This document shows, in pieces, positions 1 to 40,058 of a stretch of 40,058 nucleotides of DNA (the first letter of the stretch is position 1; each line of letters starts with the position of its first letter). Under the pieces are notes generated by a model that saw only the letters and a list, made by a program, of their open reading frames with translations, was not told where the DNA came from and ran no database searches. Source of the stretch: a virus; the IMG/VR virus record IMGVR_UViG_3300043640_000107, positions 1 through 40,058 of that record. One strand, given 5' to 3'. A program made the translations under genes and the position numbers.

Positions 1-3
1 CCC

Positions 4-36
4 GAGTCGGGGCCGGCTTGTGACCGGCCCCGACTC
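4..36 (-). terminator. Hairpin terminator downstream of capsid gene
   Basis: A perfect 13-bp inverted repeat (4-16 with 24-36) encloses a 7-nt loop and starts 6 nt after the major capsid stop codon. No U-tract can be judged because the window ends here. GC-rich stems without a U-tract are common actinobacterial terminators. It probably separates head from tail transcription or tunes capsid mRNA stability. Confidence 0.7.
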
Positions 37-41
37 TCGGA

Positions 42-1001
42 TCAGGAGGCTGCGGTGGTGGCCTGCACGACGCCGAACGCGAACCGGGTCGAGCCGGTGG
101 CGTTGAGCCGGGTCACCGGGTTGGCGACCTGGTAGGCGAGCCGCATCACGACCCGCATCGCAACGGCGTCCTGCTGCATCAAGTTCAGGACAACCGCGCC
201 CGAAGCGTCGGAGATGACGCCCTGGTCGAAGATGTCGTACGTGATGTCCTGCCGGATACCGACGATGGCCTTGGTCCAGTCGCCGGCGATCAGCTCGGCA
301 TCGCTGCTCTTCCAGCCCTCGTTGGTGGCTTCGCTGAGCGGGTAGCCGTACAGCACCCCGCCCGGGCGGCCGGTCAGGTCCGGCTGGTAGATCGGCAGCT
401 TCTCCGACCCGGCGGAACGCAGAGCCACGAGGTTCCACTGGAACCCGGGACGCGACGCGAAACCGTTGATGGAGTAGCCATCCTGGGCGACCTTCTCGCC
501 CATCAGCGCAATGTTCTGCGCGATGTCGGTAGTACCGGCGCCCTTGATGACGTTGTTGCCGGCGTTGAGCGCACCGGTGTAGATGTCGATGCCCCACGTG
601 GTCGGCTTGGAGACACCGAACAGGCAGGCGCCGTCAATCAGCGCGCCGACGGCCTCGACGAGCCGCGGCCGGACCTGGTCCCAGATTGGAACCTGCGCGT
701 CGTCCAGGTATGCCTTCGGCACCGGGACGATCGTCGCGATCTCTTCGGCAACAAGGTCCAGGCCCTTCCAGTCCTGCGAAGAGGTCTGCTTCATGCCGGT
801 GTCGCCGCCCACGAAGTACGCGAGGGGCAGCACGTCGAGCACCGGCAGACGCTGGGTCTTGGTGCCCATGCTCATCTGCGCGGCCCGCGACAGCATCACG
901 GACTTCGACGGCAGTTCCTGGATGATCTGGTCCGACACCGGCTGCGGTACCAGCGGGTCATTGCTCGCGTCCCGAGAGATCGAGGCGTTGTATACGGGCA
1001 C
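42..1001 (-). CDS. Major capsid protein, HK97 fold
   Basis: This 319-aa protein is most likely the major capsid subunit. It has the size and layout of HK97 gp5/phage_capsid family members without the N-terminal delta domain. An N-arm (residues 1-45) is followed by the typical stretch rich in small residues, 'RLPVLDVLPLAYFVGGDTG', and by P-domain helices. It starts at GTG, with AAGGAG 8 nt upstream. It follows a scaffold gene directly, as expected in portal-MuF-scaffold-capsid order. The assignment rests on position and family resemblance; no active-site motif exists to confirm it. Confidence 0.85.
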   Translation of the reverse strand: MPVYNASISRDASNDPLVPQPVSDQIIQELPSKSVMLSRAAQMSMGTKTQRLPVLDVLPLAYFVGGDTGMKQTSSQDWKGLDLVAEEIATIVPVPKAYLDDAQVPIWDQVRPRLVEAVGALIDGACLFGVSKPTTWGIDIYTGALNAGNNVIKGAGTTDIAQNIALMGEKVAQDGYSINGFASRPGFQWNLVALRSAGSEKLPIYQPDLTGRPGGVLYGYPLSEATNEGWKSSDAELIAGDWTKAIVGIRQDITYDIFDQGVISDASGAVVLNLMQQDAVAMRVVMRLAYQVANPVTRLNATGSTRFAFGVVQATTAAS

Positions 1002-1076
1002 GGGGACTCCTTTCGGGCATGCAGCTGCCCCGGGCCCCGTGCGGGAGTTCCGGTTGCTGCGATCAGGTGGATGTGG

Positions 1077-1859
1077 CTAGCGGTTGCGCAGACGCTGGCG
1101 CAGCCACTCATTCGGGTCGTCGGCCTTACCTGCCGAGTCACCGGGTGCGGCACCTGGCCGCAGTGACTCCACCGGGCGGCGTGATGCCGGTGCGGTGGTT
1201 TGCGCCGTCGGCTCCTGGCCGGTCGACGCGAGCTTGTATTTGGTGGGGCTCTTCTCCACCGCTTCAGTGATTCGCTGCTCTAGGGCGGCCTTGAATTCGG
1301 CCGAGTTCGGGTCGGAGTCAACGAGGTCGTCGAGGGTGTCGATGAAAGCGCGACTGTCGAGCAGGCTGTCTACATCGGCACCGAGGCGGGATGCGACCCG
1401 GGTAACACCGAGTTCCACGCCGGCGCGCCAAGCGGCATTTTGATGCTGTTCGAGCTGTGCCATCAGGTCCGCCGGATTGGCCTGCTCTTCGTCCTGCACA
1501 AGGCCGAGGATCTTGCCGATCTTCTGCGCCATCTCCTGCTCGGCGGCCGTGCGCGCCTCGGCCGCCGCGGTCTCTTTGGCGCCGGTACGTGCCTTCGCTT
1601 CGCCAGCCCGCGCATCCTTGACGATCTTCGCGAGTTGCGGCGGGAGAGAATCGACCTTGCCGTCCCACTCCCACTCTGCCCACGGATCGGCCTGCTCCGT
1701 CTCGGATTCCACGGGCGCCGTGACCCCTGCAGACTGGAGTGCCTGTCGTACCTGCTGACGCGCCGACGGACGCGGCTGCTCGACGGCTTCCTGGGTGGCG
1801 CTTTCGGTGGCCTCTGTGGCCTCGGCAATTTCGCCGGCTACGGTGCTGCCTTCGGGCAT
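1077..1859 (-). CDS. Head scaffolding protein
   Basis: A 260-aa acidic protein rich in Ala, Glu and Gln, placed directly before the capsid gene. A long predicted helix with coiled-coil character runs through about residues 80-150. The C-terminus ends in a basic 'WLRQRLRNR' helix, the type of element scaffolds use to dock on capsid subunits. The start at 1859 is chosen because GGAG sits 7 nt upstream; in-frame starts further up (the open frame reaches 1916) lack an SD. The protein would direct procapsid assembly and then be lost. No protease gene is seen nearby. Confidence 0.75.
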   Translation of the reverse strand: MPEGSTVAGEIAEATEATESATQEAVEQPRPSARQQVRQALQSAGVTAPVESETEQADPWAEWEWDGKVDSLPPQLAKIVKDARAGEAKARTGAKETAAAEARTAAEQEMAQKIGKILGLVQDEEQANPADLMAQLEQHQNAAWRAGVELGVTRVASRLGADVDSLLDSRAFIDTLDDLVDSDPNSAEFKAALEQRITEAVEKSPTKYKLASTGQEPTAQTTAPASRRPVESLRPGAAPGDSAGKADDPNEWLRQRLRNR

Positions 1860-1910
1860 TGATGGCTCCATACGACGGACGGCGCGCGCCTGGCGTGCCG
1901 TCGCTGGGTA

Positions 1911-1938
1911 CAACAAAGGCCGGGCACCTGGCCCGGCC
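1911..1938 (-). terminator. Intrinsic terminator or attenuator inside head operon
   Basis: An 8-bp perfect stem (GGCCGGGC, 1918-1925, with GCCCGGCC, 1931-1938) has a 5-nt loop. On the minus strand it is followed by TTTGTTG (1917-1911). It lies between the 53-aa gene and the scaffold gene, so it would reduce read-through to scaffold and capsid, or end one unit before a second promoter. No clear promoter was found in the remaining 50 nt. Confidence 0.6.
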
Positions 1939-1955
1939 TCGCTGAATGGGTGTGG

Positions 1956-2117
1956 TTATTTGCCGCCGCGCATGATGTCGACGGCCTTCTTCTTGCGCTT
2001 CGCCCGCGTCGCATCGGCCCGGGCTTTCACCGGAGCGACGTGGTTGGTGATCCAGCCCGCGAGCTCCTTGGAGCCAACCTTGGCGGCGAGCGCGTCGAAC
2101 TTGCCAGACATAGCCAT
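1956..2117 (-). CDS. Small basic head-module protein, 53 aa
   Basis: A 53-aa protein, acidic/neutral at the N-terminus and strongly basic at 37-44 (RAKRKKK). The start ATG overlaps the TGA of the preceding large gene (TGATG), and AGAGG lies just upstream, so it is translationally coupled. Third positions are nearly all G or C, which supports coding. It sits between the unknown 540-aa protein and the scaffold. The family is not recognised; a small head accessory or scaffold-associated protein is possible. Confidence 0.65.
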   Translation of the reverse strand: MAMSGKFDALAAKVGSKELAGWITNHVAPVKARADATRAKRKKKAVDIMRGGK

Positions 2118-3739
2118 CACCTCTTCATCCGGTCAGCAGCCCTACCGGGTGGCTTGGCTGGTATGACCGCGGCGCGTTGGACTACGGCGTCCGCGAGCCT
2201 GCGGAGGATCCGAACATCGGCCTTGTTGGTGTTGATCTCCGGCGTGTCCTCGCCGCGCAACTCCTGCCGAGACAACTCGTGCGAGTTGGCCCGCTCGCGC
2301 AGGAAGGCAGCAACGGATGATGGCGAAGCGCCGCCGCGAAGCATCGTCTGCGCCCGCTCGATCGTCGTCGAAACGCCCGAGTCCGTGGGCGAGTCGATGC
2401 CCGCAGCTGTGCGGATGCGCGACAAGTCCGGGGAAGTGGCACCGGCGCTAGGTGCGACCGTTGGCTTCGATGGTTCCGGGCCCTTCGCAGGTCTGAAGCT
2501 CGAAGCGATGCTGATTAGGTGCCTGTCTTGGTTGCCGATATTGACGGCGGCTGCGCGATGCTCGGGCGTCAATGCCTTCCGATTGGACTCCGGCACAACA
2601 TTCACGCCCGGCTGGCGGTTCAGCATGCGCAGTCCTTGGTCAAGTTCCGCGCGCGGCACATCTTTCAGTGCGGGATCGGCGCGCAGCTTGTCCAGCATCA
2701 GCCATCCACTCGACGTTTTGTTCCGGAGATATGCCTGGTGAATACGCTCGTCGAGGCTTCCCTGCTGGCTGGGCGACACGGCCGTACTTTTCGCAGCCGG
2801 CAGTGCGGTCCGGCTCTTCTGCTCGGCGAGCAGTGCACCCCGTACCTTCTGGTACGCGTCGTAGTTCCGGGCCTGCTCGGCGCCGGAGAGGTTGTCGGAC
2901 CGCTTGATAGCGGCGGCAAGCTCCGCGTCGGACATCCGGCCGATCGCGGGTTTCAGGTCCTGCTTCGCCTTGGCCTGATCGAGCAGCTGCCGATCGGCCT
3001 GCACCTGCCCGGCTTTCGCCTGCATCCGTGGACTGAGGTCCGAGGTTGACTTGAGCGGCATCGCCACCGTCACTGGCTTTCGTGCCGCCGCGAACTTCGA
3101 CGCGGCCGGCCCGGCGCCGGGTGCCGGCCGACCCGAGCCAACGCGGGTGATGGCGTCGGAGTCGAGACGTCGCCCAACGGCCTGCTCGACGGCCTCGCGC
3201 TGAAGCTTTTCCTTCGAATCGCCGCGCCGGCCCGTGGTGCTGCCGAGCTTCCCGAGCACGTCGAGCAGGTCTTCTTTGCTGGCACCGGACAGGTAGGCGT
3301 TCGCGGCCTCGCGGCTGGTTGTTGCCTTGAGTTTGTCGGCGTCGAACTTGCCGGACGCCTTCGGCGTTGTCGCTGACCGGGCCGCGGTAGCCGGCGGGGC
3401 CGATGGTGTGTCCTTCGCCGCCGGACCCGGCTTGGCCTTTCGCGATTCACGCTGCGCACCGATCGCCTCGTGCAGCTTTGCCAGATCCGCATCGGACATG
3501 GTCGCGGCGTGCGCAAGGATCGACTCGTGAGTGTGCGGTGTGGGCTTCGCCGATGCGCGCGACTCCGCCGGCTCCGACTTCGCAGAGGTCGAGCCCTTCG
3601 ACTTGGAGCCGCCGGAAAACTTGCCGACTGCGCCTTCAACCTTGCCGGCCAGCTTCGACGCGGCGCCGCCGCCGATGGGCGAACCGATCGGCTTGCCGTA
3701 GCGTTTCGCGCCAGCTTCGGTGCGTACGTACCGGGCCAC
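2117..3739 (-). CDS. Large Ala/Lys/Ser-rich head-module protein of unknown function
   Basis: A 540-aa protein starting at GTG with GGAGG upstream, 2 nt after the MuF gene. The first 25 residues (RYVRTEAGAKRYGKPIGSPI) form a conserved-looking basic start. Long disordered linkers follow. Two related helical segments begin MSDADLAKL (about 81) and MSDAELAAA (about 269). A compact, winged-helix-like region spans about 330-410 and contains NIGNQDRHLISI. Similar proteins sit beside MuF genes in actinophages, but no function is established. A virion-carried or internal protein is a reasonable inference. It does not look like a capsid protease: no Ser/His/Asp catalytic pattern was found. Confidence 0.8.
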   Translation of the reverse strand: MARYVRTEAGAKRYGKPIGSPIGGGAASKLAGKVEGAVGKFSGGSKSKGSTSAKSEPAESRASAKPTPHTHESILAHAATMSDADLAKLHEAIGAQRESRKAKPGPAAKDTPSAPPATAARSATTPKASGKFDADKLKATTSREAANAYLSGASKEDLLDVLGKLGSTTGRRGDSKEKLQREAVEQAVGRRLDSDAITRVGSGRPAPGAGPAASKFAAARKPVTVAMPLKSTSDLSPRMQAKAGQVQADRQLLDQAKAKQDLKPAIGRMSDAELAAAIKRSDNLSGAEQARNYDAYQKVRGALLAEQKSRTALPAAKSTAVSPSQQGSLDERIHQAYLRNKTSSGWLMLDKLRADPALKDVPRAELDQGLRMLNRQPGVNVVPESNRKALTPEHRAAAVNIGNQDRHLISIASSFRPAKGPEPSKPTVAPSAGATSPDLSRIRTAAGIDSPTDSGVSTTIERAQTMLRGGASPSSVAAFLRERANSHELSRQELRGEDTPEINTNKADVRILRRLADAVVQRAAVIPAKPPGRAADRMKR

Positions 3740-3741
3740 CG

Positions 3742-4590
3742 CTACCTCCGCTTCCGGTCAGATCGCCCATGCTTGGCTTCCCAGTACGACCGCCACGCCT
3801 TCACCTTGTCCGGACCCTTTTTGTCCCCGGTGACCTTGTCCCACTGGGCTTCGAGGTCGAAGGCTTCCTGCGGGTCGTCCTGATGCTCGTAGAGCGGCTC
3901 GGCGGCGCACTTGTCTTTGTCGTGGTATTCCGTGCCGCCGGCCTTTTTGTCACCCGCGGACTTCGCCGATTTGTAGACGGATCCACGGCTGAGCAGCATC
4001 GCGCAGAAATAGCAGGGCGGATGGTCTGCCGCAGGATCATGGACTCGACGAAAGCCGACGATGTCCGTGTTGTGCTCAACGGTGTTGTGGACCGTGTCGC
4101 GAGCCCCGTTCGATGCGATGCGCTGGGCGGCACCAAGCATCCGGACCTGCATCACCTTTGTGGCCTGCACCTCGCTGGCACCGTTGCCCCGGGCTGTTTT
4201 CCAGGCGACCGGGCCGGTAATCCGCAGCGCCGTCTCCGCCGCTGTCGGACTCCAAGTTGCGGGGACAATCTGGATCGACTTGGCTCCGACCGGCGCCTTC
4301 GGCGTGGCCCGACCTACGGTCCTGACGGTTGCCGAGCCCTTGGCAACTACGTGCGCAACGCCGGACGCTGTTGCGTGGTCTGCGATGTAGCGCATGCCGA
4401 GGTCACGGGCGTTGAGCCAGCCGTGCTCCACCTGCGACTGCACCTGCGGTCCGACGGTCTTCCACCACCGGTCTAGGTCGGCGGTGTCGACGTGTCCGAG
4501 AAGTGCGAGCACCGTCTTCATCACCCGGGCGGCAAGGGTTTGCAGGTCGGCCTGGTACGTGGCGGTGATCTGCTCAGGCTGCCGTGCCAC
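3742..4590 (-). CDS. MuF-like minor head protein
   Basis: This 282-aa protein resembles the SPP1 gp7/MuF family of minor capsid proteins that bind the portal inside the head. The N-terminal two-thirds is helical. Towards the C-terminus lies the signature HPPCYFCAMLLSRG, followed by an HDKDKC segment, the usual Cys/His cluster of actinophage MuF proteins. It overlaps the portal gene by 17 nt, as expected for this pair. No C-terminal toxin domain is fused; the gene ends in a basic tail. Confidence 0.85.
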   Translation of the reverse strand: MARQPEQITATYQADLQTLAARVMKTVLALLGHVDTADLDRWWKTVGPQVQSQVEHGWLNARDLGMRYIADHATASGVAHVVAKGSATVRTVGRATPKAPVGAKSIQIVPATWSPTAAETALRITGPVAWKTARGNGASEVQATKVMQVRMLGAAQRIASNGARDTVHNTVEHNTDIVGFRRVHDPAADHPPCYFCAMLLSRGSVYKSAKSAGDKKAGGTEYHDKDKCAAEPLYEHQDDPQEAFDLEAQWDKVTGDKKGPDKVKAWRSYWEAKHGRSDRKRR

Positions 4591-6046
4591 CGGAGCCCGT
4601 ACCGATCAAGGTCGATGCTTCCTGCTCTGTGGCACCTGCGCCGATCAGGTTCGCAGCCTGCCGCTCCAACTCGGCGTTGAGCTGCGCGATCGGGTCAGTG
4701 GCGCTCGCCAAGCTCGCCTTCCAACGCTGGACATCCTGCTGCGAAACGCCGGGGATCCGCTCCCACAACTCCTGCGCCGGAACGCCCAGCATCTGGCTGA
4801 GCTTGCCCAACGCATCGACCGTCGCCGCCAGTGCGCGGGTGGAGGTGTCGCGCCAGACAACCTGGCTGGAAAGGTCGTTCCAACCCTTCTTGTCGCCAGC
4901 GGCGAGGGACGCCAGGCGCAAGGTCTGCTCGTGGCTTTCGCCGAACGTGCTCTTCCGCTCGTCGGACTTTCGGTCCAATCCGTCCCGGGCCGCGGCGAGC
5001 GATTCCGCCGAGAGGTTCGCGATGGTGCCGAGTAGGTAGTACGGGGGAGTCTGCGAGATCGTCGCCATCGACCGGATCGACTCTTCGCGCGACTTGAGGT
5101 AGCCCGAAAGGTCCGTCTGGCCGAACTCGCCAAACTTGGTGTCGGCTTCCTCGGCGACCATCAGGCGGTCGACGCCGGTGTTGAATGGTGCCCGCGGCCG
5201 GCCCTGCTCGTCCTCCGGGACCATGCCTGCGATCCACCGCTGGCGGAACGCCGCGTACTGCTGGGCCATGAGCAGCCCGAACGTGGTGGAGTTGATCTGG
5301 TCTTGGATAGCGATCAGCGGCTCGACTTCACCGGCTACCGCTTCGTCTTCATCGAGGTCAGCTTCGTTGTGGTAGCCGACCACCGGACAGACGCCGAGGT
5401 CATGCGCCTCAATCCCTTGCCACGTAATGGTCTTGCGCTCAGTAGCGACGAATGAGTAGACCGAGGTGTCGTCGAAGAGGCGCACGAGTTGGCGAGTGGC
5501 GAGCTTGCCACCTACACCCTTGACCTGCTGCTTCGTGCATTCGATGGCATAGATCGGCCACTCGTCGTTGATCGGGTCGGCGTAGTAGGCGGTCAACCTT
5601 CGCGGCGACATCGGGGTGATGACCGGCATTTTCGTGGGCTGACTATCGCCCTCACCGGCGAGCACGCCCGGCAACACCAACGTGTAGCTGATGCCGTATT
5701 TCAGCGCGGCACGGTGAATCCCGTGCTGCCGGCCGTCCATCCGGTTGGCCTGCCAGATGTTCCAGGCCGGGGCATTGTCGTCGGTCTTTTCGGGGCGGAA
5801 GCCATCGACGTAGAGATTCTGGGCAACCGTGTTGATGACGAGTCCAAGCATGTTGACCACGGACCGGGACCGCAGCCAGTGGTATTCGTTGGACGCTCCC
5901 CGTGGCGCGTAGACCTTGTCCTGGTCTCCGCGCACATACCGGGCGATCCGGCCAAGCCGGCGCTGCTCCGGCTCCCGCAGTTCCAGCAGGGTACGGACGG
6001 TGGTTGTGGCTTCGTCGATACTGAGCGGCTCAGCCACAGTCACCAC
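4574..6046 (-). CDS. Portal protein, SPP1 gp6-like
   Basis: This 490-aa protein has the size and gene position of the dodecameric portal through which DNA enters the capsid. Features consistent with the gp6-like portal family are an N-terminal helical wing with 'WLRSRSVVNMLGLVINTVAQN', a central 'EPLIAIQDQINSTTFGLLMA' helix, and 'ISQTPPYYLLG' followed by 'LSAESLAAARDGLDRK' near the clip/stem. It starts 7 nt after the terminase stop codon. Confidence 0.92.
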   Translation of the reverse strand: MVTVAEPLSIDEATTTVRTLLELREPEQRRLGRIARYVRGDQDKVYAPRGASNEYHWLRSRSVVNMLGLVINTVAQNLYVDGFRPEKTDDNAPAWNIWQANRMDGRQHGIHRAALKYGISYTLVLPGVLAGEGDSQPTKMPVITPMSPRRLTAYYADPINDEWPIYAIECTKQQVKGVGGKLATRQLVRLFDDTSVYSFVATERKTITWQGIEAHDLGVCPVVGYHNEADLDEDEAVAGEVEPLIAIQDQINSTTFGLLMAQQYAAFRQRWIAGMVPEDEQGRPRAPFNTGVDRLMVAEEADTKFGEFGQTDLSGYLKSREESIRSMATISQTPPYYLLGTIANLSAESLAAARDGLDRKSDERKSTFGESHEQTLRLASLAAGDKKGWNDLSSQVVWRDTSTRALAATVDALGKLSQMLGVPAQELWERIPGVSQQDVQRWKASLASATDPIAQLNAELERQAANLIGAGATEQEASTLIGTGSGGTAA

Positions 6047-6053
6047 CCTCTAT

Positions 6054-7826
6054 CTACGCGAATCCATGGACACGGCCGCTGCGCGGGCGCTCCTTCTTCT
6101 CTTTCTCGTGCTGCTCAGCGGCGGCGTTGAGCACAAGCCGCCGGAGCATCCGAGCGCCGACCGCACAAACCGCAAGGTCCACTTTTCGGGCGGATTCTCG
6201 GTGGCCCTTCCACAGCGACACCCCGAACTTGTTCGGGTACCGCCGGGCGTTCTTGAGGTGTTGCTTCAGCACCGGGTGGCCATCGTGGGTGACACTCAGA
6301 ACACCGACATCGCTGACGAACTGCATCGCGGCCTCGGTGAACGCCTTCGTGCGGTCCGTGGACGCCATGTCCCACATGACTGAGTGCCGGTTGTCGCCAG
6401 CACGCACCGCCCACACCCGTAGCCGAGCGGAGAAGCGTCGGTGCCAGTCGTCGATCAGGCCGTCCCAGAACCGGGTTTCGTCCTGGTCGTCCTTCATGTG
6501 GCCGGGATCCGCGAAGAACCCGACCACTGCGTAGTCCTCGAACGTGTCATCAACGCATGCGTCAACGACCGAGCGGGGAACAATCCATTCTTTCCCGCGC
6601 TCGCCGGGTGGTTTCTGCCAGACGCCCAGGACGAAGATGTACCCGTCGGACATCCGGCAGCCAACCAAGCCAGTCGCATCGTCTGACTTGCTGCCGTCGA
6701 AGAACAGCACAACTTCGTCGGTGGGTAGCACGTCGAGCGGCTGTTTGACCGTGGTCGCTTCGATCGCCTCGGGCGCCAACCAGGCGTCTTCGGCCGCGAC
6801 GATTTGGTTGAACCAGAACCGGCGTGACCTGCTCGGTGGGTTCTTCGGGTTGAGGATTGACCGGACGAGTCGGGCCACGTTGAGCCAAGTCGAGTCCCCG
6901 CGGATCGACTCGATGATTGCCGGCGCCGCGGCCTCGGTCAGCGGCGCCTCGGGCGGGGCCTCCAGCGAGTCGTACATGATTCGCGGTGGTGTCGAGGTGC
7001 CGGCGACGATCGTCTCGTACGCCTCGCGCTCTTGCTGGGCCACCGATTCCTCGGATGGCTCGTAGGCGTTGGTGATGGAGATGTGCCGGGACGGGAGGTC
7101 CGACGGCGCCTTCTCCGCATTGCGGCCGATGACGTTGGCCATCTCGTGGCCCTCGTTCGAGGACAACCAGTGGTGCGTCTCGTTTTTGATGGTCAGCGTT
7201 GGGCGACCACCTTCGAGCGCCCGCGGTGAGCTGGTAACCGCCTCTATGACCTGCGCACCGTGATGCGCGTAGATGATTTCCTTGCCAAGGTCGATCTGGT
7301 ACTTCTCGATCGCCTCGGCGGTGAAGAGGTTCGGGAACAGCCGCATCGTATTGCGGTTCTGGTCCTTGCTCACCGCCGCAACCTGGACCCACGCCTCGGG
7401 GTGGGCGATGGCGATCGGGTCGCCCTTCGCGTACCGGTACACCTCGCGGCCGTACCGAATCTCGCCGGCCTTGTTCGCGAACCCGGTCAGTCGGGTCGGG
7501 CCGACCAGTTCACCCGCCGACCATGTAGCTGCGAGCGGATCCTTACCCCAGCCTTTGAGTCTCTGTACAACGCCTTCGTCGTAGAGGAACTCGCCCTGCT
7601 CGTCGATGGCCATCCACCACAGCGTCAGCCGGGCCTGCTCCGCCGTGTAGCGCCACGGCTTGCCGTTGGCGTGCTTCAGGAAGCCAGCGGTCCAGGACAG
7701 GAACTGCCAGCCGAGCGTGCGGTTCGGGAGGATGAACTTCCCGTCCTCGCCGCGCTGCCACGTCGGGCCAATTTTGACCGGCTCGTAGAGGCGCGGCTCA
7801 GCCGCCGATGCTGGCGCGGTACTCAT
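6054..7826 (-). CDS. Terminase large subunit
   Basis: A 590-aa packaging ATPase/nuclease. The Walker-A-like loop LKGWGKDP lies at residues 90-97, with Asp in place of the usual Ser/Thr, as in many actinophage terminases. A TIKNETHHW segment fits the Walker B/catalytic Glu region. The nuclease domain starts near residue 375 with VVLFFDGSKSDDATG, which holds the first metal-binding Asp. It would translocate DNA into procapsids and cut concatemers together with TerS and probably the nearby HNH protein. It overlaps TerS by 29 nt. Confidence 0.95.
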   Translation of the reverse strand: MSTAPASAAEPRLYEPVKIGPTWQRGEDGKFILPNRTLGWQFLSWTAGFLKHANGKPWRYTAEQARLTLWWMAIDEQGEFLYDEGVVQRLKGWGKDPLAATWSAGELVGPTRLTGFANKAGEIRYGREVYRYAKGDPIAIAHPEAWVQVAAVSKDQNRNTMRLFPNLFTAEAIEKYQIDLGKEIIYAHHGAQVIEAVTSSPRALEGGRPTLTIKNETHHWLSSNEGHEMANVIGRNAEKAPSDLPSRHISITNAYEPSEESVAQQEREAYETIVAGTSTPPRIMYDSLEAPPEAPLTEAAAPAIIESIRGDSTWLNVARLVRSILNPKNPPSRSRRFWFNQIVAAEDAWLAPEAIEATTVKQPLDVLPTDEVVLFFDGSKSDDATGLVGCRMSDGYIFVLGVWQKPPGERGKEWIVPRSVVDACVDDTFEDYAVVGFFADPGHMKDDQDETRFWDGLIDDWHRRFSARLRVWAVRAGDNRHSVMWDMASTDRTKAFTEAAMQFVSDVGVLSVTHDGHPVLKQHLKNARRYPNKFGVSLWKGHRESARKVDLAVCAVGARMLRRLVLNAAAEQHEKEKKERPRSGRVHGFA

Positions 7827-8253
7827 CCAACGCCGTCACGGTCGCGTCCTGGGTGTCCTCGGGCTTGCCGCGGTTGATTTCCATCCGCACTCGACGCCGG
7901 GCACCTTCAGTCGTCAACAGCTCGCCCATCGCGGACCACACTGCGGCGAACAGCATCGCCGACGGCTTGTCTCCGTTGAGCGCCCGACCTAGCTCGTGAG
8001 CCACCACCCGGGCGGCCTGCCAGTCCGACGGCTCGTAGAACTGCGCCTGCCCGGAATCGGCGAGGGACGCGTACCACTGCTCGGCAATCAGGTTGGTGGA
8101 GAAGCCCAACGGCGGGGCCTCGATCTTCACGGCCGGCGCAGAGTCCGGCTCTGCTGCAGGCGGCTCGGGCAGCGAGACGACTGTCGTCGGTTCGGTCTTG
8201 TTACGACGGCGACGCTCCGCCGCGCGCTTCGGGATCGGGCCACTAACGCCCAT
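7798..8253 (-). CDS. Terminase small subunit
   Basis: A 151-aa protein directly before the large subunit. The N-terminus MGVSGPIPK followed by AERRRRNK is typical of actinophage small terminases. A Pro/Ala linker and a C-terminal helical oligomerisation region with 'WYASLADSGQAQFYEPSDW' follow. The start at 8253 is set by AGGAGG 6 nt upstream; an upstream in-frame start (8280) would lie beyond the SD. It recognises the packaging site and activates the large subunit. Confidence 0.9.
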   Translation of the reverse strand: MGVSGPIPKRAAERRRRNKTEPTTVVSLPEPPAAEPDSAPAVKIEAPPLGFSTNLIAEQWYASLADSGQAQFYEPSDWQAARVVAHELGRALNGDKPSAMLFAAVWSAMGELLTTEGARRRVRMEINRGKPEDTQDATVTALDEYRASIGG

Positions 8254-8469
8254 GGAGACCTCCTGGGTCAGAACTCGCAAGCCTCCTGGGCCTACGTCGA
8301 ACGCCGTCAGTGCGGCGCATCCGGGCAGCCTCCTGGGCTGCTGGCGCGCCTAACTGGCGGAGAGTTACTAGATGTGGACCCCAGTCGACCTTTGGACCCG
8401 TACGGGACCTCTGGTGCTATCCGTACCCGGGCGCCGCTGGAATCGGACATAGGGGTCATCCCCCAGGGG
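8254..8469. other. Noncoding gap before TerS: repeats, candidate packaging or regulatory site
   Basis: This stretch is less G/C-biased than its neighbours and has no frame with actinobacterial codon use. It contains three copies of CCTCCTGGG (about 8260, 8282 and 8331; minus strand CCCAGGAGG). It also holds the palindrome CCCGTACGGG (8397-8406) and a direct repeat AGGGGTCA (8451-8458 and 8465-8472). The position between the HNH and TerS genes is where cos sites are found in many HNH-encoding phages. A 25-codon frame follows one SD-like copy but is not convincing. Confidence 0.4.
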
Positions 8470-8877
8470 TCACGCTGTGTCACTCCGACGTTGGTCGGTC
8501 CGCGTTTCCCATGGATGTCGTTCGGGTGGTCTGAGTCGTCCCGGTCGTGCCGCTCGGGCTACTACCGCGGCAGTGCTTGCCTGCCTTGCCGTCCTGCCGC
8601 GGTGGTGGCCGCCGCACAGGGAGCGCAGTACCTCGGGCCGGTGGTCGTCAGGGTCGCCTGTGTGGTCTACGTCTGTGGCCTTGGTGGTGCACCGTGCCGG
8701 GTGGTCGGCTGCCCCTGGCATGAGCGGGTGGCCGCCATCCGGCAGTGTGGCTATCCACGTACAGCGGTGCCCATCCCTGTCCAGGATGTCTAGGCGGATG
8801 GCTTTCCAGCCGACTGGTAGCCGTACTGTGCGCCGAGAGGTGGGGTCGGGTGCCCAGTGGCCGTCAGTGGTGGGCAT
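8470..8877 (-). CDS. HNH endonuclease (packaging-associated)
   Basis: A 135-aa protein with a compact HNH fold: Cys in RDGHRCTW, a second Cys about 28 residues on, the core 'ATDVDHTGDPDDHRPEVLRS', then LCGGHHRGRT. DHT and the later GGHH supply the catalytic and metal-binding His residues. Such single-domain HNH proteins next to terminase are required for cos cleavage in HK97-like phages, so a packaging role is more likely than homing. The start at 8877 overlaps the FkbM gene by 14 nt; its SD is weak. Confidence 0.88.
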   Translation of the reverse strand: MPTTDGHWAPDPTSRRTVRLPVGWKAIRLDILDRDGHRCTWIATLPDGGHPLMPGAADHPARCTTKATDVDHTGDPDDHRPEVLRSLCGGHHRGRTARQASTAAVVARAARPGRLRPPERHPWETRTDQRRSDTA

Positions 8878-9502
8878 CGAGAGCGCGCCTAGCTGGTACG
8901 AACAGGGTGTCCGCGTAGGTGGCATACGGGCCTGCGATCTCATGTCGCCACTGGATGGCGGGTACCCAGTCGCACTCGGCCATGTACCGCTCGACGTCTA
9001 CCCAGTTGGCCGCCGAGCCGCGCCCTACCTCTTGGGTCTCAATCACCACGAGGTCGAGCCGGGACAGGTCGGCTGTGCGCAGGACGTCGAGTTCGGTGCC
9101 CTGCGTGTCGATGGTGGCCACGTTGGCGGCGCCCTGAATCGCGGACAGCGGGCGGGTCTCCACGGTGAAGGTGGACAGGGTCGGGTAGTCCGGGTCCTCC
9201 GCGAGCCCACCGCCGCAGTCTCGGGCGTTGCGCTGGAAGGTCGCGATGCCGTCGTCCGCCGCGCAGGCCAGTTGCAGAAGCGGGACGTCCGGGTACGCCG
9301 CGCGGATGATGGCGCAGTTGTCCGGGTCCGGCTCCACGAGGGTGATCGATGCGAAGCCGCACTGGCGGTAGGTCGGGACTTCCTGCCCGTAGTGCGCACC
9401 GACGTGGATGATGCCGTACGGCTCGATGTCGAGATGCTTGAGCGCGACCGGGAGGCGGTTGGCGGTCCAGGAGTTGCCCGGATGCAGCTGCTCGACGATC
9501 AT
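8864..9502 (-). CDS. FkbM-family SAM-dependent methyltransferase
   Basis: A 212-aa Rossmann methyltransferase. The glycine-rich SAM loop is IIHVGAHYGQE (about 31-41) and the acidic end of beta-2 is TLVEPDPDN. Later motifs are VATIDTQGTELDVL and LDLVVIETQ, typical of the FkbM family, which O-methylates sugars. With two glycosyltransferases 2-5 kb upstream it may cap or modify a glycan. ATGA overlap with the preceding gene. Confidence 0.9.
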   Translation of the reverse strand: MIVEQLHPGNSWTANRLPVALKHLDIEPYGIIHVGAHYGQEVPTYRQCGFASITLVEPDPDNCAIIRAAYPDVPLLQLACAADDGIATFQRNARDCGGGLAEDPDYPTLSTFTVETRPLSAIQGAANVATIDTQGTELDVLRTADLSRLDLVVIETQEVGRGSAANWVDVERYMAECDWVPAIQWRHEIAGPYATYADTLFVPARRALDAHH

Positions 9503-9897
9503 CCGACGGCCGCCCCTGCGTCGTCGCCGTTGTTCCGTTCGATGTGCGCCCGCAGGTGCTGGCTCATCTCGGCTATCGCGGCATCAGACGGAGCGATATC
9601 CATCGACGGGAAGTTGATCGTGCGGACGGCTTCGCGGCCCATGACGTTCTGGATGTACTCGTCCACAGCCTTGGCTGGCGACGTGGCCTCCGGCTCGGTG
9701 TCGGTAGCGACGTCCAGCCGGCCCTCGACAACGAGCACCCCGGACGCGCAGCAATCGTCCTTGAACGCCTTCAGGTTGGCCTGCAACTCCTGGACGTTGC
9801 CGAGATCCGTGGCCTGATCAATGATCAACGCGAAGGGTTCGGTAGTCGCGTCGCCGATGGTCACCAGCGGCAGCGGGAGGATCTGGATGCGGGCCAT
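9499..9897 (-). CDS. Actinophage conserved protein, 132 aa
   Basis: An unknown protein starting MARIQILPLPL. An N-terminal beta-rich part contains PFALIIDQ and GVLVVEGRLDV; the C-terminal part is helical and charged. Proteins with this opening are recurrent near FkbM and HNH genes in actinophages, without known function. The ATG and the flanking stop codons overlap on both sides, so it is tightly co-translated. Confidence 0.75.
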   Translation of the reverse strand: MARIQILPLPLVTIGDATTEPFALIIDQATDLGNVQELQANLKAFKDDCCASGVLVVEGRLDVATDTEPEATSPAKAVDEYIQNVMGREAVRTINFPSMDIAPSDAAIAEMSQHLRAHIERNNGDDAGAAVG

Positions 9898-10532
9898 CAG
9901 GCAGCCACCTTCTTGTCAGCCTTGGCCATGTCGCAGACGCGCCGGTAGATGTCCGGATCGCGCTTGCCGGCCGGGACCGTGGCAAGGAGTCGCTGGCGCT
10001 CCCGTGCGCCGGGGCGGTCGCCGAACGCCCGGCCGTTGCCGCACCGGGCGCAGGTGCCGTAGGGGCCGTGCTCGGCGCTGCTGTCCCTGCACTGCGGCTC
10101 GACGCAGATGCACGAGCTGTGCGCGCGGGCTACGGCCGAGCAGTCGTGGTGGTATCGACCGGGCGCGCCCTGCCACCAACGTCCGGCCGGGCCGTCCCAT
10201 TGGTGGGAGATGTTGACCGCGTCCATCTTGCTGTGTCGGCCGCCGCACCATGCGCATCGGGTCAATGCCCAGCGGCGAAGGTCTTGCAGCGGCGAGACCT
10301 GAAGGCGCCAGTGGTGGACGTGGAAGCGCCAGCCGTTGAGGAACCGGTATCGCCACTCGCCGTTCGCGTTCTGGACGCGCCGGTACTCCTTGCAGACCTC
10401 GCCGGAGTCGTGGCCGCCGGGCTCACGGTGCCAGACGGTGACCAGGGCTGGCCAGTACCGGGAGCCGTTGGCCCGGCGAGGATTCGGCCACGGGCGTTTG
10501 ATCTCGAACGCGACGCGCAGTGGATCGTGCAT
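9897..10532 (-). CDS. Cys-rich zinc-binding protein, HNH-related?
   Basis: A 211-aa protein with several metal-site pairs: CAWCGG near residue 95, a Cys/His pair in YHHDCSAV, CICVEPQC, and a C-terminal CARCGNG. The first half is basic and Trp/Tyr/Arg-rich (WRYRFLNGWRFHVHHW). The Cys spacing fits two zinc ribbons, possibly a degenerate HNH. No catalytic set is clear. It overlaps the next gene upstream at TGATG. Confidence 0.75.
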   Translation of the reverse strand: MHDPLRVAFEIKRPWPNPRRANGSRYWPALVTVWHREPGGHDSGEVCKEYRRVQNANGEWRYRFLNGWRFHVHHWRLQVSPLQDLRRWALTRCAWCGGRHSKMDAVNISHQWDGPAGRWWQGAPGRYHHDCSAVARAHSSCICVEPQCRDSSAEHGPYGTCARCGNGRAFGDRPGARERQRLLATVPAGKRDPDIYRRVCDMAKADKKVAA

Positions 10533-10789
10533 CAGGCCGCGCCCCGATTGGGCCCCACGAGCGCGGGGATGTGACGCGCGGCGAACACTGCGGCAGCACG
10601 GGCCTCGGTAACCGATCGAGGGTCTCGCTGGTGCGCGGCCTCAACGTCACTCAGCCCGGCGTAGCTGCACGTCACGCCGGAGTCGTCGCGGCCCGTGACC
10701 ACGAGAAGCTGGCCCATCGAGTCCGGGCCGAGCAGGGTGCCAGGCTCGGCATCGCTTCGATTCAGCCGGCCGACTGGAAAGCTGGACAT
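10532..10789 (-). CDS. Unknown small protein, 85 aa
   Basis: An 85-aa protein with a central beta-like LLVVTGRDDSGVTCSYAG and a helical Ala-rich C-terminus. The start ATG at 10789 has AAGGAG at good distance, and the TCCCCCAATCCCCC motif lies 18 nt upstream. It is the first gene of a unit after a strong hairpin. The family is not recognised. Confidence 0.7.
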   Translation of the reverse strand: MSSFPVGRLNRSDAEPGTLLGPDSMGQLLVVTGRDDSGVTCSYAGLSDVEAAHQRDPRSVTEARAAAVFAARHIPALVGPNRGAA

Positions 10790-10806
10790 ATGCGTGCTCC
10801 TTGCGT

Positions 10807-10820
10807 GGGGGATTGGGGGA
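10807..10820 (-). promoter_or_regulatory. Start-associated motif, copy 1
   Basis: The minus-strand 14-mer TCCCCCAATCCCCC lies 18 nt upstream of the ATG at 10789. The identical 14-mer recurs at 12817-12830, and shorter versions precede other genes. The function is unknown. Confidence 0.5.
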
Positions 10821-10832
10821 GAAGTGCATGCA

Positions 10833-10890
10833 CCCGGTCCGGCTCCTCACAGCGGCCCATCCCCCAACGGGAGCCGGGCGCCGGACCGGG
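10833..10890 (-). terminator. Long hairpin between two small genes
   Basis: A perfect 10-bp arm pair, CCCGGTCCGG (10833-10842) and CCGGACCGGG (10881-10890). Extra complementary GGCTCC/GGAGCC segments inside allow alternative folds. It starts 13 nt after the end of the 224-aa gene to its right. There is no U-tract, as is usual for GC-rich actinobacterial terminators. Confidence 0.6.
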
Positions 10891-10903
10891 GCACGATCAG
10901 GAG

Positions 10904-11578
10904 TCACCGCTTCGACGCCATGATCTGCGCGGCGGTTTTCTTCTTGCCGACCTTCCGCACGCTCAGCGTCTTCGGCCGATCGGTCTGGTCGTCAACGCTG
11001 GCACGGGCTCTTCGTGCGGCGAACCGTTCGCCCTTCACGGTCCGGTCGGCGCCGGCGCCAACCATCCGCTTGCCGACCCGGTCGTCTTTGTACATCTGCG
11101 CGGCCTGCAATACGTCATCGGGCACGACGTGCGACAAGGGTGTGCCCGGGGTCGTCGCTGTGGATGGGTAGCCGTTGTAGGAGGTGCGGCTTTCCCAGTC
11201 CTCACGGGGCGGCGTCACCGGGAAGGGGCGGCCGGGCCAGTAGTAGTAGCCGTTGTGCCAGCCGGGCTTGCCGTCCGACTTCACCCAATACTGCGGGCCT
11301 TTGATCATGTACCAGTGGCCTTTGGCCTGTTCGCCGAAGCGCAGACGTTGGCCCGTCCGGTCTTCCATGGACTGCTTGTGCCGGGCGGTGGCCTTGAGTT
11401 CGGCTACCCTGCGCTCGCCACGGTTGACGCTCACCGCTTTGCCAGCCGGGGAGCGGAACACGTCGTGCTCAACCTCGCCATGGCGTCGGGCATGAGCAAG
11501 GCCGCGGGCGAACTCGCCGTTGCGATCCCGGGGGTGAAGGGCTGACGTCCATTTCTCAGCGGCGACATGCCGGCCCAC
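10904..11578 (-). CDS. Basic unknown protein, 224 aa
   Basis: Starts at GTG 11578 with AGGAGG just upstream, 14 nt after the preceding stop. The N-terminus contains 'EKWTSALHPRDRNGEFARG', the 'PRDRNGEFA' element found at the start of many actinophage virion-associated proteins. The middle is aromatic (GYYYWPGRPFP), and the C-terminus is strongly basic (RKVGKKKTAAQIMASKR), fit for nucleic-acid contact. Function not recognised. Confidence 0.75.
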   Translation of the reverse strand: MGRHVAAEKWTSALHPRDRNGEFARGLAHARRHGEVEHDVFRSPAGKAVSVNRGERRVAELKATARHKQSMEDRTGQRLRFGEQAKGHWYMIKGPQYWVKSDGKPGWHNGYYYWPGRPFPVTPPREDWESRTSYNGYPSTATTPGTPLSHVVPDDVLQAAQMYKDDRVGKRMVGAGADRTVKGERFAARRARASVDDQTDRPKTLSVRKVGKKKTAAQIMASKR

Positions 11579-11592
11579 GACGCCTCCTAGAG

Positions 11593-11883
11593 TCAGGTTG
11601 GCTGGCCGACGGTGAGTGTGGTGAAGACCAGCGTGGTGACGTTGCCGCAGGACGGGCACGCCGCCTGGATGGTGTTCGGCAGCGCGCCGGCCGACTCGGG
11701 GTCGGGCACCGTGACGTCGAAGACGTGGCCGCGGAGGTGGGGCAGCTCACCTTCCGGCCCGATGCCTTGGTACTCGCCGAGCTTGCCGCCCATGGCTCTC
11801 GCCTCGATCGCGGCCAGCGACCGAAGCCGGTCGGTGAGGGTGAGGCCGTTGAGCATCGGGACGACTAGCTGCACGATGGCCAC
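11593..11883 (-). CDS. Unknown protein with single CxxC, 96 aa
   Basis: A 96-aa protein starting at GTG with GAAGGA upstream. It is mostly beta in the C-terminal half and has one ACPSCGN knuckle at about residue 76; a full zinc ribbon would need a second pair, which is missing. It lies between glycosyltransferase and unknown genes. No family assigned. Confidence 0.7.
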   Translation of the reverse strand: MAIVQLVVPMLNGLTLTDRLRSLAAIEARAMGGKLGEYQGIGPEGELPHLRGHVFDVTVPDPESAGALPNTIQAACPSCGNVTTLVFTTLTVGQPT

Positions 11884-11910
11884 GGGGGAGTCCTTCAGGG
11901 TTGGGGGATG
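11884..11910 (-). promoter_or_regulatory. Start-associated motif, copy 2 (split form)
   Basis: On the minus strand, CATCCCCCAA (11901-11910) is followed after a short spacer by CTCCCCC (11884-11890), ending at the GTG start at 11883. This matches the split arrangement seen near 40.0 kb. It overlaps the end of the glycosyltransferase gene. Confidence 0.4.
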
Positions 11911-12590
11911 AGGTACGGGCGGTGCTCGGCGACCAGCGCGCGGACAGCATCCGGGTTGCCCTGCGCGGCGTCGTACCGGTCGGCGAGGGCACGGCTAGCG
12001 CCATAGGTTGAGTCGCGTACCCGAGACGTCGGATGCCACAGGTGATGGATCACGCCTTCGTGGCGGACAGTCGGGCCGAGCAGGGCGTCAGCCGCAACCC
12101 GGAAGCTTGTATCTTCAAAACCCCAACCGGCATGACGTTCATCCATGCCGCCGGCACGCCACCAAGCGTCCGGCTGGATGACCAGAACGCCGCCCGTTGC
12201 CCAGTCGGTCTCTTGCTCCGTGTCCAGCCCGGTCAGAACGGCGCCGGGGGATCGGTGGAACGTCTCGGTCGCAGTCTCCGAGAGACCGCGGTACCGGGTG
12301 TAGGGCAGATGAAGCCGGCCGTCGTCCGCGTCTGCGATCGCCTCGTGCAGCGGTCCCGGCTCGACAAGGGTGTCCGCGTCGCAGATCACCACCACGTCGG
12401 CAAGGCGGGACTTGGCGAGCAGGACGCCGCAGTTGCGGGCGCCCGCACGGCTGAACGTGAGGTGACCGGAGTCGGCATCGAGATGGACGGCCCGGGGTAG
12501 TAGCTGGCGGAGGTGCGCCCGGACGGCGGCGTGGTGCCCCTCCCGGTCGGGCTGGCCGCCGCGCCACGGGACGACTGCGGCAACGATCAC
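11895..12590 (-). CDS. Glycosyltransferase, GT-A fold (GT2/galactosyltransferase-like)
   Basis: A 231-aa enzyme. The N-terminus IVIVAAVVPWRGG fits a nucleotide-sugar binding strand. VVVICDADTLVEPG carries the DxD metal motif (DAD). The segment GGMDERHAGWGFEDTSF matches the conserved acceptor-side block of galactosyltransferase C-terminal domains, with the catalytic ED. The start at GTG 12590 overlaps the preceding stop as GTGA; an ATG at 12623 is possible but has no SD. Likely glycosylates a virion or cell-surface target. Confidence 0.88.
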   Translation of the reverse strand: MIVAAVVPWRGGQPDREGHHAAVRAHLRQLLPRAVHLDADSGHLTFSRAGARNCGVLLAKSRLADVVVICDADTLVEPGPLHEAIADADDGRLHLPYTRYRGLSETATETFHRSPGAVLTGLDTEQETDWATGGVLVIQPDAWWRAGGMDERHAGWGFEDTSFRVAADALLGPTVRHEGVIHHLWHPTSRVRDSTYGASRALADRYDAAQGNPDAVRALVAEHRPYLIPQP

Positions 12591-12805
12591 GATGGGTCGG
12601 AGATCCACTCCGCGTGCTGCCATTGGTGGTGTGCGTAGATGGCGACCGTCTGTCCGTCGCCCTCGATCATGAGAGCGCCATCCTCCGCCTCGTAAAACAC
12701 GAGCGCAGCGGCGTGCTCGAACTGCCGCCCGTCGGCGGTGAAAACGCGGACGGCCTTGGCGTCGGTGCGGATCTGCGCAGGCAGGCGCGGGCTGGTTACG
12801 GTCAC
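12587..12805 (-). CDS. Unknown small beta-rich protein, 72 aa
   Basis: Starts at GTG 12805 with GAGGTG 5 nt upstream. The sequence alternates short strands (VRVFTADG, ALVFYEAEDGAL, QTVAIYAHH) and ends with HQWQHAEWISDPS. It is sandwiched between two glycosyltransferases and coupled to the second by GTGA. Function not recognised. Confidence 0.7.
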   Translation of the reverse strand: MTVTSPRLPAQIRTDAKAVRVFTADGRQFEHAAALVFYEAEDGALMIEGDGQTVAIYAHHQWQHAEWISDPS

Positions 12806-12816
12806 GGAGACACCTC

Positions 12817-12830
12817 GGGGGATTGGGGGA
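12817..12830 (-). promoter_or_regulatory. Start-associated motif, copy 3
   Basis: TCCCCCAATCCCCC on the minus strand, identical to 10807-10820. It lies 12 nt upstream of the GTG at 12805 and directly before its GAGGTG ribosome binding site. Confidence 0.5.
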
Positions 12831-12833
12831 AGG

Positions 12834-13514
12834 TCACTGGAGTGCCTTGACGGCTTGGACGTCGTGGGCGAACTGGGCGTTGAGGTACAGGTCCCAAGCT
12901 GCGGCATCGGCCGAGATGGCGGCTGAGCTGTTGACACGGTCGTAGCTCGCGTCCGTCTCGGCCTTCCGGGCGGTCGGATGCAGATGCTCGATGATCACGT
13001 CGGGTAGGTAGGTCAGGTGGCCGATGGCCTTGCCGAGCTCAAGCCAGAAGTTGTCCACGTACAGATGCCGCAAACCGGGCGGTGCCATGTAGCCGAGCTT
13101 CAGCACGATGTTCGAGGTGAGCGCGACGGCGGTCGGGAGCAGTGGACCTTGGAGTTGGTCGTTGCCGTAGGCCACGCCGGTGTAGTTCTCGTAGAGCACA
13201 TCGACGAGAGCCTTGTCCCAGCCGGGCGTGACGAACAGGTGGTCATCGCCGCAGAATCCCAGCATCGGATAGGTGGACGCGGACTGGTCGGCGTAGTGGT
13301 TCAGGGTGGCCACCATGCCGCGCCACGGGCCGACGGCGCATTGGAAGTTCTTCGACGCTGCCGACTGGTACGCCGAGGCGTTGGGCCAGTCGCCGTCCAC
13401 GGCGATCAGCAGGTTGGCAGCGCCGGTACTCGTCTCATTGAAGGATCGGACGAGCCGTGCGGCGTTGCCGGGCCGACCGCGCGTCGGAACGATCATCAGT
13501 AGATCGGCGGTCAT
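12834..13514 (-). CDS. Glycosyltransferase-like protein
   Basis: A 226-aa protein opening LLMIVPTRGRPGNAARLV, the standard GT2 first strand and loop, with LLIAVDGD as the next strand. The acidic segment GFCGDDHLFVTPGWD provides a DD motif in the place of DxD, followed by GVAYGNDQ. The C-terminal part has 'LRHLYVDNFWLELG' and 'DVIIEHLHP', which fit a catalytic base and His. Starts at ATG 13514 with GAGGTTG upstream. It forms a set with the GT at 11895 and FkbM. Confidence 0.85.
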   Translation of the reverse strand: MTADLLMIVPTRGRPGNAARLVRSFNETSTGAANLLIAVDGDWPNASAYQSAASKNFQCAVGPWRGMVATLNHYADQSASTYPMLGFCGDDHLFVTPGWDKALVDVLYENYTGVAYGNDQLQGPLLPTAVALTSNIVLKLGYMAPPGLRHLYVDNFWLELGKAIGHLTYLPDVIIEHLHPTARKAETDASYDRVNSSAAISADAAAWDLYLNAQFAHDVQAVKALQ

Positions 13515-13553
13515 CTCAACCTCATGGGGGACGGAGGTATGGCGGACGGTTGG

Positions 13554-13559
13554 GATACT
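13554..13559 (+). promoter_or_regulatory. -10 element for leaderless plus-strand gene
   Basis: GATACT ends 6 nt before the ATG at 13566, so transcription would start at or next to the A of the start codon. The -35 region is weak. No SD is present, which fits a leaderless mRNA. Confidence 0.45.
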
Positions 13560-13565
13560 GACCGG

Positions 13566-13958
13566 ATGCAGCCAGGGACTCTGAGTGACCCATGGGTTGG
13601 CGACGAGCCGACGCAGCACGTCCGGCCGACGGACCGGCCAATGCCAGCGCAGCGACCGGTCGGGCAGGCTCAGCCGCCGGCGCCGTACGGTTATCCGGCC
13701 CAAGGCCAGCAGTACCCGCCGGCCGCACCGTGGCAGCAGCCATACCAGCCTCAGCAGTACGGGCCGCCGGTGCCGATGTACGTGCAGATGCCGGTCGCGG
13801 TACACCCGCAGCAGGCGGTGACGACGCGGTACATCGGGCCCGGGTTTCACATCGGGCACCTGCTCGGCGTGCTTTTCACCGGCGGGCTGTGGCTACCCGT
13901 GTACCTGATCGCGTGGTGGCACCGGAGCCGGCCGACGTCGGTGACGACCTACCGCTGA
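13566..13958 (+). CDS. Pro/Gln-rich membrane protein (moron)
   Basis: A 130-aa protein on the strand opposite to its neighbours. Residues 1-75 are Pro/Gln-rich (PYGYPAQGQQYPPAAPWQQP). One hydrophobic helix at about 96-116 (HIGHLLGVLFTGGLWLPVYL) is followed by a basic tail (WWHRSRP), so a single-pass membrane protein is likely. The separate promoter and orientation suggest expression from the prophage as a lysogenic conversion gene. Similar Pro-rich plus TM proteins are common in actinobacterial genomes. Confidence 0.75.
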   Translation: MQPGTLSDPWVGDEPTQHVRPTDRPMPAQRPVGQAQPPAPYGYPAQGQQYPPAAPWQQPYQPQQYGPPVPMYVQMPVAVHPQQAVTTRYIGPGFHIGHLLGVLFTGGLWLPVYLIAWWHRSRPTSVTTYR

Positions 13959-14001
13959 GCGGGCCTCTACATAGGTATCGGCCTCGAAAGACGCGGGCCT
14001 T

Positions 14002-14124
14002 CTACCCGTCGGTAACGTCGGAGTTCCGCCGGGCATCCCAGCGGTCGTACGTCAGCCGCAGGACCATCCCGACGATCACGCGCCATGCGATGAGCGCCGG
14101 GAGGATCCAGAGCGGCGACGGCAT
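14002..14124 (-). CDS. Tiny membrane protein, 40 aa
   Basis: A 40-aa single-pass protein: LWILPALIAWRVIVGMVL then RLTYDRWDARR. Third positions are almost all G/C, which supports coding despite a weak SD. It follows the 115-aa gene by 4 nt. Function unknown; holin-like size but only one TM segment and no lysis genes nearby. Confidence 0.55.
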   Translation of the reverse strand: MPSPLWILPALIAWRVIVGMVLRLTYDRWDARRNSDVTDG

Positions 14125-14128
14125 TGGG

Positions 14129-14476
14129 TCAGGCGGTCGGGGTCGGCTCGGTCGGCGCCGACGGCGGGTTGTCGCCGTCGATCGTCGCGGCCTGGTCCAC
14201 CGCGGCGCGCAGGTCGGCCACGACCTGAGCCACCTGCGGGTTGTCGGCCTGGCCGGCCACAACCAGCGCCTCCAGCTTGGTCAGCGCGTCCACCGCAGCG
14301 GCGGCAACAAGAACCAGGTCATCGATAGCAGACATTTCATGCTCCTCTTGGTGTTCGATGCGGACGAGCCGCTGACGGATGTCCTGAAGGTCTCCGGCGA
14401 TGTGCTGGAGCCCGTGGAGGATCGCTTCGGCGGAACTGTCGTGGCCGCCGCAGTCGATGAAGATGCACCGCACCAT
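14129..14476 (-). CDS. Unknown protein with FkbM-like N-terminal stub, 115 aa
   Basis: From ATG 14476 the frame has strong G/C third positions throughout, so the long form is preferred. An alternative ATG at 14335 (68 aa) has a good AAGAGGAG SD and may also be used. The first residues CIFIDCGGHDSS resemble the SAM loop of FkbM methyltransferases, but the rest of that fold is absent. The remainder is an amphipathic helical region (DLQDIRQRLVRIEHQEE) and an Ala/Val-rich helix. Confidence 0.6.
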   Translation of the reverse strand: MVRCIFIDCGGHDSSAEAILHGLQHIAGDLQDIRQRLVRIEHQEEHEMSAIDDLVLVAAAAVDALTKLEALVVAGQADNPQVAQVVADLRAAVDQAATIDGDNPPSAPTEPTPTA

Positions 14477-14626
14477 CGGTACCGCCGATCGGGGAGTGGT
14501 GGACGGGCGGGGCGCGCAGGTACCGGCTCACCGGATCAGTAACGGGTCTTGGCCAGTCCTTCGCCAGGGGAAGTCGGAGGAGGCGTTGACGCGCACCCGC
14601 CCAAGCCGCAGGTGGGCCGGAAACGC

Positions 14627-14677
14627 AAAAAAGGGCCCGGCGGGAGGGGAACGTTTCCGTCCCACCCTGCCGGGCCC
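14627..14677 (-). terminator. Strong intrinsic terminator after Ro gene
   Basis: On the minus strand GGGCCCGGC (14669-14677) pairs with GCCGGGCCC (14633-14641), with further internal pairing, and is followed by six T (14632-14627). It lies 84 nt after the TROVE stop codon and ends that transcript. The surrounding gap (14477-14760) holds no other feature I can support. Confidence 0.9.
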
Positions 14678-14760
14678 ATATGTCACGATCAGCTAGCCTG
14701 AATATTGAGGTGTTCCAGATCAGTTGTCAAGTCGCTGACCAGCCATCACGCCGCAGACGG

Positions 14761-16332
14761 CTACATCCACGGCCATGCCGCGTTCCGACCAGCCTCCAGT
14801 AGCGGGATCGCACGGAAGGTCGCGTCGGTGAGCCCGCCGAACTCGTGCCGGTTGCCCGTGCCGACCGCGAACGCACCATGCTGGTAGCCCCCGAGGTTGA
14901 AGCCGTACATCGGCACGTTGGTCGGTATGGCGTCGCCTACCCCGTAGGGGCCGCTCATCGTCTGCATGTCGGAGATGAGGAAGACGCGGTCGTGGCCCCG
15001 ATAGGTGGACCGCAGGGACTGGGCAATGGCGGTGCCATGGCCGACCTCGCCGGACCGCTTGACGAACCGATCCACCTCGCGGATGACCGACGCACCCTTG
15101 GCAATGGGGTGGCTGAAGACGCCGTCAGCGAAGCCACAGAGGTCCACCTGCTCGCCCTTCGCCGCGAGGGCCACACCGAAGACCGCGGCGGCCTTGAGTG
15201 GGGTCACCTTCGACCGTGAGGAGATTCCGAAGCTGGACATCGAGCCGGAGGTGTCCACGAGGATGAGAGAGCGGCCAGGCGTGGCCGGCAGGTTGATCAG
15301 GGACGCCTGTAGCGCCCGATCGAGCGGGTGACCCCAACGAAGCGACGGTGCGGCCTCGTACGCCGAGAGCCAGCGGAACGGGAACATCCGGGACTTGGCG
15401 ACCTGCTCCGGGTCGGTGAACCGCGCGGCGACCAGATCGGTAACGCCGTCCGGGACACCCGCCTCATCGAAGTTCCGCAGGTTCCGGGCGAGCGCCATGA
15501 TGCCCATCGACGGGATGAGCGCCGACCACAGCACGGACTTGTCAGCCCGCGAGCCGACCAGCGACAAGGCGTCTTCCCACGTCATGCCGGCCTCTCGCAG
15601 GTTGCTTTCCGACAGCAGCGCCTCGGGGTGCTCCACTGCGATCCGGCGAAGCTGGGCGTTGTTGCGGATCATCGTCAGCGTCTCGGGGATCTCGTCGGCG
15701 TGCCCGTGGCGGCGGTCGATAGCGTGCCGGAAGAGTGCCGACTGGCTGTCATCCTTCGGCTTCGGCCGGGTCAGTTCGAGTACGTCGGCGAAGCGGTAGC
15801 CGTGGCTCGCCGTGTCGTACTTGAGCAGGCTGCGTTCGTGATACAGCCGGACAGCGGCATCTGCGACGCCGTTCTTCACCGGCAGTGGGATGGAGCGGCC
15901 ATGGCGAGAGGTCCAGTAGGCGAGCATCTCGCCCGGCTCGTCGGCGCGCTGCAACACGGCGTCGATCATCTGCCGGTTGTCGCCGAACGCCTTCGCGGCG
16001 ATCCGGGCCTTGACCGCCTCGGCCGCGCCTACGAGGGATGCACTGCGCATGTTGGCGTCGCCCCGCAGCCAGCGCAGGAATCCGGCGGTCCACACCGGGT
16101 CGGCAACGGCCACCTCGTGGATCAGGTGCTCGTACCGCTCGTCACGGTCGCCGGCCTTCTCGTAGAAGGTGTTCTCGCCGACCATGTTGGACACCGCGAG
16201 CAGGAAGAGTTCCGAGCGGGAGTCACGGGCATAGCCCGGCCCGCCCTCGTGCGTGGTGCCGCTCGGGGTGGCCTCGGAGCGAATCGGCGAGGTGACCGAC
16301 GGGCGGGTGCCGGGCTGGTTGAACTTGCTCAT
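14761..16332 (-). CDS. rsr: Ro60/Rsr-like TROVE-VWA ring protein
   Basis: A 523-aa Ro autoantigen orthologue. Residues about 20-340 form the helical-repeat TROVE ring; residues about 355-515 form a von Willebrand A domain with a complete MIDAS: LVDTSGSMSS (D360, S362, S364), GHGTAI (T434) and LISDMQ (D455). Ro proteins bind Y RNAs on the outer face and misfolded RNA ends in the ring cavity, and in bacteria team with exoribonucleases such as PNPase. A Y RNA gene lies directly upstream on the same strand. The ATG at 16332 sits 5 nt after a terminator T-tract and has no SD; the only SD-like GGAAGG is inside the terminator stem. This suggests regulated read-through or leaderless translation. Confidence 0.95.
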   Translation of the reverse strand: MSKFNQPGTRPSVTSPIRSEATPSGTTHEGGPGYARDSRSELFLLAVSNMVGENTFYEKAGDRDERYEHLIHEVAVADPVWTAGFLRWLRGDANMRSASLVGAAEAVKARIAAKAFGDNRQMIDAVLQRADEPGEMLAYWTSRHGRSIPLPVKNGVADAAVRLYHERSLLKYDTASHGYRFADVLELTRPKPKDDSQSALFRHAIDRRHGHADEIPETLTMIRNNAQLRRIAVEHPEALLSESNLREAGMTWEDALSLVGSRADKSVLWSALIPSMGIMALARNLRNFDEAGVPDGVTDLVAARFTDPEQVAKSRMFPFRWLSAYEAAPSLRWGHPLDRALQASLINLPATPGRSLILVDTSGSMSSFGISSRSKVTPLKAAAVFGVALAAKGEQVDLCGFADGVFSHPIAKGASVIREVDRFVKRSGEVGHGTAIAQSLRSTYRGHDRVFLISDMQTMSGPYGVGDAIPTNVPMYGFNLGGYQHGAFAVGTGNRHEFGGLTDATFRAIPLLEAGRNAAWPWM

Positions 16333-16337
16333 CGACG

Positions 16338-16366
16338 AAAAAGCCCTTCCGGGTGGGGAAGGGCTT
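16338..16366 (-). terminator. Intrinsic terminator between Y RNA and Ro gene
   Basis: On the minus strand AAGCCCTTCC (16366-16357), loop CCACCC, then GGAAGGGCTT (16350-16341): a perfect 10-bp stem with five T (16342-16338). It would give the Y RNA its 3' end. Segment GCCCTTCC (16364-16357) is also the 3' half of the closing Y RNA helix, so the two folds exclude each other. Confidence 0.9.
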
Positions 16367-16544
16367 CACGCGGGCCGGCTGGAGACCAGCCGAGAACCAA
16401 GGCGACCGTGGACATCATTTGCTCTGCCAGTTGAGCGACGGCACCCTCACGGCTGCCGACAGGACTCGAACCTGCAATCCAATAAGGAAGTAGCCACAGT
16501 CTGCACACAGGCTGATCACCAGCCGGTCCGCGTTTCGCCCCTCC
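16357..16544 (-). ncRNA. yrlA: Y RNA, YrlA type, with permuted tRNA-like module
   Basis: Minus-strand folding read from the sequence. Helix P1 is GGAGGGGC (16544-16537) with GCCCUUCC (16364-16357). A 4x4 purine-rich loop follows, GAAA (16536-16533) opposite UGAA (16368-16365). P2 is 14 nt (16532-16519 with 16382-16369), with one A-C mismatch. P3 is GACUGUGG (16501-16494) with CCACGGUC (16411-16404). Inside lies a T-arm, GCAGG-UUCGAGU-CCUGU (16475-16459), then CGGCAGCC (16458-16451), a short loop, GGUGCCG (16445-16439), and a D-arm, GCUC-AACUGGCA-GAGC (16436-16421). T-arm, 3' acceptor, 5' acceptor, D-arm is a circular permutation of tRNA, the published hallmark of YrlA RNAs. GGCGAA at the P1 junction matches the core of the bacterial Ro-binding motif. 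Exact ends are inferred from pairing. Confidence 0.88.
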
Positions 16545-16614
16545 GAGAACAAGAACGACCCTGGGTGTAATTCAAAGCAGGAAGTAACCCCGGGTCTTCA
16601 CATAGGAGGTGCGC

Positions 16615-17163
16615 TCAGAACGTAACCCTGGAGGGCTCCTCGGCGCAAACGTGATGCTGCCAGTGTTCGCCCGCGATGAGCCGGCTGATCGTCGTGTGGG
16701 CGCACCCGAGACGTCGAGCGATGCTGCGGCACGACTCCCCGTCGGCATACCTACGCCGAGCTTGGGCGATGTCCGCATCGGTGAGTCGCCGGACCGTGGC
16801 CACGAACCGGGCGATGTGCTCCTCGGATCGGGTGCCTCGCCAGTTTCCCGGACCCGCCGGGACGATCCGGCCCTTGCGTCGAGCGTCGCGATTGTTGTGC
16901 TCGGCGGTGCCAAGGAACAGGTGGTCCGGTCTGACGCACCTCGGGTTGTCGCAATGGTGGCAGACGAAAAAGCCGTCTGGGATCGATCCGAAGTGCAGCA
17001 CCCAGGAATACCGGTGTGCCCTGATCGGAGGCTGGCCGCTCGTCGCATTGAACTGACCGTAGCCGCTGGTGTTGAGACTGGCCGTCCACTCCCAGCAGCC
17101 GATTTCGACCTTGTGGACGTGTCGCCAGAACCGCTCGTAGGCGGGTGCGTGCTTGCCGGGCAT
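16615..17163 (-). CDS. HNH endonuclease with C-terminal HTH
   Basis: A 182-aa protein. The HNH core is VCHHCDNPRCVRPDHLFLGT followed by AEHNNRDARRKG (HNH_3 type), with metal and catalytic His/Asn in place. A later helix-turn-helix, DADIAQARRRYADGES then SIARRLGCAHTTISRLIAG, fits a DNA-recognition domain. The start at 17163 has AGGAG 7 nt upstream. This two-domain layout is typical of free-standing homing-type HNH enzymes; it may have inserted next to the Y RNA locus. It ends 70 nt before the Y RNA helix. Confidence 0.9.
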   Translation of the reverse strand: MPGKHAPAYERFWRHVHKVEIGCWEWTASLNTSGYGQFNATSGQPPIRAHRYSWVLHFGSIPDGFFVCHHCDNPRCVRPDHLFLGTAEHNNRDARRKGRIVPAGPGNWRGTRSEEHIARFVATVRRLTDADIAQARRRYADGESCRSIARRLGCAHTTISRLIAGEHWQHHVCAEEPSRVTF

Positions 17164-17325
17164 CCCCATGCTCCTGATCGCGAAGTCGGCAACCGAGCGG
17201 GCATGAGCCCGCTGCGGTTGTGGATTCGCTTCCGAGATCAGGTTCCCGTTGAGGGATGTTCGCACCGGAAGGCGACCCTGACGGTAGCCCGACCCAACAC
17301 CCAACGCAAACGGGTACCGACGTCG

Positions 17326-17535
17326 CTACGTGCCCTCAGTCGCTTCGCCTGCCCGGTAGTCCTGCCAGTCGCCGGATGTCAGGTCCACCCACCCGACCTG
17401 CTCGCCAGCGTCGATGATGCAGAGGTTGCCGACCTGGCTGCGGACCAACCGGGTCGACGGGTACCGTACCGCCACCTCGGACAGGGACTCGGCGAGAACG
17501 GCTACCGGGCAGCCTTCCCGGCGTATCCGGGTCAC
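17326..17535 (-). CDS. Unknown small protein, 69 aa
   Basis: Starts at GTG 17535, overlapping the preceding stop as GTGA. The sequence is mainly beta, with LVRSQVGNLCIIDAGEQ and VGWVDLTSGDWQDY. Third positions are strongly G/C. No family recognised. It closes the run that begins at 22.0 kb; 160 nt without a gene separate it from the HNH gene. Confidence 0.7.
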   Translation of the reverse strand: MTRIRREGCPVAVLAESLSEVAVRYPSTRLVRSQVGNLCIIDAGEQVGWVDLTSGDWQDYRAGEATEGT

Positions 17536-17981
17536 AGCGCCCACTCCTCTCGGTAGCCGGGCTGGCCGGCGTAGGGCAGCGCCATGAGCTTGACGAGTAT
17601 GTGGCCGATGTACGGCTCGGCCACCATGTCGCGGCTGCCAACGCGGCGGTCCCCATCGACCGACATGTCCAATGAGGTCGCCTCGTCCACCACCTCGTCC
17701 AGGATTCGACGCTTGGCCGCCACCTCGCGCAGCGTGCGGTCCGGATCCTGACGGGCGATGTGGATGGCGTTGGCGCGGTACTCCGGCATATTGGCTACCT
17801 GGCCGGCGATGACGCACGTCCCGATGGTGTCGATACCAAAGCCTATGGGTTTGACGTAGACCCGATTGTCCTTGGCGCCGAACGTTGGGCCCACCTCCCA
17901 GTCCCCACCGGTCGTCGCTAGCGCCACCCGCTCGTCCTCATCGATCTGCGCCCGCAGCCAGGTGATCAGCTCGTCGCTCAT
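17532..17981 (-). CDS. DUF6221-like protein, copy A
   Basis: A 149-aa protein with the family's fixed ends: ELITWLRAQIDEDERVA at the start and LMALPYAGQPGYREEWAL at the stop. HIARQDPDRTLREVAAKRRILDE occurs in the middle. DUF6221 proteins are widespread in Streptomyces-like genomes and their phages; function unknown. ATGA overlap with copy B. Confidence 0.88.
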   Translation of the reverse strand: MSDELITWLRAQIDEDERVALATTGGDWEVGPTFGAKDNRVYVKPIGFGIDTIGTCVIAGQVANMPEYRANAIHIARQDPDRTLREVAAKRRILDEVVDEATSLDMSVDGDRRVGSRDMVAEPYIGHILVKLMALPYAGQPGYREEWAL

Positions 17982-18502
17982 AGCGCCCACTCCGTTCGAT
18001 AGCCGGGCAGGTGAGAGTACGACAGGGCGAGCAGCCGAACGATGCGGCAGGCACTGCGATCGCGGCCCGGTCCACACTCGCAGGCGCCATCGCACACGAA
18101 CACGTGACGCTCTCCGTCGATCACAATGGCCAAGGCGTCGAGGATCGCCCGGTCAGCGGCGACGCGCCTCAGTACGCGGGCCGGGTCATGGCGGATGATG
18201 TGGCCACCCACGGCGGTCTCGACCTCTTCAGCGCCGAACATGACGTGACACAGTGGCCGGGCAGAGTAGGGCTGTGGGTACTCCTCAATGCTGCGTAGCC
18301 CGACGCGGCAGTCCTCGGCACCTTCGCCGAGGTACGCCTCCGAGACCGGATCCGGCACCAGTGGCTCATCCGTCTCGGACACCGCCCAGTGCCAATGCTC
18401 GCCGGTCGGAGTCCATTCATCGAATGGGCTCCTTGATGCCTCGCGGGCCCACCACTCGTCTTGATCTATCTGCGCGCGCAGCCACTCGATCAGCCCGCTC
18501 AC
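17978..18502 (-). CDS. DUF6221-like protein, copy B
   Basis: A 174-aa tandem paralogue of copy A, with the same ends (GLIEWLRAQIDQDEWWA and LLALSYSHLPGYRTEWAL) and HIIRHDPARVLRRVAADRAI. It also has a Cys cluster, VCDGACECGPGRDRSAC, as in many family members, which copy A lacks. The pair suggests duplication followed by loss of the metal site in copy A. Function unknown. Confidence 0.88.
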   Translation of the reverse strand: MSGLIEWLRAQIDQDEWWAREASRSPFDEWTPTGEHWHWAVSETDEPLVPDPVSEAYLGEGAEDCRVGLRSIEEYPQPYSARPLCHVMFGAEEVETAVGGHIIRHDPARVLRRVAADRAILDALAIVIDGERHVFVCDGACECGPGRDRSACRIVRLLALSYSHLPGYRTEWAL

Positions 18503-19296
18503 CGAGACCTCCGGGGGTTGATCTGGCGAGGTGCACGCTGGGACTGTGCCGGCCCGGTGTTGCGGTGCTGGCGTAGCCAGAGCGCCCGCGCCATCGGGTC
18601 GGTGGGCTCGTCGTCACCCGACACGGCGGTCGGGGTCGCAGTGATGCGGCTGAAGGCTTCGGCAAGCGACGCCACGGCATCGGTGAACTGGGTAATGGGA
18701 ACCCACGCAGCACACCAGGCAGACACCTGCTCGATCCGCGACGAGTTCCACAGGTGGGTCTCGTCGAAGATGACCGGTCCGGCACCGATGGTGTCGAGCC
18801 AGAGGCTGCGGGCCGCATCGTGCGCCAAGGAGCCCGCCGGTGCGAGTCGCCGGGGGTCGGTCAGCTCACGTTCCAGCCGGGCCCACGCTTGCGCCAACCG
18901 CTCATCTCGGCCGTCATCCGCGCCGGGTGCGAAGTTGACGCCGACGTACCGGTTGCCATCGTGGAGCCGCAGGTGCCAGCGGTCCCGGGCGGGGGACTCG
19001 AACACCGTCGCGAACAGCCTGCCGGTGTAGCTGGCGGGCTCCATGTCCAGCACCCGCCAGTGGTCGTCACTGGGGTCCTCGGCCACCAACTCCGGACGCC
19101 ATCGCGCCGGGTCGGGAGCCACCCCGGTCGAGCCTCGAACGGCGTCCGGGTTGTTGGTCCGGCGGCGGTGCCAACGCTGCTGGCACTCCGGCGTCGCGAA
19201 CGTGGCCGAGGCGCTGGCCGGGTCGAGTGGCCGGCCGCAATCGCAGCCGCAGAGGCCGTCGATGGCGCTGTCGATCGTGGAGAGGATGTCGGTCAT
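18499..19296 (-). CDS. Zinc-finger-start protein, 265 aa
   Basis: The N-terminus has a treble-clef-like site, CGCDCGRPLD through ATPECQQRWHRRR, a pattern seen in several actinophage proteins. The middle has WHLRLHDGNRYVGVNF and 'GAGPVIFDETHLWNSS'; the C-terminus is helical. It starts at ATG 19296, overlapping the membrane protein gene as ATGA. Function unknown. Confidence 0.8.
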   Translation of the reverse strand: MTDILSTIDSAIDGLCGCDCGRPLDPASASATFATPECQQRWHRRRTNNPDAVRGSTGVAPDPARWRPELVAEDPSDDHWRVLDMEPASYTGRLFATVFESPARDRWHLRLHDGNRYVGVNFAPGADDGRDERLAQAWARLERELTDPRRLAPAGSLAHDAARSLWLDTIGAGPVIFDETHLWNSSRIEQVSAWCAAWVPITQFTDAVASLAEAFSRITATPTAVSGDDEPTDPMARALWLRQHRNTGPAQSQRAPRQINPRRSR

Positions 19297-19514
19297 CGTC
19301 GGCACCACCGTACGAGTAGGCCAGTCAGGGTGAGGGCGAGCAGGACCGGCCCGATCGCAAGGGTCGCTATGTAGGCGCACGGCAGGACCGGATCGGCGTA
19401 CTGCTGGCCTGGCTGGGCAGCCTCGGCAACCTGCCAGTAGCAGAGCAGCGCGGTGAAGGCGAGCGCCCAGATGGCCACCAAGAGGTCAGCCTGAGTCATC
19501 CGTCGGGTGCTCAC
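19293..19514 (-). CDS. Two-TM membrane protein, 73 aa
   Basis: Two hydrophobic helices, LLVAIWALAFTALLCYW and YIATLAIGPVLLALTLTG, separated by a short polar loop, ending in RWCRR. The start at GTG 19514 overlaps the FHA gene stop as GTGA; ATG 19499 is an alternative. Role unknown. Confidence 0.7.
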   Translation of the reverse strand: MSTRRMTQADLLVAIWALAFTALLCYWQVAEAAQPGQQYADPVLPCAYIATLAIGPVLLALTLTGLLVRWCRR

Positions 19515-19783
19515 GCCGTCCCTGCCGCAGCCCCGGGCGTCCACGGCAAGGACGTGCGAGTCCCGAGCCAGACCGTGTCTCCGAGCTGAATCCGGGTCGG
19601 CCCGTATATCCGTATCGGCGGGCTGCCGAGGTGCTGCACGTAGGTTCCGTTCATCGAGCCCAGATCCTCAATCCACGTCCCTGCCTCGTCTTGCCATGCC
19701 CGGGCGTGACGCGACGAGACGAACGGGTCGTCGGTGATCTGCACGTCACAGTCGGGCGACTGGCCGAACACCACGCCGGTCAT
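19511..19783 (-). CDS. FHA-domain protein, minimal
   Basis: A 90-aa protein that is almost entirely one forkhead-associated domain: VVFGQSPDCDVQI, then SSRHARAW, then GSMNGTYV, then IQLGDTVWLG. FHA domains bind phosphothreonine, so it could read host Ser/Thr kinase signalling. The usual GR pair is GQ here, so a phosphate-contacting Arg is replaced, which may weaken binding. The domain lacks part of its first strand. ATGA overlap with the gene before it. Confidence 0.88.
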   Translation of the reverse strand: MTGVVFGQSPDCDVQITDDPFVSSRHARAWQDEAGTWIEDLGSMNGTYVQHLGSPPIRIYGPTRIQLGDTVWLGTRTSLPWTPGAAAGTA

Positions 19784-20034
19784 TCGGCGATCCAGATCAG
19801 TACCTGGCCGTGCTCTTTGATTGCCGCGAGCAGTTCGCCGGCACCCTCGACACGGCCATCGGCGAGCCCTTCCAGGTATGGCCTCAACTCTGGGCCAACC
19901 TCCAACGTGTCGCCACGCAGCGATCCGTCGTGGTCCCACAGACGTCGGGCCAGCGCGAACCTCAACCCGTCCGGGAGGTCCCCCGGCGGTGCGACCTCTT
20001 TCGGCACCGGCCGCCAGTACAGATTGTTGCTCAC
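19780..20034 (-). CDS. Unknown small protein, 84 aa
   Basis: An 84-aa protein, 'NNLYWRPVPKEVAPPGDLPDGLRFALARRLW' in two parts, with a C-terminal 'ELLAAIKEHGQVLIWIAE' helix-strand. Proteins with this opening recur in Streptomyces-like prophages. ATGA overlaps both sides. No function known. Confidence 0.75.
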   Translation of the reverse strand: MSNNLYWRPVPKEVAPPGDLPDGLRFALARRLWDHDGSLRGDTLEVGPELRPYLEGLADGRVEGAGELLAAIKEHGQVLIWIAE

Positions 20035-20237
20035 GGCGCCTCTCCGATGAGGGTGTTGATGTTGGCGGCGATCTCGTCCTCGGTCAACGGTTCACCGTCG
20101 GCCCAACCGCGCCGACGGAACGCTGAGCCGACGATGTCCAGAAACGCCTCGGCCTGCTCGCGGGTCCGCCCCGTCGGGGTGATCGCGGCGATCGCGTCCT
20201 CGCGGGTCATCGCCTCGGTGGGCGCAAGCTCAGCCAT
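20031..20237 (-). CDS. Unknown small protein, paralogue 1
   Basis: A 68-aa protein with AIAAITPTGRTREQAEAFL and RRRGWADGEPLTEDE. It is clearly related to the 72-aa protein at 20717-20935 (ALKRRGWREGEPLSEDE). Predicted fully helical. Function unknown; the pair probably arose by duplication within this operon. Confidence 0.75.
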   Translation of the reverse strand: MAELAPTEAMTREDAIAAITPTGRTREQAEAFLDIVGSAFRRRGWADGEPLTEDEIAANINTLIGEAP

Positions 20238-20418
20238 GGTCGTCCGCCCCGTCCGGGTCGATCACGTACGTGCCGCCAACCAGCACGGCGCGGCGCAGCT
20301 CGGTGTGGACCACCCACATGTCGCGCTTGACGACCACGAGCACGGTGCCGCTGGCCGGGCCGGTCGAATCCGGATAGAAGGCAACGATGCTGCCGACACC
20401 GTGGAGTTGCGCGCTCAC
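20230..20418 (-). CDS. Unknown small beta-rich protein, 62 aa
   Basis: Starts at GTG 20418 with AAGGAG 8 nt upstream, overlapping the previous stop as GTGA. CATCCCCCAA precedes the SD. The sequence is strand-rich: SIVAFYPDS, GTVLVVVKRDMWVVHTEL, TYVIDPDG. It could be a small OB- or SH3-like fold; no family recognised. Confidence 0.7.
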   Translation of the reverse strand: MSAQLHGVGSIVAFYPDSTGPASGTVLVVVKRDMWVVHTELRRAVLVGGTYVIDPDGADDHG

Positions 20419-20720
20419 TGCTCTATCTCCTTGGGGGATGGGCCGATCTCCGCCGGGCTGGGTGGCGCGGCGTCCGATGCCATGTCGGAGAACCGCGCCG
20501 AAAAGTCGCCATAGCCCTCGACAGTGATACGCACCCGCCGCTCCGGCGCCCGGATGACCCGATGCATGCCGCTGGCGCCCCACGGGTCTCCGTAGTCCTC
20601 ATCGACCGTGACGGTGCCCTCGACGCAGCCGTGCAGCTCGTAGGCGACGATCGTGCCGTCGGACATGCGGATGGCGACGCCCGCCCAGACGGGCTGGATA
20701 GCCTGATGGAAGGTGTTCAC
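20415..20720 (-). CDS. Unknown protein, 101 aa
   Basis: Starts at GTG 20720 (GTGA overlap with the preceding stop). The beta-rich centre is VAIRMSDGTIVAYELHG and RRVRITVEGYGDF, with an acidic/Pro-rich tail. No recognised domain. Part of the tight run from 22.0 kb. Confidence 0.7.
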   Translation of the reverse strand: MNTFHQAIQPVWAGVAIRMSDGTIVAYELHGCVEGTVTVDEDYGDPWGASGMHRVIRAPERRVRITVEGYGDFSARFSDMASDAAPPSPAEIGPSPKEIEQ

Positions 20721-20935
20721 GGCTCCACTGTCCGATCGGTCAGCGCCTCGGCTTGCTGGTAGCACCTCTCAACGTCGGTCAGGCCGGCCTCGAACTCGTC
20801 CTCCGACAGCGGCTCACCTTCGCGCCAGCCGCGCCGCTTGAGCGCGGGGCCGAGCATGCTAAGGAACGCCGCTGCCTCCTCGCGGGTATTGACCCTCGCG
20901 GTGATCGCCGCGATCGCAGCGTCAAGCCCACTCAT
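20717..20935 (-). CDS. Unknown small protein, paralogue 2
   Basis: A 72-aa helical protein, paralogous to 20031-20237: IAAITARVNTREEAAAFL and LKRRGWREGEPLSEDE, with an extra C-terminal helix. ATGA overlap with the zinc-finger/HTH gene. Function unknown. Confidence 0.75.
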   Translation of the reverse strand: MSGLDAAIAAITARVNTREEAAAFLSMLGPALKRRGWREGEPLSEDEFEAGLTDVERCYQQAEALTDRTVEP

Positions 20936-21987
20936 GCCGCTCGCCTCACCTTCGGCGCCGGACCCCAAGCCTTCTCGGCGGCCGTCACGAGATCGGCGAG
21001 GCGGTACTGAGTCCTGCCCTTCGCGTCTTGCTGGCGGACCATCACCGGCACCATGGCCGGCTTCCCGGCGTCGTCCAGCTTCCCGTCCGGGTCGGATTGC
21101 CGGCGGCCGGACGGGTCCGGGATGAGGATCGGCCCGACCTTGCCTTTGGACTGCCACGCCCGGATCGTCCCCGGATGGCACGGGCGCAGCCACGTCGCGG
21201 AAAGATGCTGGGCGCCGGCGTACGCGTCGACGATGGGGGAGCGGGTGTCTCCGTACAGCCAGCGTTGCCACTGCTCGATGGTGTCCGCCCGGCCGCAGCC
21301 GGAGCAGGTGACCAGCGGCTCGCCGTCTACGCCGTACAGCCGGCCGCCGCAGATCGTCTCGGTGCCGTCCTCTGCCGTCAGCGTCCACGGGCAGTCGCCG
21401 ACGTGGATCCGCGACGGTCCGATGGAGTAGGCGGCCCGCCACGCCTCGCCGCCCGGGCGGCTCAACTCATGAAACAGGTCGGCGATCGCGGCGGCCTCGG
21501 GCTGGGCGGCCAGCCACTCGGCGTGCGTCGCGATGAAGACCGCCAAGGCCTCCCGATGGCCGGTGGCGACCGTGGCGACGCGCGGCGAGCCCTTGTCGCC
21601 GGCCGGGAGTTTGCGGATGACCCGACGAACCGGGCCAGAGATACCTCGGCGACGGGTGATGAGCATCGCGGCGTCCTGCAGGGCGTGGCGGATGTCCTCC
21701 CGGCAGGCCATCACCTGCTCATCCGGTGTCGGTGCGCCCGTGGAGGTGCCGGAGGTGTGCTCGCCGGACAGGCCTCTGCGGATCAGCCGCTCCTCCAGCA
21801 CCCGGTACAGCCGGGCCATCCGGGCGGCGTCCGGGCCGATACCGCGAGTGCAGTGCAGGCACAGCTGCAGGCCGTCAGCGGCGCGTCCGGGAAGGCATCC
21901 GCGGCAGCCGCTCTGGTCCGGGCAGTCATCGGCGTGGCGGCGGGGGATGGCGCACCGCGGGGAGGCGCAGAGCACGGGGGCGCTCAT
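20932..21987 (-). CDS. Zinc-finger and HTH DNA-binding protein
   Basis: A 351-aa protein. The first 45 residues carry a Cys/His cluster (CASPRC, CPDQSGCRGC, LCLHC). A second zinc pair lies in CPWTLT...CGG with LVTCSGCGRAD at about 215-250. The C-terminal third looks like a MerR/Xis-type winged helix: HLSATWLRPCHPGTIRAW followed by KGKVGPI and a wing ending YRLADLV. The family is common in actinomycete phages and mobile elements; a regulator or excision-type role is possible. It is preceded by a 12-codon leader whose stop overlaps this ATG. Confidence 0.82.
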   Translation of the reverse strand: MSAPVLCASPRCAIPRRHADDCPDQSGCRGCLPGRAADGLQLCLHCTRGIGPDAARMARLYRVLEERLIRRGLSGEHTSGTSTGAPTPDEQVMACREDIRHALQDAAMLITRRRGISGPVRRVIRKLPAGDKGSPRVATVATGHREALAVFIATHAEWLAAQPEAAAIADLFHELSRPGGEAWRAAYSIGPSRIHVGDCPWTLTAEDGTETICGGRLYGVDGEPLVTCSGCGRADTIEQWQRWLYGDTRSPIVDAYAGAQHLSATWLRPCHPGTIRAWQSKGKVGPILIPDPSGRRQSDPDGKLDDAGKPAMVPVMVRQQDAKGRTQYRLADLVTAAEKAWGPAPKVRRAA

Positions 21988-22022
21988 GTACAACGCGCCG
22001 GAGGAGTGCAGGAGTTGAGCAT
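21984..22022 (-). CDS. Leader peptide, 12 aa
   Basis: ATG at 22022 with AGGGAG 6 nt upstream encodes MLNSCTPPARCT. Its TGA overlaps the ATG of the zinc-finger/HTH gene (ATGA). The large gene has no SD of its own, so translation probably depends on this leader. A promoter lies 20-50 nt upstream. Confidence 0.5.
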   Translation of the reverse strand: MLNSCTPPARCT

Positions 22023-22043
22023 GGGGGACTCCCTGATCCAGTA

Positions 22044-22073
22044 GCTATGCTGGGCTGGGAGTTCCGAGATCAA
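22044..22073 (-). promoter_or_regulatory. Minus-strand promoter for 22.0-17.3 kb operon
   Basis: TTGATC (22073-22068), 18-bp spacer, CATAGC (22049-22044). The predicted start at about 22037 lies just upstream of the leader SD. The -35 is good and the -10 moderate; the position between a hairpin and a leader gene supports it. Confidence 0.45.
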
Positions 22074-22088
22074 CCGAGTGGTGTCTTC

Positions 22089-22120
22089 GAGGGGCCGGGC
22101 CTGCGCGGGTTCGGCCCCTC
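22089..22120. terminator. Hairpin after integrase operon
   Basis: A 9-bp perfect stem (GAGGGGCCG, 22089-22097; CGGCCCCTC, 22112-22120) with a 14-nt loop. It lies 28 nt past the last gene of the integrase unit. The tail is T-rich only on the plus strand (CATTATT), so direction is uncertain. Confidence 0.55.
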
Positions 22121-22148
22121 CATTATTCGTCAGACGTTTCGGCGGCCG

Positions 22149-22427
22149 TCAGCCGGTCGCCTCGACACGCTCCCGCAACGAGCGGGTGTGGATGAACACC
22201 GTCAGGCACGGGCCGATGTACCGGCGACCCACCCGCAGGTTGAGTCCGCCGACGGTGCCCGTTCGGGTGCGCCAGAGGCCGATGTGACTCCCGGGCGGGG
22301 TGCCGACATACAAGGCGCCCCGGATCCAGCGGCCGAACGTCTCGACCACGATGTCTCCGCCGCGCTGACCGTAGTCCCGATATCCCGGCCGGCCGGGGTA
22401 CCACTCACCGCGGGTCGTCACCTTCAT
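22149..22427 (-). CDS. Unknown basic beta-rich protein, 92 aa
   Basis: A 92-aa Arg/Gly-rich protein, RGEWYPGRPGYRDYGQRG then IGLWRTRTGTVGG. Its ATG overlaps the integrase stop (TGATG). It is not a recognised excisionase. Its pairing with integrase makes a recombination accessory possible, but nothing in the sequence proves it. Confidence 0.7.
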   Translation of the reverse strand: MKVTTRGEWYPGRPGYRDYGQRGGDIVVETFGRWIRGALYVGTPPGSHIGLWRTRTGTVGGLNLRVGRRYIGPCLTVFIHTRSLRERVEATG

Positions 22428-23380
22428 CAGTCCTCCGTAGCGGTAGCAGCGGCAACGAGATACGACGGGTCGCGGTCGAGTGACTGCCGTGCGCGGTCGT
22501 ATCCCTGAGTGGTTCGGGGGTCTACGTGCCCCATGGCGTACTGGCGTTCCTCCAGCGACGCTCCGCGCTCGCGGGCCAGTGTGGCCCAGGCGTGCCGGAA
22601 GCTGTGCGGGGTGATCTGCTCGGCCGCGGGTATCCCGGCTTCCCGCGCGCAGCGGCGGACGAAGCGGGCCACCGAGTGCCGGTCGATGCGCTTGCCGTCG
22701 GCGGTTACGAACAGCGGTCCGTCCGTGCGTCCGGCGAGCATGGCGTCCAGCACGGCGGACAGGCTCGGCGGCACCGCCCGGGTGCGCGTCTTGCCGCCCT
22801 TCATCCGCAGCTTGACGGTGCGGTGTCCGCTGTCGAAGCCGAGGTCGGCCGCGTCCAGCGCGCAGACCTCGGAGACCCGGGCGCCGATGGAGACCAGGAA
22901 CTTCGCGAGGGCTATGGCGCACTCGGTGGACAGGTAGCCGTCGGTCGCCGCGGCACGGATGACGGCGGTCGCTTCGACGTCGGTCATGCCGACGGTGGGG
23001 GACTGCCTGTCAATCTTGGGCCGGCGGACCCTGGCGACGGGGTTGGTGACGACCTTGCCGGCGTCGAGTAGGTAGCCGTACCACGAGGAGAGGGATGCGA
23101 GTTTGCGGGCGACGGTGGCGCGGGCCAGCGGCTTGCCGAGCCTGTTAGCGGCCGGGCTGTTGGCCAACCACGCCGCGTACTTGTCGATGTCCGGTCGGGT
23201 CATCAGGGTGGGATCTTGGTCGCCGCACCAACCGGCGAACTGCTTGATGTCGCGCTGGTAGGCGTCGCGGGTGTGGGCGGACTCGCGGAATGACCAGAGC
23301 CACGCCGCGGTGAGCGAGGCGATCTCGTTGGGCGTTTCAGTGCTGATCTCGCCGCTGGTGATCGGTTGCAGGCCCGTCAT
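22427..23380 (-). CDS. int: Tyrosine recombinase/integrase
   Basis: A 317-aa integrase. The N-terminal SAM-like core-binding domain spans about 20-115 (FRESAHTRDAYQRDIKQFAG). The catalytic domain has Arg in SIGARVSEVCALD, Lys in RMKGGKTR, the HSFRHAWAT box (H-x-x-R), GHVDP and the nucleophile in TTQGYDRA. All key residues are present, so it should be active for integration at an attB site. The start at ATG 23380 has GGGGAG 8 nt upstream. It sits inside a run of small overlapping genes rather than next to a repressor. Confidence 0.95.
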   Translation of the reverse strand: MTGLQPITSGEISTETPNEIASLTAAWLWSFRESAHTRDAYQRDIKQFAGWCGDQDPTLMTRPDIDKYAAWLANSPAANRLGKPLARATVARKLASLSSWYGYLLDAGKVVTNPVARVRRPKIDRQSPTVGMTDVEATAVIRAAATDGYLSTECAIALAKFLVSIGARVSEVCALDAADLGFDSGHRTVKLRMKGGKTRTRAVPPSLSAVLDAMLAGRTDGPLFVTADGKRIDRHSVARFVRRCAREAGIPAAEQITPHSFRHAWATLARERGASLEERQYAMGHVDPRTTQGYDRARQSLDRDPSYLVAAATATED

Positions 23381-23409
23381 AGTTGATCTCCCCTCGGGCA
23401 TAACAGAAG

Positions 23410-23820
23410 TTATGCGGGCTTCAAGATCTCGATGGGGGAGGGTTCCGCGACGCCCAACTCATCCCGCAACCGCATCACCCGCGGTCCCCTCCAGCACTGC
23501 GGCACCGACCCGACCGCCTCTGCCAGTGCCGGACTTGCCGGAGCCGTCATCGCGGCGTACAGCAATCGCAGCCACTCGACGTTGATCCATTCCGGTGGGT
23601 GAATGAAGGGGCAGTGTGGCTTCCCGACGCAGCACACCTCGATCAGCGGATACGAGTACCGCCCGACCATCAGGTCGCAGCCCCGGTGCTCTCCGAGGCC
23701 AGGAGTTGAGGCGGGGTCCTTCGCCGCGGCGATCGCCCCGTCCGGGTTCGGCCACTCCAGGATGGTCACGACCAGCGCCGGATCATGGGACAGGCACAAC
23801 ACCCGGTAGTCGCTGCTCAT
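23410..23820 (-). CDS. Unknown protein, 136 aa
   Basis: A 136-aa protein with DYRVLCLSHDPALVV at the start and CCVGKPHCPFIHPPEW in the centre, conserved-looking Cys/His positions. Helical C-terminus. Proteins with this 'VLCLSHDPAL' opening recur in actinomycete prophages, function unknown. ATGA overlap with the preceding gene. Confidence 0.75.
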   Translation of the reverse strand: MSSDYRVLCLSHDPALVVTILEWPNPDGAIAAAKDPASTPGLGEHRGCDLMVGRYSYPLIEVCCVGKPHCPFIHPPEWINVEWLRLLYAAMTAPASPALAEAVGSVPQCWRGPRVMRLRDELGVAEPSPIEILKPA

Positions 23821-24149
23821 TCGCTCTCCCCTGCCGGCCGGTGATCTTCGCCGATACAAGGTGCGCCGCAGCCCTTGCAGGACGCTGGCACCTTCGTCCC
23901 GATCGCACCCGTGGTCCCCATGCAGTACCCCGAGTCCCCATGCAGACATCCGGTAGACAGATACCGGTGGCCGTTCGGTCCCATCACCAGACCAGCGATG
24001 ACCGCGGCCGGCGCTTCGTCCAGCCCGGCCAGGATCGCGTCGGCTAGCTCGTTGGCGCTCACGGACCGGTCGTGGTCCGATGCGAGGTCCAGGGCCACTG
24101 CGATTCGGTCGCCCATCCATCGGCGGGCGGTGTCGCGTACGTCAGGCAT
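23817..24149 (-). CDS. Cys-rich conserved phage protein, 110 aa
   Basis: The C-terminal half has a metal-binding pattern, TGCLHGDSGYCMG then PASCKGCGAPCIGEDH, characteristic of a small zinc-binding family in actinophages. The N-terminal half is helical with acidic residues. The start at 24149 overlaps the preceding gene by 8 nt. Function unknown. Confidence 0.78.
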   Translation of the reverse strand: MPDVRDTARRWMGDRIAVALDLASDHDRSVSANELADAILAGLDEAPAAVIAGLVMGPNGHRYLSTGCLHGDSGYCMGTTGAIGTKVPASCKGCGAPCIGEDHRPAGESE

Positions 24150-24675
24150 CGGTCGGCTCCTCGGGTATCTGCGCGTCCAACTCTTCGTTGCCGGTCCACC
24201 ACTGCTTGTCGGAAATGTGCTCGGACAGCGCCAAGGGGGCACCGGTGAGGTCACAGCGCATGTCGGTCTCCTCCTCGGGCGGCGTAACGATGACCCTGCG
24301 GGTGAGTACGACGCCATTCCGGCTGGGCCGCTCCCTGTTGCGGGGCGGCAGGGAGACGTCCTCGGCGGCGATGTAGAAGGCGTCGAAGGTGGGGTCATTG
24401 GTCGGCAGGGTCGCGTACTGGACGGTGACCTCGGAGCCTTCCGGGATCAGCCGTCCCTCTCTAGTCAGTACGGCAACGATGGCAGCGGCATCCCGGTAGT
24501 ACCCGGACCACGTCGAGCGGTCATCCCCGCAACTGCTGCCAGACGGGCAAGCAGCGTCGTGCAGGACGGTGGCTATCCGGTCGGTGAGGGTGCCGGCCTG
24601 CCTTGCGAGGTAGGCCGCAGCGAAGGCAGGGTCCTTCATCCGCTCTGTGATGTGGCGGTCCAGATCGTCAGCCAC
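24142..24675 (-). CDS. Unknown protein, 177 aa
   Basis: Starts at GTG 24675 with GGAGG upstream. The helical N-terminus DDLDRHITERMKDPAFAAAY resembles the phage/antitoxin-type 'DPEFAAAY' helix. The C-terminus holds RRVIVTPPEEETDMRCDL and an acidic end. Function not recognised. Confidence 0.75.
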   Translation of the reverse strand: MADDLDRHITERMKDPAFAAAYLARQAGTLTDRIATVLHDAACPSGSSCGDDRSTWSGYYRDAAAIVAVLTREGRLIPEGSEVTVQYATLPTNDPTFDAFYIAAEDVSLPPRNRERPSRNGVVLTRRVIVTPPEEETDMRCDLTGAPLALSEHISDKQWWTGNEELDAQIPEEPTDA

Positions 24676-24886
24676 GGTCGCCTCCTCCACGGCAGTGTGC
24701 GGACGGCTGCGGATGCCGGCAGCGGTTCCCGGCGGCGGGAAGCGACATGAGGCATAGCGCCTCGTTCGAGCTCCGCTGGCCGTCACGGTCCAACCAGAAG
24801 TGCCGGTCGATCAGCCCATCGGCGTCGACCGGCGCGTCGGTCTTCCAGCAGTGCGGACAGGCGGTAGTGCGCTCAGCCACGGTCAT
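24668..24886 (-). CDS. Small zinc-binding protein, 72 aa
   Basis: ACPHCWK near residue 10 and NRCRHPQPSAHC near the end could together hold one zinc. The middle DGLIDRHFWLDRDGQRS is polar. The start at 24886 overlaps the next gene upstream. Function unknown. Confidence 0.68.
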   Translation of the reverse strand: MTVAERTTACPHCWKTDAPVDADGLIDRHFWLDRDGQRSSNEALCLMSLPAAGNRCRHPQPSAHCRGGGDRG

Positions 24887-25067
24887 CCCTCCGTGCTCGA
24901 TCCGATGGCGGCGGGAAGTCGGCACCGTCGGCGAGGGCAGCCCGGAACTGCGCTCGATCGGCCGGAGTGAGCACCCGTAGCCGGGCCAGCGCATCGGCCG
25001 GTGGCTCGGCCTTGACCACCAGCGCCGTCCCGGGCTCCGGGCGGTAGGCGTCACTCCTGCGACACAT
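24873..25067 (-). CDS. Unknown small protein, 64 aa
   Basis: A 64-aa protein with an Ala/Leu-rich helix (PPADALARLRVLTPADRAQF) and a charged tail. Its start overlaps the preceding gene by 17 nt; SD weak. Function unknown. Confidence 0.6.
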   Translation of the reverse strand: MCRRSDAYRPEPGTALVVKAEPPADALARLRVLTPADRAQFRAALADGADFPPPSDRARRDDRG

Positions 25068-25329
25068 CCGGCGCCTCCTCCGGGCGGTCGGCGGTGGCCA
25101 GCTGCGCTTGCCGGTCGATCCAGTCGCTTGCCATCTTCGGCGCTAGCTGGGCTGCGACGTAGTCCGCTACGTGGGCCATGACCTCGGCCGACGGGTACGG
25201 CGGGCGACCACTGACAGGGAGTGTGCTGCGCCAAGCGTCGAACCGGTCGTGGTCGCGTAGGGCGGCGTCTACCTTGCGGGCCAGCCGCTCCTCGGCGCCG
25301 TCCTTCTCACGCTCGGGCAGGTCAGGCAT
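25051..25329 (-). CDS. Unknown helical protein, 92 aa
   Basis: A 92-aa charged helical protein: ERLARKVDAALRDHDRFD, then VMAHVADYVAAQLAP. GGAGG upstream of ATG 25329. No recognised family. Confidence 0.7.
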   Translation of the reverse strand: MPDLPEREKDGAEERLARKVDAALRDHDRFDAWRSTLPVSGRPPYPSAEVMAHVADYVAAQLAPKMASDWIDRQAQLATADRPEEAPDVSQE

Positions 25330-25474
25330 CGGACTCCTCCGCTTCGTTGCGGCCTACGTTGTCCCAGCAGGCACGGCATGGACCGCCATAGGGGTCCTCG
25401 GTCATTCCGCCGCATGCCTCGGGGCAAGGCCACGCGTCGGACTCCGACGGCACGTCAACGATGTAGATGGCCAC
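25322..25474 (-). CDS. Small zinc-ribbon-like protein, 50 aa
   Basis: GTG at 25474 with AAGGAG 6 nt upstream; ends overlapping the next ATG by 8 nt. MAIYIVDVPSES is followed by CPEACGGMTEDPYGG and PCRACWDN: two Cys pairs that fit one zinc ribbon. Strong G/C third positions and the fit between neighbours support it. Confidence 0.7.
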   Translation of the reverse strand: MAIYIVDVPSESDAWPCPEACGGMTEDPYGGPCRACWDNVGRNEAEESDA

Positions 25475-25477
25475 TCA

Positions 25478-25855
25478 CTACTCCTTCGGTGCTGGGTTGG
25501 ACAGGGCGGCAAGGGCATTGGTAACCGTCTCGGGACGCCAGTAGCCGCCCATGTCCGGGAACGACGACACCCGCAGATCGAAGGGCGCAGCCTCGATCGC
25601 GTTGGTCGCCTCCCGGAGTACCTGCTCCCGGTGAGCGGGTAGGACAGCGGCGAGCACCACATCGGCGAGGGCTTGCGGCTCACCCTCCACCAGGAAGATC
25701 GCCCCGTTGGACTCTCCCGACACGTGGATCGGGTGGGCTGAAAGACAGTCACCAGCAGTGCTGAGCGCCGACGCGGTGTGGCACTGCTCCTCGGTGGGGC
25801 AGGCATCGGTGATCGCCTTGGTGGCGAGCTCCCGCAGGGTTGGGTCAGAGCTCAT
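25478..25855 (-). CDS. Unknown protein, 125 aa
   Basis: A 125-aa protein starting DPTLRELATKAITDACP. It contains two Cys in the first 40 residues, a strand GAIFLVEGE, and a helix-rich end. The start at 25855 has AGGAGG inside the preceding gene. Function unknown. Confidence 0.72.
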   Translation of the reverse strand: MSSDPTLRELATKAITDACPTEEQCHTASALSTAGDCLSAHPIHVSGESNGAIFLVEGEPQALADVVLAAVLPAHREQVLREATNAIEAAPFDLRVSSFPDMGGYWRPETVTNALAALSNPAPKE

Positions 25856-26219
25856 CAATAGCCTCCTCGATCTTCGCCTTGACGGCGCTGATGCCGGCTT
25901 GGTATCCAGCCCGGTAGGTGTCCGGGTCACCCGCGACGAGCAGGGTCATCGTGGCTCTCCATTGCCGGGCACGTTCCACCACGTCTTCCCAGTGCGGGTG
26001 GCCACGGAGCGGCACGTCCGGCGTGTACCAGTTGCCGACGTTCGAGCAGTTGGCCACCCATATCTCCTGGTGGGGTCCACCCCAGTTCAGCGCGACGACC
26101 GATCCGGGGCGGGGCTCCTCGTCGATGACCTCGATGGACTCCGGTGCCGGGCGGGCGGCGTAGAGCCGGGTCAGCAGTTCAGCGGCGGCATCTACCCGGG
26201 CTGCGATCGGGTCAGACAT
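25845..26219 (-). CDS. Unknown protein, 124 aa
   Basis: A 124-aa protein with GSVVALNWGGPHQEIWVAN and a C-terminal GYQAGISAVKAKIEEAIDEL helix typical of small phage proteins in such operons. Overlaps both neighbours by 8-11 nt. Function unknown. Confidence 0.72.
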   Translation of the reverse strand: MSDPIAARVDAAAELLTRLYAARPAPESIEVIDEEPRPGSVVALNWGGPHQEIWVANCSNVGNWYTPDVPLRGHPHWEDVVERARQWRATMTLLVAGDPDTYRAGYQAGISAVKAKIEEAIDEL

Positions 26220-26502
26220 GGGGCTTGTCTCCCTCGGGCGTCAAGGCGTCGAGGACCGTCATCGCCCGAAAGCCGGCCACGGTCTGCGCCACCAGCTCGG
26301 CGACCACCGCGCCCATCAGGTCCGGGTAGTCGCCAGCGGATGGGTCCAGCGGCACCAACGTGCTGGTCCGCTCTTTGCCGAGAAGGCGCAGTCGGGTGTA
26401 CTGACCGTCTCGGCCGCCAACCTGCGTCCAGCCGGCACGCTCCATCGCGGCCACCACAACCATCGGGTCGGCGGGGATGGGGGTTGGGGTGGGGTCGGTC
26501 AC
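26212..26502 (-). CDS. Unknown protein, 96 aa
   Basis: A 96-aa protein with 'VAAMERAGWTQVGGRDGQYTRLR' (helix, turn, strands), suggestive of the HicA-like/dsRBD-like fold of small phage proteins, but no catalytic His is seen. GTG start in a GTGA overlap. Confidence 0.7.
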   Translation of the reverse strand: MTDPTPTPIPADPMVVVAAMERAGWTQVGGRDGQYTRLRLLGKERTSTLVPLDPSAGDYPDLMGAVVAELVAQTVAGFRAMTVLDALTPEGDKPHV

Positions 26503-26711
26503 CGGGACACCTCCGGGAAGTCGATGGTGATCGTCGCCGTGGAGATCAACGCCGACACCTCGGCCACCGCAGCCTGACGGGCGTTCGAGTCCATCGCGTT
26601 GAAGTAGTACGGGCCATCGCGCAGGTAGTCCCGGATGGCGGTCCGCTCCACGTCCCGTGCCTGGTCCAGGATGATCGCGCAGGCGATCTCCATTAGCTGT
26701 CCTTCGGTCAT
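26499..26711 (-). CDS. Unknown small protein, 70 aa
   Basis: A 70-aa helical protein, MEIACAIILDQARDVERT then ARQAAVAEVSALIS, with a TITIDF C-terminal strand. ATGA overlap with the upstream gene. Function unknown. Confidence 0.68.
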   Translation of the reverse strand: MTEGQLMEIACAIILDQARDVERTAIRDYLRDGPYYFNAMDSNARQAAVAEVSALISTATITIDFPEVSR

Positions 26712-26932
26712 CGGGACACCTCTCTCATCAGGTACGCCTCGTACGCCTCGTCGGGTGTCATCGGCTCGGTGGAGACGATCAGCGCGTAGTCATCGCAATG
26801 AGTGGCCACCTCGGTCAGGTACGCCCGGCCGTTGGAGATATCGGCGACGCGCCGGCCGAGGTCCTGAAGGTCCGGCTGCTCTCGCCAGTCCCACGACACG
26901 ACGGCAGTGCGGGGTGGGGTTTCAGATGCCAT
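26708..26932 (-). CDS. Unknown small acidic protein, 74 aa
   Basis: A 74-aa acidic protein: VVSWDWREQPDLQDLGRR, then CDDYALIVSTEPMTPDEA. The start at 26932 overlaps the previous gene by 11 nt. No family recognised. Confidence 0.68.
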   Translation of the reverse strand: MASETPPRTAVVSWDWREQPDLQDLGRRVADISNGRAYLTEVATHCDDYALIVSTEPMTPDEAYEAYLMREVSR

Positions 26933-27125
26933 CGGTAGCAACCTCCTCGGTGATCGTCGGTAGGCCATGGGTCGGCGATGCGCACACGTCTGGGTGTCCG
27001 CACTCGCACACCTCGCAGGGCGCGTGCAGCGGGCAGCTTGGGTGGGGGTAGGCCACCATGTCGCCGCATTCGGGTAGGCCGATGTCGGCGGCGGTGACGC
27101 ACAGCCCGTCGCAGACCTCAGCCAC
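26922..27125 (-). CDS. Cys-rich small protein, 67 aa
   Basis: Seven Cys and three His in 67 residues: EVCDGLCVTA, PECGDMV, SCPLHAPCEVCECGHPDVC. This looks like one or two structural zinc sites. GTG start. Function unknown. Confidence 0.7.
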   Translation of the reverse strand: MAEVCDGLCVTAADIGLPECGDMVAYPHPSCPLHAPCEVCECGHPDVCASPTHGLPTITEEVATDGI

Positions 27126-27606
27126 GGTCGGCTCCTTCCTCGGTGACTTGCACGTGGGTCAGGTTGATACCGCCGGAGTAGCCATCGACGGAAACCACGA
27201 CGGCGCCATGACCAAGCACCCATGCGGGTGTGCGGATTGCCGATCGTCTGCCCGGCCCTCGGCGCTCTCCCGGCCAAAAAAGCACCGGCGTACCGATCGG
27301 ATGCGCAGCCGTGAAGGCGTCGGCAGTCTCCTGCGGGGATGGGGTTGGGCGCTGGATGTCGTCGGCGACAGGCACGAACTCTGCCAGCAGATCCCGGCGT
27401 ACCTGCTCGGCCATGCCACGGTGGATGCCGTCCACGATGGCCTCGGCGTCGAGCGGGACGGCGGGCGTGGCCCAGTAGGCGATGAGGGTGTCACGGATGC
27501 CACGCACTTCGGCGGCGACCTCGGGTGTGGATGCGGTGCCCAGTCGGTCCGTGATGCCGGCCAGCACGAGCCGTCGGGCGCCCTTGGTGATCTCTTCGGG
27601 GGTCAT
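27118..27606 (-). CDS. Unknown protein, 162 aa
   Basis: A helical N-terminal half (ITKGARRLVLAGITDRLG, IVDGIHRGMAEQVRRDLL) and a beta C-terminal half (GTPVLFWPG, AVVVSVDGYSGGINL) that looks like an SH3-like barrel. Such N-helical plus barrel proteins recur in Streptomyces-type phages. Function unknown. Confidence 0.75.
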   Translation of the reverse strand: MTPEEITKGARRLVLAGITDRLGTASTPEVAAEVRGIRDTLIAYWATPAVPLDAEAIVDGIHRGMAEQVRRDLLAEFVPVADDIQRPTPSPQETADAFTAAHPIGTPVLFWPGERRGPGRRSAIRTPAWVLGHGAVVVSVDGYSGGINLTHVQVTEEGADRG

Positions 27607-27609
27607 GGA

Positions 27610-27945
27610 TCAGCTCTCCGGGATGGTGTCGGCGAACGCCACGGTGGCGTCGGGAGGAAGGTCGGACGGGACGCCCGGCCGTGGGTTGACGAGCCACACC
27701 AAGTTCGTGCTCTCCAGCGGGACGACTGCGTACACCTTCGTGGCGTCGGTCAGGATCGCGCCGAGCATCATCGGATCGCCCGGGCCGTCAAACCAGCGTT
27801 CACCGACCAAGCCGGGCCACCGGTTGGCCTCGGCGTCATCACGCCAGATGATGCGCGGGTCCTCGCCCTCGGCCCGGATCACGAGCATGGTCTTGTTCGG
27901 GGGTTCTTCGTCGAACAGGTCGGCGAGGCCGGGCTTATCGGGCAT
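27610..27945 (-). CDS. Unknown acidic protein, 111 aa
   Basis: A 111-aa acidic protein, LFDEEPPNKTMLVIRAEGED, with later strands KVYAVVPLES and LVWLVNPRPG. No recognised domain. Good spacing in the run of small genes. Confidence 0.72.
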   Translation of the reverse strand: MPDKPGLADLFDEEPPNKTMLVIRAEGEDPRIIWRDDAEANRWPGLVGERWFDGPGDPMMLGAILTDATKVYAVVPLESTNLVWLVNPRPGVPSDLPPDATVAFADTIPES

Positions 27946-27947
27946 GG

Positions 27948-28241
27948 TCAGTCCTCTTCGGGTTCAGGGGTGGGTACATATCCGGTGATCACCGGGTACA
28001 GATCGGGCATCGACAGGCAGGCACCAACGACCTCGGCGACCATGTCGGAGTCCGACGGCACCCGCTTTCGGCCGAAAGCCGCGCCGTACATCTGGCCACG
28101 GACGAAGCCCATCACCGCGGCCTCCCGGAACAGCGCGCCTTCCCGGTCGGTGAGGGCCGCCAGCGTCTCGGCGATCTCGTCGGCATGCTGGCGGTCCCGG
28201 ACCGCGAGGTACCGAATCAGGTCCTCATCGACGGTGGCCAT
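27948..28241 (-). CDS. Unknown helical protein, 97 aa
   Basis: A 97-aa protein with DEDLIRYLAVRDRQHADEI and AAVMGFVRGQMYGAAFG (a small-residue helix), then a short acidic tail. ATG overlaps the previous stop by one base. Function unknown. Confidence 0.72.
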   Translation of the reverse strand: MATVDEDLIRYLAVRDRQHADEIAETLAALTDREGALFREAAVMGFVRGQMYGAAFGRKRVPSDSDMVAEVVGACLSMPDLYPVITGYVPTPEPEED

Positions 28242-28537
28242 CAGGACTCCTCGGCGGTCAGCTCGTCGATGAGCTGGTCAGCGTCTTCGTCGCCTTCGTC
28301 TTCGTCCTGTTCGTCGTCCTCGATCACCGGTTCGGGCTGGGTCCGCAGTCGCACGGCCGCAGCCTGCGCGGCCAAGGTCAGGTCCGCCCATGTGATCTCT
28401 TCCATCAGCAGCCTGAACACCGCTGTATCGGAGCGGCTGTAGCCCTTCCATTCGGCGTGGTCGGCGACGGGAAGCTCGCCCAGTCCGGCATGGATCAGCT
28501 CGGCAGCGGCGGAAATGACGGCCTTGTCTACGTACAT
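28241..28537 (-). CDS. Unknown protein with acidic tail, 98 aa
   Basis: A helical N-terminus followed by a very acidic C-terminal segment (EDDEQDEDEGDEDADQ). Acidic tails of this sort can mimic DNA or bind basic partners, but nothing specific supports that here. Confidence 0.72.
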   Translation of the reverse strand: MYVDKAVISAAAELIHAGLGELPVADHAEWKGYSRSDTAVFRLLMEEITWADLTLAAQAAAVRLRTQPEPVIEDDEQDEDEGDEDADQLIDELTAEES

Positions 28538-28563
28538 TCGGGGTCTCCTAGGGGAAGGGCGGA

Positions 28564-29283
28564 TCAGCGGGTGCGGACCCGACCGGACACGGAACGGCCT
28601 TCAACGGTGACGCCACCGGAAGCCCGGATGTCGCCAGACACCGAGTCCGCTTTGGCGCGTGTCGCCGGGCCGCCATGGACGGTGATGTCACCGGATGTGG
28701 TGTTGACCTCGGCCTGCTCGGTGAGCTCACCGATACGGATATCACCGGAGACGGTGCGGGCGGCTACGAGGGCTGCGTGCCCGACGTCGACGTCACCGGA
28801 GGTGCTGACCGCGCGGACCCGGGACAGCCGGCCGGTGCACTCGATGTCGCCTGATACGGACTTGGCGTCGACACCGCTGCCGAGCGGCACCCGGGCGGTG
28901 ACTGTGATCGGCGAGCCTCCGACGATGATGTTCCCGCCGCCACGGACCGTGCGGCCGTTGACCGTGACACTGCCACCGTTGCCGGTGACGATCACGCTGC
29001 CGTTGGCGATGTTCACCGACTGGAACATGCCGCCGTTCTGGATGACGGTGGAACCGGACCCGCCACCCATGCGCATGTGGGCGTTGATGACGTCACCCGA
29101 TGCCGACAGGCCAGCCGCTCGCACGGCCTCGGCGGACGTGCCGTCGTCGTCAACCGTGGTGATCGTCAGCTCGGCGACCGTGCGGCCGGGCTCGGCGATG
29201 ACGGTCAGGGCAATGGCGCCGAGGTCGGTGCGGATGATCGCGGGACCGGACGACTTGGCCCGGATCGTGCGGGTGGTGGTCAT
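28564..29283 (-). CDS. DUF4097-like beta-helix repeat protein
   Basis: A 239-aa protein built of short repeats of the form SGD(I/V): SVSGDIECTG, STSGDVDVGH, TVSGDIRIGE, TTSGDITVHG, SVSGDIRASG. This is the DUF4097/putative-adhesin pattern that folds as a right-handed beta-helix. The N-terminal half has Gly/Asn-rich strands (GNGGSVTVNGRTVRGG). No signal peptide, so a cytoplasmic or virion role is more likely than secretion. It overlaps the next gene upstream as ATGA. Confidence 0.85.
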   Translation of the reverse strand: MTTTRTIRAKSSGPAIIRTDLGAIALTVIAEPGRTVAELTITTVDDDGTSAEAVRAAGLSASGDVINAHMRMGGGSGSTVIQNGGMFQSVNIANGSVIVTGNGGSVTVNGRTVRGGGNIIVGGSPITVTARVPLGSGVDAKSVSGDIECTGRLSRVRAVSTSGDVDVGHAALVAARTVSGDIRIGELTEQAEVNTTSGDITVHGGPATRAKADSVSGDIRASGGVTVEGRSVSGRVRTR

Positions 29284-29819
29284 CGGCCGATTCCCTGCTT
29301 CACGGCGTCGGCAATCAGCTCAGCGGCCTTCGCCCGGACGGCGGCGACCACCTTCGTCTTCTCGTCGGCGATGGCGGCGGCGAGCTCGCCCTTGATTGCC
29401 GTCTCGATGGCCTCGCGCACGATCTTGTCAACCAGCCGCTCGTTCTTGCGGTAGTCATCCGTGCCCTTGACCAGGAAGGTGTTGACCTGCTTGACGATCA
29501 GTTCGTTGAGCGTGGTCGACCTGCCGACCGGCTCGCCGTAGCTGTTGGTCTGCTGAATGTCCTTGGACAGGGCCTCGGTGATGGTCGGGACGATCTGCGC
29601 CCGGATCTCCTCATCCCGGATGTTGCGGATGCGGTCCGTGAGGTCACGGCTTTCCGAACTGCGCACCGAGGCGTACAGCTTGGCGACCAGCGCGTCAATG
29701 ACGGCGTCACCGATGGTCCGACCGCCCTCTTCGATCGGGTCGCCATCGGAGTCGATGACGACGGACTGACCGATGACGGTGTTCAGATCCAGGTTGTCAA
29801 GGTTGACGGTGATTTCCAT
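29280..29819 (-). CDS. Conserved actinophage protein, 179 aa
   Basis: A 179-aa protein with the widespread actinophage pattern MEITVNLDNL, then IRDEEIRAQIVPTITEAL, then KGELAAAIADEKTKVVAAVR with a helical C-terminus. It is common in Streptomyces/Gordonia phages next to the repeat protein; the function is not known to me. Confidence 0.82.
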   Translation of the reverse strand: MEITVNLDNLDLNTVIGQSVVIDSDGDPIEEGGRTIGDAVIDALVAKLYASVRSSESRDLTDRIRNIRDEEIRAQIVPTITEALSKDIQQTNSYGEPVGRSTTLNELIVKQVNTFLVKGTDDYRKNERLVDKIVREAIETAIKGELAAAIADEKTKVVAAVRAKAAELIADAVKQGIGR

Positions 29820-29848
29820 GGGCTGGGGTCTCCTGGCGGTGGGAAGGG

Positions 29849-30379
29849 CTAGGCGGTCAGAAAGTCGGTGATCCTGCGGAGGTGTTTCGGGGTGAGCCCG
29901 GTCGTCACCGACGGCGCGATCAGCAGCAGCGACCCGAGGGCGCGCAGGTCATCAGCACCCTCACGGCCGAGTGAGTACGTCGCGTCGTCATCGGTCCAGA
30001 CCAGCGCGCGGCCCTCCTCCGTCAAGACGCGCTCGGCGGCCGGGAGCTTCCACCAGCCGGCCGCACGATCCAATGCCCACGTCTTGAACTCCGGCGCGTC
30101 GGCGACCGCGAACGTCGGCAGGTCGAGCACGTCGGAGAGGCACTGCGCATCCTGCTGCCACGTCGTGTGCCAGCGGATCTCCGCACTGCCGTCGGTGTGC
30201 ACCTTGCGGATGAAGTCGACGACGGGACGGGCCACAAGGATCGGCCAGCGGTGACCGTTCGACGTCGCATGTGTGTGGGTCCACTGGTCCAGCGGCCAGA
30301 CGGAGCGGTCGGGCTTCTCGCTCGCGGCGTTGACCACACCGTCGATGTCGAGCAGCCAGACGGGCCGGTCGTCGGTCAT
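29849..30379 (-). CDS. HAD-superfamily phosphatase (Swiss-Army-Knife RNA-repair HAD type)
   Basis: A 176-aa HAD-fold enzyme. Motif I WLLDIDGVVN (D-x-D) begins at residue 8, 'EIRWHTTWQQ' lies near motif II, and LVWTDDDAT gives the acidic motif IV. The layout matches the HAD_SAK_2 group linked to RNA end repair, which removes phosphates. It is the first gene of the integrase operon, divergent from the RHH regulator. No clear SD precedes ATG 30379. Confidence 0.85.
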   Translation of the reverse strand: MTDDRPVWLLDIDGVVNAASEKPDRSVWPLDQWTHTHATSNGHRWPILVARPVVDFIRKVHTDGSAEIRWHTTWQQDAQCLSDVLDLPTFAVADAPEFKTWALDRAAGWWKLPAAERVLTEEGRALVWTDDDATYSLGREGADDLRALGSLLLIAPSVTTGLTPKHLRRITDFLTA

Positions 30380-30447
30380 GGGCGGGTACTCCAGACGGTG
30401 AGTGAATCTGACCAGCGATCGTGTTTCCGCTGGTAGCTCTGTAGTCG

Positions 30448-30489
30448 ATTGTATGCCATCGTATACACCGTAGTCCACCCGGTTACACT
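30448..30489. promoter_or_regulatory. Divergent promoters and RHH operator
   Basis: The inverted repeat TGTAT-N8-ATACA (30450-30467) overlaps a minus-strand -10-like TACAAT (30453-30448) for the HAD operon. A plus-strand -10-like TACACT (30484-30489) serves the RHH gene and ends 7 nt before its ATG. The palindrome is a plausible binding site for that protein, which could control both directions. Confidence 0.55.
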
Positions 30490-30496
30490 GATCGGC

Positions 30497-30664
30497 ATGA
30501 GCGAACGGCTGGTCGTAAACGCGCGAATCACCCAAGAAGGGGTGGACCAGATCGACGCGCTCGCGGAAGAGGAGGACCGGACCCGGTCGGACATGATCCG
30601 CATCCTGATCAAGGAAGCGATCAACGCCCGGATCAAGGCAGGCTGGCGACCTCCGAAGCCGTAG
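30497..30664 (+). CDS. Ribbon-helix-helix (Arc/CopG-like) regulator
   Basis: A 55-aa protein: the strand ERLVVNARITQE, helix DQIDALAEEEDRTRSD and helix MIRILIKEAINARI form a complete RHH fold, which dimerises to read palindromes. The upstream palindrome at 30450-30467 suggests autoregulation and control of the divergent HAD-to-integrase operon. No SD and a -10 at 7 nt point to a leaderless mRNA. It could act as a lysogeny regulator or an orphan antitoxin; no toxin is adjacent. Confidence 0.9.
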   Translation: MSERLVVNARITQEGVDQIDALAEEEDRTRSDMIRILIKEAINARIKAGWRPPKP

Positions 30665-30668
30665 CCGC

Positions 30669-31070
30669 TCACCGGTCCCCCAACGCCCGGCGGATCTTGC
30701 GCGGCAACGGCCAGCGCCACACCCGCCGGTTGGCGTTCAACCGCCGGTGGCCCGCATGCGACGGCACCACGACACGGCGTAGCAGAACCTCACCCGCGAA
30801 CTCGTCCCCCTGCGACACCTCCACTGCCCACCGGATTCGCCATGGCTTATCCATGACTTCTCCAGGCAGCCACGACCCGACCGGTACCCGAACCACCCAG
30901 ACTTCCGCCGTGTCGGGGCCCAGTCCAGGAGGCAGGTGGACCGAGTAAAGGGCGATCTCGACCCTGCCGCCGGAGACGGGACGCATCCAGACGGCGGTAC
31001 TTCCGTAGTCGTACGTGGTGATCCATCCGGTGCCGTCCGGCTGCCAGCGGCGGGAACGTCGGCGGCTCAC
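30669..31070 (-). CDS. Unknown basic protein, 133 aa
   Basis: Starts at GTG 31070 in a GTGA overlap. The N- and C-termini are Arg-rich (SRRRSRRWQ; NRRVWRWPLPRKIRR), and the middle is beta (EIALYSVHLPPG, AEVWVVRVPVG). Ends 5 nt from the convergent RHH gene. Function unknown. Confidence 0.7.
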   Translation of the reverse strand: MSRRRSRRWQPDGTGWITTYDYGSTAVWMRPVSGGRVEIALYSVHLPPGLGPDTAEVWVVRVPVGSWLPGEVMDKPWRIRWAVEVSQGDEFAGEVLLRRVVVPSHAGHRRLNANRRVWRWPLPRKIRRALGDR

Positions 31071-31321
31071 CGGTCGGCCTTCCGTCGAGCCGTCCGTGCA
31101 GCCAGCACCCTGTCTCGCCGCCACTCGTAAAACCGGGTCACGAGTCGCATCACCAGCAGTCCGGTCAGCGCGAGCGGCCAGAAAGATCCGAACATGAAGG
31201 CGTCGGCCTGTGCCCTCGAACTCCACCCGCCGTTGTCGTCGTGGGCGAGCCACTCCACCCCCACGCCTACGGCTATCAGGACGTAGGCGACAACCGGGGC
31301 GATGTACAGGAAAGTGCTCAC
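31067..31321 (-). CDS. Two-TM membrane protein, paralogue A
   Basis: An 84-aa protein with TM helices FLYIAPVVAYVLIAVGVGV and FWPLALTGLLVMRLV and a basic cytoplasmic tail (RARTARRKADR-like). Related to the 78-aa neighbour in length and in the VEWLA motif. Function unknown. Confidence 0.75.
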   Translation of the reverse strand: MSTFLYIAPVVAYVLIAVGVGVEWLAHDDNGGWSSRAQADAFMFGSFWPLALTGLLVMRLVTRFYEWRRDRVLAARTARRKADR

Positions 31322-31554
31322 TGTGGATCACCCCGCCGGGCGGCTAGCCGGTACGTGCGGTACTCGTACCACCAGACGACAGCGGCAGCGAGCAGGGCGA
31401 TCGGCCAGAGAAAGCCGACGAAGAAGGCGTACACGACGTTGTCGGAGTTGAACCTGACCATCGACCTGCGGGCCAGCCACTCCACGCCGACAAGCGCACC
31501 GAGGATGATGTAGGCGACCATGGCGCCCACGTGGATCAACACGTCGGTGCTCAT
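31318..31554 (-). CDS. Two-TM membrane protein, paralogue B
   Basis: A 78-aa protein with TM segments VGAMVAYIILGALVGV and FVGFLWPIALLAAAVVWW, and the same VEWLA junction as paralogue A. The tandem pair probably arose by duplication. It could be a membrane conversion factor; not a known holin. Confidence 0.75.
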   Translation of the reverse strand: MSTDVLIHVGAMVAYIILGALVGVEWLARRSMVRFNSDNVVYAFFVGFLWPIALLAAAVVWWYEYRTYRLAARRGDPQ

Positions 31555-32066
31555 GACGGCTCACCGGCCGACTCGTCGAAGCACGCCGGGGAGCACCGGT
31601 GGTTGTTGTCGATCTCCCTGCTGTCTCCGGTGCGCCACTCGTCGGCCGCTGCCCGGTGCAGGTGGGAAACCTGGCAGCGGACCACCGCACCGTCCCGGGT
31701 GATCCGCGAGTCGCAGCGGCTGGCCTGCGGCAACCCTTCGTCGCGGACGACGATCAGGTCTCCGTAGAGCACCGCATCGGCGCGAAGCTCGTCGATCTCG
31801 CGGAGGGCTGCGGCCAGCTGTGCCCGGGTCCGGTCCTCTTCCGCAGCGGCTACGCCCATCCGCCGGTACATCTCGCCCATGGCGTCCCGGTGGTCCTGGT
31901 GGCGGCGGCCCATTGCCTGCTCGATCGCCGCTACCCGGGCGTCTGCTTCCAGCTTGGCAGCGGCGATGGCCGGTCGGGCCAGCTGGGAGCCCTTCTCGTC
32001 GATGAACTGCTGCAGGTGCAGGGCGGTGCGCCGGTTGATCTCCGCGAGGGCTACGACGTCAATCAC
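31551..32066 (-). CDS. Helical protein with C-terminal Cys pair, 171 aa
   Basis: A long helical region (LEADARVAAIEQAMGRRHQ through RAQLAAALREIDELRAD) suggests a coiled coil. The C-terminus has CDSR...VVRCQVSHLHRA and HRCSPACFDE, a possible zinc site. GTG 32066 with GAGGAG upstream is preferred over ATG 32081. Function unknown. Confidence 0.72.
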   Translation of the reverse strand: MIDVVALAEINRRTALHLQQFIDEKGSQLARPAIAAAKLEADARVAAIEQAMGRRHQDHRDAMGEMYRRMGVAAAEEDRTRAQLAAALREIDELRADAVLYGDLIVVRDEGLPQASRCDSRITRDGAVVRCQVSHLHRAAADEWRTGDSREIDNNHRCSPACFDESAGEPS

Positions 32067-32445
32067 GGTCGGACTCCTCATCGTCGGCTGGGTCGCCGGT
32101 GACGGTGGCGTACACCTCGGCGAGGGTGATCGTGTCGCTGCCGGACTTCTCGGCGGCTGCGCACCGGGCGAGCAGGTCGTCCTGCTGACGGACCAGTAGC
32201 TCGGCTCCTTCCTCGGCAGTCACCAGTTTGTCCAGCAGCGTTGAGCACGACAGGCACGTCGTTCCCCATGTGATTGCGTGCTCGTACCGGGTGATGCGCT
32301 CGATCAGTTCCGGCACGTCGTGGGTGAAGTGCTCCCGCACCGACAGCGGTAGGAAGCCGTCACCGTGCTCGGCTCGCTGGTCACGCATCAGCCAGTCGTA
32401 GGCGGACTTCGCTCGCTCGGCGATGCGTCGCAGGTCAGAGGGCAT
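32059..32445 (-). CDS. Unknown helical protein, 128 aa
   Basis: A 128-aa protein: LRRIAERAKSAYDWLMRDQR, TCLSCSTLLDKL (one CxxC) and an acidic C-terminus (DPADDEESDRD). Function not recognised. Confidence 0.72.
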   Translation of the reverse strand: MPSDLRRIAERAKSAYDWLMRDQRAEHGDGFLPLSVREHFTHDVPELIERITRYEHAITWGTTCLSCSTLLDKLVTAEEGAELLVRQQDDLLARCAAAEKSGSDTITLAEVYATVTGDPADDEESDRD

Positions 32446-32827
32446 CGGACGTCACCTCCCGCGCTTTGTCGATCTCCCTGAGGGCGGTGAGGATGGCGGT
32501 CCCGGACACACTGACCGTCATCACGGTGCGGCCCTCGAACGGCTGAGCCCACCGGCGGGCCGCTGCTTCCAGGCGATCCCGGGCCAACTCCACCCGGTCG
32601 TGTCGCTGGACGGACGCGAGCATCCCGTCAAGGACTGCGTTCGGGATTCCTCCGGTGCGCTCTTGGTCCTTGATCCGGCCGGCGAGGACGGCGGACAGGT
32701 CGCCGCCAGCGTCGCCCAGGAACTCGTCAGTCCACACAGCCCGACGCGATGTACCAACCTCGGCCGCTGGGTCGCCCACGGCTGCGCTGGACGGGTCGCT
32801 CGGTAGCTGGAGCGTTGGCTCAGACAT
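32435..32827 (-). CDS. Unknown protein, 130 aa
   Basis: A 130-aa protein with GGDLSAVLAGRIKDQERTGG and a helical LEAAARRWAQPFEGRT; the C-terminal 'LTALREIDKARE' repeats a theme of its neighbours. Overlaps neighbours by 8-11 nt. Function unknown. Confidence 0.72.
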   Translation of the reverse strand: MSEPTLQLPSDPSSAAVGDPAAEVGTSRRAVWTDEFLGDAGGDLSAVLAGRIKDQERTGGIPNAVLDGMLASVQRHDRVELARDRLEAAARRWAQPFEGRTVMTVSVSGTAILTALREIDKAREVTSDAL

Positions 32828-33617
32828 CGGCGTTCCCTTCGGGCTTCGCCGGGTCCGTCTCGTCGCCTTCCGGAAGTGCCGGCAAGTTGTACTCGGCGGC
32901 CCAGGTGTAGACGTCCTCGTGGGTGGCGTCGCCGGACTGCCACCCGAACCACACCTGCCGGGCCGTCCAGTCCGCGGCCTGCTGGTCAACCTTCGCGAAC
33001 TCCCGCAGCACCAGCGTCAGCGCCCATTCGGCGACCAGGGCGTGCATGTGGTGGTCGTAGATCGCGCGGCCGTCCTTGTCGTCGCGCTTGATCAGGTCCC
33101 AGCCTTCGCGGCACCGGTACTGAAGCGCACGGGTCACGTGCCGGGCGATCGCGTCGGCCGTTGCCTGCGCCTCGGTGCCCGGATACGGCGCGACACCGGT
33201 AGCGGGCTTGCCGTCCCACTCCCCATCGACCATCGCGCCCGGGTACTGGCCGATGCGGCGTGCCTCGTTGACCGCGTCCGCGTGCTCGACGACCTGCGCC
33301 TGAACGGCCTCTGTGTCAGCCGTCCAATCCACCGGCGTAGCGCCGAGAGCATCAGCGACCTGCCGGGCAGTCTGGATATCCCCATCCCACCCGGTCGGGA
33401 TCATGTAGCCCGATGCGGCGTGAGTCACCTGCCAGAAGCCGGTGAGACGGTTGCCGTACATCTGCGGCGTAACCATCAGACCGGGCGTATCGGACGGCTC
33501 GGCGATCACCGTCATCGTCGTGGTGGTTCCGTCCTGCGCTCTCGCGAACACGTTGCAGGTCGCCGGGTAGACGGTGGTCACGGTCTCGTTGGTGGTGGGT
33601 TTGGGCTGGTCAGACAT
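32820..33617 (-). CDS. Unknown protein, 265 aa
   Basis: A 265-aa protein. The N-terminal half is beta-rich (TVYPATCNVFARAQDG, TTTMTVIAEPSDTPG). The middle has VTHAASGYMIPTG and a helix DIQTARQVADALG. The C-terminal half is helical with DDKDGRAIYDHHMHALVAEW, a cluster of His/Asp that could bind metal. No family assigned. Confidence 0.75.
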   Translation of the reverse strand: MSDQPKPTTNETVTTVYPATCNVFARAQDGTTTTMTVIAEPSDTPGLMVTPQMYGNRLTGFWQVTHAASGYMIPTGWDGDIQTARQVADALGATPVDWTADTEAVQAQVVEHADAVNEARRIGQYPGAMVDGEWDGKPATGVAPYPGTEAQATADAIARHVTRALQYRCREGWDLIKRDDKDGRAIYDHHMHALVAEWALTLVLREFAKVDQQAADWTARQVWFGWQSGDATHEDVYTWAAEYNLPALPEGDETDPAKPEGNADV

Positions 33618-33930
33618 GGTTGGTCTCCTTCAGTGAGTCGGCGGGGGATTCGTTCTCGGTCTTGCTGGCCAGGACTTCACGGGCCAGAGCGGCACCGGCA
33701 TGAGCCCGGTCGGCGACGTCCGGGCTGGGTTCGCGCCGCGGCGAGAGGTCCCGCCACGTCTTCGACTGCCCACCCTCAGCCGGGCAACGGTGGGCCAAGA
33801 GCGCGTTGGGGTCGGTCGGGTACGGCATGAAGCTCACCCATTGCTCGGTCCGCGGCGACCAAAGCCACAGGATCGGAGACATGCACGACGAGCAGGCCCG
33901 TCCGCGGGGCGGTTCAGGAATCTCGGGCAT
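33610..33930 (-). CDS. Unknown small protein with CxxC, 106 aa
   Basis: A 106-aa protein with ACSSCMSPILWLW near the start and HRCPAEGG mid-way, fitting one zinc site; the C-terminal half is charged and helical. ATG overlaps the preceding gene. Function unknown. Confidence 0.72.
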   Translation of the reverse strand: MPEIPEPPRGRACSSCMSPILWLWSPRTEQWVSFMPYPTDPNALLAHRCPAEGGQSKTWRDLSPRREPSPDVADRAHAGAALAREVLASKTENESPADSLKETNHV

Positions 33931-34618
33931 CGGAAGTCACCTCCTCGGTAGCTGGTTGGTCGGGTGGTTCGAGTTCGGACAGATCACCGGTGAGGGTGCG
34001 GAGTTCCGCGAGTCCGCTTCCGTCGCGCTGGCTCGTGACGGCCTTGGCCTTGCGACTGGCTTCGACGAGTTGCGCTTTGACCGCGGTGAGGTCGGGCGGC
34101 TTTGCTGCCGGTTGTGGAGCATCGACGAGCGGTGAGGTGCGATCGGGGGCAGCCGCTGACGCCCTCGCGTCAGCGTGGGCGGCTGCCCCCTTCCCCTCTT
34201 TAGAGGGGGGCAGGGCAGGGGAAGCGTGACTACCACCGTTACTCACAGCGTTTTTACCGCGTGAGTCACGCGTCTTGTCACGCGTTACGTTTTTACCCTT
34301 GGAACCCTCGCGGAACCTGCGCTGCCTCTCGGCCGCATCGGCCTTCCGCTTCGCGACCACAGCCGCGGTCGGGTTGCCCATCTTGAAGTAGAAGACGTCT
34401 CGATAGCCATCCGCTTCGACCTCCCAGAGACCGGCGTCGACCAGCCGCTTGACCCACTCGGGCGTGCCGTACATCGCCGCAACCTCTGGCGGGACAAACC
34501 CGTCCTGGGTATTGCGGGCAATCCAGGCACCACACCGGACGTAGAGTCCTACGGCAGCCGAGCCGGCACGAATGGTCTCGCGCCAGCCATCAAATCCATC
34601 ATCGAGCCAGTACGCCAT
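33914..34618 (-). CDS. Winged-helix replication-type protein
   Basis: A 234-aa protein. The N-terminal domain, WLDDGFDGWRETIRAG, AVGLYVRCGAWIARNT and DGFVPPEVAAMYGTPEW followed by LVDAGLWEV, matches the winged-helix domain of actinophage replication-initiation/DnaD-like proteins. The linker is basic and Ala/Pro-rich, and the C-terminal 60 residues are helical (LTAVKAQLVEASRKAK). It could load replication factors on phage DNA. It lies after a ParB-like gene. The start is coupled to an 11-aa leader. Confidence 0.82.
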   Translation of the reverse strand: MAYWLDDGFDGWRETIRAGSAAVGLYVRCGAWIARNTQDGFVPPEVAAMYGTPEWVKRLVDAGLWEVEADGYRDVFYFKMGNPTAAVVAKRKADAAERQRRFREGSKGKNVTRDKTRDSRGKNAVSNGGSHASPALPPSKEGKGAAAHADARASAAAPDRTSPLVDAPQPAAKPPDLTAVKAQLVEASRKAKAVTSQRDGSGLAELRTLTGDLSELEPPDQPATEEVTSDARDS

Positions 34619-34653
34619 CAGTTCGGCCCCGGGCGGGTCGTTCGCGCCGTCAT
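34618..34653 (-). CDS. Leader peptide, 11 aa
   Basis: ATG 34653 with GGGAGG 8 nt upstream encodes MTARTTRPGPN; its TGA overlaps the ATG of the winged-helix gene (TGATG). The big gene lacks its own SD, so translation is probably coupled. Confidence 0.45.
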   Translation of the reverse strand: MTARTTRPGPN

Positions 34654-34691
34654 TCAGGTGCCTCCCAGGGGTCTATGTCGGGGGGTGGTGC

Positions 34692-34723
34692 CGGCCCGGC
34701 TCCGGGGAAGTGGAGCCGGGCCG
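34692..34723 (-). terminator. Hairpin after ParB-like gene
   Basis: A perfect 12-bp stem (34692-34703 with 34712-34723) and 8-nt loop, 10 nt after the ParB-like stop codon. GC-rich stem without a T-tract. It could terminate or attenuate transcription ahead of the replication-type gene. Confidence 0.6.
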
Positions 34724-34732
34724 CGGTGCGTG

Positions 34733-35551
34733 CTACTTCGGGACGGGCATCGAGACCCAGCCGCCCTTGGGTGCCTGCAACTTGGTGACCTTCGCGCCCT
34801 TGCGGAAGTGGTTCCAGGCGGAAATGCAGTACCGGATGGCGTTGTCCACATCCATCTGCCGGCCGGACAGCGTCGCGTCGTTCTGAATCCGGACCAGCAG
34901 TGCGCGGGCCGGGTCGCCTTCGTACAGACCCATGCACTCGATGACCTGCGTGATGTAGAAGGCGTCGGCGTCGGACACGCTGAGCGCCGAACACATGTGG
35001 TAGGCGGTACCGATCGCGGACGGGGCCACCTGAACCTTGCCGCGGGCCTTGTTGGCAACCTCGGCCGAGCGGCGGATCGACGGGTTGGCGTCGATGTAGG
35101 CCATCATCTCGGCGTGGGTCGGCTGGACGGTGCCGCCGTGCGAACTGGTACCCCGCTCGATCATGAGGATGCGGCGGGAAATCGCGGCCAGTTCGCTGCT
35201 GTTCGCCTCACCGGCGAGGGTCAGCTGATCGCGCAGCAGCCGGGTAGCGCCGATGTCCATGGTGTTCTGCGCTTCCGGCTCCAATCCCCACACCACCAAG
35301 TTGGGCAGCGTCACGTCCGCACGGATGATCGCCGACAGGCGGTGCTGGCCGTCCAGCAGCGTCCCGTCAACGGCGAAGCGGATCGGGTCGCCGTTGAACT
35401 TCCAGGCGCCGGAAGCCATGTCCCGGGCGTACGAAGCAACCTTGCCTTCGCGGATGTTGCGGTTGTGGGTGTTGACGTCCGCCAGCCACTCGGCGGCCTG
35501 CGCTGGGGTAACGTTGACAACCGCGGTCGTCGGCGTGCTGATGTTCATCAT
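34733..35551 (-). CDS. ParB-like nuclease-domain protein
   Basis: A 272-aa protein with the ParB/Srx-like core NRNIREGKVASYARDMASG and DGTLLDGQHRLSAI (the Gly-Gln-His-Arg box), followed by a helical C-terminal domain (SELAAISRRILMIERG). Common in actinophages near replication genes, where the role may be regulatory or partition-like; nuclease activity is only a family-level possibility. It starts at one of two tandem ATGs, with AGGAG just upstream. Confidence 0.88.
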   Translation of the reverse strand: MMNISTPTTAVVNVTPAQAAEWLADVNTHNRNIREGKVASYARDMASGAWKFNGDPIRFAVDGTLLDGQHRLSAIIRADVTLPNLVVWGLEPEAQNTMDIGATRLLRDQLTLAGEANSSELAAISRRILMIERGTSSHGGTVQPTHAEMMAYIDANPSIRRSAEVANKARGKVQVAPSAIGTAYHMCSALSVSDADAFYITQVIECMGLYEGDPARALLVRIQNDATLSGRQMDVDNAIRYCISAWNHFRKGAKVTKLQAPKGGWVSMPVPK

Positions 35552-36324
35552 TCTCCTGCGGTGGAGTTGGATGGGACGCTGTCGACGGTCGTAGACAGCA
35601 GTTGGACGGCACGGCGAAGGTTGTCCCTCGTGAGGGGGTCAACCTTCGCTGCGTATTTGGGCCACCGGTCGTCTTGGGTGAGCCGGTGGACGGCCTCAAC
35701 GGCGCGCAGCGCCTTCACCGCGGCATCGCGTAGTGCGTCGGGAAGCGGCTTGCGGTTGCGCCCGGCGGCCTGCGGTTCGGGTGCTGTCGGCGTCGGGTCT
35801 TGGATCTTCCGAACCACGTTCGTTCGGGTCATGTTGCCCTCGGCCTTGGCCGCGCTGATCGCGGACTCGAACTGTTCGGGGGTGACGTTGTCAGTCATGG
35901 GGTAGGCAGCCTTGGCAAGCTCGTCCTTGGACAGGAAGTCGGAGGGCAGTTTCTTGGAGGAGCGTTCTTCGGCAGCTTCTCCAGGGTGGTGGTACTGGTT
36001 ACCGCGGTATGGGTTCTCGCCGCGCTTCGCGATCTCTCCGGCTTCCTGCCCCTTGCGGATGGCCAGCCCGATCCCGCGCTCGGCCCGGCGCACGATCTCC
36101 CCCGCGGCGATCGCGGCGTCTTGGCCCAACTGCTTCGACATCGTGTAGACCCGGATCGCTTCGGCCTGCGACTTCAGCTCGACGATTGCGTCAATATCGC
36201 CATGATCCAGAACCTGGGCCAGCCAGACTTTCGCCCGCTCGCACGCCTGGATCACGTAGGCGGCTGGGTCTGCCGCCCGCTCGATCTCGGCGGCGTAGTC
36301 CTCGGGTATTGCTAGGTCGGTCAC
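35548..36324 (-). CDS. Phage helical protein paired with ParB, 258 aa
   Basis: A 258-aa protein with helices AERGIGLAIRKGQEAGEIAK and DFLSKDELAKAAYPMTD; this 'GQ(R/E)AGEIA(K/R)RG' element is widespread in actinophage proteins next to ParB-like genes. The start at GTG 36324 has GGAG 6 nt upstream; ATG 36348 is possible. It is the first gene of the minus-strand unit divergent from the antitoxin. Function unknown. Confidence 0.78.
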   Translation of the reverse strand: MTDLAIPEDYAAEIERAADPAAYVIQACERAKVWLAQVLDHGDIDAIVELKSQAEAIRVYTMSKQLGQDAAIAAGEIVRRAERGIGLAIRKGQEAGEIAKRGENPYRGNQYHHPGEAAEERSSKKLPSDFLSKDELAKAAYPMTDNVTPEQFESAISAAKAEGNMTRTNVVRKIQDPTPTAPEPQAAGRNRKPLPDALRDAAVKALRAVEAVHRLTQDDRWPKYAAKVDPLTRDNLRRAVQLLSTTVDSVPSNSTAGE

Positions 36325-36361
36325 TGACTCTCCTTCGGCTTGCGTCATTCCTAGTTCACTG

Positions 36362-36396
36362 TTGTACATTAGTGCAACCAGTAGCCTGACGTACAT
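36362..36396. promoter_or_regulatory. Divergent promoter region with inverted repeat
   Basis: TGTAC (36363-36367) and GTACA (36391-36395) form inverted arms 23 bp apart in an A/T-richer gap. A plus-strand -10-like TAGCCT (36382-36387) ends 7 nt before ATG 36395. The minus-strand promoter is less clear (TTGCAC, 36377-36372, and a weak -10). The repeat may bind the Phd-like protein. Confidence 0.4.
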
Positions 36397-36595
36397 GAGG
36401 GGCATCAAGGACATGGGGATCGGGGATCTTCGTCGCGAACTCAGCGACCGGCTTGACGCCGCCTACCACCGCGGCGAGGCGACGATCATTCGCAACGTCC
36501 GCCGTGACCGACCGACCGCTGCACTGGTGCCGTATCCGTGGCTGGAGGAACTGGAGAAGTACCGGGCGAAGTACGGCCCGATCTCCGAGGACTAG
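36395..36595 (+). CDS. Phd/YefM-like antitoxin
   Basis: A 66-aa protein with the short Phd/YefM pattern: GIGDLRRELSDRLDAAYHRGE, then ATIIRNVRRDRPTAALVPYP, then a C-terminal helix WLEELEKYRAKYG. Such proteins bind operators by the N-terminal part and neutralise a toxin with the C-terminal helix. No toxin gene (Doc/RelE type) is next to it; the neighbours are a phage protein and a 76-aa basic protein on the other strand. ATG 36413 is an alternative start. Confidence 0.75.
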   Translation: MRGIKDMGIGDLRRELSDRLDAAYHRGEATIIRNVRRDRPTAALVPYPWLEELEKYRAKYGPISED

Positions 36596-36603
36596 CCCGA
36601 CCA

Positions 36604-36834
36604 TCACGCTGCCTTCCCCTTCCTGTGACGGTTACGGTTCCGGCCGACCATCGGCACCACGTTGGACTCGTCGGCGATCTCCATCGACTCGTTGAGGACC
36701 CGGCACCGCTGCGCCCGCATCGCCGCGGTCTCGTGCGCCCAGAGCGACGGCCGGTCCCGGTCGGTCGGACCCCACCGCTCGGCGAACAGTTCGCGCAGGA
36801 TCTCGTCCCGGTCCCACTTCGCGATGACGCTCAT
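36604..36834 (-). CDS. Basic unknown protein, 76 aa
   Basis: A 76-aa protein with a polar helical start (WDRDEILRELFAERWG) and a basic tail (GRNRNRHRKGKAA). Ends 9 nt after the antitoxin stop codon in convergent orientation. It does not resemble a RelE/Doc toxin. Function unknown. Confidence 0.7.
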   Translation of the reverse strand: MSVIAKWDRDEILRELFAERWGPTDRDRPSLWAHETAAMRAQRCRVLNESMEIADESNVVPMVGRNRNRHRKGKAA

Positions 36835-37013
36835 CCCGCATCACCGGCCGCGGCCGACTGCTCAGCTAGCCACGCGATGACCCGTCCCGGCGCATGGTCC
36901 TTGCACCTGAGTCCGCAGACGTAGAACCGGACGTCCTCGCCAGACAGGCAAACGCGCCGCTCCCTGCCCAGCCAGATTTCGCACCGGGCGTCGGCGAGGT
37001 CAGCCAGCTTCAT
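36831..37013 (-). CDS. Cys-containing small protein, 60 aa
   Basis: A 60-aa protein with ARCEIWLGRERRVCLSG and YVCGLRCKDHAPGR: four Cys and a His in two pairs, probably a zinc site. Overlaps both neighbours by ATGA. Function unknown. Confidence 0.7.
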   Translation of the reverse strand: MKLADLADARCEIWLGRERRVCLSGEDVRFYVCGLRCKDHAPGRVIAWLAEQSAAAGDAG

Positions 37014-37258
37014 CCCGACACCTCCGCGAGCTCAGCCAGCAGGTCAAGCTGATCCACGCCGTCGGCGGAGTGCCGGACCCGCGGCGGCGGCACGGCAGGC
37101 ATCGCCTGGCGCACCCGTCCGATTGGCGTGGTCATCCGTCGCCAGCACTTCGGCCCGATCCGCCGCACCTTGGACTCCGCGTCCCGTAGCGGCTTGTGGC
37201 AGGGCATCCCGTTGGGGAGCAGGGCGATGCACCAGACGCGCTCCGTCGGCTCGGTCAT
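37010..37258 (-). CDS. DUF6011-like zinc-binding protein, 82 aa
   Basis: An 82-aa protein with WCIALLPNGMPCHKPLRDAE followed by RRIGPKCWRRM, the C...C...L.D..S...IGP.CW pattern of the DUF6011-like zinc domain found in phage proteins. The C-terminus is acidic. ATGA overlap with the DUF3307 gene. Function unknown. Confidence 0.75.
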   Translation of the reverse strand: MTEPTERVWCIALLPNGMPCHKPLRDAESKVRRIGPKCWRRMTTPIGRVRQAMPAVPPPRVRHSADGVDQLDLLAELAEVSG

Positions 37259-37653
37259 AGCCACATCACCGACGCCGTATTGATCACCAAGTGAAGAGTG
37301 TTATCTGCCACGATCATCAGCCAGACGGTCATCCACAGCGGCTTGTCCGGGTCGTAGCCGGTGGCCTTGCACTGCGCCCACGGCCGGTTGGAGCCGCGCG
37401 GAGCCATCCAATTCTTCAGCCACACGACGTGTCGGGCGAGCCGGTACCGGTCGATGACCGCATGGGTTCCGACGATGGCGAGCAGTGCCCACGGCGAGCG
37501 GACGAAGATCAGGAACGGCAGGCCGTAGGTGACGGCGTGGCAGACCGCGGGCCACCACCGCGACGTCTTCGCGTTGGCCATCCAGTCGGATTGCAGGATG
37601 TAGTCCCCAGCGAGGTGCGCGAGCAGGATGCCCAGCGCGACAGCGCCCGTCAC
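37255..37653 (-). CDS. DUF3307-like membrane protein
   Basis: A 132-aa protein with TM-rich segments: VALGILLAHLAGDYILQSDW, AVCHAVTYGLPFLIFVRS and ALLAIVGTHAVIDRYRLARH, plus a C-terminal TM. The 'AH..GD...Q.DW' and 'H...D.YRLAR' motifs are typical of DUF3307. A membrane function is likely; the family role is not established. Confidence 0.85.
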   Translation of the reverse strand: MTGAVALGILLAHLAGDYILQSDWMANAKTSRWWPAVCHAVTYGLPFLIFVRSPWALLAIVGTHAVIDRYRLARHVVWLKNWMAPRGSNRPWAQCKATGYDPDKPLWMTVWLMIVADNTLHLVINTASVMWL

Positions 37654-38021
37654 GACGACTCACCCGCTGCCCGATTCAGCCACCCAGTCAGGTAGTCCCG
37701 CATGCCCCGGGCCTGGTCTACGTCCAGCACCACGACCGAGCCGTAGTAGGTGCCGGGCGGGCCGTCGTCGGTAACCCACAACCGCAGGTATGGGTACGCC
37801 TTGTCGCAGCAGTCAGCCGTCGGCGGGTCGCACTCTCCGCCCGGGCCGCACAGCGCCTCACCGTCCCGCTCGATGTAGCCGGGAATCTCGCACAGGCTGG
37901 CGCTACCGGCCCGGGGTGAGTCCTTGGTGGGCAGGATGTGGCTCGCCTCGTAGCGGACCGGTGCCGGAAGGCCGTCATCGTCGAACCCGTCGGCGGACCA
38001 GTTGGTAGACCAGATGCTCAT
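37650..38021 (-). CDS. Unknown protein, 123 aa
   Basis: A 123-aa protein with a Cys-rich centre (EALCGPGGECDPPTADCCD) and a later TYYGSVVVLDVDQARG. Overlaps its neighbours. No family assigned. Confidence 0.72.
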   Translation of the reverse strand: MSIWSTNWSADGFDDDGLPAPVRYEASHILPTKDSPRAGSASLCEIPGYIERDGEALCGPGGECDPPTADCCDKAYPYLRLWVTDDGPPGTYYGSVVVLDVDQARGMRDYLTGWLNRAAGESS

Positions 38022-38227
38022 CAGACGTCACCGCCCAGTTCGGCGGTGAGCATCTGGTGCAGCGCATCGCACACCTCGCGGATCTGCTCCGGTGGCACAT
38101 CGGTCTGCGCGGCGATCACGTCGACGGTGGCGTCCTCCGCGACCCACGTCGCGATGGAGTCGATCGCAGACAGCGCGATGGCCGTAACGGGGATCTGCAC
38201 CGTCCAGCCGAGGTCCGGGCGGGCCAT
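38021..38227 (-). CDS. Unknown small protein, 68 aa
   Basis: A 68-aa protein: TAIALSAIDSIATWV and TDVPPEQIREVCDALHQML. It ends LGGDV, as does the next protein, which suggests a shared small C-terminal tag of uncertain meaning. Function unknown. Confidence 0.68.
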   Translation of the reverse strand: MARPDLGWTVQIPVTAIALSAIDSIATWVAEDATVDVIAAQTDVPPEQIREVCDALHQMLTAELGGDV

Positions 38228-38607
38228 CAGACGTCACCGCCCAGCAGCCGCCAACTGGTCACGGAAGCCTTGAGGGTCCGCCACTCGTAGTGGAACAACC
38301 CCGACGACGGGGTATCTCCGGGCCGGTTCACGGAGCCGATGGCCAGCCAGCCCGGCGGGTACCGGTGCCAGACGACGACGGCGCCATCAACCTCGGTGGT
38401 CTCCACGTAGGAGCCCAATGGTGGCTCGTCAGCGTCAACAGCCTCGGTCAGCACTCCAACGACGGCGTCTTCCCGCACCCACGTCTGGTACTGGTCGGTC
38501 TTGCTGAAGAGTTCGACGACGACGCCGACGCCGCTGACGACCTCCATCACGGTGCCGCGCACGGACACCACGTCGCCGGGCTGAACCTTCACGATGTCCG
38601 TATCCAT
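38227..38607 (-). CDS. Unknown beta-rich protein, 126 aa
   Basis: A 126-aa protein with strands VVSVRGTVMEVVSGVGVVVEL and VDGAVVVWHRYPPGW; could be an OB or SH3-like fold. The C-terminus ends LLGGDV. One-base overlap with the neighbouring gene. Function unknown. Confidence 0.72.
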   Translation of the reverse strand: MDTDIVKVQPGDVVSVRGTVMEVVSGVGVVVELFSKTDQYQTWVREDAVVGVLTEAVDADEPPLGSYVETTEVDGAVVVWHRYPPGWLAIGSVNRPGDTPSSGLFHYEWRTLKASVTSWRLLGGDV

Positions 38608-38644
38608 CCGCTGCTACCTCTCGGTGATCTTGTGGATGTGGGGT

Positions 38645-38674
38645 GGTGCGGGCTACCCGAGAGCAGCCCGCACC
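38645..38674 (-). terminator. Hairpin after exonuclease gene (twin 1)
   Basis: A 10-bp perfect stem (GGTGCGGGCT, 38645-38654; AGCCCGCACC, 38665-38674) with a 10-nt loop, 6 nt downstream of the exonuclease stop codon. The identical stem occurs at 39443-39475. Confidence 0.65.
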
Positions 38675-38680
38675 GGAAGA

Positions 38681-39274
38681 TCAGGACGTCGCGGTGTCGC
38701 CGTACATCACGCCCGACGTAACGGAGCTCGGCGGCGGGAAGTAGCCATCCAGGAACTCCGCCATCACCCGGTCGTGTCGAGCGTCGGCCAGCGCGTTGTG
38801 TTCGCCGGACTCCTGCGTCGGCATCTGCGGATCGCCGAGCCGGTGGCATTCCTGGCGCAAGTCGTTCGTCCACATCGGGATACCGTTCGGGTGGTCGACC
38901 ATTCGACCCCACAACTGCGACAGGGCCACGTGGTCATACGACCCGTACCAAGCCCACAGCTCGCAGGTCGGAGTAGCGGTCAGGAACTTCCGGACGTCTT
39001 CCGCCACCTCGGAGCGGGTCGCGACGCACGGGAAGTCCAGGTGCGCCGGCGCCCAGTCCCAGCCGGACGCGGTCGCGAGCAACTTGATCGGTAGCGACGG
39101 CACGACGTGCTTGCGCAGCCACGGATGTTGGACGGCTCGACTGATCGTGGCACCGCTATTGACGACCCGGTACAACTCCCGGCCGTCCTCGCAGACAATG
39201 CCGATCGAGATCAGGTCGATCGTGCGGCCGTCCTCAACGAATTCGGTGTCGTAGAAGTAGCGAGTCCGGGTCAT
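38681..39274 (-). CDS. 3'-5' exoribonuclease, DEDD type (Rv2179c-like)
   Basis: A 197-aa protein with the DEDD exonuclease outline: RYFYDTEFVEDG (D and E of motif I), DLISIGIVCEDG, 'WAWYGSYDHVALSQLWG' (motif II D) and ALADARHDRVMAEF (motif III, H/D). Similar proteins in mycobacteria (Rv2179c family) are RNA exonucleases. ATG at 39274; the SD-like AGGA is 10 nt upstream. Confidence 0.88.
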   Translation of the reverse strand: MTRTRYFYDTEFVEDGRTIDLISIGIVCEDGRELYRVVNSGATISRAVQHPWLRKHVVPSLPIKLLATASGWDWAPAHLDFPCVATRSEVAEDVRKFLTATPTCELWAWYGSYDHVALSQLWGRMVDHPNGIPMWTNDLRQECHRLGDPQMPTQESGEHNALADARHDRVMAEFLDGYFPPPSSVTSGVMYGDTATS

Positions 39275-39414
39275 ACGGTCCACGTCCTATCGCAGTGAAT
39301 GCATCGGAAAAGCTTGCCGGCGCCGGCGTTGATGAGGTGTGCGATGACCCAGGACTTGCCGGTGTCACGGTCGTGGTGGAAGCAGTCACGACGGGCGCGC
39401 CATCGACGGAACAA
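39271..39414 (-). CDS. Small zinc-knuckle protein, 47 aa
   Basis: A TTG start at 39414 with AAAGG about 10 nt upstream encodes a 47-aa protein: FRRWRARRDCFHHDRDTG then LFRCIHCDRTW. Cys/His pairs suggest a zinc site. The TGA overlaps the exonuclease ATG (ATGA). The TTG start is inferred from SD position. Confidence 0.55.
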   Translation of the reverse strand: MFRRWRARRDCFHHDRDTGKSWVIAHLINAGAGKLFRCIHCDRTWTV

Positions 39415-39442
39415 GGTCCCTACCTTTCGGGTTGGGTTCCGG

Positions 39443-39475
39443 GGTGCGGGCTATCGGGGAAGGACAGCCCGCACC
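39443..39475 (-). repeat. Hairpin, twin 2
   Basis: A 10-bp perfect stem with the same arms as 38645-38674 (GGTGCGGGCT, 39443-39452; AGCCCGCACC, 39466-39475), loop 13 nt. It lies between the Fragile-X-F-like gene and the 47-aa gene, likely as a terminator. Confidence 0.6.
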
Positions 39476-39482
39476 AAACGGG

Positions 39483-39698
39483 CTAGGACTTCCGGGACTT
39501 CCGGATCGCCGCGACGACCGCCAGGAAGAGCGCCCCCACGGCGGTTCCCGCAGCCATGCAGGCAGCGAGCCACAGCGGGGATGTCACCCACCACCAAGAC
39601 CAGTCGGTGGCGCCGGTCACCTTCAGCAGCACGAAGAGCAGCGTCAGCACACCGGCGACCGGGTAGACGATCGACGCGGAGTTGTTGTTGCGAGCCAT
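39483..39698 (-). CDS. Transmembrane Fragile-X-F-like protein, 71 aa
   Basis: A 71-aa protein with two TM helices: SIVYPVAGVLTLLFVLLKVTG and 'SPLWLAACMAAGTAVGALFL', joined by DWSWWWV. The DWSWWWV block is typical of the small membrane protein annotated in databases as transmembrane Fragile-X-F protein. Start at ATG 39698. Role unknown. Confidence 0.78.
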   Translation of the reverse strand: MARNNNSASIVYPVAGVLTLLFVLLKVTGATDWSWWWVTSPLWLAACMAAGTAVGALFLAVVAAIRKSRKS

Positions 39699-39703
39699 GG
39701 CGA

Positions 39704-39979
39704 TCAGCCCTTGCACTGCGGGTCATTGGGGACCACGGCAACGCTGGACGGCAGGGTGTCGCCGGCACCCGCGCTGGTCACGTAGACGCCGTTCAGGCCG
39801 AAGCACGAGAACGCCACGTTGCGGAAGCCGTACGGCTCCTGGATCGCATGCTGGTGGGTGCCTTGCTGGATACCTGCGGGCGCAACGTCGGGTGCGCTGG
39901 CGTGCGCACCGCAGCCGGTCAGCGCGAGCGTGGCCAGCAGCCCAAAGGCGGCGGCGGACAGAGCGGTCTTGGTCCTCAT
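39704..39979 (-). CDS. Lipoprotein, 91 aa
   Basis: A 91-aa protein with a classical lipoprotein signal: basic MRTK, hydrophobic helix ALSAAAFGLLATLA, lipobox LTGC with Cys at residue 23. The mature part is short and has two further Cys (SCFGLN, PQC). Likely anchored on the outer face of the membrane in the lysogen, where it could alter receptor access. It starts with AAGGAA upstream; the start-associated motif lies just before. Confidence 0.85.
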   Translation of the reverse strand: MRTKTALSAAAFGLLATLALTGCGAHASAPDVAPAGIQQGTHQHAIQEPYGFRNVAFSCFGLNGVYVTSAGAGDTLPSSVAVVPNDPQCKG

Positions 39980-39998
39980 GGTGTTGCGATTCCTTCCG

Positions 39999-40021
39999 GG
40001 GGATCTTGCGGGTTGGGGGAT
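39999..40021 (-). promoter_or_regulatory. Start-associated motif, split copy
   Basis: On the minus strand TCCCCCAA (40021-40014) is followed after 9 nt by TCCCCC (40004-39999), then the GGAAGGAA SD of the lipoprotein. It is the same arrangement as at 11884-11910. Confidence 0.45.
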
Positions 40022-40058
40022 TACGCGGCCTTCTGGCCGCTGGTAGGTGCCTGCTCGG
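40022..40058 (-). CDS. C-terminal fragment of a gene cut by the window edge
   Basis: An open frame runs in from the right edge and ends at TAA (40022-40024) as EQAPTSGQKAA. Only this tail is visible, so no product can be named. Confidence 0.4.

Follow-up and report, generated by a model that had tools for sequence, protein, structure and literature searches.

A Ro60-type protein gene and two Y RNAs in a temperate phage of soil actinobacteria

What might a phage gain by encoding a Ro60-type protein next to structured RNA, and where would such a cassette come from? The question is posed by a 40,058-base virus record of IMG/VR, the whole of which was analysed and is here called the window. It encodes a terminase, portal, head protease, major capsid protein and integrase and is therefore a tailed temperate phage, in agreement with the sequence-only reading that preceded this analysis; its host is probably an actinomycete of the Micromonosporaceae. 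We find the window to be a virus of soil actinobacteria with an intact copy of the RNA-surveillance particle of these hosts, i.e. a Ro60-type ring and two Y RNAs, and we regard the identity of the individual parts of the cassette (Ro protein, Y RNAs and hairpin; Table 1) as practically assured. Reports of Y RNAs close to phage Ro genes date back to about 2014, when Chen et al. reportedly described Y RNAs in the vicinity of Ro60 for over 250 species of bacteria and phages, and we know of no established function of any phage Ro RNP. TROVE proteins have been described in jumbo phages (PMC7824862), YrlA in several phages according to reports cited in PMC7765460, and the PDB already contains a phage Ro60 structure (phiLo). 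The earlier statement that phage Ro genes had been noted before thus holds, and the window is a well-supported further example of an already known type of phage-borne particle, not a novel system: the fresher observations are the actinobacterial Y RNAs invisible to Rfam and the leader hairpin.

Table 1. Features of the Ro cassette and its upstream flank (positions in the window)
Feature	Position	Strand	Basis or remark
Ro60/Rsr-type protein, 523 aa (TROVE HEAT-repeat ring + vWA domain)	14761..16332	minus	ATG at 16332; Pfam TROVE, AlphaFold, superposition
U5 after the leader hairpin, terminator-like	16342-16338	minus	
Leader hairpin, GAAGCCCUUCC-loop-GGAAGGGCUUU	16340..16367	minus	conserved and covarying in homologues
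Shine-Dalgarno candidate GGAAGGG in the 3' arm of the hairpin, the sole good one	16350-16344	minus	11 nt before the ATG
YrlA-type Y RNA core (Ro-binding stems + tRNA-like domain)	16386..16515	minus	model R1, 90.8 bits; Rfam YrlA, 32.4 bits
YrlA-type RNA with extended basal stem	16370..16531	minus	fold
Pairs of the extended basal stem	16531-16528/16373-16370, 16526-16519/16382-16375, 16517-16510/16391-16384	minus	fold
P2, presumed Ro-binding stem (GACUGUGG/CCACGGUC)	16501-16494 with 16411-16404	minus	R1 match, fold
Conserved CUACUUC motif directly after the 5' strand of P2	16493-16487	minus	
T-arm (GCAGG-UUCGAGU-CCUGU)	16459..16475	minus	Rfam match, R1 match, fold
Acceptor-like stem closed by a loop (CGGCA ... 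UGCCG)	16458-16454/16443-16439	minus	R1 match, fold
D-arm (GCUC-AACUGGCA-GAGC)	16421..16436	minus	R1 match, fold
Short Y RNA without tRNA-like domain (YrlB-like)	16540..16609	minus	model R2 match, covariation, fold
Stems of the short Y RNA: P1 CCUCC/GGAGG; P2 GACCC.GGGU/ACCC.GGGUC; UACUUCC motif	within 16540..16609	minus	
HNH endonuclease with helix-turn-helix	16615-17304	minus	phrog_826, PF13392; ends right beside the start of the short Y RNA
Possible degenerate third Y element (P1 motif only), doubtful	17229..17271	minus	R2, 18.2 bits, E 0.11

The protein component is readily recognized: the TROVE domain (PF05731) is detected in the Ro frame at 55.5 bits against a Pfam cut-off of 23, bearing out the earlier assignment of a Ro60/Rsr-type gene. 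AlphaFold, which reached a pLDDT of only 38 from the single sequence, gave a good model with a pLDDT of 90.8 when supplied with an alignment of 42 related sequences. Along its whole length this model superposes on Xenopus Ro60 (2i91), with a Z of 29.6 over 475 residues at an rmsd of 2.8, on the Ro60 of Thermus phage phiLo with a Z of 22-23.5 and on Deinococcus Rsr (2nvo) with a Z of 18.4. The predicted fold is a HEAT-repeat ring closed by the vWA domain. The MIDAS (DxSxS...T...D) is composed of D360, S362, S364, T434 and D455 and is intact, as had been claimed: the other four residues never vary among the 42 aligned Ro proteins, and S362 is nearly invariant. Equally constant (42/42) is K171, at the position of the human Y RNA contact residue K170. 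The position aligned to human His187 is occupied by Arg189 in the window and by His in 40 of the 42 relatives. Human Ro60 H187 contacts Y RNA and has been described as essential for the contact (PMC4030889); Arg189 may still bind Y RNA.

The sequence-only reading had further placed a YrlA-type Y RNA before Ro, with a circularly permuted tRNA-like domain at 16475-16421, and both the assignment and the exact coordinates of the T-arm, acceptor stem and D-arm stand. A search with the Rfam YrlA model (RF02553), one of the checks it had suggested, returns a full-length match at 16500-16393 on the minus strand (32.4 bits, E 0.0024); as this is under the curated gathering score of 69, the RNA is not filed under RF02553 itself. 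None of 31 related phage records reaches that score, the best attaining about 50 bits, so that the Y RNAs of this lineage are overlooked by routine annotation. As an independent test, we built a covariance model, R1, from 24 elements upstream of Ro in other phages with the window excluded; it matches the window at 16515-16386 (minus) with 90.8 bits (E 4.7e-22), the next best match in the window scoring 8.3 bits. Compensatory changes in homologous loci, whose absence, like that of a YrlA match, was to count as a refutation, are also present: on the 24 phage elements RNAalifold finds 27 pairs, of which 22 show such changes, and the covariation score of the alignment is 0.559 versus 0.178 when shuffled and at most 0.152 with the partners slid. 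The minimum-energy fold of the single sequence (-82.0 kcal/mol) lacks the T- and D-arms and is slightly preferred, by 0.7 kcal/mol, over one forced to hold them (-81.3); therefore, the YrlA claim rests on the comparison of homologues and not on energy. Judged by these sequence comparisons, the RNA is YrlA-type in architecture: its Ro-binding stem carries, in permuted order, a T-arm, a closed acceptor stem and a D-arm. Its tRNA-like domain has no anticodon arm, ARAGORN finds no tRNA genes in the window, and its core ends about 54 nt from the Ro ATG.

A phage-encoded Ro RNP made up of a YrlA-type RNA and Ro had been proposed: both are indeed present, but a second, short Y RNA immediately upstream and the host derivation of the cassette had been overlooked. 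The model R2, derived from 16 other short elements with the window excluded, matches 16609-16540 with 31.0 bits (E 5e-4), and in the short-element alignment A7, which includes the window, P1 and P2 covary with a score of 0.381 (shuffled, 0.122; slid, at most 0.115), for columns that were named by hand on the same alignment that was scored; the automatic structure from RNAalifold missed P1. With a Y stem, no tRNA-like domain and a place beside the YrlA-type RNA, the element is YrlB-like. Tandem Y elements before Ro are the rule across Actinobacteria and their phages, a pattern equally missed before: upstream of Ro the motif [GC]GNTACTTC has a density of 2.23 per kb versus 0.066 elsewhere, and at least two copies lie within 1 kb in 20/30 viral and 61/80 bacterial loci. 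A Y match at E < 1e-6 lies near Ro in 78 of the best 80 bacterial relatives, and the order from Y elements to Ro is kept in 78/80 bacterial and most phage loci. The actinobacterial covariance model recovers Y RNAs that fall under the Rfam cut-off in all related phage records examined, and with it most Ro genes are seen to be preceded by Y elements in tandem. The P1-only element at 17271-17229 may, from its sequence, be a third, decayed Y copy, and since it lies near the 5' end of the HNH gene, that gene may have inserted into the Y array. The frame 16572-17204, considered as the gene upstream of Ro, has no family match and was set aside; the overlapping frame is the HNH gene.

Between the Y RNAs and Ro lies a hairpin (16367-16340), also passed over by the earlier reading. 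Over 82 loci, a median of 48.5 nt separates the last Y RNA from the ATG of Ro, and this spacer usually forms the hairpin. Its 3' arm holds the best Shine-Dalgarno match in 72 of the 82 Ro loci versus 74 of 187 control ORF starts, a crude, mechanically chosen set, because of which a function of the hairpin is advanced here only conditionally. Its covariation is modest (0.372 versus 0.259 shuffled and at most 0.246 slid), a simple terminator scan did not flag it in the window, and we found no earlier description in the open-access papers searched. One might picture the actinobacterial and phage hairpin as a switch responsive to the Ro RNP, combining terminator and translation block and coupling Ro synthesis to Y RNA supply, with phages repeatedly taking the whole self-regulating cassette from their hosts; we consider this rather unlikely. 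The common hairpin offers a simple route to testing the balance of Ro and Y RNA levels.

Where the cassette came from is indicated by the kinship of its protein. The best 80 bacterial relatives of the window Ro are all actinobacterial, the nearest relatives are 64-67% identical, and the Micromonosporaceae Ro stands at 67%. In a tree of 94 proteins the window Ro clusters with one other virus and with Rugosimonospora africana (SH-aLRT 99); the surrounding clade consists mostly of Micromonosporaceae and Pseudonocardiaceae. The virus/bacterium label requires 15 changes on this tree, with at least eight of them forced by well-supported branches; therefore, phages and actinomycetes have exchanged the Ro gene repeatedly. 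On this sequence evidence the window cassette is host-derived, closest to the Ro of Micromonosporaceae. By comparison, the 'Ro-like RNA binding proteins' of Streptomyces, Gordonia and Arthrobacter phages, which like the window have upstream Y elements, are only 40-47% identical to the window Ro. A further phage Ro60 is that of phiLo (PDB 9l5y/9kop), in whose record we found no YrlA match and on whose structure we found no paper in the literature searched. The cassette of the window is compact and apparently intact, lies in a temperate phage record of 40 kb and is near the host version, so that host and phage copies are directly comparable.

The earlier observation that rtcBA context is missing is correct, in that RtcB of the rsr-yrl-rtcBA RNA-repair operon is absent from the 40-kb record, but it is not distinctive, because actinobacterial Ro loci likewise have no protein neighbor common beyond the genus level. 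A conserved partner nuclease or RtcB was sought among these loci and rejected, the shared neighbors being confined to single genera, and no nuclease or RNA-repair gene adjoining Ro was recognized in the window. Hence, the module comprises the Y RNAs and Ro. Ro and its Y elements are often found in or beside large tRNA arrays in actinophages and in some Micromonosporaceae (phage records L018-L028; also L033-L035, L094); in Streptomyces phage Kela an annotated RNA ligase gene (L026 2229-2981) sits directly upstream of Ro, between it and the Y elements.

For the use of the cassette we propose the following. A temperate actinomycete phage would carry an intact host-derived Ro RNP cassette that we infer to be transcribed, and the Ro ring would bind the basal stems of both co-encoded Y RNAs, the short one occupying and gating its RNA-binding surface. 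The YrlA-type RNA would in addition present a tRNA-like module to which, on the pattern of Deinococcus and Salmonella, a host 3'-5' exoribonuclease (PNPase) could attach, such that Ro and the host nuclease would form a machine for structured or damaged RNA in infection or lysogeny. The hairpin after the Y RNAs, holding the Ro ribosome-binding site, would probably set the amount of Ro relative to Y RNA. As a whole, combining host-derived RNP, nuclease adaptor and hairpin control, this is the explanation we favor, with better than even confidence. That a Ro RNP forms from the cassette, even with Arg189, is very probable; the role as nuclease adaptor, drawn by analogy, is tentative and falls a little short of an even chance, with redirection of host nucleases by the phage RNP being plausible. 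Against the explanation as a whole speak the Arg at a near-invariant His, the lack of a recognized nuclease or RNA-repair gene beside Ro and of RtcB in the record, a PNPase link demonstrated to our knowledge in Deinococcus and Salmonella only, and the slight preference of the minimum-energy fold for another pairing of the T- and D-arms. In other bacteria, YrlA attaches to Rsr through its basal stem and to PNPase through its tRNA-like domain, which redirects the nuclease toward structured RNA (PMC8394870; on the Rsr-YrlA-PNPase mechanism also PMC8058203, PMC9879122). The Deinococcus radiodurans complex of Rsr, Y RNA and PNPase (RYPER) shares a Ro ring and Y RNA with the window and serves as the working model for nuclease tethering; PNPase tethering in the window is proposed by analogy, and the Deinococcus Rsr fits the window Ro less well than does Xenopus Ro60. 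The Salmonella rsr-yrlB-yrlA-rtcBA operon likewise has a Ro60-type protein, a tRNA-like Y RNA and a further Y RNA in tandem, its YrlB/YrlA pair (PMC9879122) resembling the short and YrlA-type RNAs of the window, which differs in having the Y RNAs upstream of Ro, no RtcB and an RF02553 score under the cut-off.

The main rival, prompted by the many Ro genes situated in tRNA arrays and by a decoy role proposed for YrlA, holds that the cassette acts on tRNA and not on nuclease specificity: the tRNA-like Y RNA would decoy or compete with enzymes that cleave or modify tRNA, e.g. host anticodon nucleases, or the Ro RNP would check phage and host tRNAs. In annotated Streptomyces, Gordonia and Arthrobacter phages Ro is frequently found within or next to tRNA genes, some Micromonosporaceae have 17-30 tRNAs arrayed ahead of the Y elements, and in Kela an RNA ligase gene immediately precedes Ro; moreover, YrlA serves as a substrate for TruB and DusA (PMC8394870) and has been proposed as a competitive inhibitor of anticodon nuclease (PMC7790460). 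The window itself has no tRNA gene, though, its tRNA-like domain lacks the anticodon arm, and most bacterial loci checked are free of tRNA arrays; we judge this role unlikely. A more radical use of the tRNA resemblance would be to take the RNA for a decayed or split tRNA gene and no Y RNA at all, which the T- and D-arm sequences and the weak scores of true tRNA arrays with YrlA models might suggest. This is excluded, to a negligible residual probability, by the permuted order on a Ro-binding stem with covarying P1 and P2, by an R1 score of 90.8 bits versus about 40 for tandem tRNAs, by the absence of a tRNA according to ARAGORN and by the fixed place before Ro in 78/80 bacterial loci.

The cassette might also be neutral cargo, captured from a host without benefit to the phage. 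The close kinship to Micromonosporaceae Ro, the temperate lifestyle implied by the integrase and the altered contact residue Arg189 would accord with such a history; against it, the ORF and MIDAS are intact, both RNAs and the leader hairpin retain their pairing even though Ro is only 64-67% identical to its nearest relatives, and the cassette is present in many other phages. We accordingly judge neutral carriage to be quite improbable, and retain the host-derived Ro RNP with a possible adaptor role as the preferred explanation.

Several lesser observations accompany these results. The longest array seen is on a viral contig (L015) with about eight Y-type elements in a row before Ro. Some annotated 'tRNAs' just upstream of Ro that overlap YrlA-type matches, such as the tRNA-Pro of Frankenweenie and the tRNA-Arg of VanLee, are probably annotation errors; ARAGORN makes like calls on Y elements, e.g. 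at L035 3830-3898. In the window, the minus-strand region 8864-13859 between the terminase and the Ro cassette encodes an FkbM-type methyltransferase and two glycosyltransferases, perhaps with a role in modification of virion or host surface glycans.

Follow-up and report, generated by a model that had tools for sequence, protein, structure and literature searches.

Mutually exclusive helices linking two Y RNAs to the start of a viral Ro gene suggest a cis-acting RNA attenuator

Does the RNA upstream of a viral Ro gene control how much Ro is made, and is this control tied to the Y RNAs encoded directly before the gene? The locus lies in a window of 40,058 nucleotides that comprises an entire IMG/VR virus record (IMGVR_UViG_3300043640_000107) from a bacterial virus. 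On the minus strand, positions 14761..16332 encode a Ro-like protein of 523 amino acids with a TROVE domain (Pfam PF05731, 55.5 bits against a cut-off of 23), whose best stretch is at residues 250-327. The ATG is at 16332-16330 and the N-terminal MSKFN aligns with relatives. The nearest named actinophage homologues of this Ro share 41-47% identity with it, and most carry the annotation 'Ro-like RNA binding protein'. The virus is probably temperate, as judged from a phage integrase ORF at 22427-23401 (Pfam). A megablast search of the window against phages returned no match, and ARAGORN found none in the window.

A sequence-only reading of this locus had proposed a single Y RNA that is closed by pairing of GGAGGGGC with GCCCUUCC, the latter being alternatively able to pair with GGAAGGGC as a terminator in front of Ro. 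The three strands lie exactly where they had been placed on the minus strand, at 16544-16537, 16364-16357 and 16350-16343, respectively. The hairpin of GCCCUUCC and GGAAGGGC is followed by five T (16342-16338), and the Ro start codon was correctly placed 5 nt past this T-tract. Folded alone, the hairpin has 10 pairs when extended and a predicted energy of -17.0 kcal/mol (z -5.1, 0/200 shuffles). Together with the five T it has the G+C-rich hairpin and U-tract that define an intrinsic terminator; a simple terminator scanner did not list it. The Ro gene had also been said to have no SD outside the stem. Indeed, the sole candidate, GGAAGG at 16350-16345, lies inside the hairpin 3' arm, and we found nothing SD-like elsewhere. 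A separate promoter between 16332 and 16356, which had been named as evidence against attenuation, received no support, as a scan confined to sigma-70-like sites gave 0 in 15800-17400.

The model with a single Y RNA was discarded when the leaders of relatives revealed an overlooked Y RNA, Y1, upstream of the one described before, which we call Y2. Y1 (16613-16537, minus strand) is a compact Y RNA without a tRNA-like module, delineated by its fold and by alignment with 19 relatives. Its P1 stem pairs GCACCUCC (16612-16605), placed by folds that include Y1, with GGAGGGGC, and the Y1 motifs GGUUACUUC and UUGUUCUCGG are located between or beside these two strands. TACTTC and CTCGG are invariant in the alignment of 20 sequences, for which the RNAalifold consensus gives P1 as a 6-pair helix with two-sided changes at 2 pairs. 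Y2 (16384..16517, minus strand) is a Y RNA with a permuted tRNA-like module, recognized by its folds and by a match to the Rfam YrlA model (RF02553) that runs from end to end and includes the permuted tRNA-like arms (16393-16500, model positions 1-114 of 114, E 3e-5), with a score of 32.4 bits that is below the gathering score of 69. No Rfam family reached its gathering cut-off over the whole window. T-loop and D-arm motifs are present in 34/49 cluster representatives of the relatives described below. Both Y1 and Y2 adjoin the Ro (TROVE) gene.

Comparison with relatives assigned the P1 stem of Y2 itself to GAUCAGCC (16517-16510) and GGCUGGUC (16391-16384). The pairing of GGAGGGGC with GCCCUUCC, which had been taken to close the Y RNA, is therefore real but forms an outer extension of Y2. 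This pairing, PA, continues in an outer helix with ACGCGG-A-CCGGCUGG (16519..16533) on the 5' side and CCAGCCGG-C-CCGCGU (16368..16382) on the 3' side, both on the minus strand and both seen in folds and in the comparison of PA among relatives. The full extended helix reads GGAGGGGC-gaa-ACGCGG-a-CCGGCUGG-u-GAUCAGCC opposite GGCUGGUC-u-CCAGCCGG-c-CCGCGU-gaa-GCCCUUCC.

Four strands thus placed by sequence and folds form a chain of exclusive helices. Strand 1 (GCACCUCC) and strand 2 (GGAGGGGC) make Y1 P1 (1:2), strand 2 and strand 3 (GCCCUUCC) make PA (2:3), and strand 3 and strand 4 (GGAAGGGC) make the hairpin (3:4). Strand 2 can be paired with strand 1 or strand 3, and strand 3 with strand 2 or strand 4; the helices exclude each other because the strands share bases. 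The proposal that the closing helix and the SD-burying hairpin are mutually exclusive is supported by the folds of the window and, among many relatives, by pairing that is specific to each locus. The wiring proposed before survives in its alternative helices but not in its single Y RNA, because GGAGGGGC doubles as the Y1 3' strand.

Attenuation by helices that exclude each other is a known kind of control, as is self-regulation by RNA-binding proteins. In attenuators of the trp-operon type the alternative helices are 1:2, 2:3 and 3:4, and 2:3 prevents the terminator. The Ro leader has the same chain with 2:3 acting against the terminator, but its strands 1 and 2 belong to a noncoding Y RNA where the trp type has a leader peptide region, its strand 4 has the added role of burying the SD, and as sensor we propose the RNA-binding protein that the gene encodes. 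We slightly favor the interpretation that two Y RNAs make up a cis-acting RNA attenuator in the leader upstream of Ro, with Ro on Y1 as the signal. Attenuation is supported by the comparisons below, and a link between Y RNA and Ro output, as suggested by the sequence-only reading, is plausible.

The 188-nt fold closed by GGAGGGGC and GCCCUUCC has a minimum free energy (MFE) of -102.6 kcal/mol, compared with a shuffle mean of -73.8 kcal/mol (z -7.2), and 0/200 shuffles were as stable. The predicted fold depends on the assumed start of the RNA because strand 2 is also the Y1 3' strand. For the 207-nt stretch to which the locus had first been limited, which lacks Y1, the MFE structure is the extended Y2 with its closing helix and the terminator hairpin is lost. 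When Y1 is included, the MFE fold has Y1 P1-type pairing and the hairpin. The energies with Y1 are -131.3 kcal/mol for the PA-forced state, -133.6 for Y1 P1 plus hairpin and -134.4 for the overall MFE; forcing other exact pair sets made the PA state of the window lower by 0.8. The model predicts near balance, with the rival states of the window about 1-3 kcal/mol apart, and we take these values as a prediction and claim no more.

These folds also bear on an alternative in which Y1 is uninvolved, and Ro or a partner binds Y2 and stabilizes its extended stem; PA would then beat the hairpin and Ro output would rise (positive coupling). The MFE structure obtained without Y1, an extended Y2 that has lost the hairpin, speaks for this alternative, and Y2 leaders carry the same conserved core motifs as Y1. 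However, the MFE contains the hairpin once Y1 is in the transcript, the Y1 3' motif is found in 113/126 leaders with Y2, and Ro on Y2 P1 is compatible with either state. We consider control through Y2 improbable and return to an attenuator that reads Y1. In a growing transcript of the window Y1 P1 is predicted at 0.90 at the end of Y1, PA at 1.00 and Y1 P1 at 0.00 once strand 3 is out, and the hairpin at 0.97 and Y1 P1 at 0.96 once strand 4 is out. The predicted order fits the need of an attenuator, with a decision point between strand 3 and strand 4.

To follow the layout beyond the window we collected Ro relatives from IMG/VR (15 loci and a further 80), GTDB genomes (80) and 11 phage records. 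The 187 leaders, the window included, were reduced to 171 by dropping leaders that were <200 nt long or whose last 200 nt duplicated another. Another 45/171 had no Y2 motif by regular expression or no start codon in place, which left 126, and 1/126 (L130) lacked a hairpin of 4 pairs, leaving 125 loci. For statistics we used 49 Ro clusters with <70% identity (single linkage). A Y RNA 3' motif is found 32-95 nt before Ro in 126/171 distinct leaders, and 113 of these 126 have a second motif upstream. The layout with two Y RNAs upstream of Ro recurs in actinobacteria and their phages. In 39/49 representatives and in 85/112 loci, PA contains no fewer than 4 pairs between the 3' strand of Y1 and the 5' arm of the hairpin; 5/49 representatives have no PA pair that joins both strands. 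In an exploratory look at 13 leaders with variant motifs, mostly from phages, in which the strands may include Y2 P1, PA-like pairing is also strong in L010, L012 and L041.

In the 17 representatives with a compact Y1, the bases of PA that also belong to another helix number, as a median, 7 for the hairpin and 6 for Y1 P1. For transcripts that end at strand 3, PA is predicted at >0.5 in 16/17 of these representatives and in 38/40 loci. In equilibrium folds of the full length, PA is favored in 4/17 and the hairpin in 13/17, hence the predicted balance between the two varies among relatives; the energy gap between the forced states exceeds 5 kcal/mol in 7/17. Holding Y1 P1 gave the hairpin at >0.5 in 39/39 cases, partly by construction, in a set for which the Y1 5' strand was sought within 110 nt only and long Y1s were missed.

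We then compared the duplex energy of strands from the same locus with that of permuted partners across the 49 clusters (10,000 permutations). In this swap test the positive controls gave z -17.4 (hairpin arms), z -14.1 (Y2 P1) and z -2.8 (Y1 P1, which is nearly invariant). The 22-nt PA strand paired with everything up to the hairpin loop had an energy of -22.3 with its own partner and -15.9 with swapped partners (z -13.7), and the 9-nt Y1 3' strand paired with the 5' arm of the hairpin had -11.6 and -10.0, respectively (z -6.0, p 1e-4). Controls were null, with z +1.0 for the Y2 3' strand and the hairpin 5' arm, +0.4 for the Y1 5' region and the hairpin 3' arm, +0.2 for upstream sequence and the hairpin 5' arm, and -0.2 for the Y1 5' region and the hairpin 5' arm. 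This pattern was kept in 20/20 repeated draws (p<0.01). Over its initial 6 nt, which are near-invariant and GGGAGG in most leaders, the 3' strand of Y1 gave z only -2.8 and 15/20 draws. At a cut of 60% identity, which left just 6 clusters, there was no signal. Examples of such pairing within a locus are GGGAGCCACGGCCACA with UGUGACCGUGGCUCCC in L171, GGGGAGU with ACUCCCC in L049, GGGGAGC with GCUCCCC in L117, and GGAGGGGC with GCCCUUCC in the window.

As a control for ancestry, own and swapped partners were compared in 56 disjoint pairs of nearest relatives. The own partner was better by 36 to 6 for PA (p 1.4e-6), by 20 to 7 for the 9 nt with the hairpin arm (p 0.0096) and by 29 to 9 for the linker with the pre-hairpin segment, that is, the outer PA beyond the hairpin arm (p 8e-4); the initial 6 nt of the Y1 3' strand gave 6 to 7. 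Controls gave 15 to 14, 19 to 25 and 17 to 28, and the signs for Y2_3:Y1_3 were 13 to 13. One control, the Y1 arm with the hairpin 5' arm, leaned in the direction of PA (28 to 16, p 0.048) and was not significant in a new set of loci. This set came from two further scans with 124 loci, of which 45 leaders were left after removal of 4 uncertain starts, 3 skipped loci and duplicates, and 42/45 after dropping proteins at least 90% identical to the first set; 18/42 had no Y2 motif, and the set gave 16 clusters. The same pipeline returned p 1e-4 for PA, 0.0004 for the 22 nt with the hairpin arm and 0.0043 for the 9 nt with the hairpin arm in the 16 new clusters, and p 0.39-0.83 for the four controls. 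Nearest-relative pairs of the new set gave 7 to 0 for PA and 4 to 1 for the 9 nt (p 0.19). Base composition or shared ancestry alone was rejected as the cause of PA pairing, given the null controls and the nearest-relative contrasts, with the one leaning control noted above. The comparative sequences support the outer PA helix well; the GGGAG core pairs hardly vary, and support for these comes only from their register with covarying neighbors.

Could PA merely be a long stem that stabilizes Y2 or helps to process it, next to an ordinary terminator or SD hairpin, with the shared strand reflecting a compact layout and no regulation? Much of the covariation does lie in the outer PA beyond the hairpin arm (the 29 to 9 contrast), and the near-invariant core shows none of its own. 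However, the 9-nt Y1 3' strand prefers its own hairpin arm in the swap test, in nearest relatives and in the new clusters (z -6.0; 20 to 7; p 0.0043), and the overlap recurs in 39/49 representatives. We therefore regard a purely structural role as unlikely, and continue with the attenuator.

In 47/49 representatives and 117/125 loci, and again in 22/24 loci of the new set, at least half of the SD is part of the paired 3' arm, whereas a T-tract (at least 5 U in 8 nt) is present in 20/49 representatives and 41/125 loci. The MFE of the leader tail has a median z of -2.7 and is below -2 in 31/49. SD burial is a common feature of the relatives and the T-tract is not. Because only 20/49 have the T-tract, termination cannot be the common output, and we rejected it as such. 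In the Streptomyces phages L016, L017, L020 and L022 the last Y RNA is followed by a clear terminator-like hairpin and, further on, by a separate SD (GTAGGAGG), while the group of the window has a merged hairpin.

From the sequences we infer that cells use the exclusive helices as a switch, in the following manner. Strand 2 with strand 1 would complete Y1, a stem of the type that Ro proteins bind, and leave strand 3 free for strand 4; the resulting hairpin would hide the Ro ribosome-binding site and, here with its T-tract, terminate transcription. Strand 2 with strand 3 would instead form PA, a long coaxial extension of Y2, exposing strand 4 with the ribosome-binding site so that Ro could be made. 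When Ro is scarce and Y1 unoccupied, the emerging strand 3 would displace strand 1 by branch migration and turn Ro on. When Ro is plentiful it would hold Y1 P1 closed, the hairpin would form and only the Y RNAs would be released; Ro would thus repress its own synthesis when Y1 is occupied. The lower stem of Y RNAs is where Ro proteins bind (PMC4726728, excerpted text) and PA must open Y1 P1, and for these reasons we favor occupancy of Y1 by Ro as the signal; its binding there, the kinetics, termination and the sign of the effect are likewise presumed. The sequence-only reading had expected more read-through into Ro when Ro or a partner stabilizes the Y RNA. Since strand 2, over which the helices compete, is part of a second Y RNA in the chain 1:2, 2:3, 3:4, the simplest sign reverses, and the sign that we favor is that Ro on Y1 would block PA, the hairpin would form and Ro would fall.

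The same helices might respond to a trigger other than Ro, with translation, an RNA substrate, PNPase or temperature setting Y1 or PA. In the window, an ORF for an HNH endonuclease (16615..17304, minus strand; Pfam HNH_3, E 1.7e-14) is directly upstream of Y1, and it ends with its stop codon (16617-16615) 2 nt ahead of the Y1 5' strand (16612). Within 16617-16605, which spans stop codon and strand 1, the gap between the two is too small for a promoter, and a terminating ribosome could cover strand 1. A ribosome that ends the HNH gene so close to strand 1 (16612-16605) could block Y1 and favor PA, comparable to leader-peptide attenuation, and most relatives share SD burial and not the T-tract. 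However, many leaders have further Y-like 5' motifs before Y1, which argues against a ribosome at a stop codon as a general trigger, and Ro is the natural ligand of Y RNA, as established for Rsr (PMC4726728, in part). We give a trigger other than Ro a small chance overall, and retain Ro as the signal; in the window, the ribosome at the HNH stop codon would reach strand 1 and may be a second input.

More broadly, and with somewhat less than even confidence, we propose that in actinobacteria and their phages the Y RNAs, besides being partners of Ro, are the sensor of a cis switch: depending on whether Ro occupies Y1, a transcript in the making would end up as free Y RNAs or as Ro mRNA. If this is true, one leader would keep the Ro particle's protein and RNA in balance, Y RNAs would have a cis-regulatory role with many natural variants available for testing, and it would be clear why phages carry Ro and its Y RNAs as a single unit. 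In autoregulated leaders of the ribosomal-protein type, too, a protein controls its own synthesis by way of a leader similar to the RNA that it normally targets; the Ro leader differs in that it includes the actual partner RNAs of the protein, and these can be set free as products.

In Deinococcus radiodurans, a bacterial Ro, Rsr, likewise has a partner Y RNA with an Rsr-bound lower stem, but there the Y RNA is scaffold and gate for PNPase, and the excerpted text describes no attenuator (PMC4726728). The Salmonella rsr-yrlBA-rtcBA operon also encodes Ro and Y RNAs together, one with a tRNA-like domain, but by the operon name its Y RNA genes come after rsr, and control is by the activator RtcR (PMC7790460, in part). 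A paper that proposes Y RNAs and Rsr in a Listeria phage refers, in its excerpted text, to Chen et al. 2014 on mycobacteriophage Y RNAs (PMC12282133). Among the open-access papers searched, as far as their excerpts go, we found none that treats Y RNAs as a cis switch for Ro, and Chen et al. 2014 may already mention it. A conserved switch made from Y RNAs would, if true, answer how the ratio of Ro to Y RNA is set and why the genes stay adjacent, which the excerpted texts do not explain.

The leaders vary further around this layout. Phage Kela (L024) has a gene annotated as RNA ligase immediately before Ro, and the 600 nt that precede Ro contain no 5' motif of a Y RNA. Many leaders, L001 among them, have 3 or 4 tandem Y-like 5' motifs within 600 nt of Ro, and arrays of more than two Y RNAs appear to be common by motif. 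In several Streptomyces, Gordonia and Arthrobacter phages (L016, L017, L018, L020, L021 and L022), Ro is located beside or within clusters of tRNA genes.
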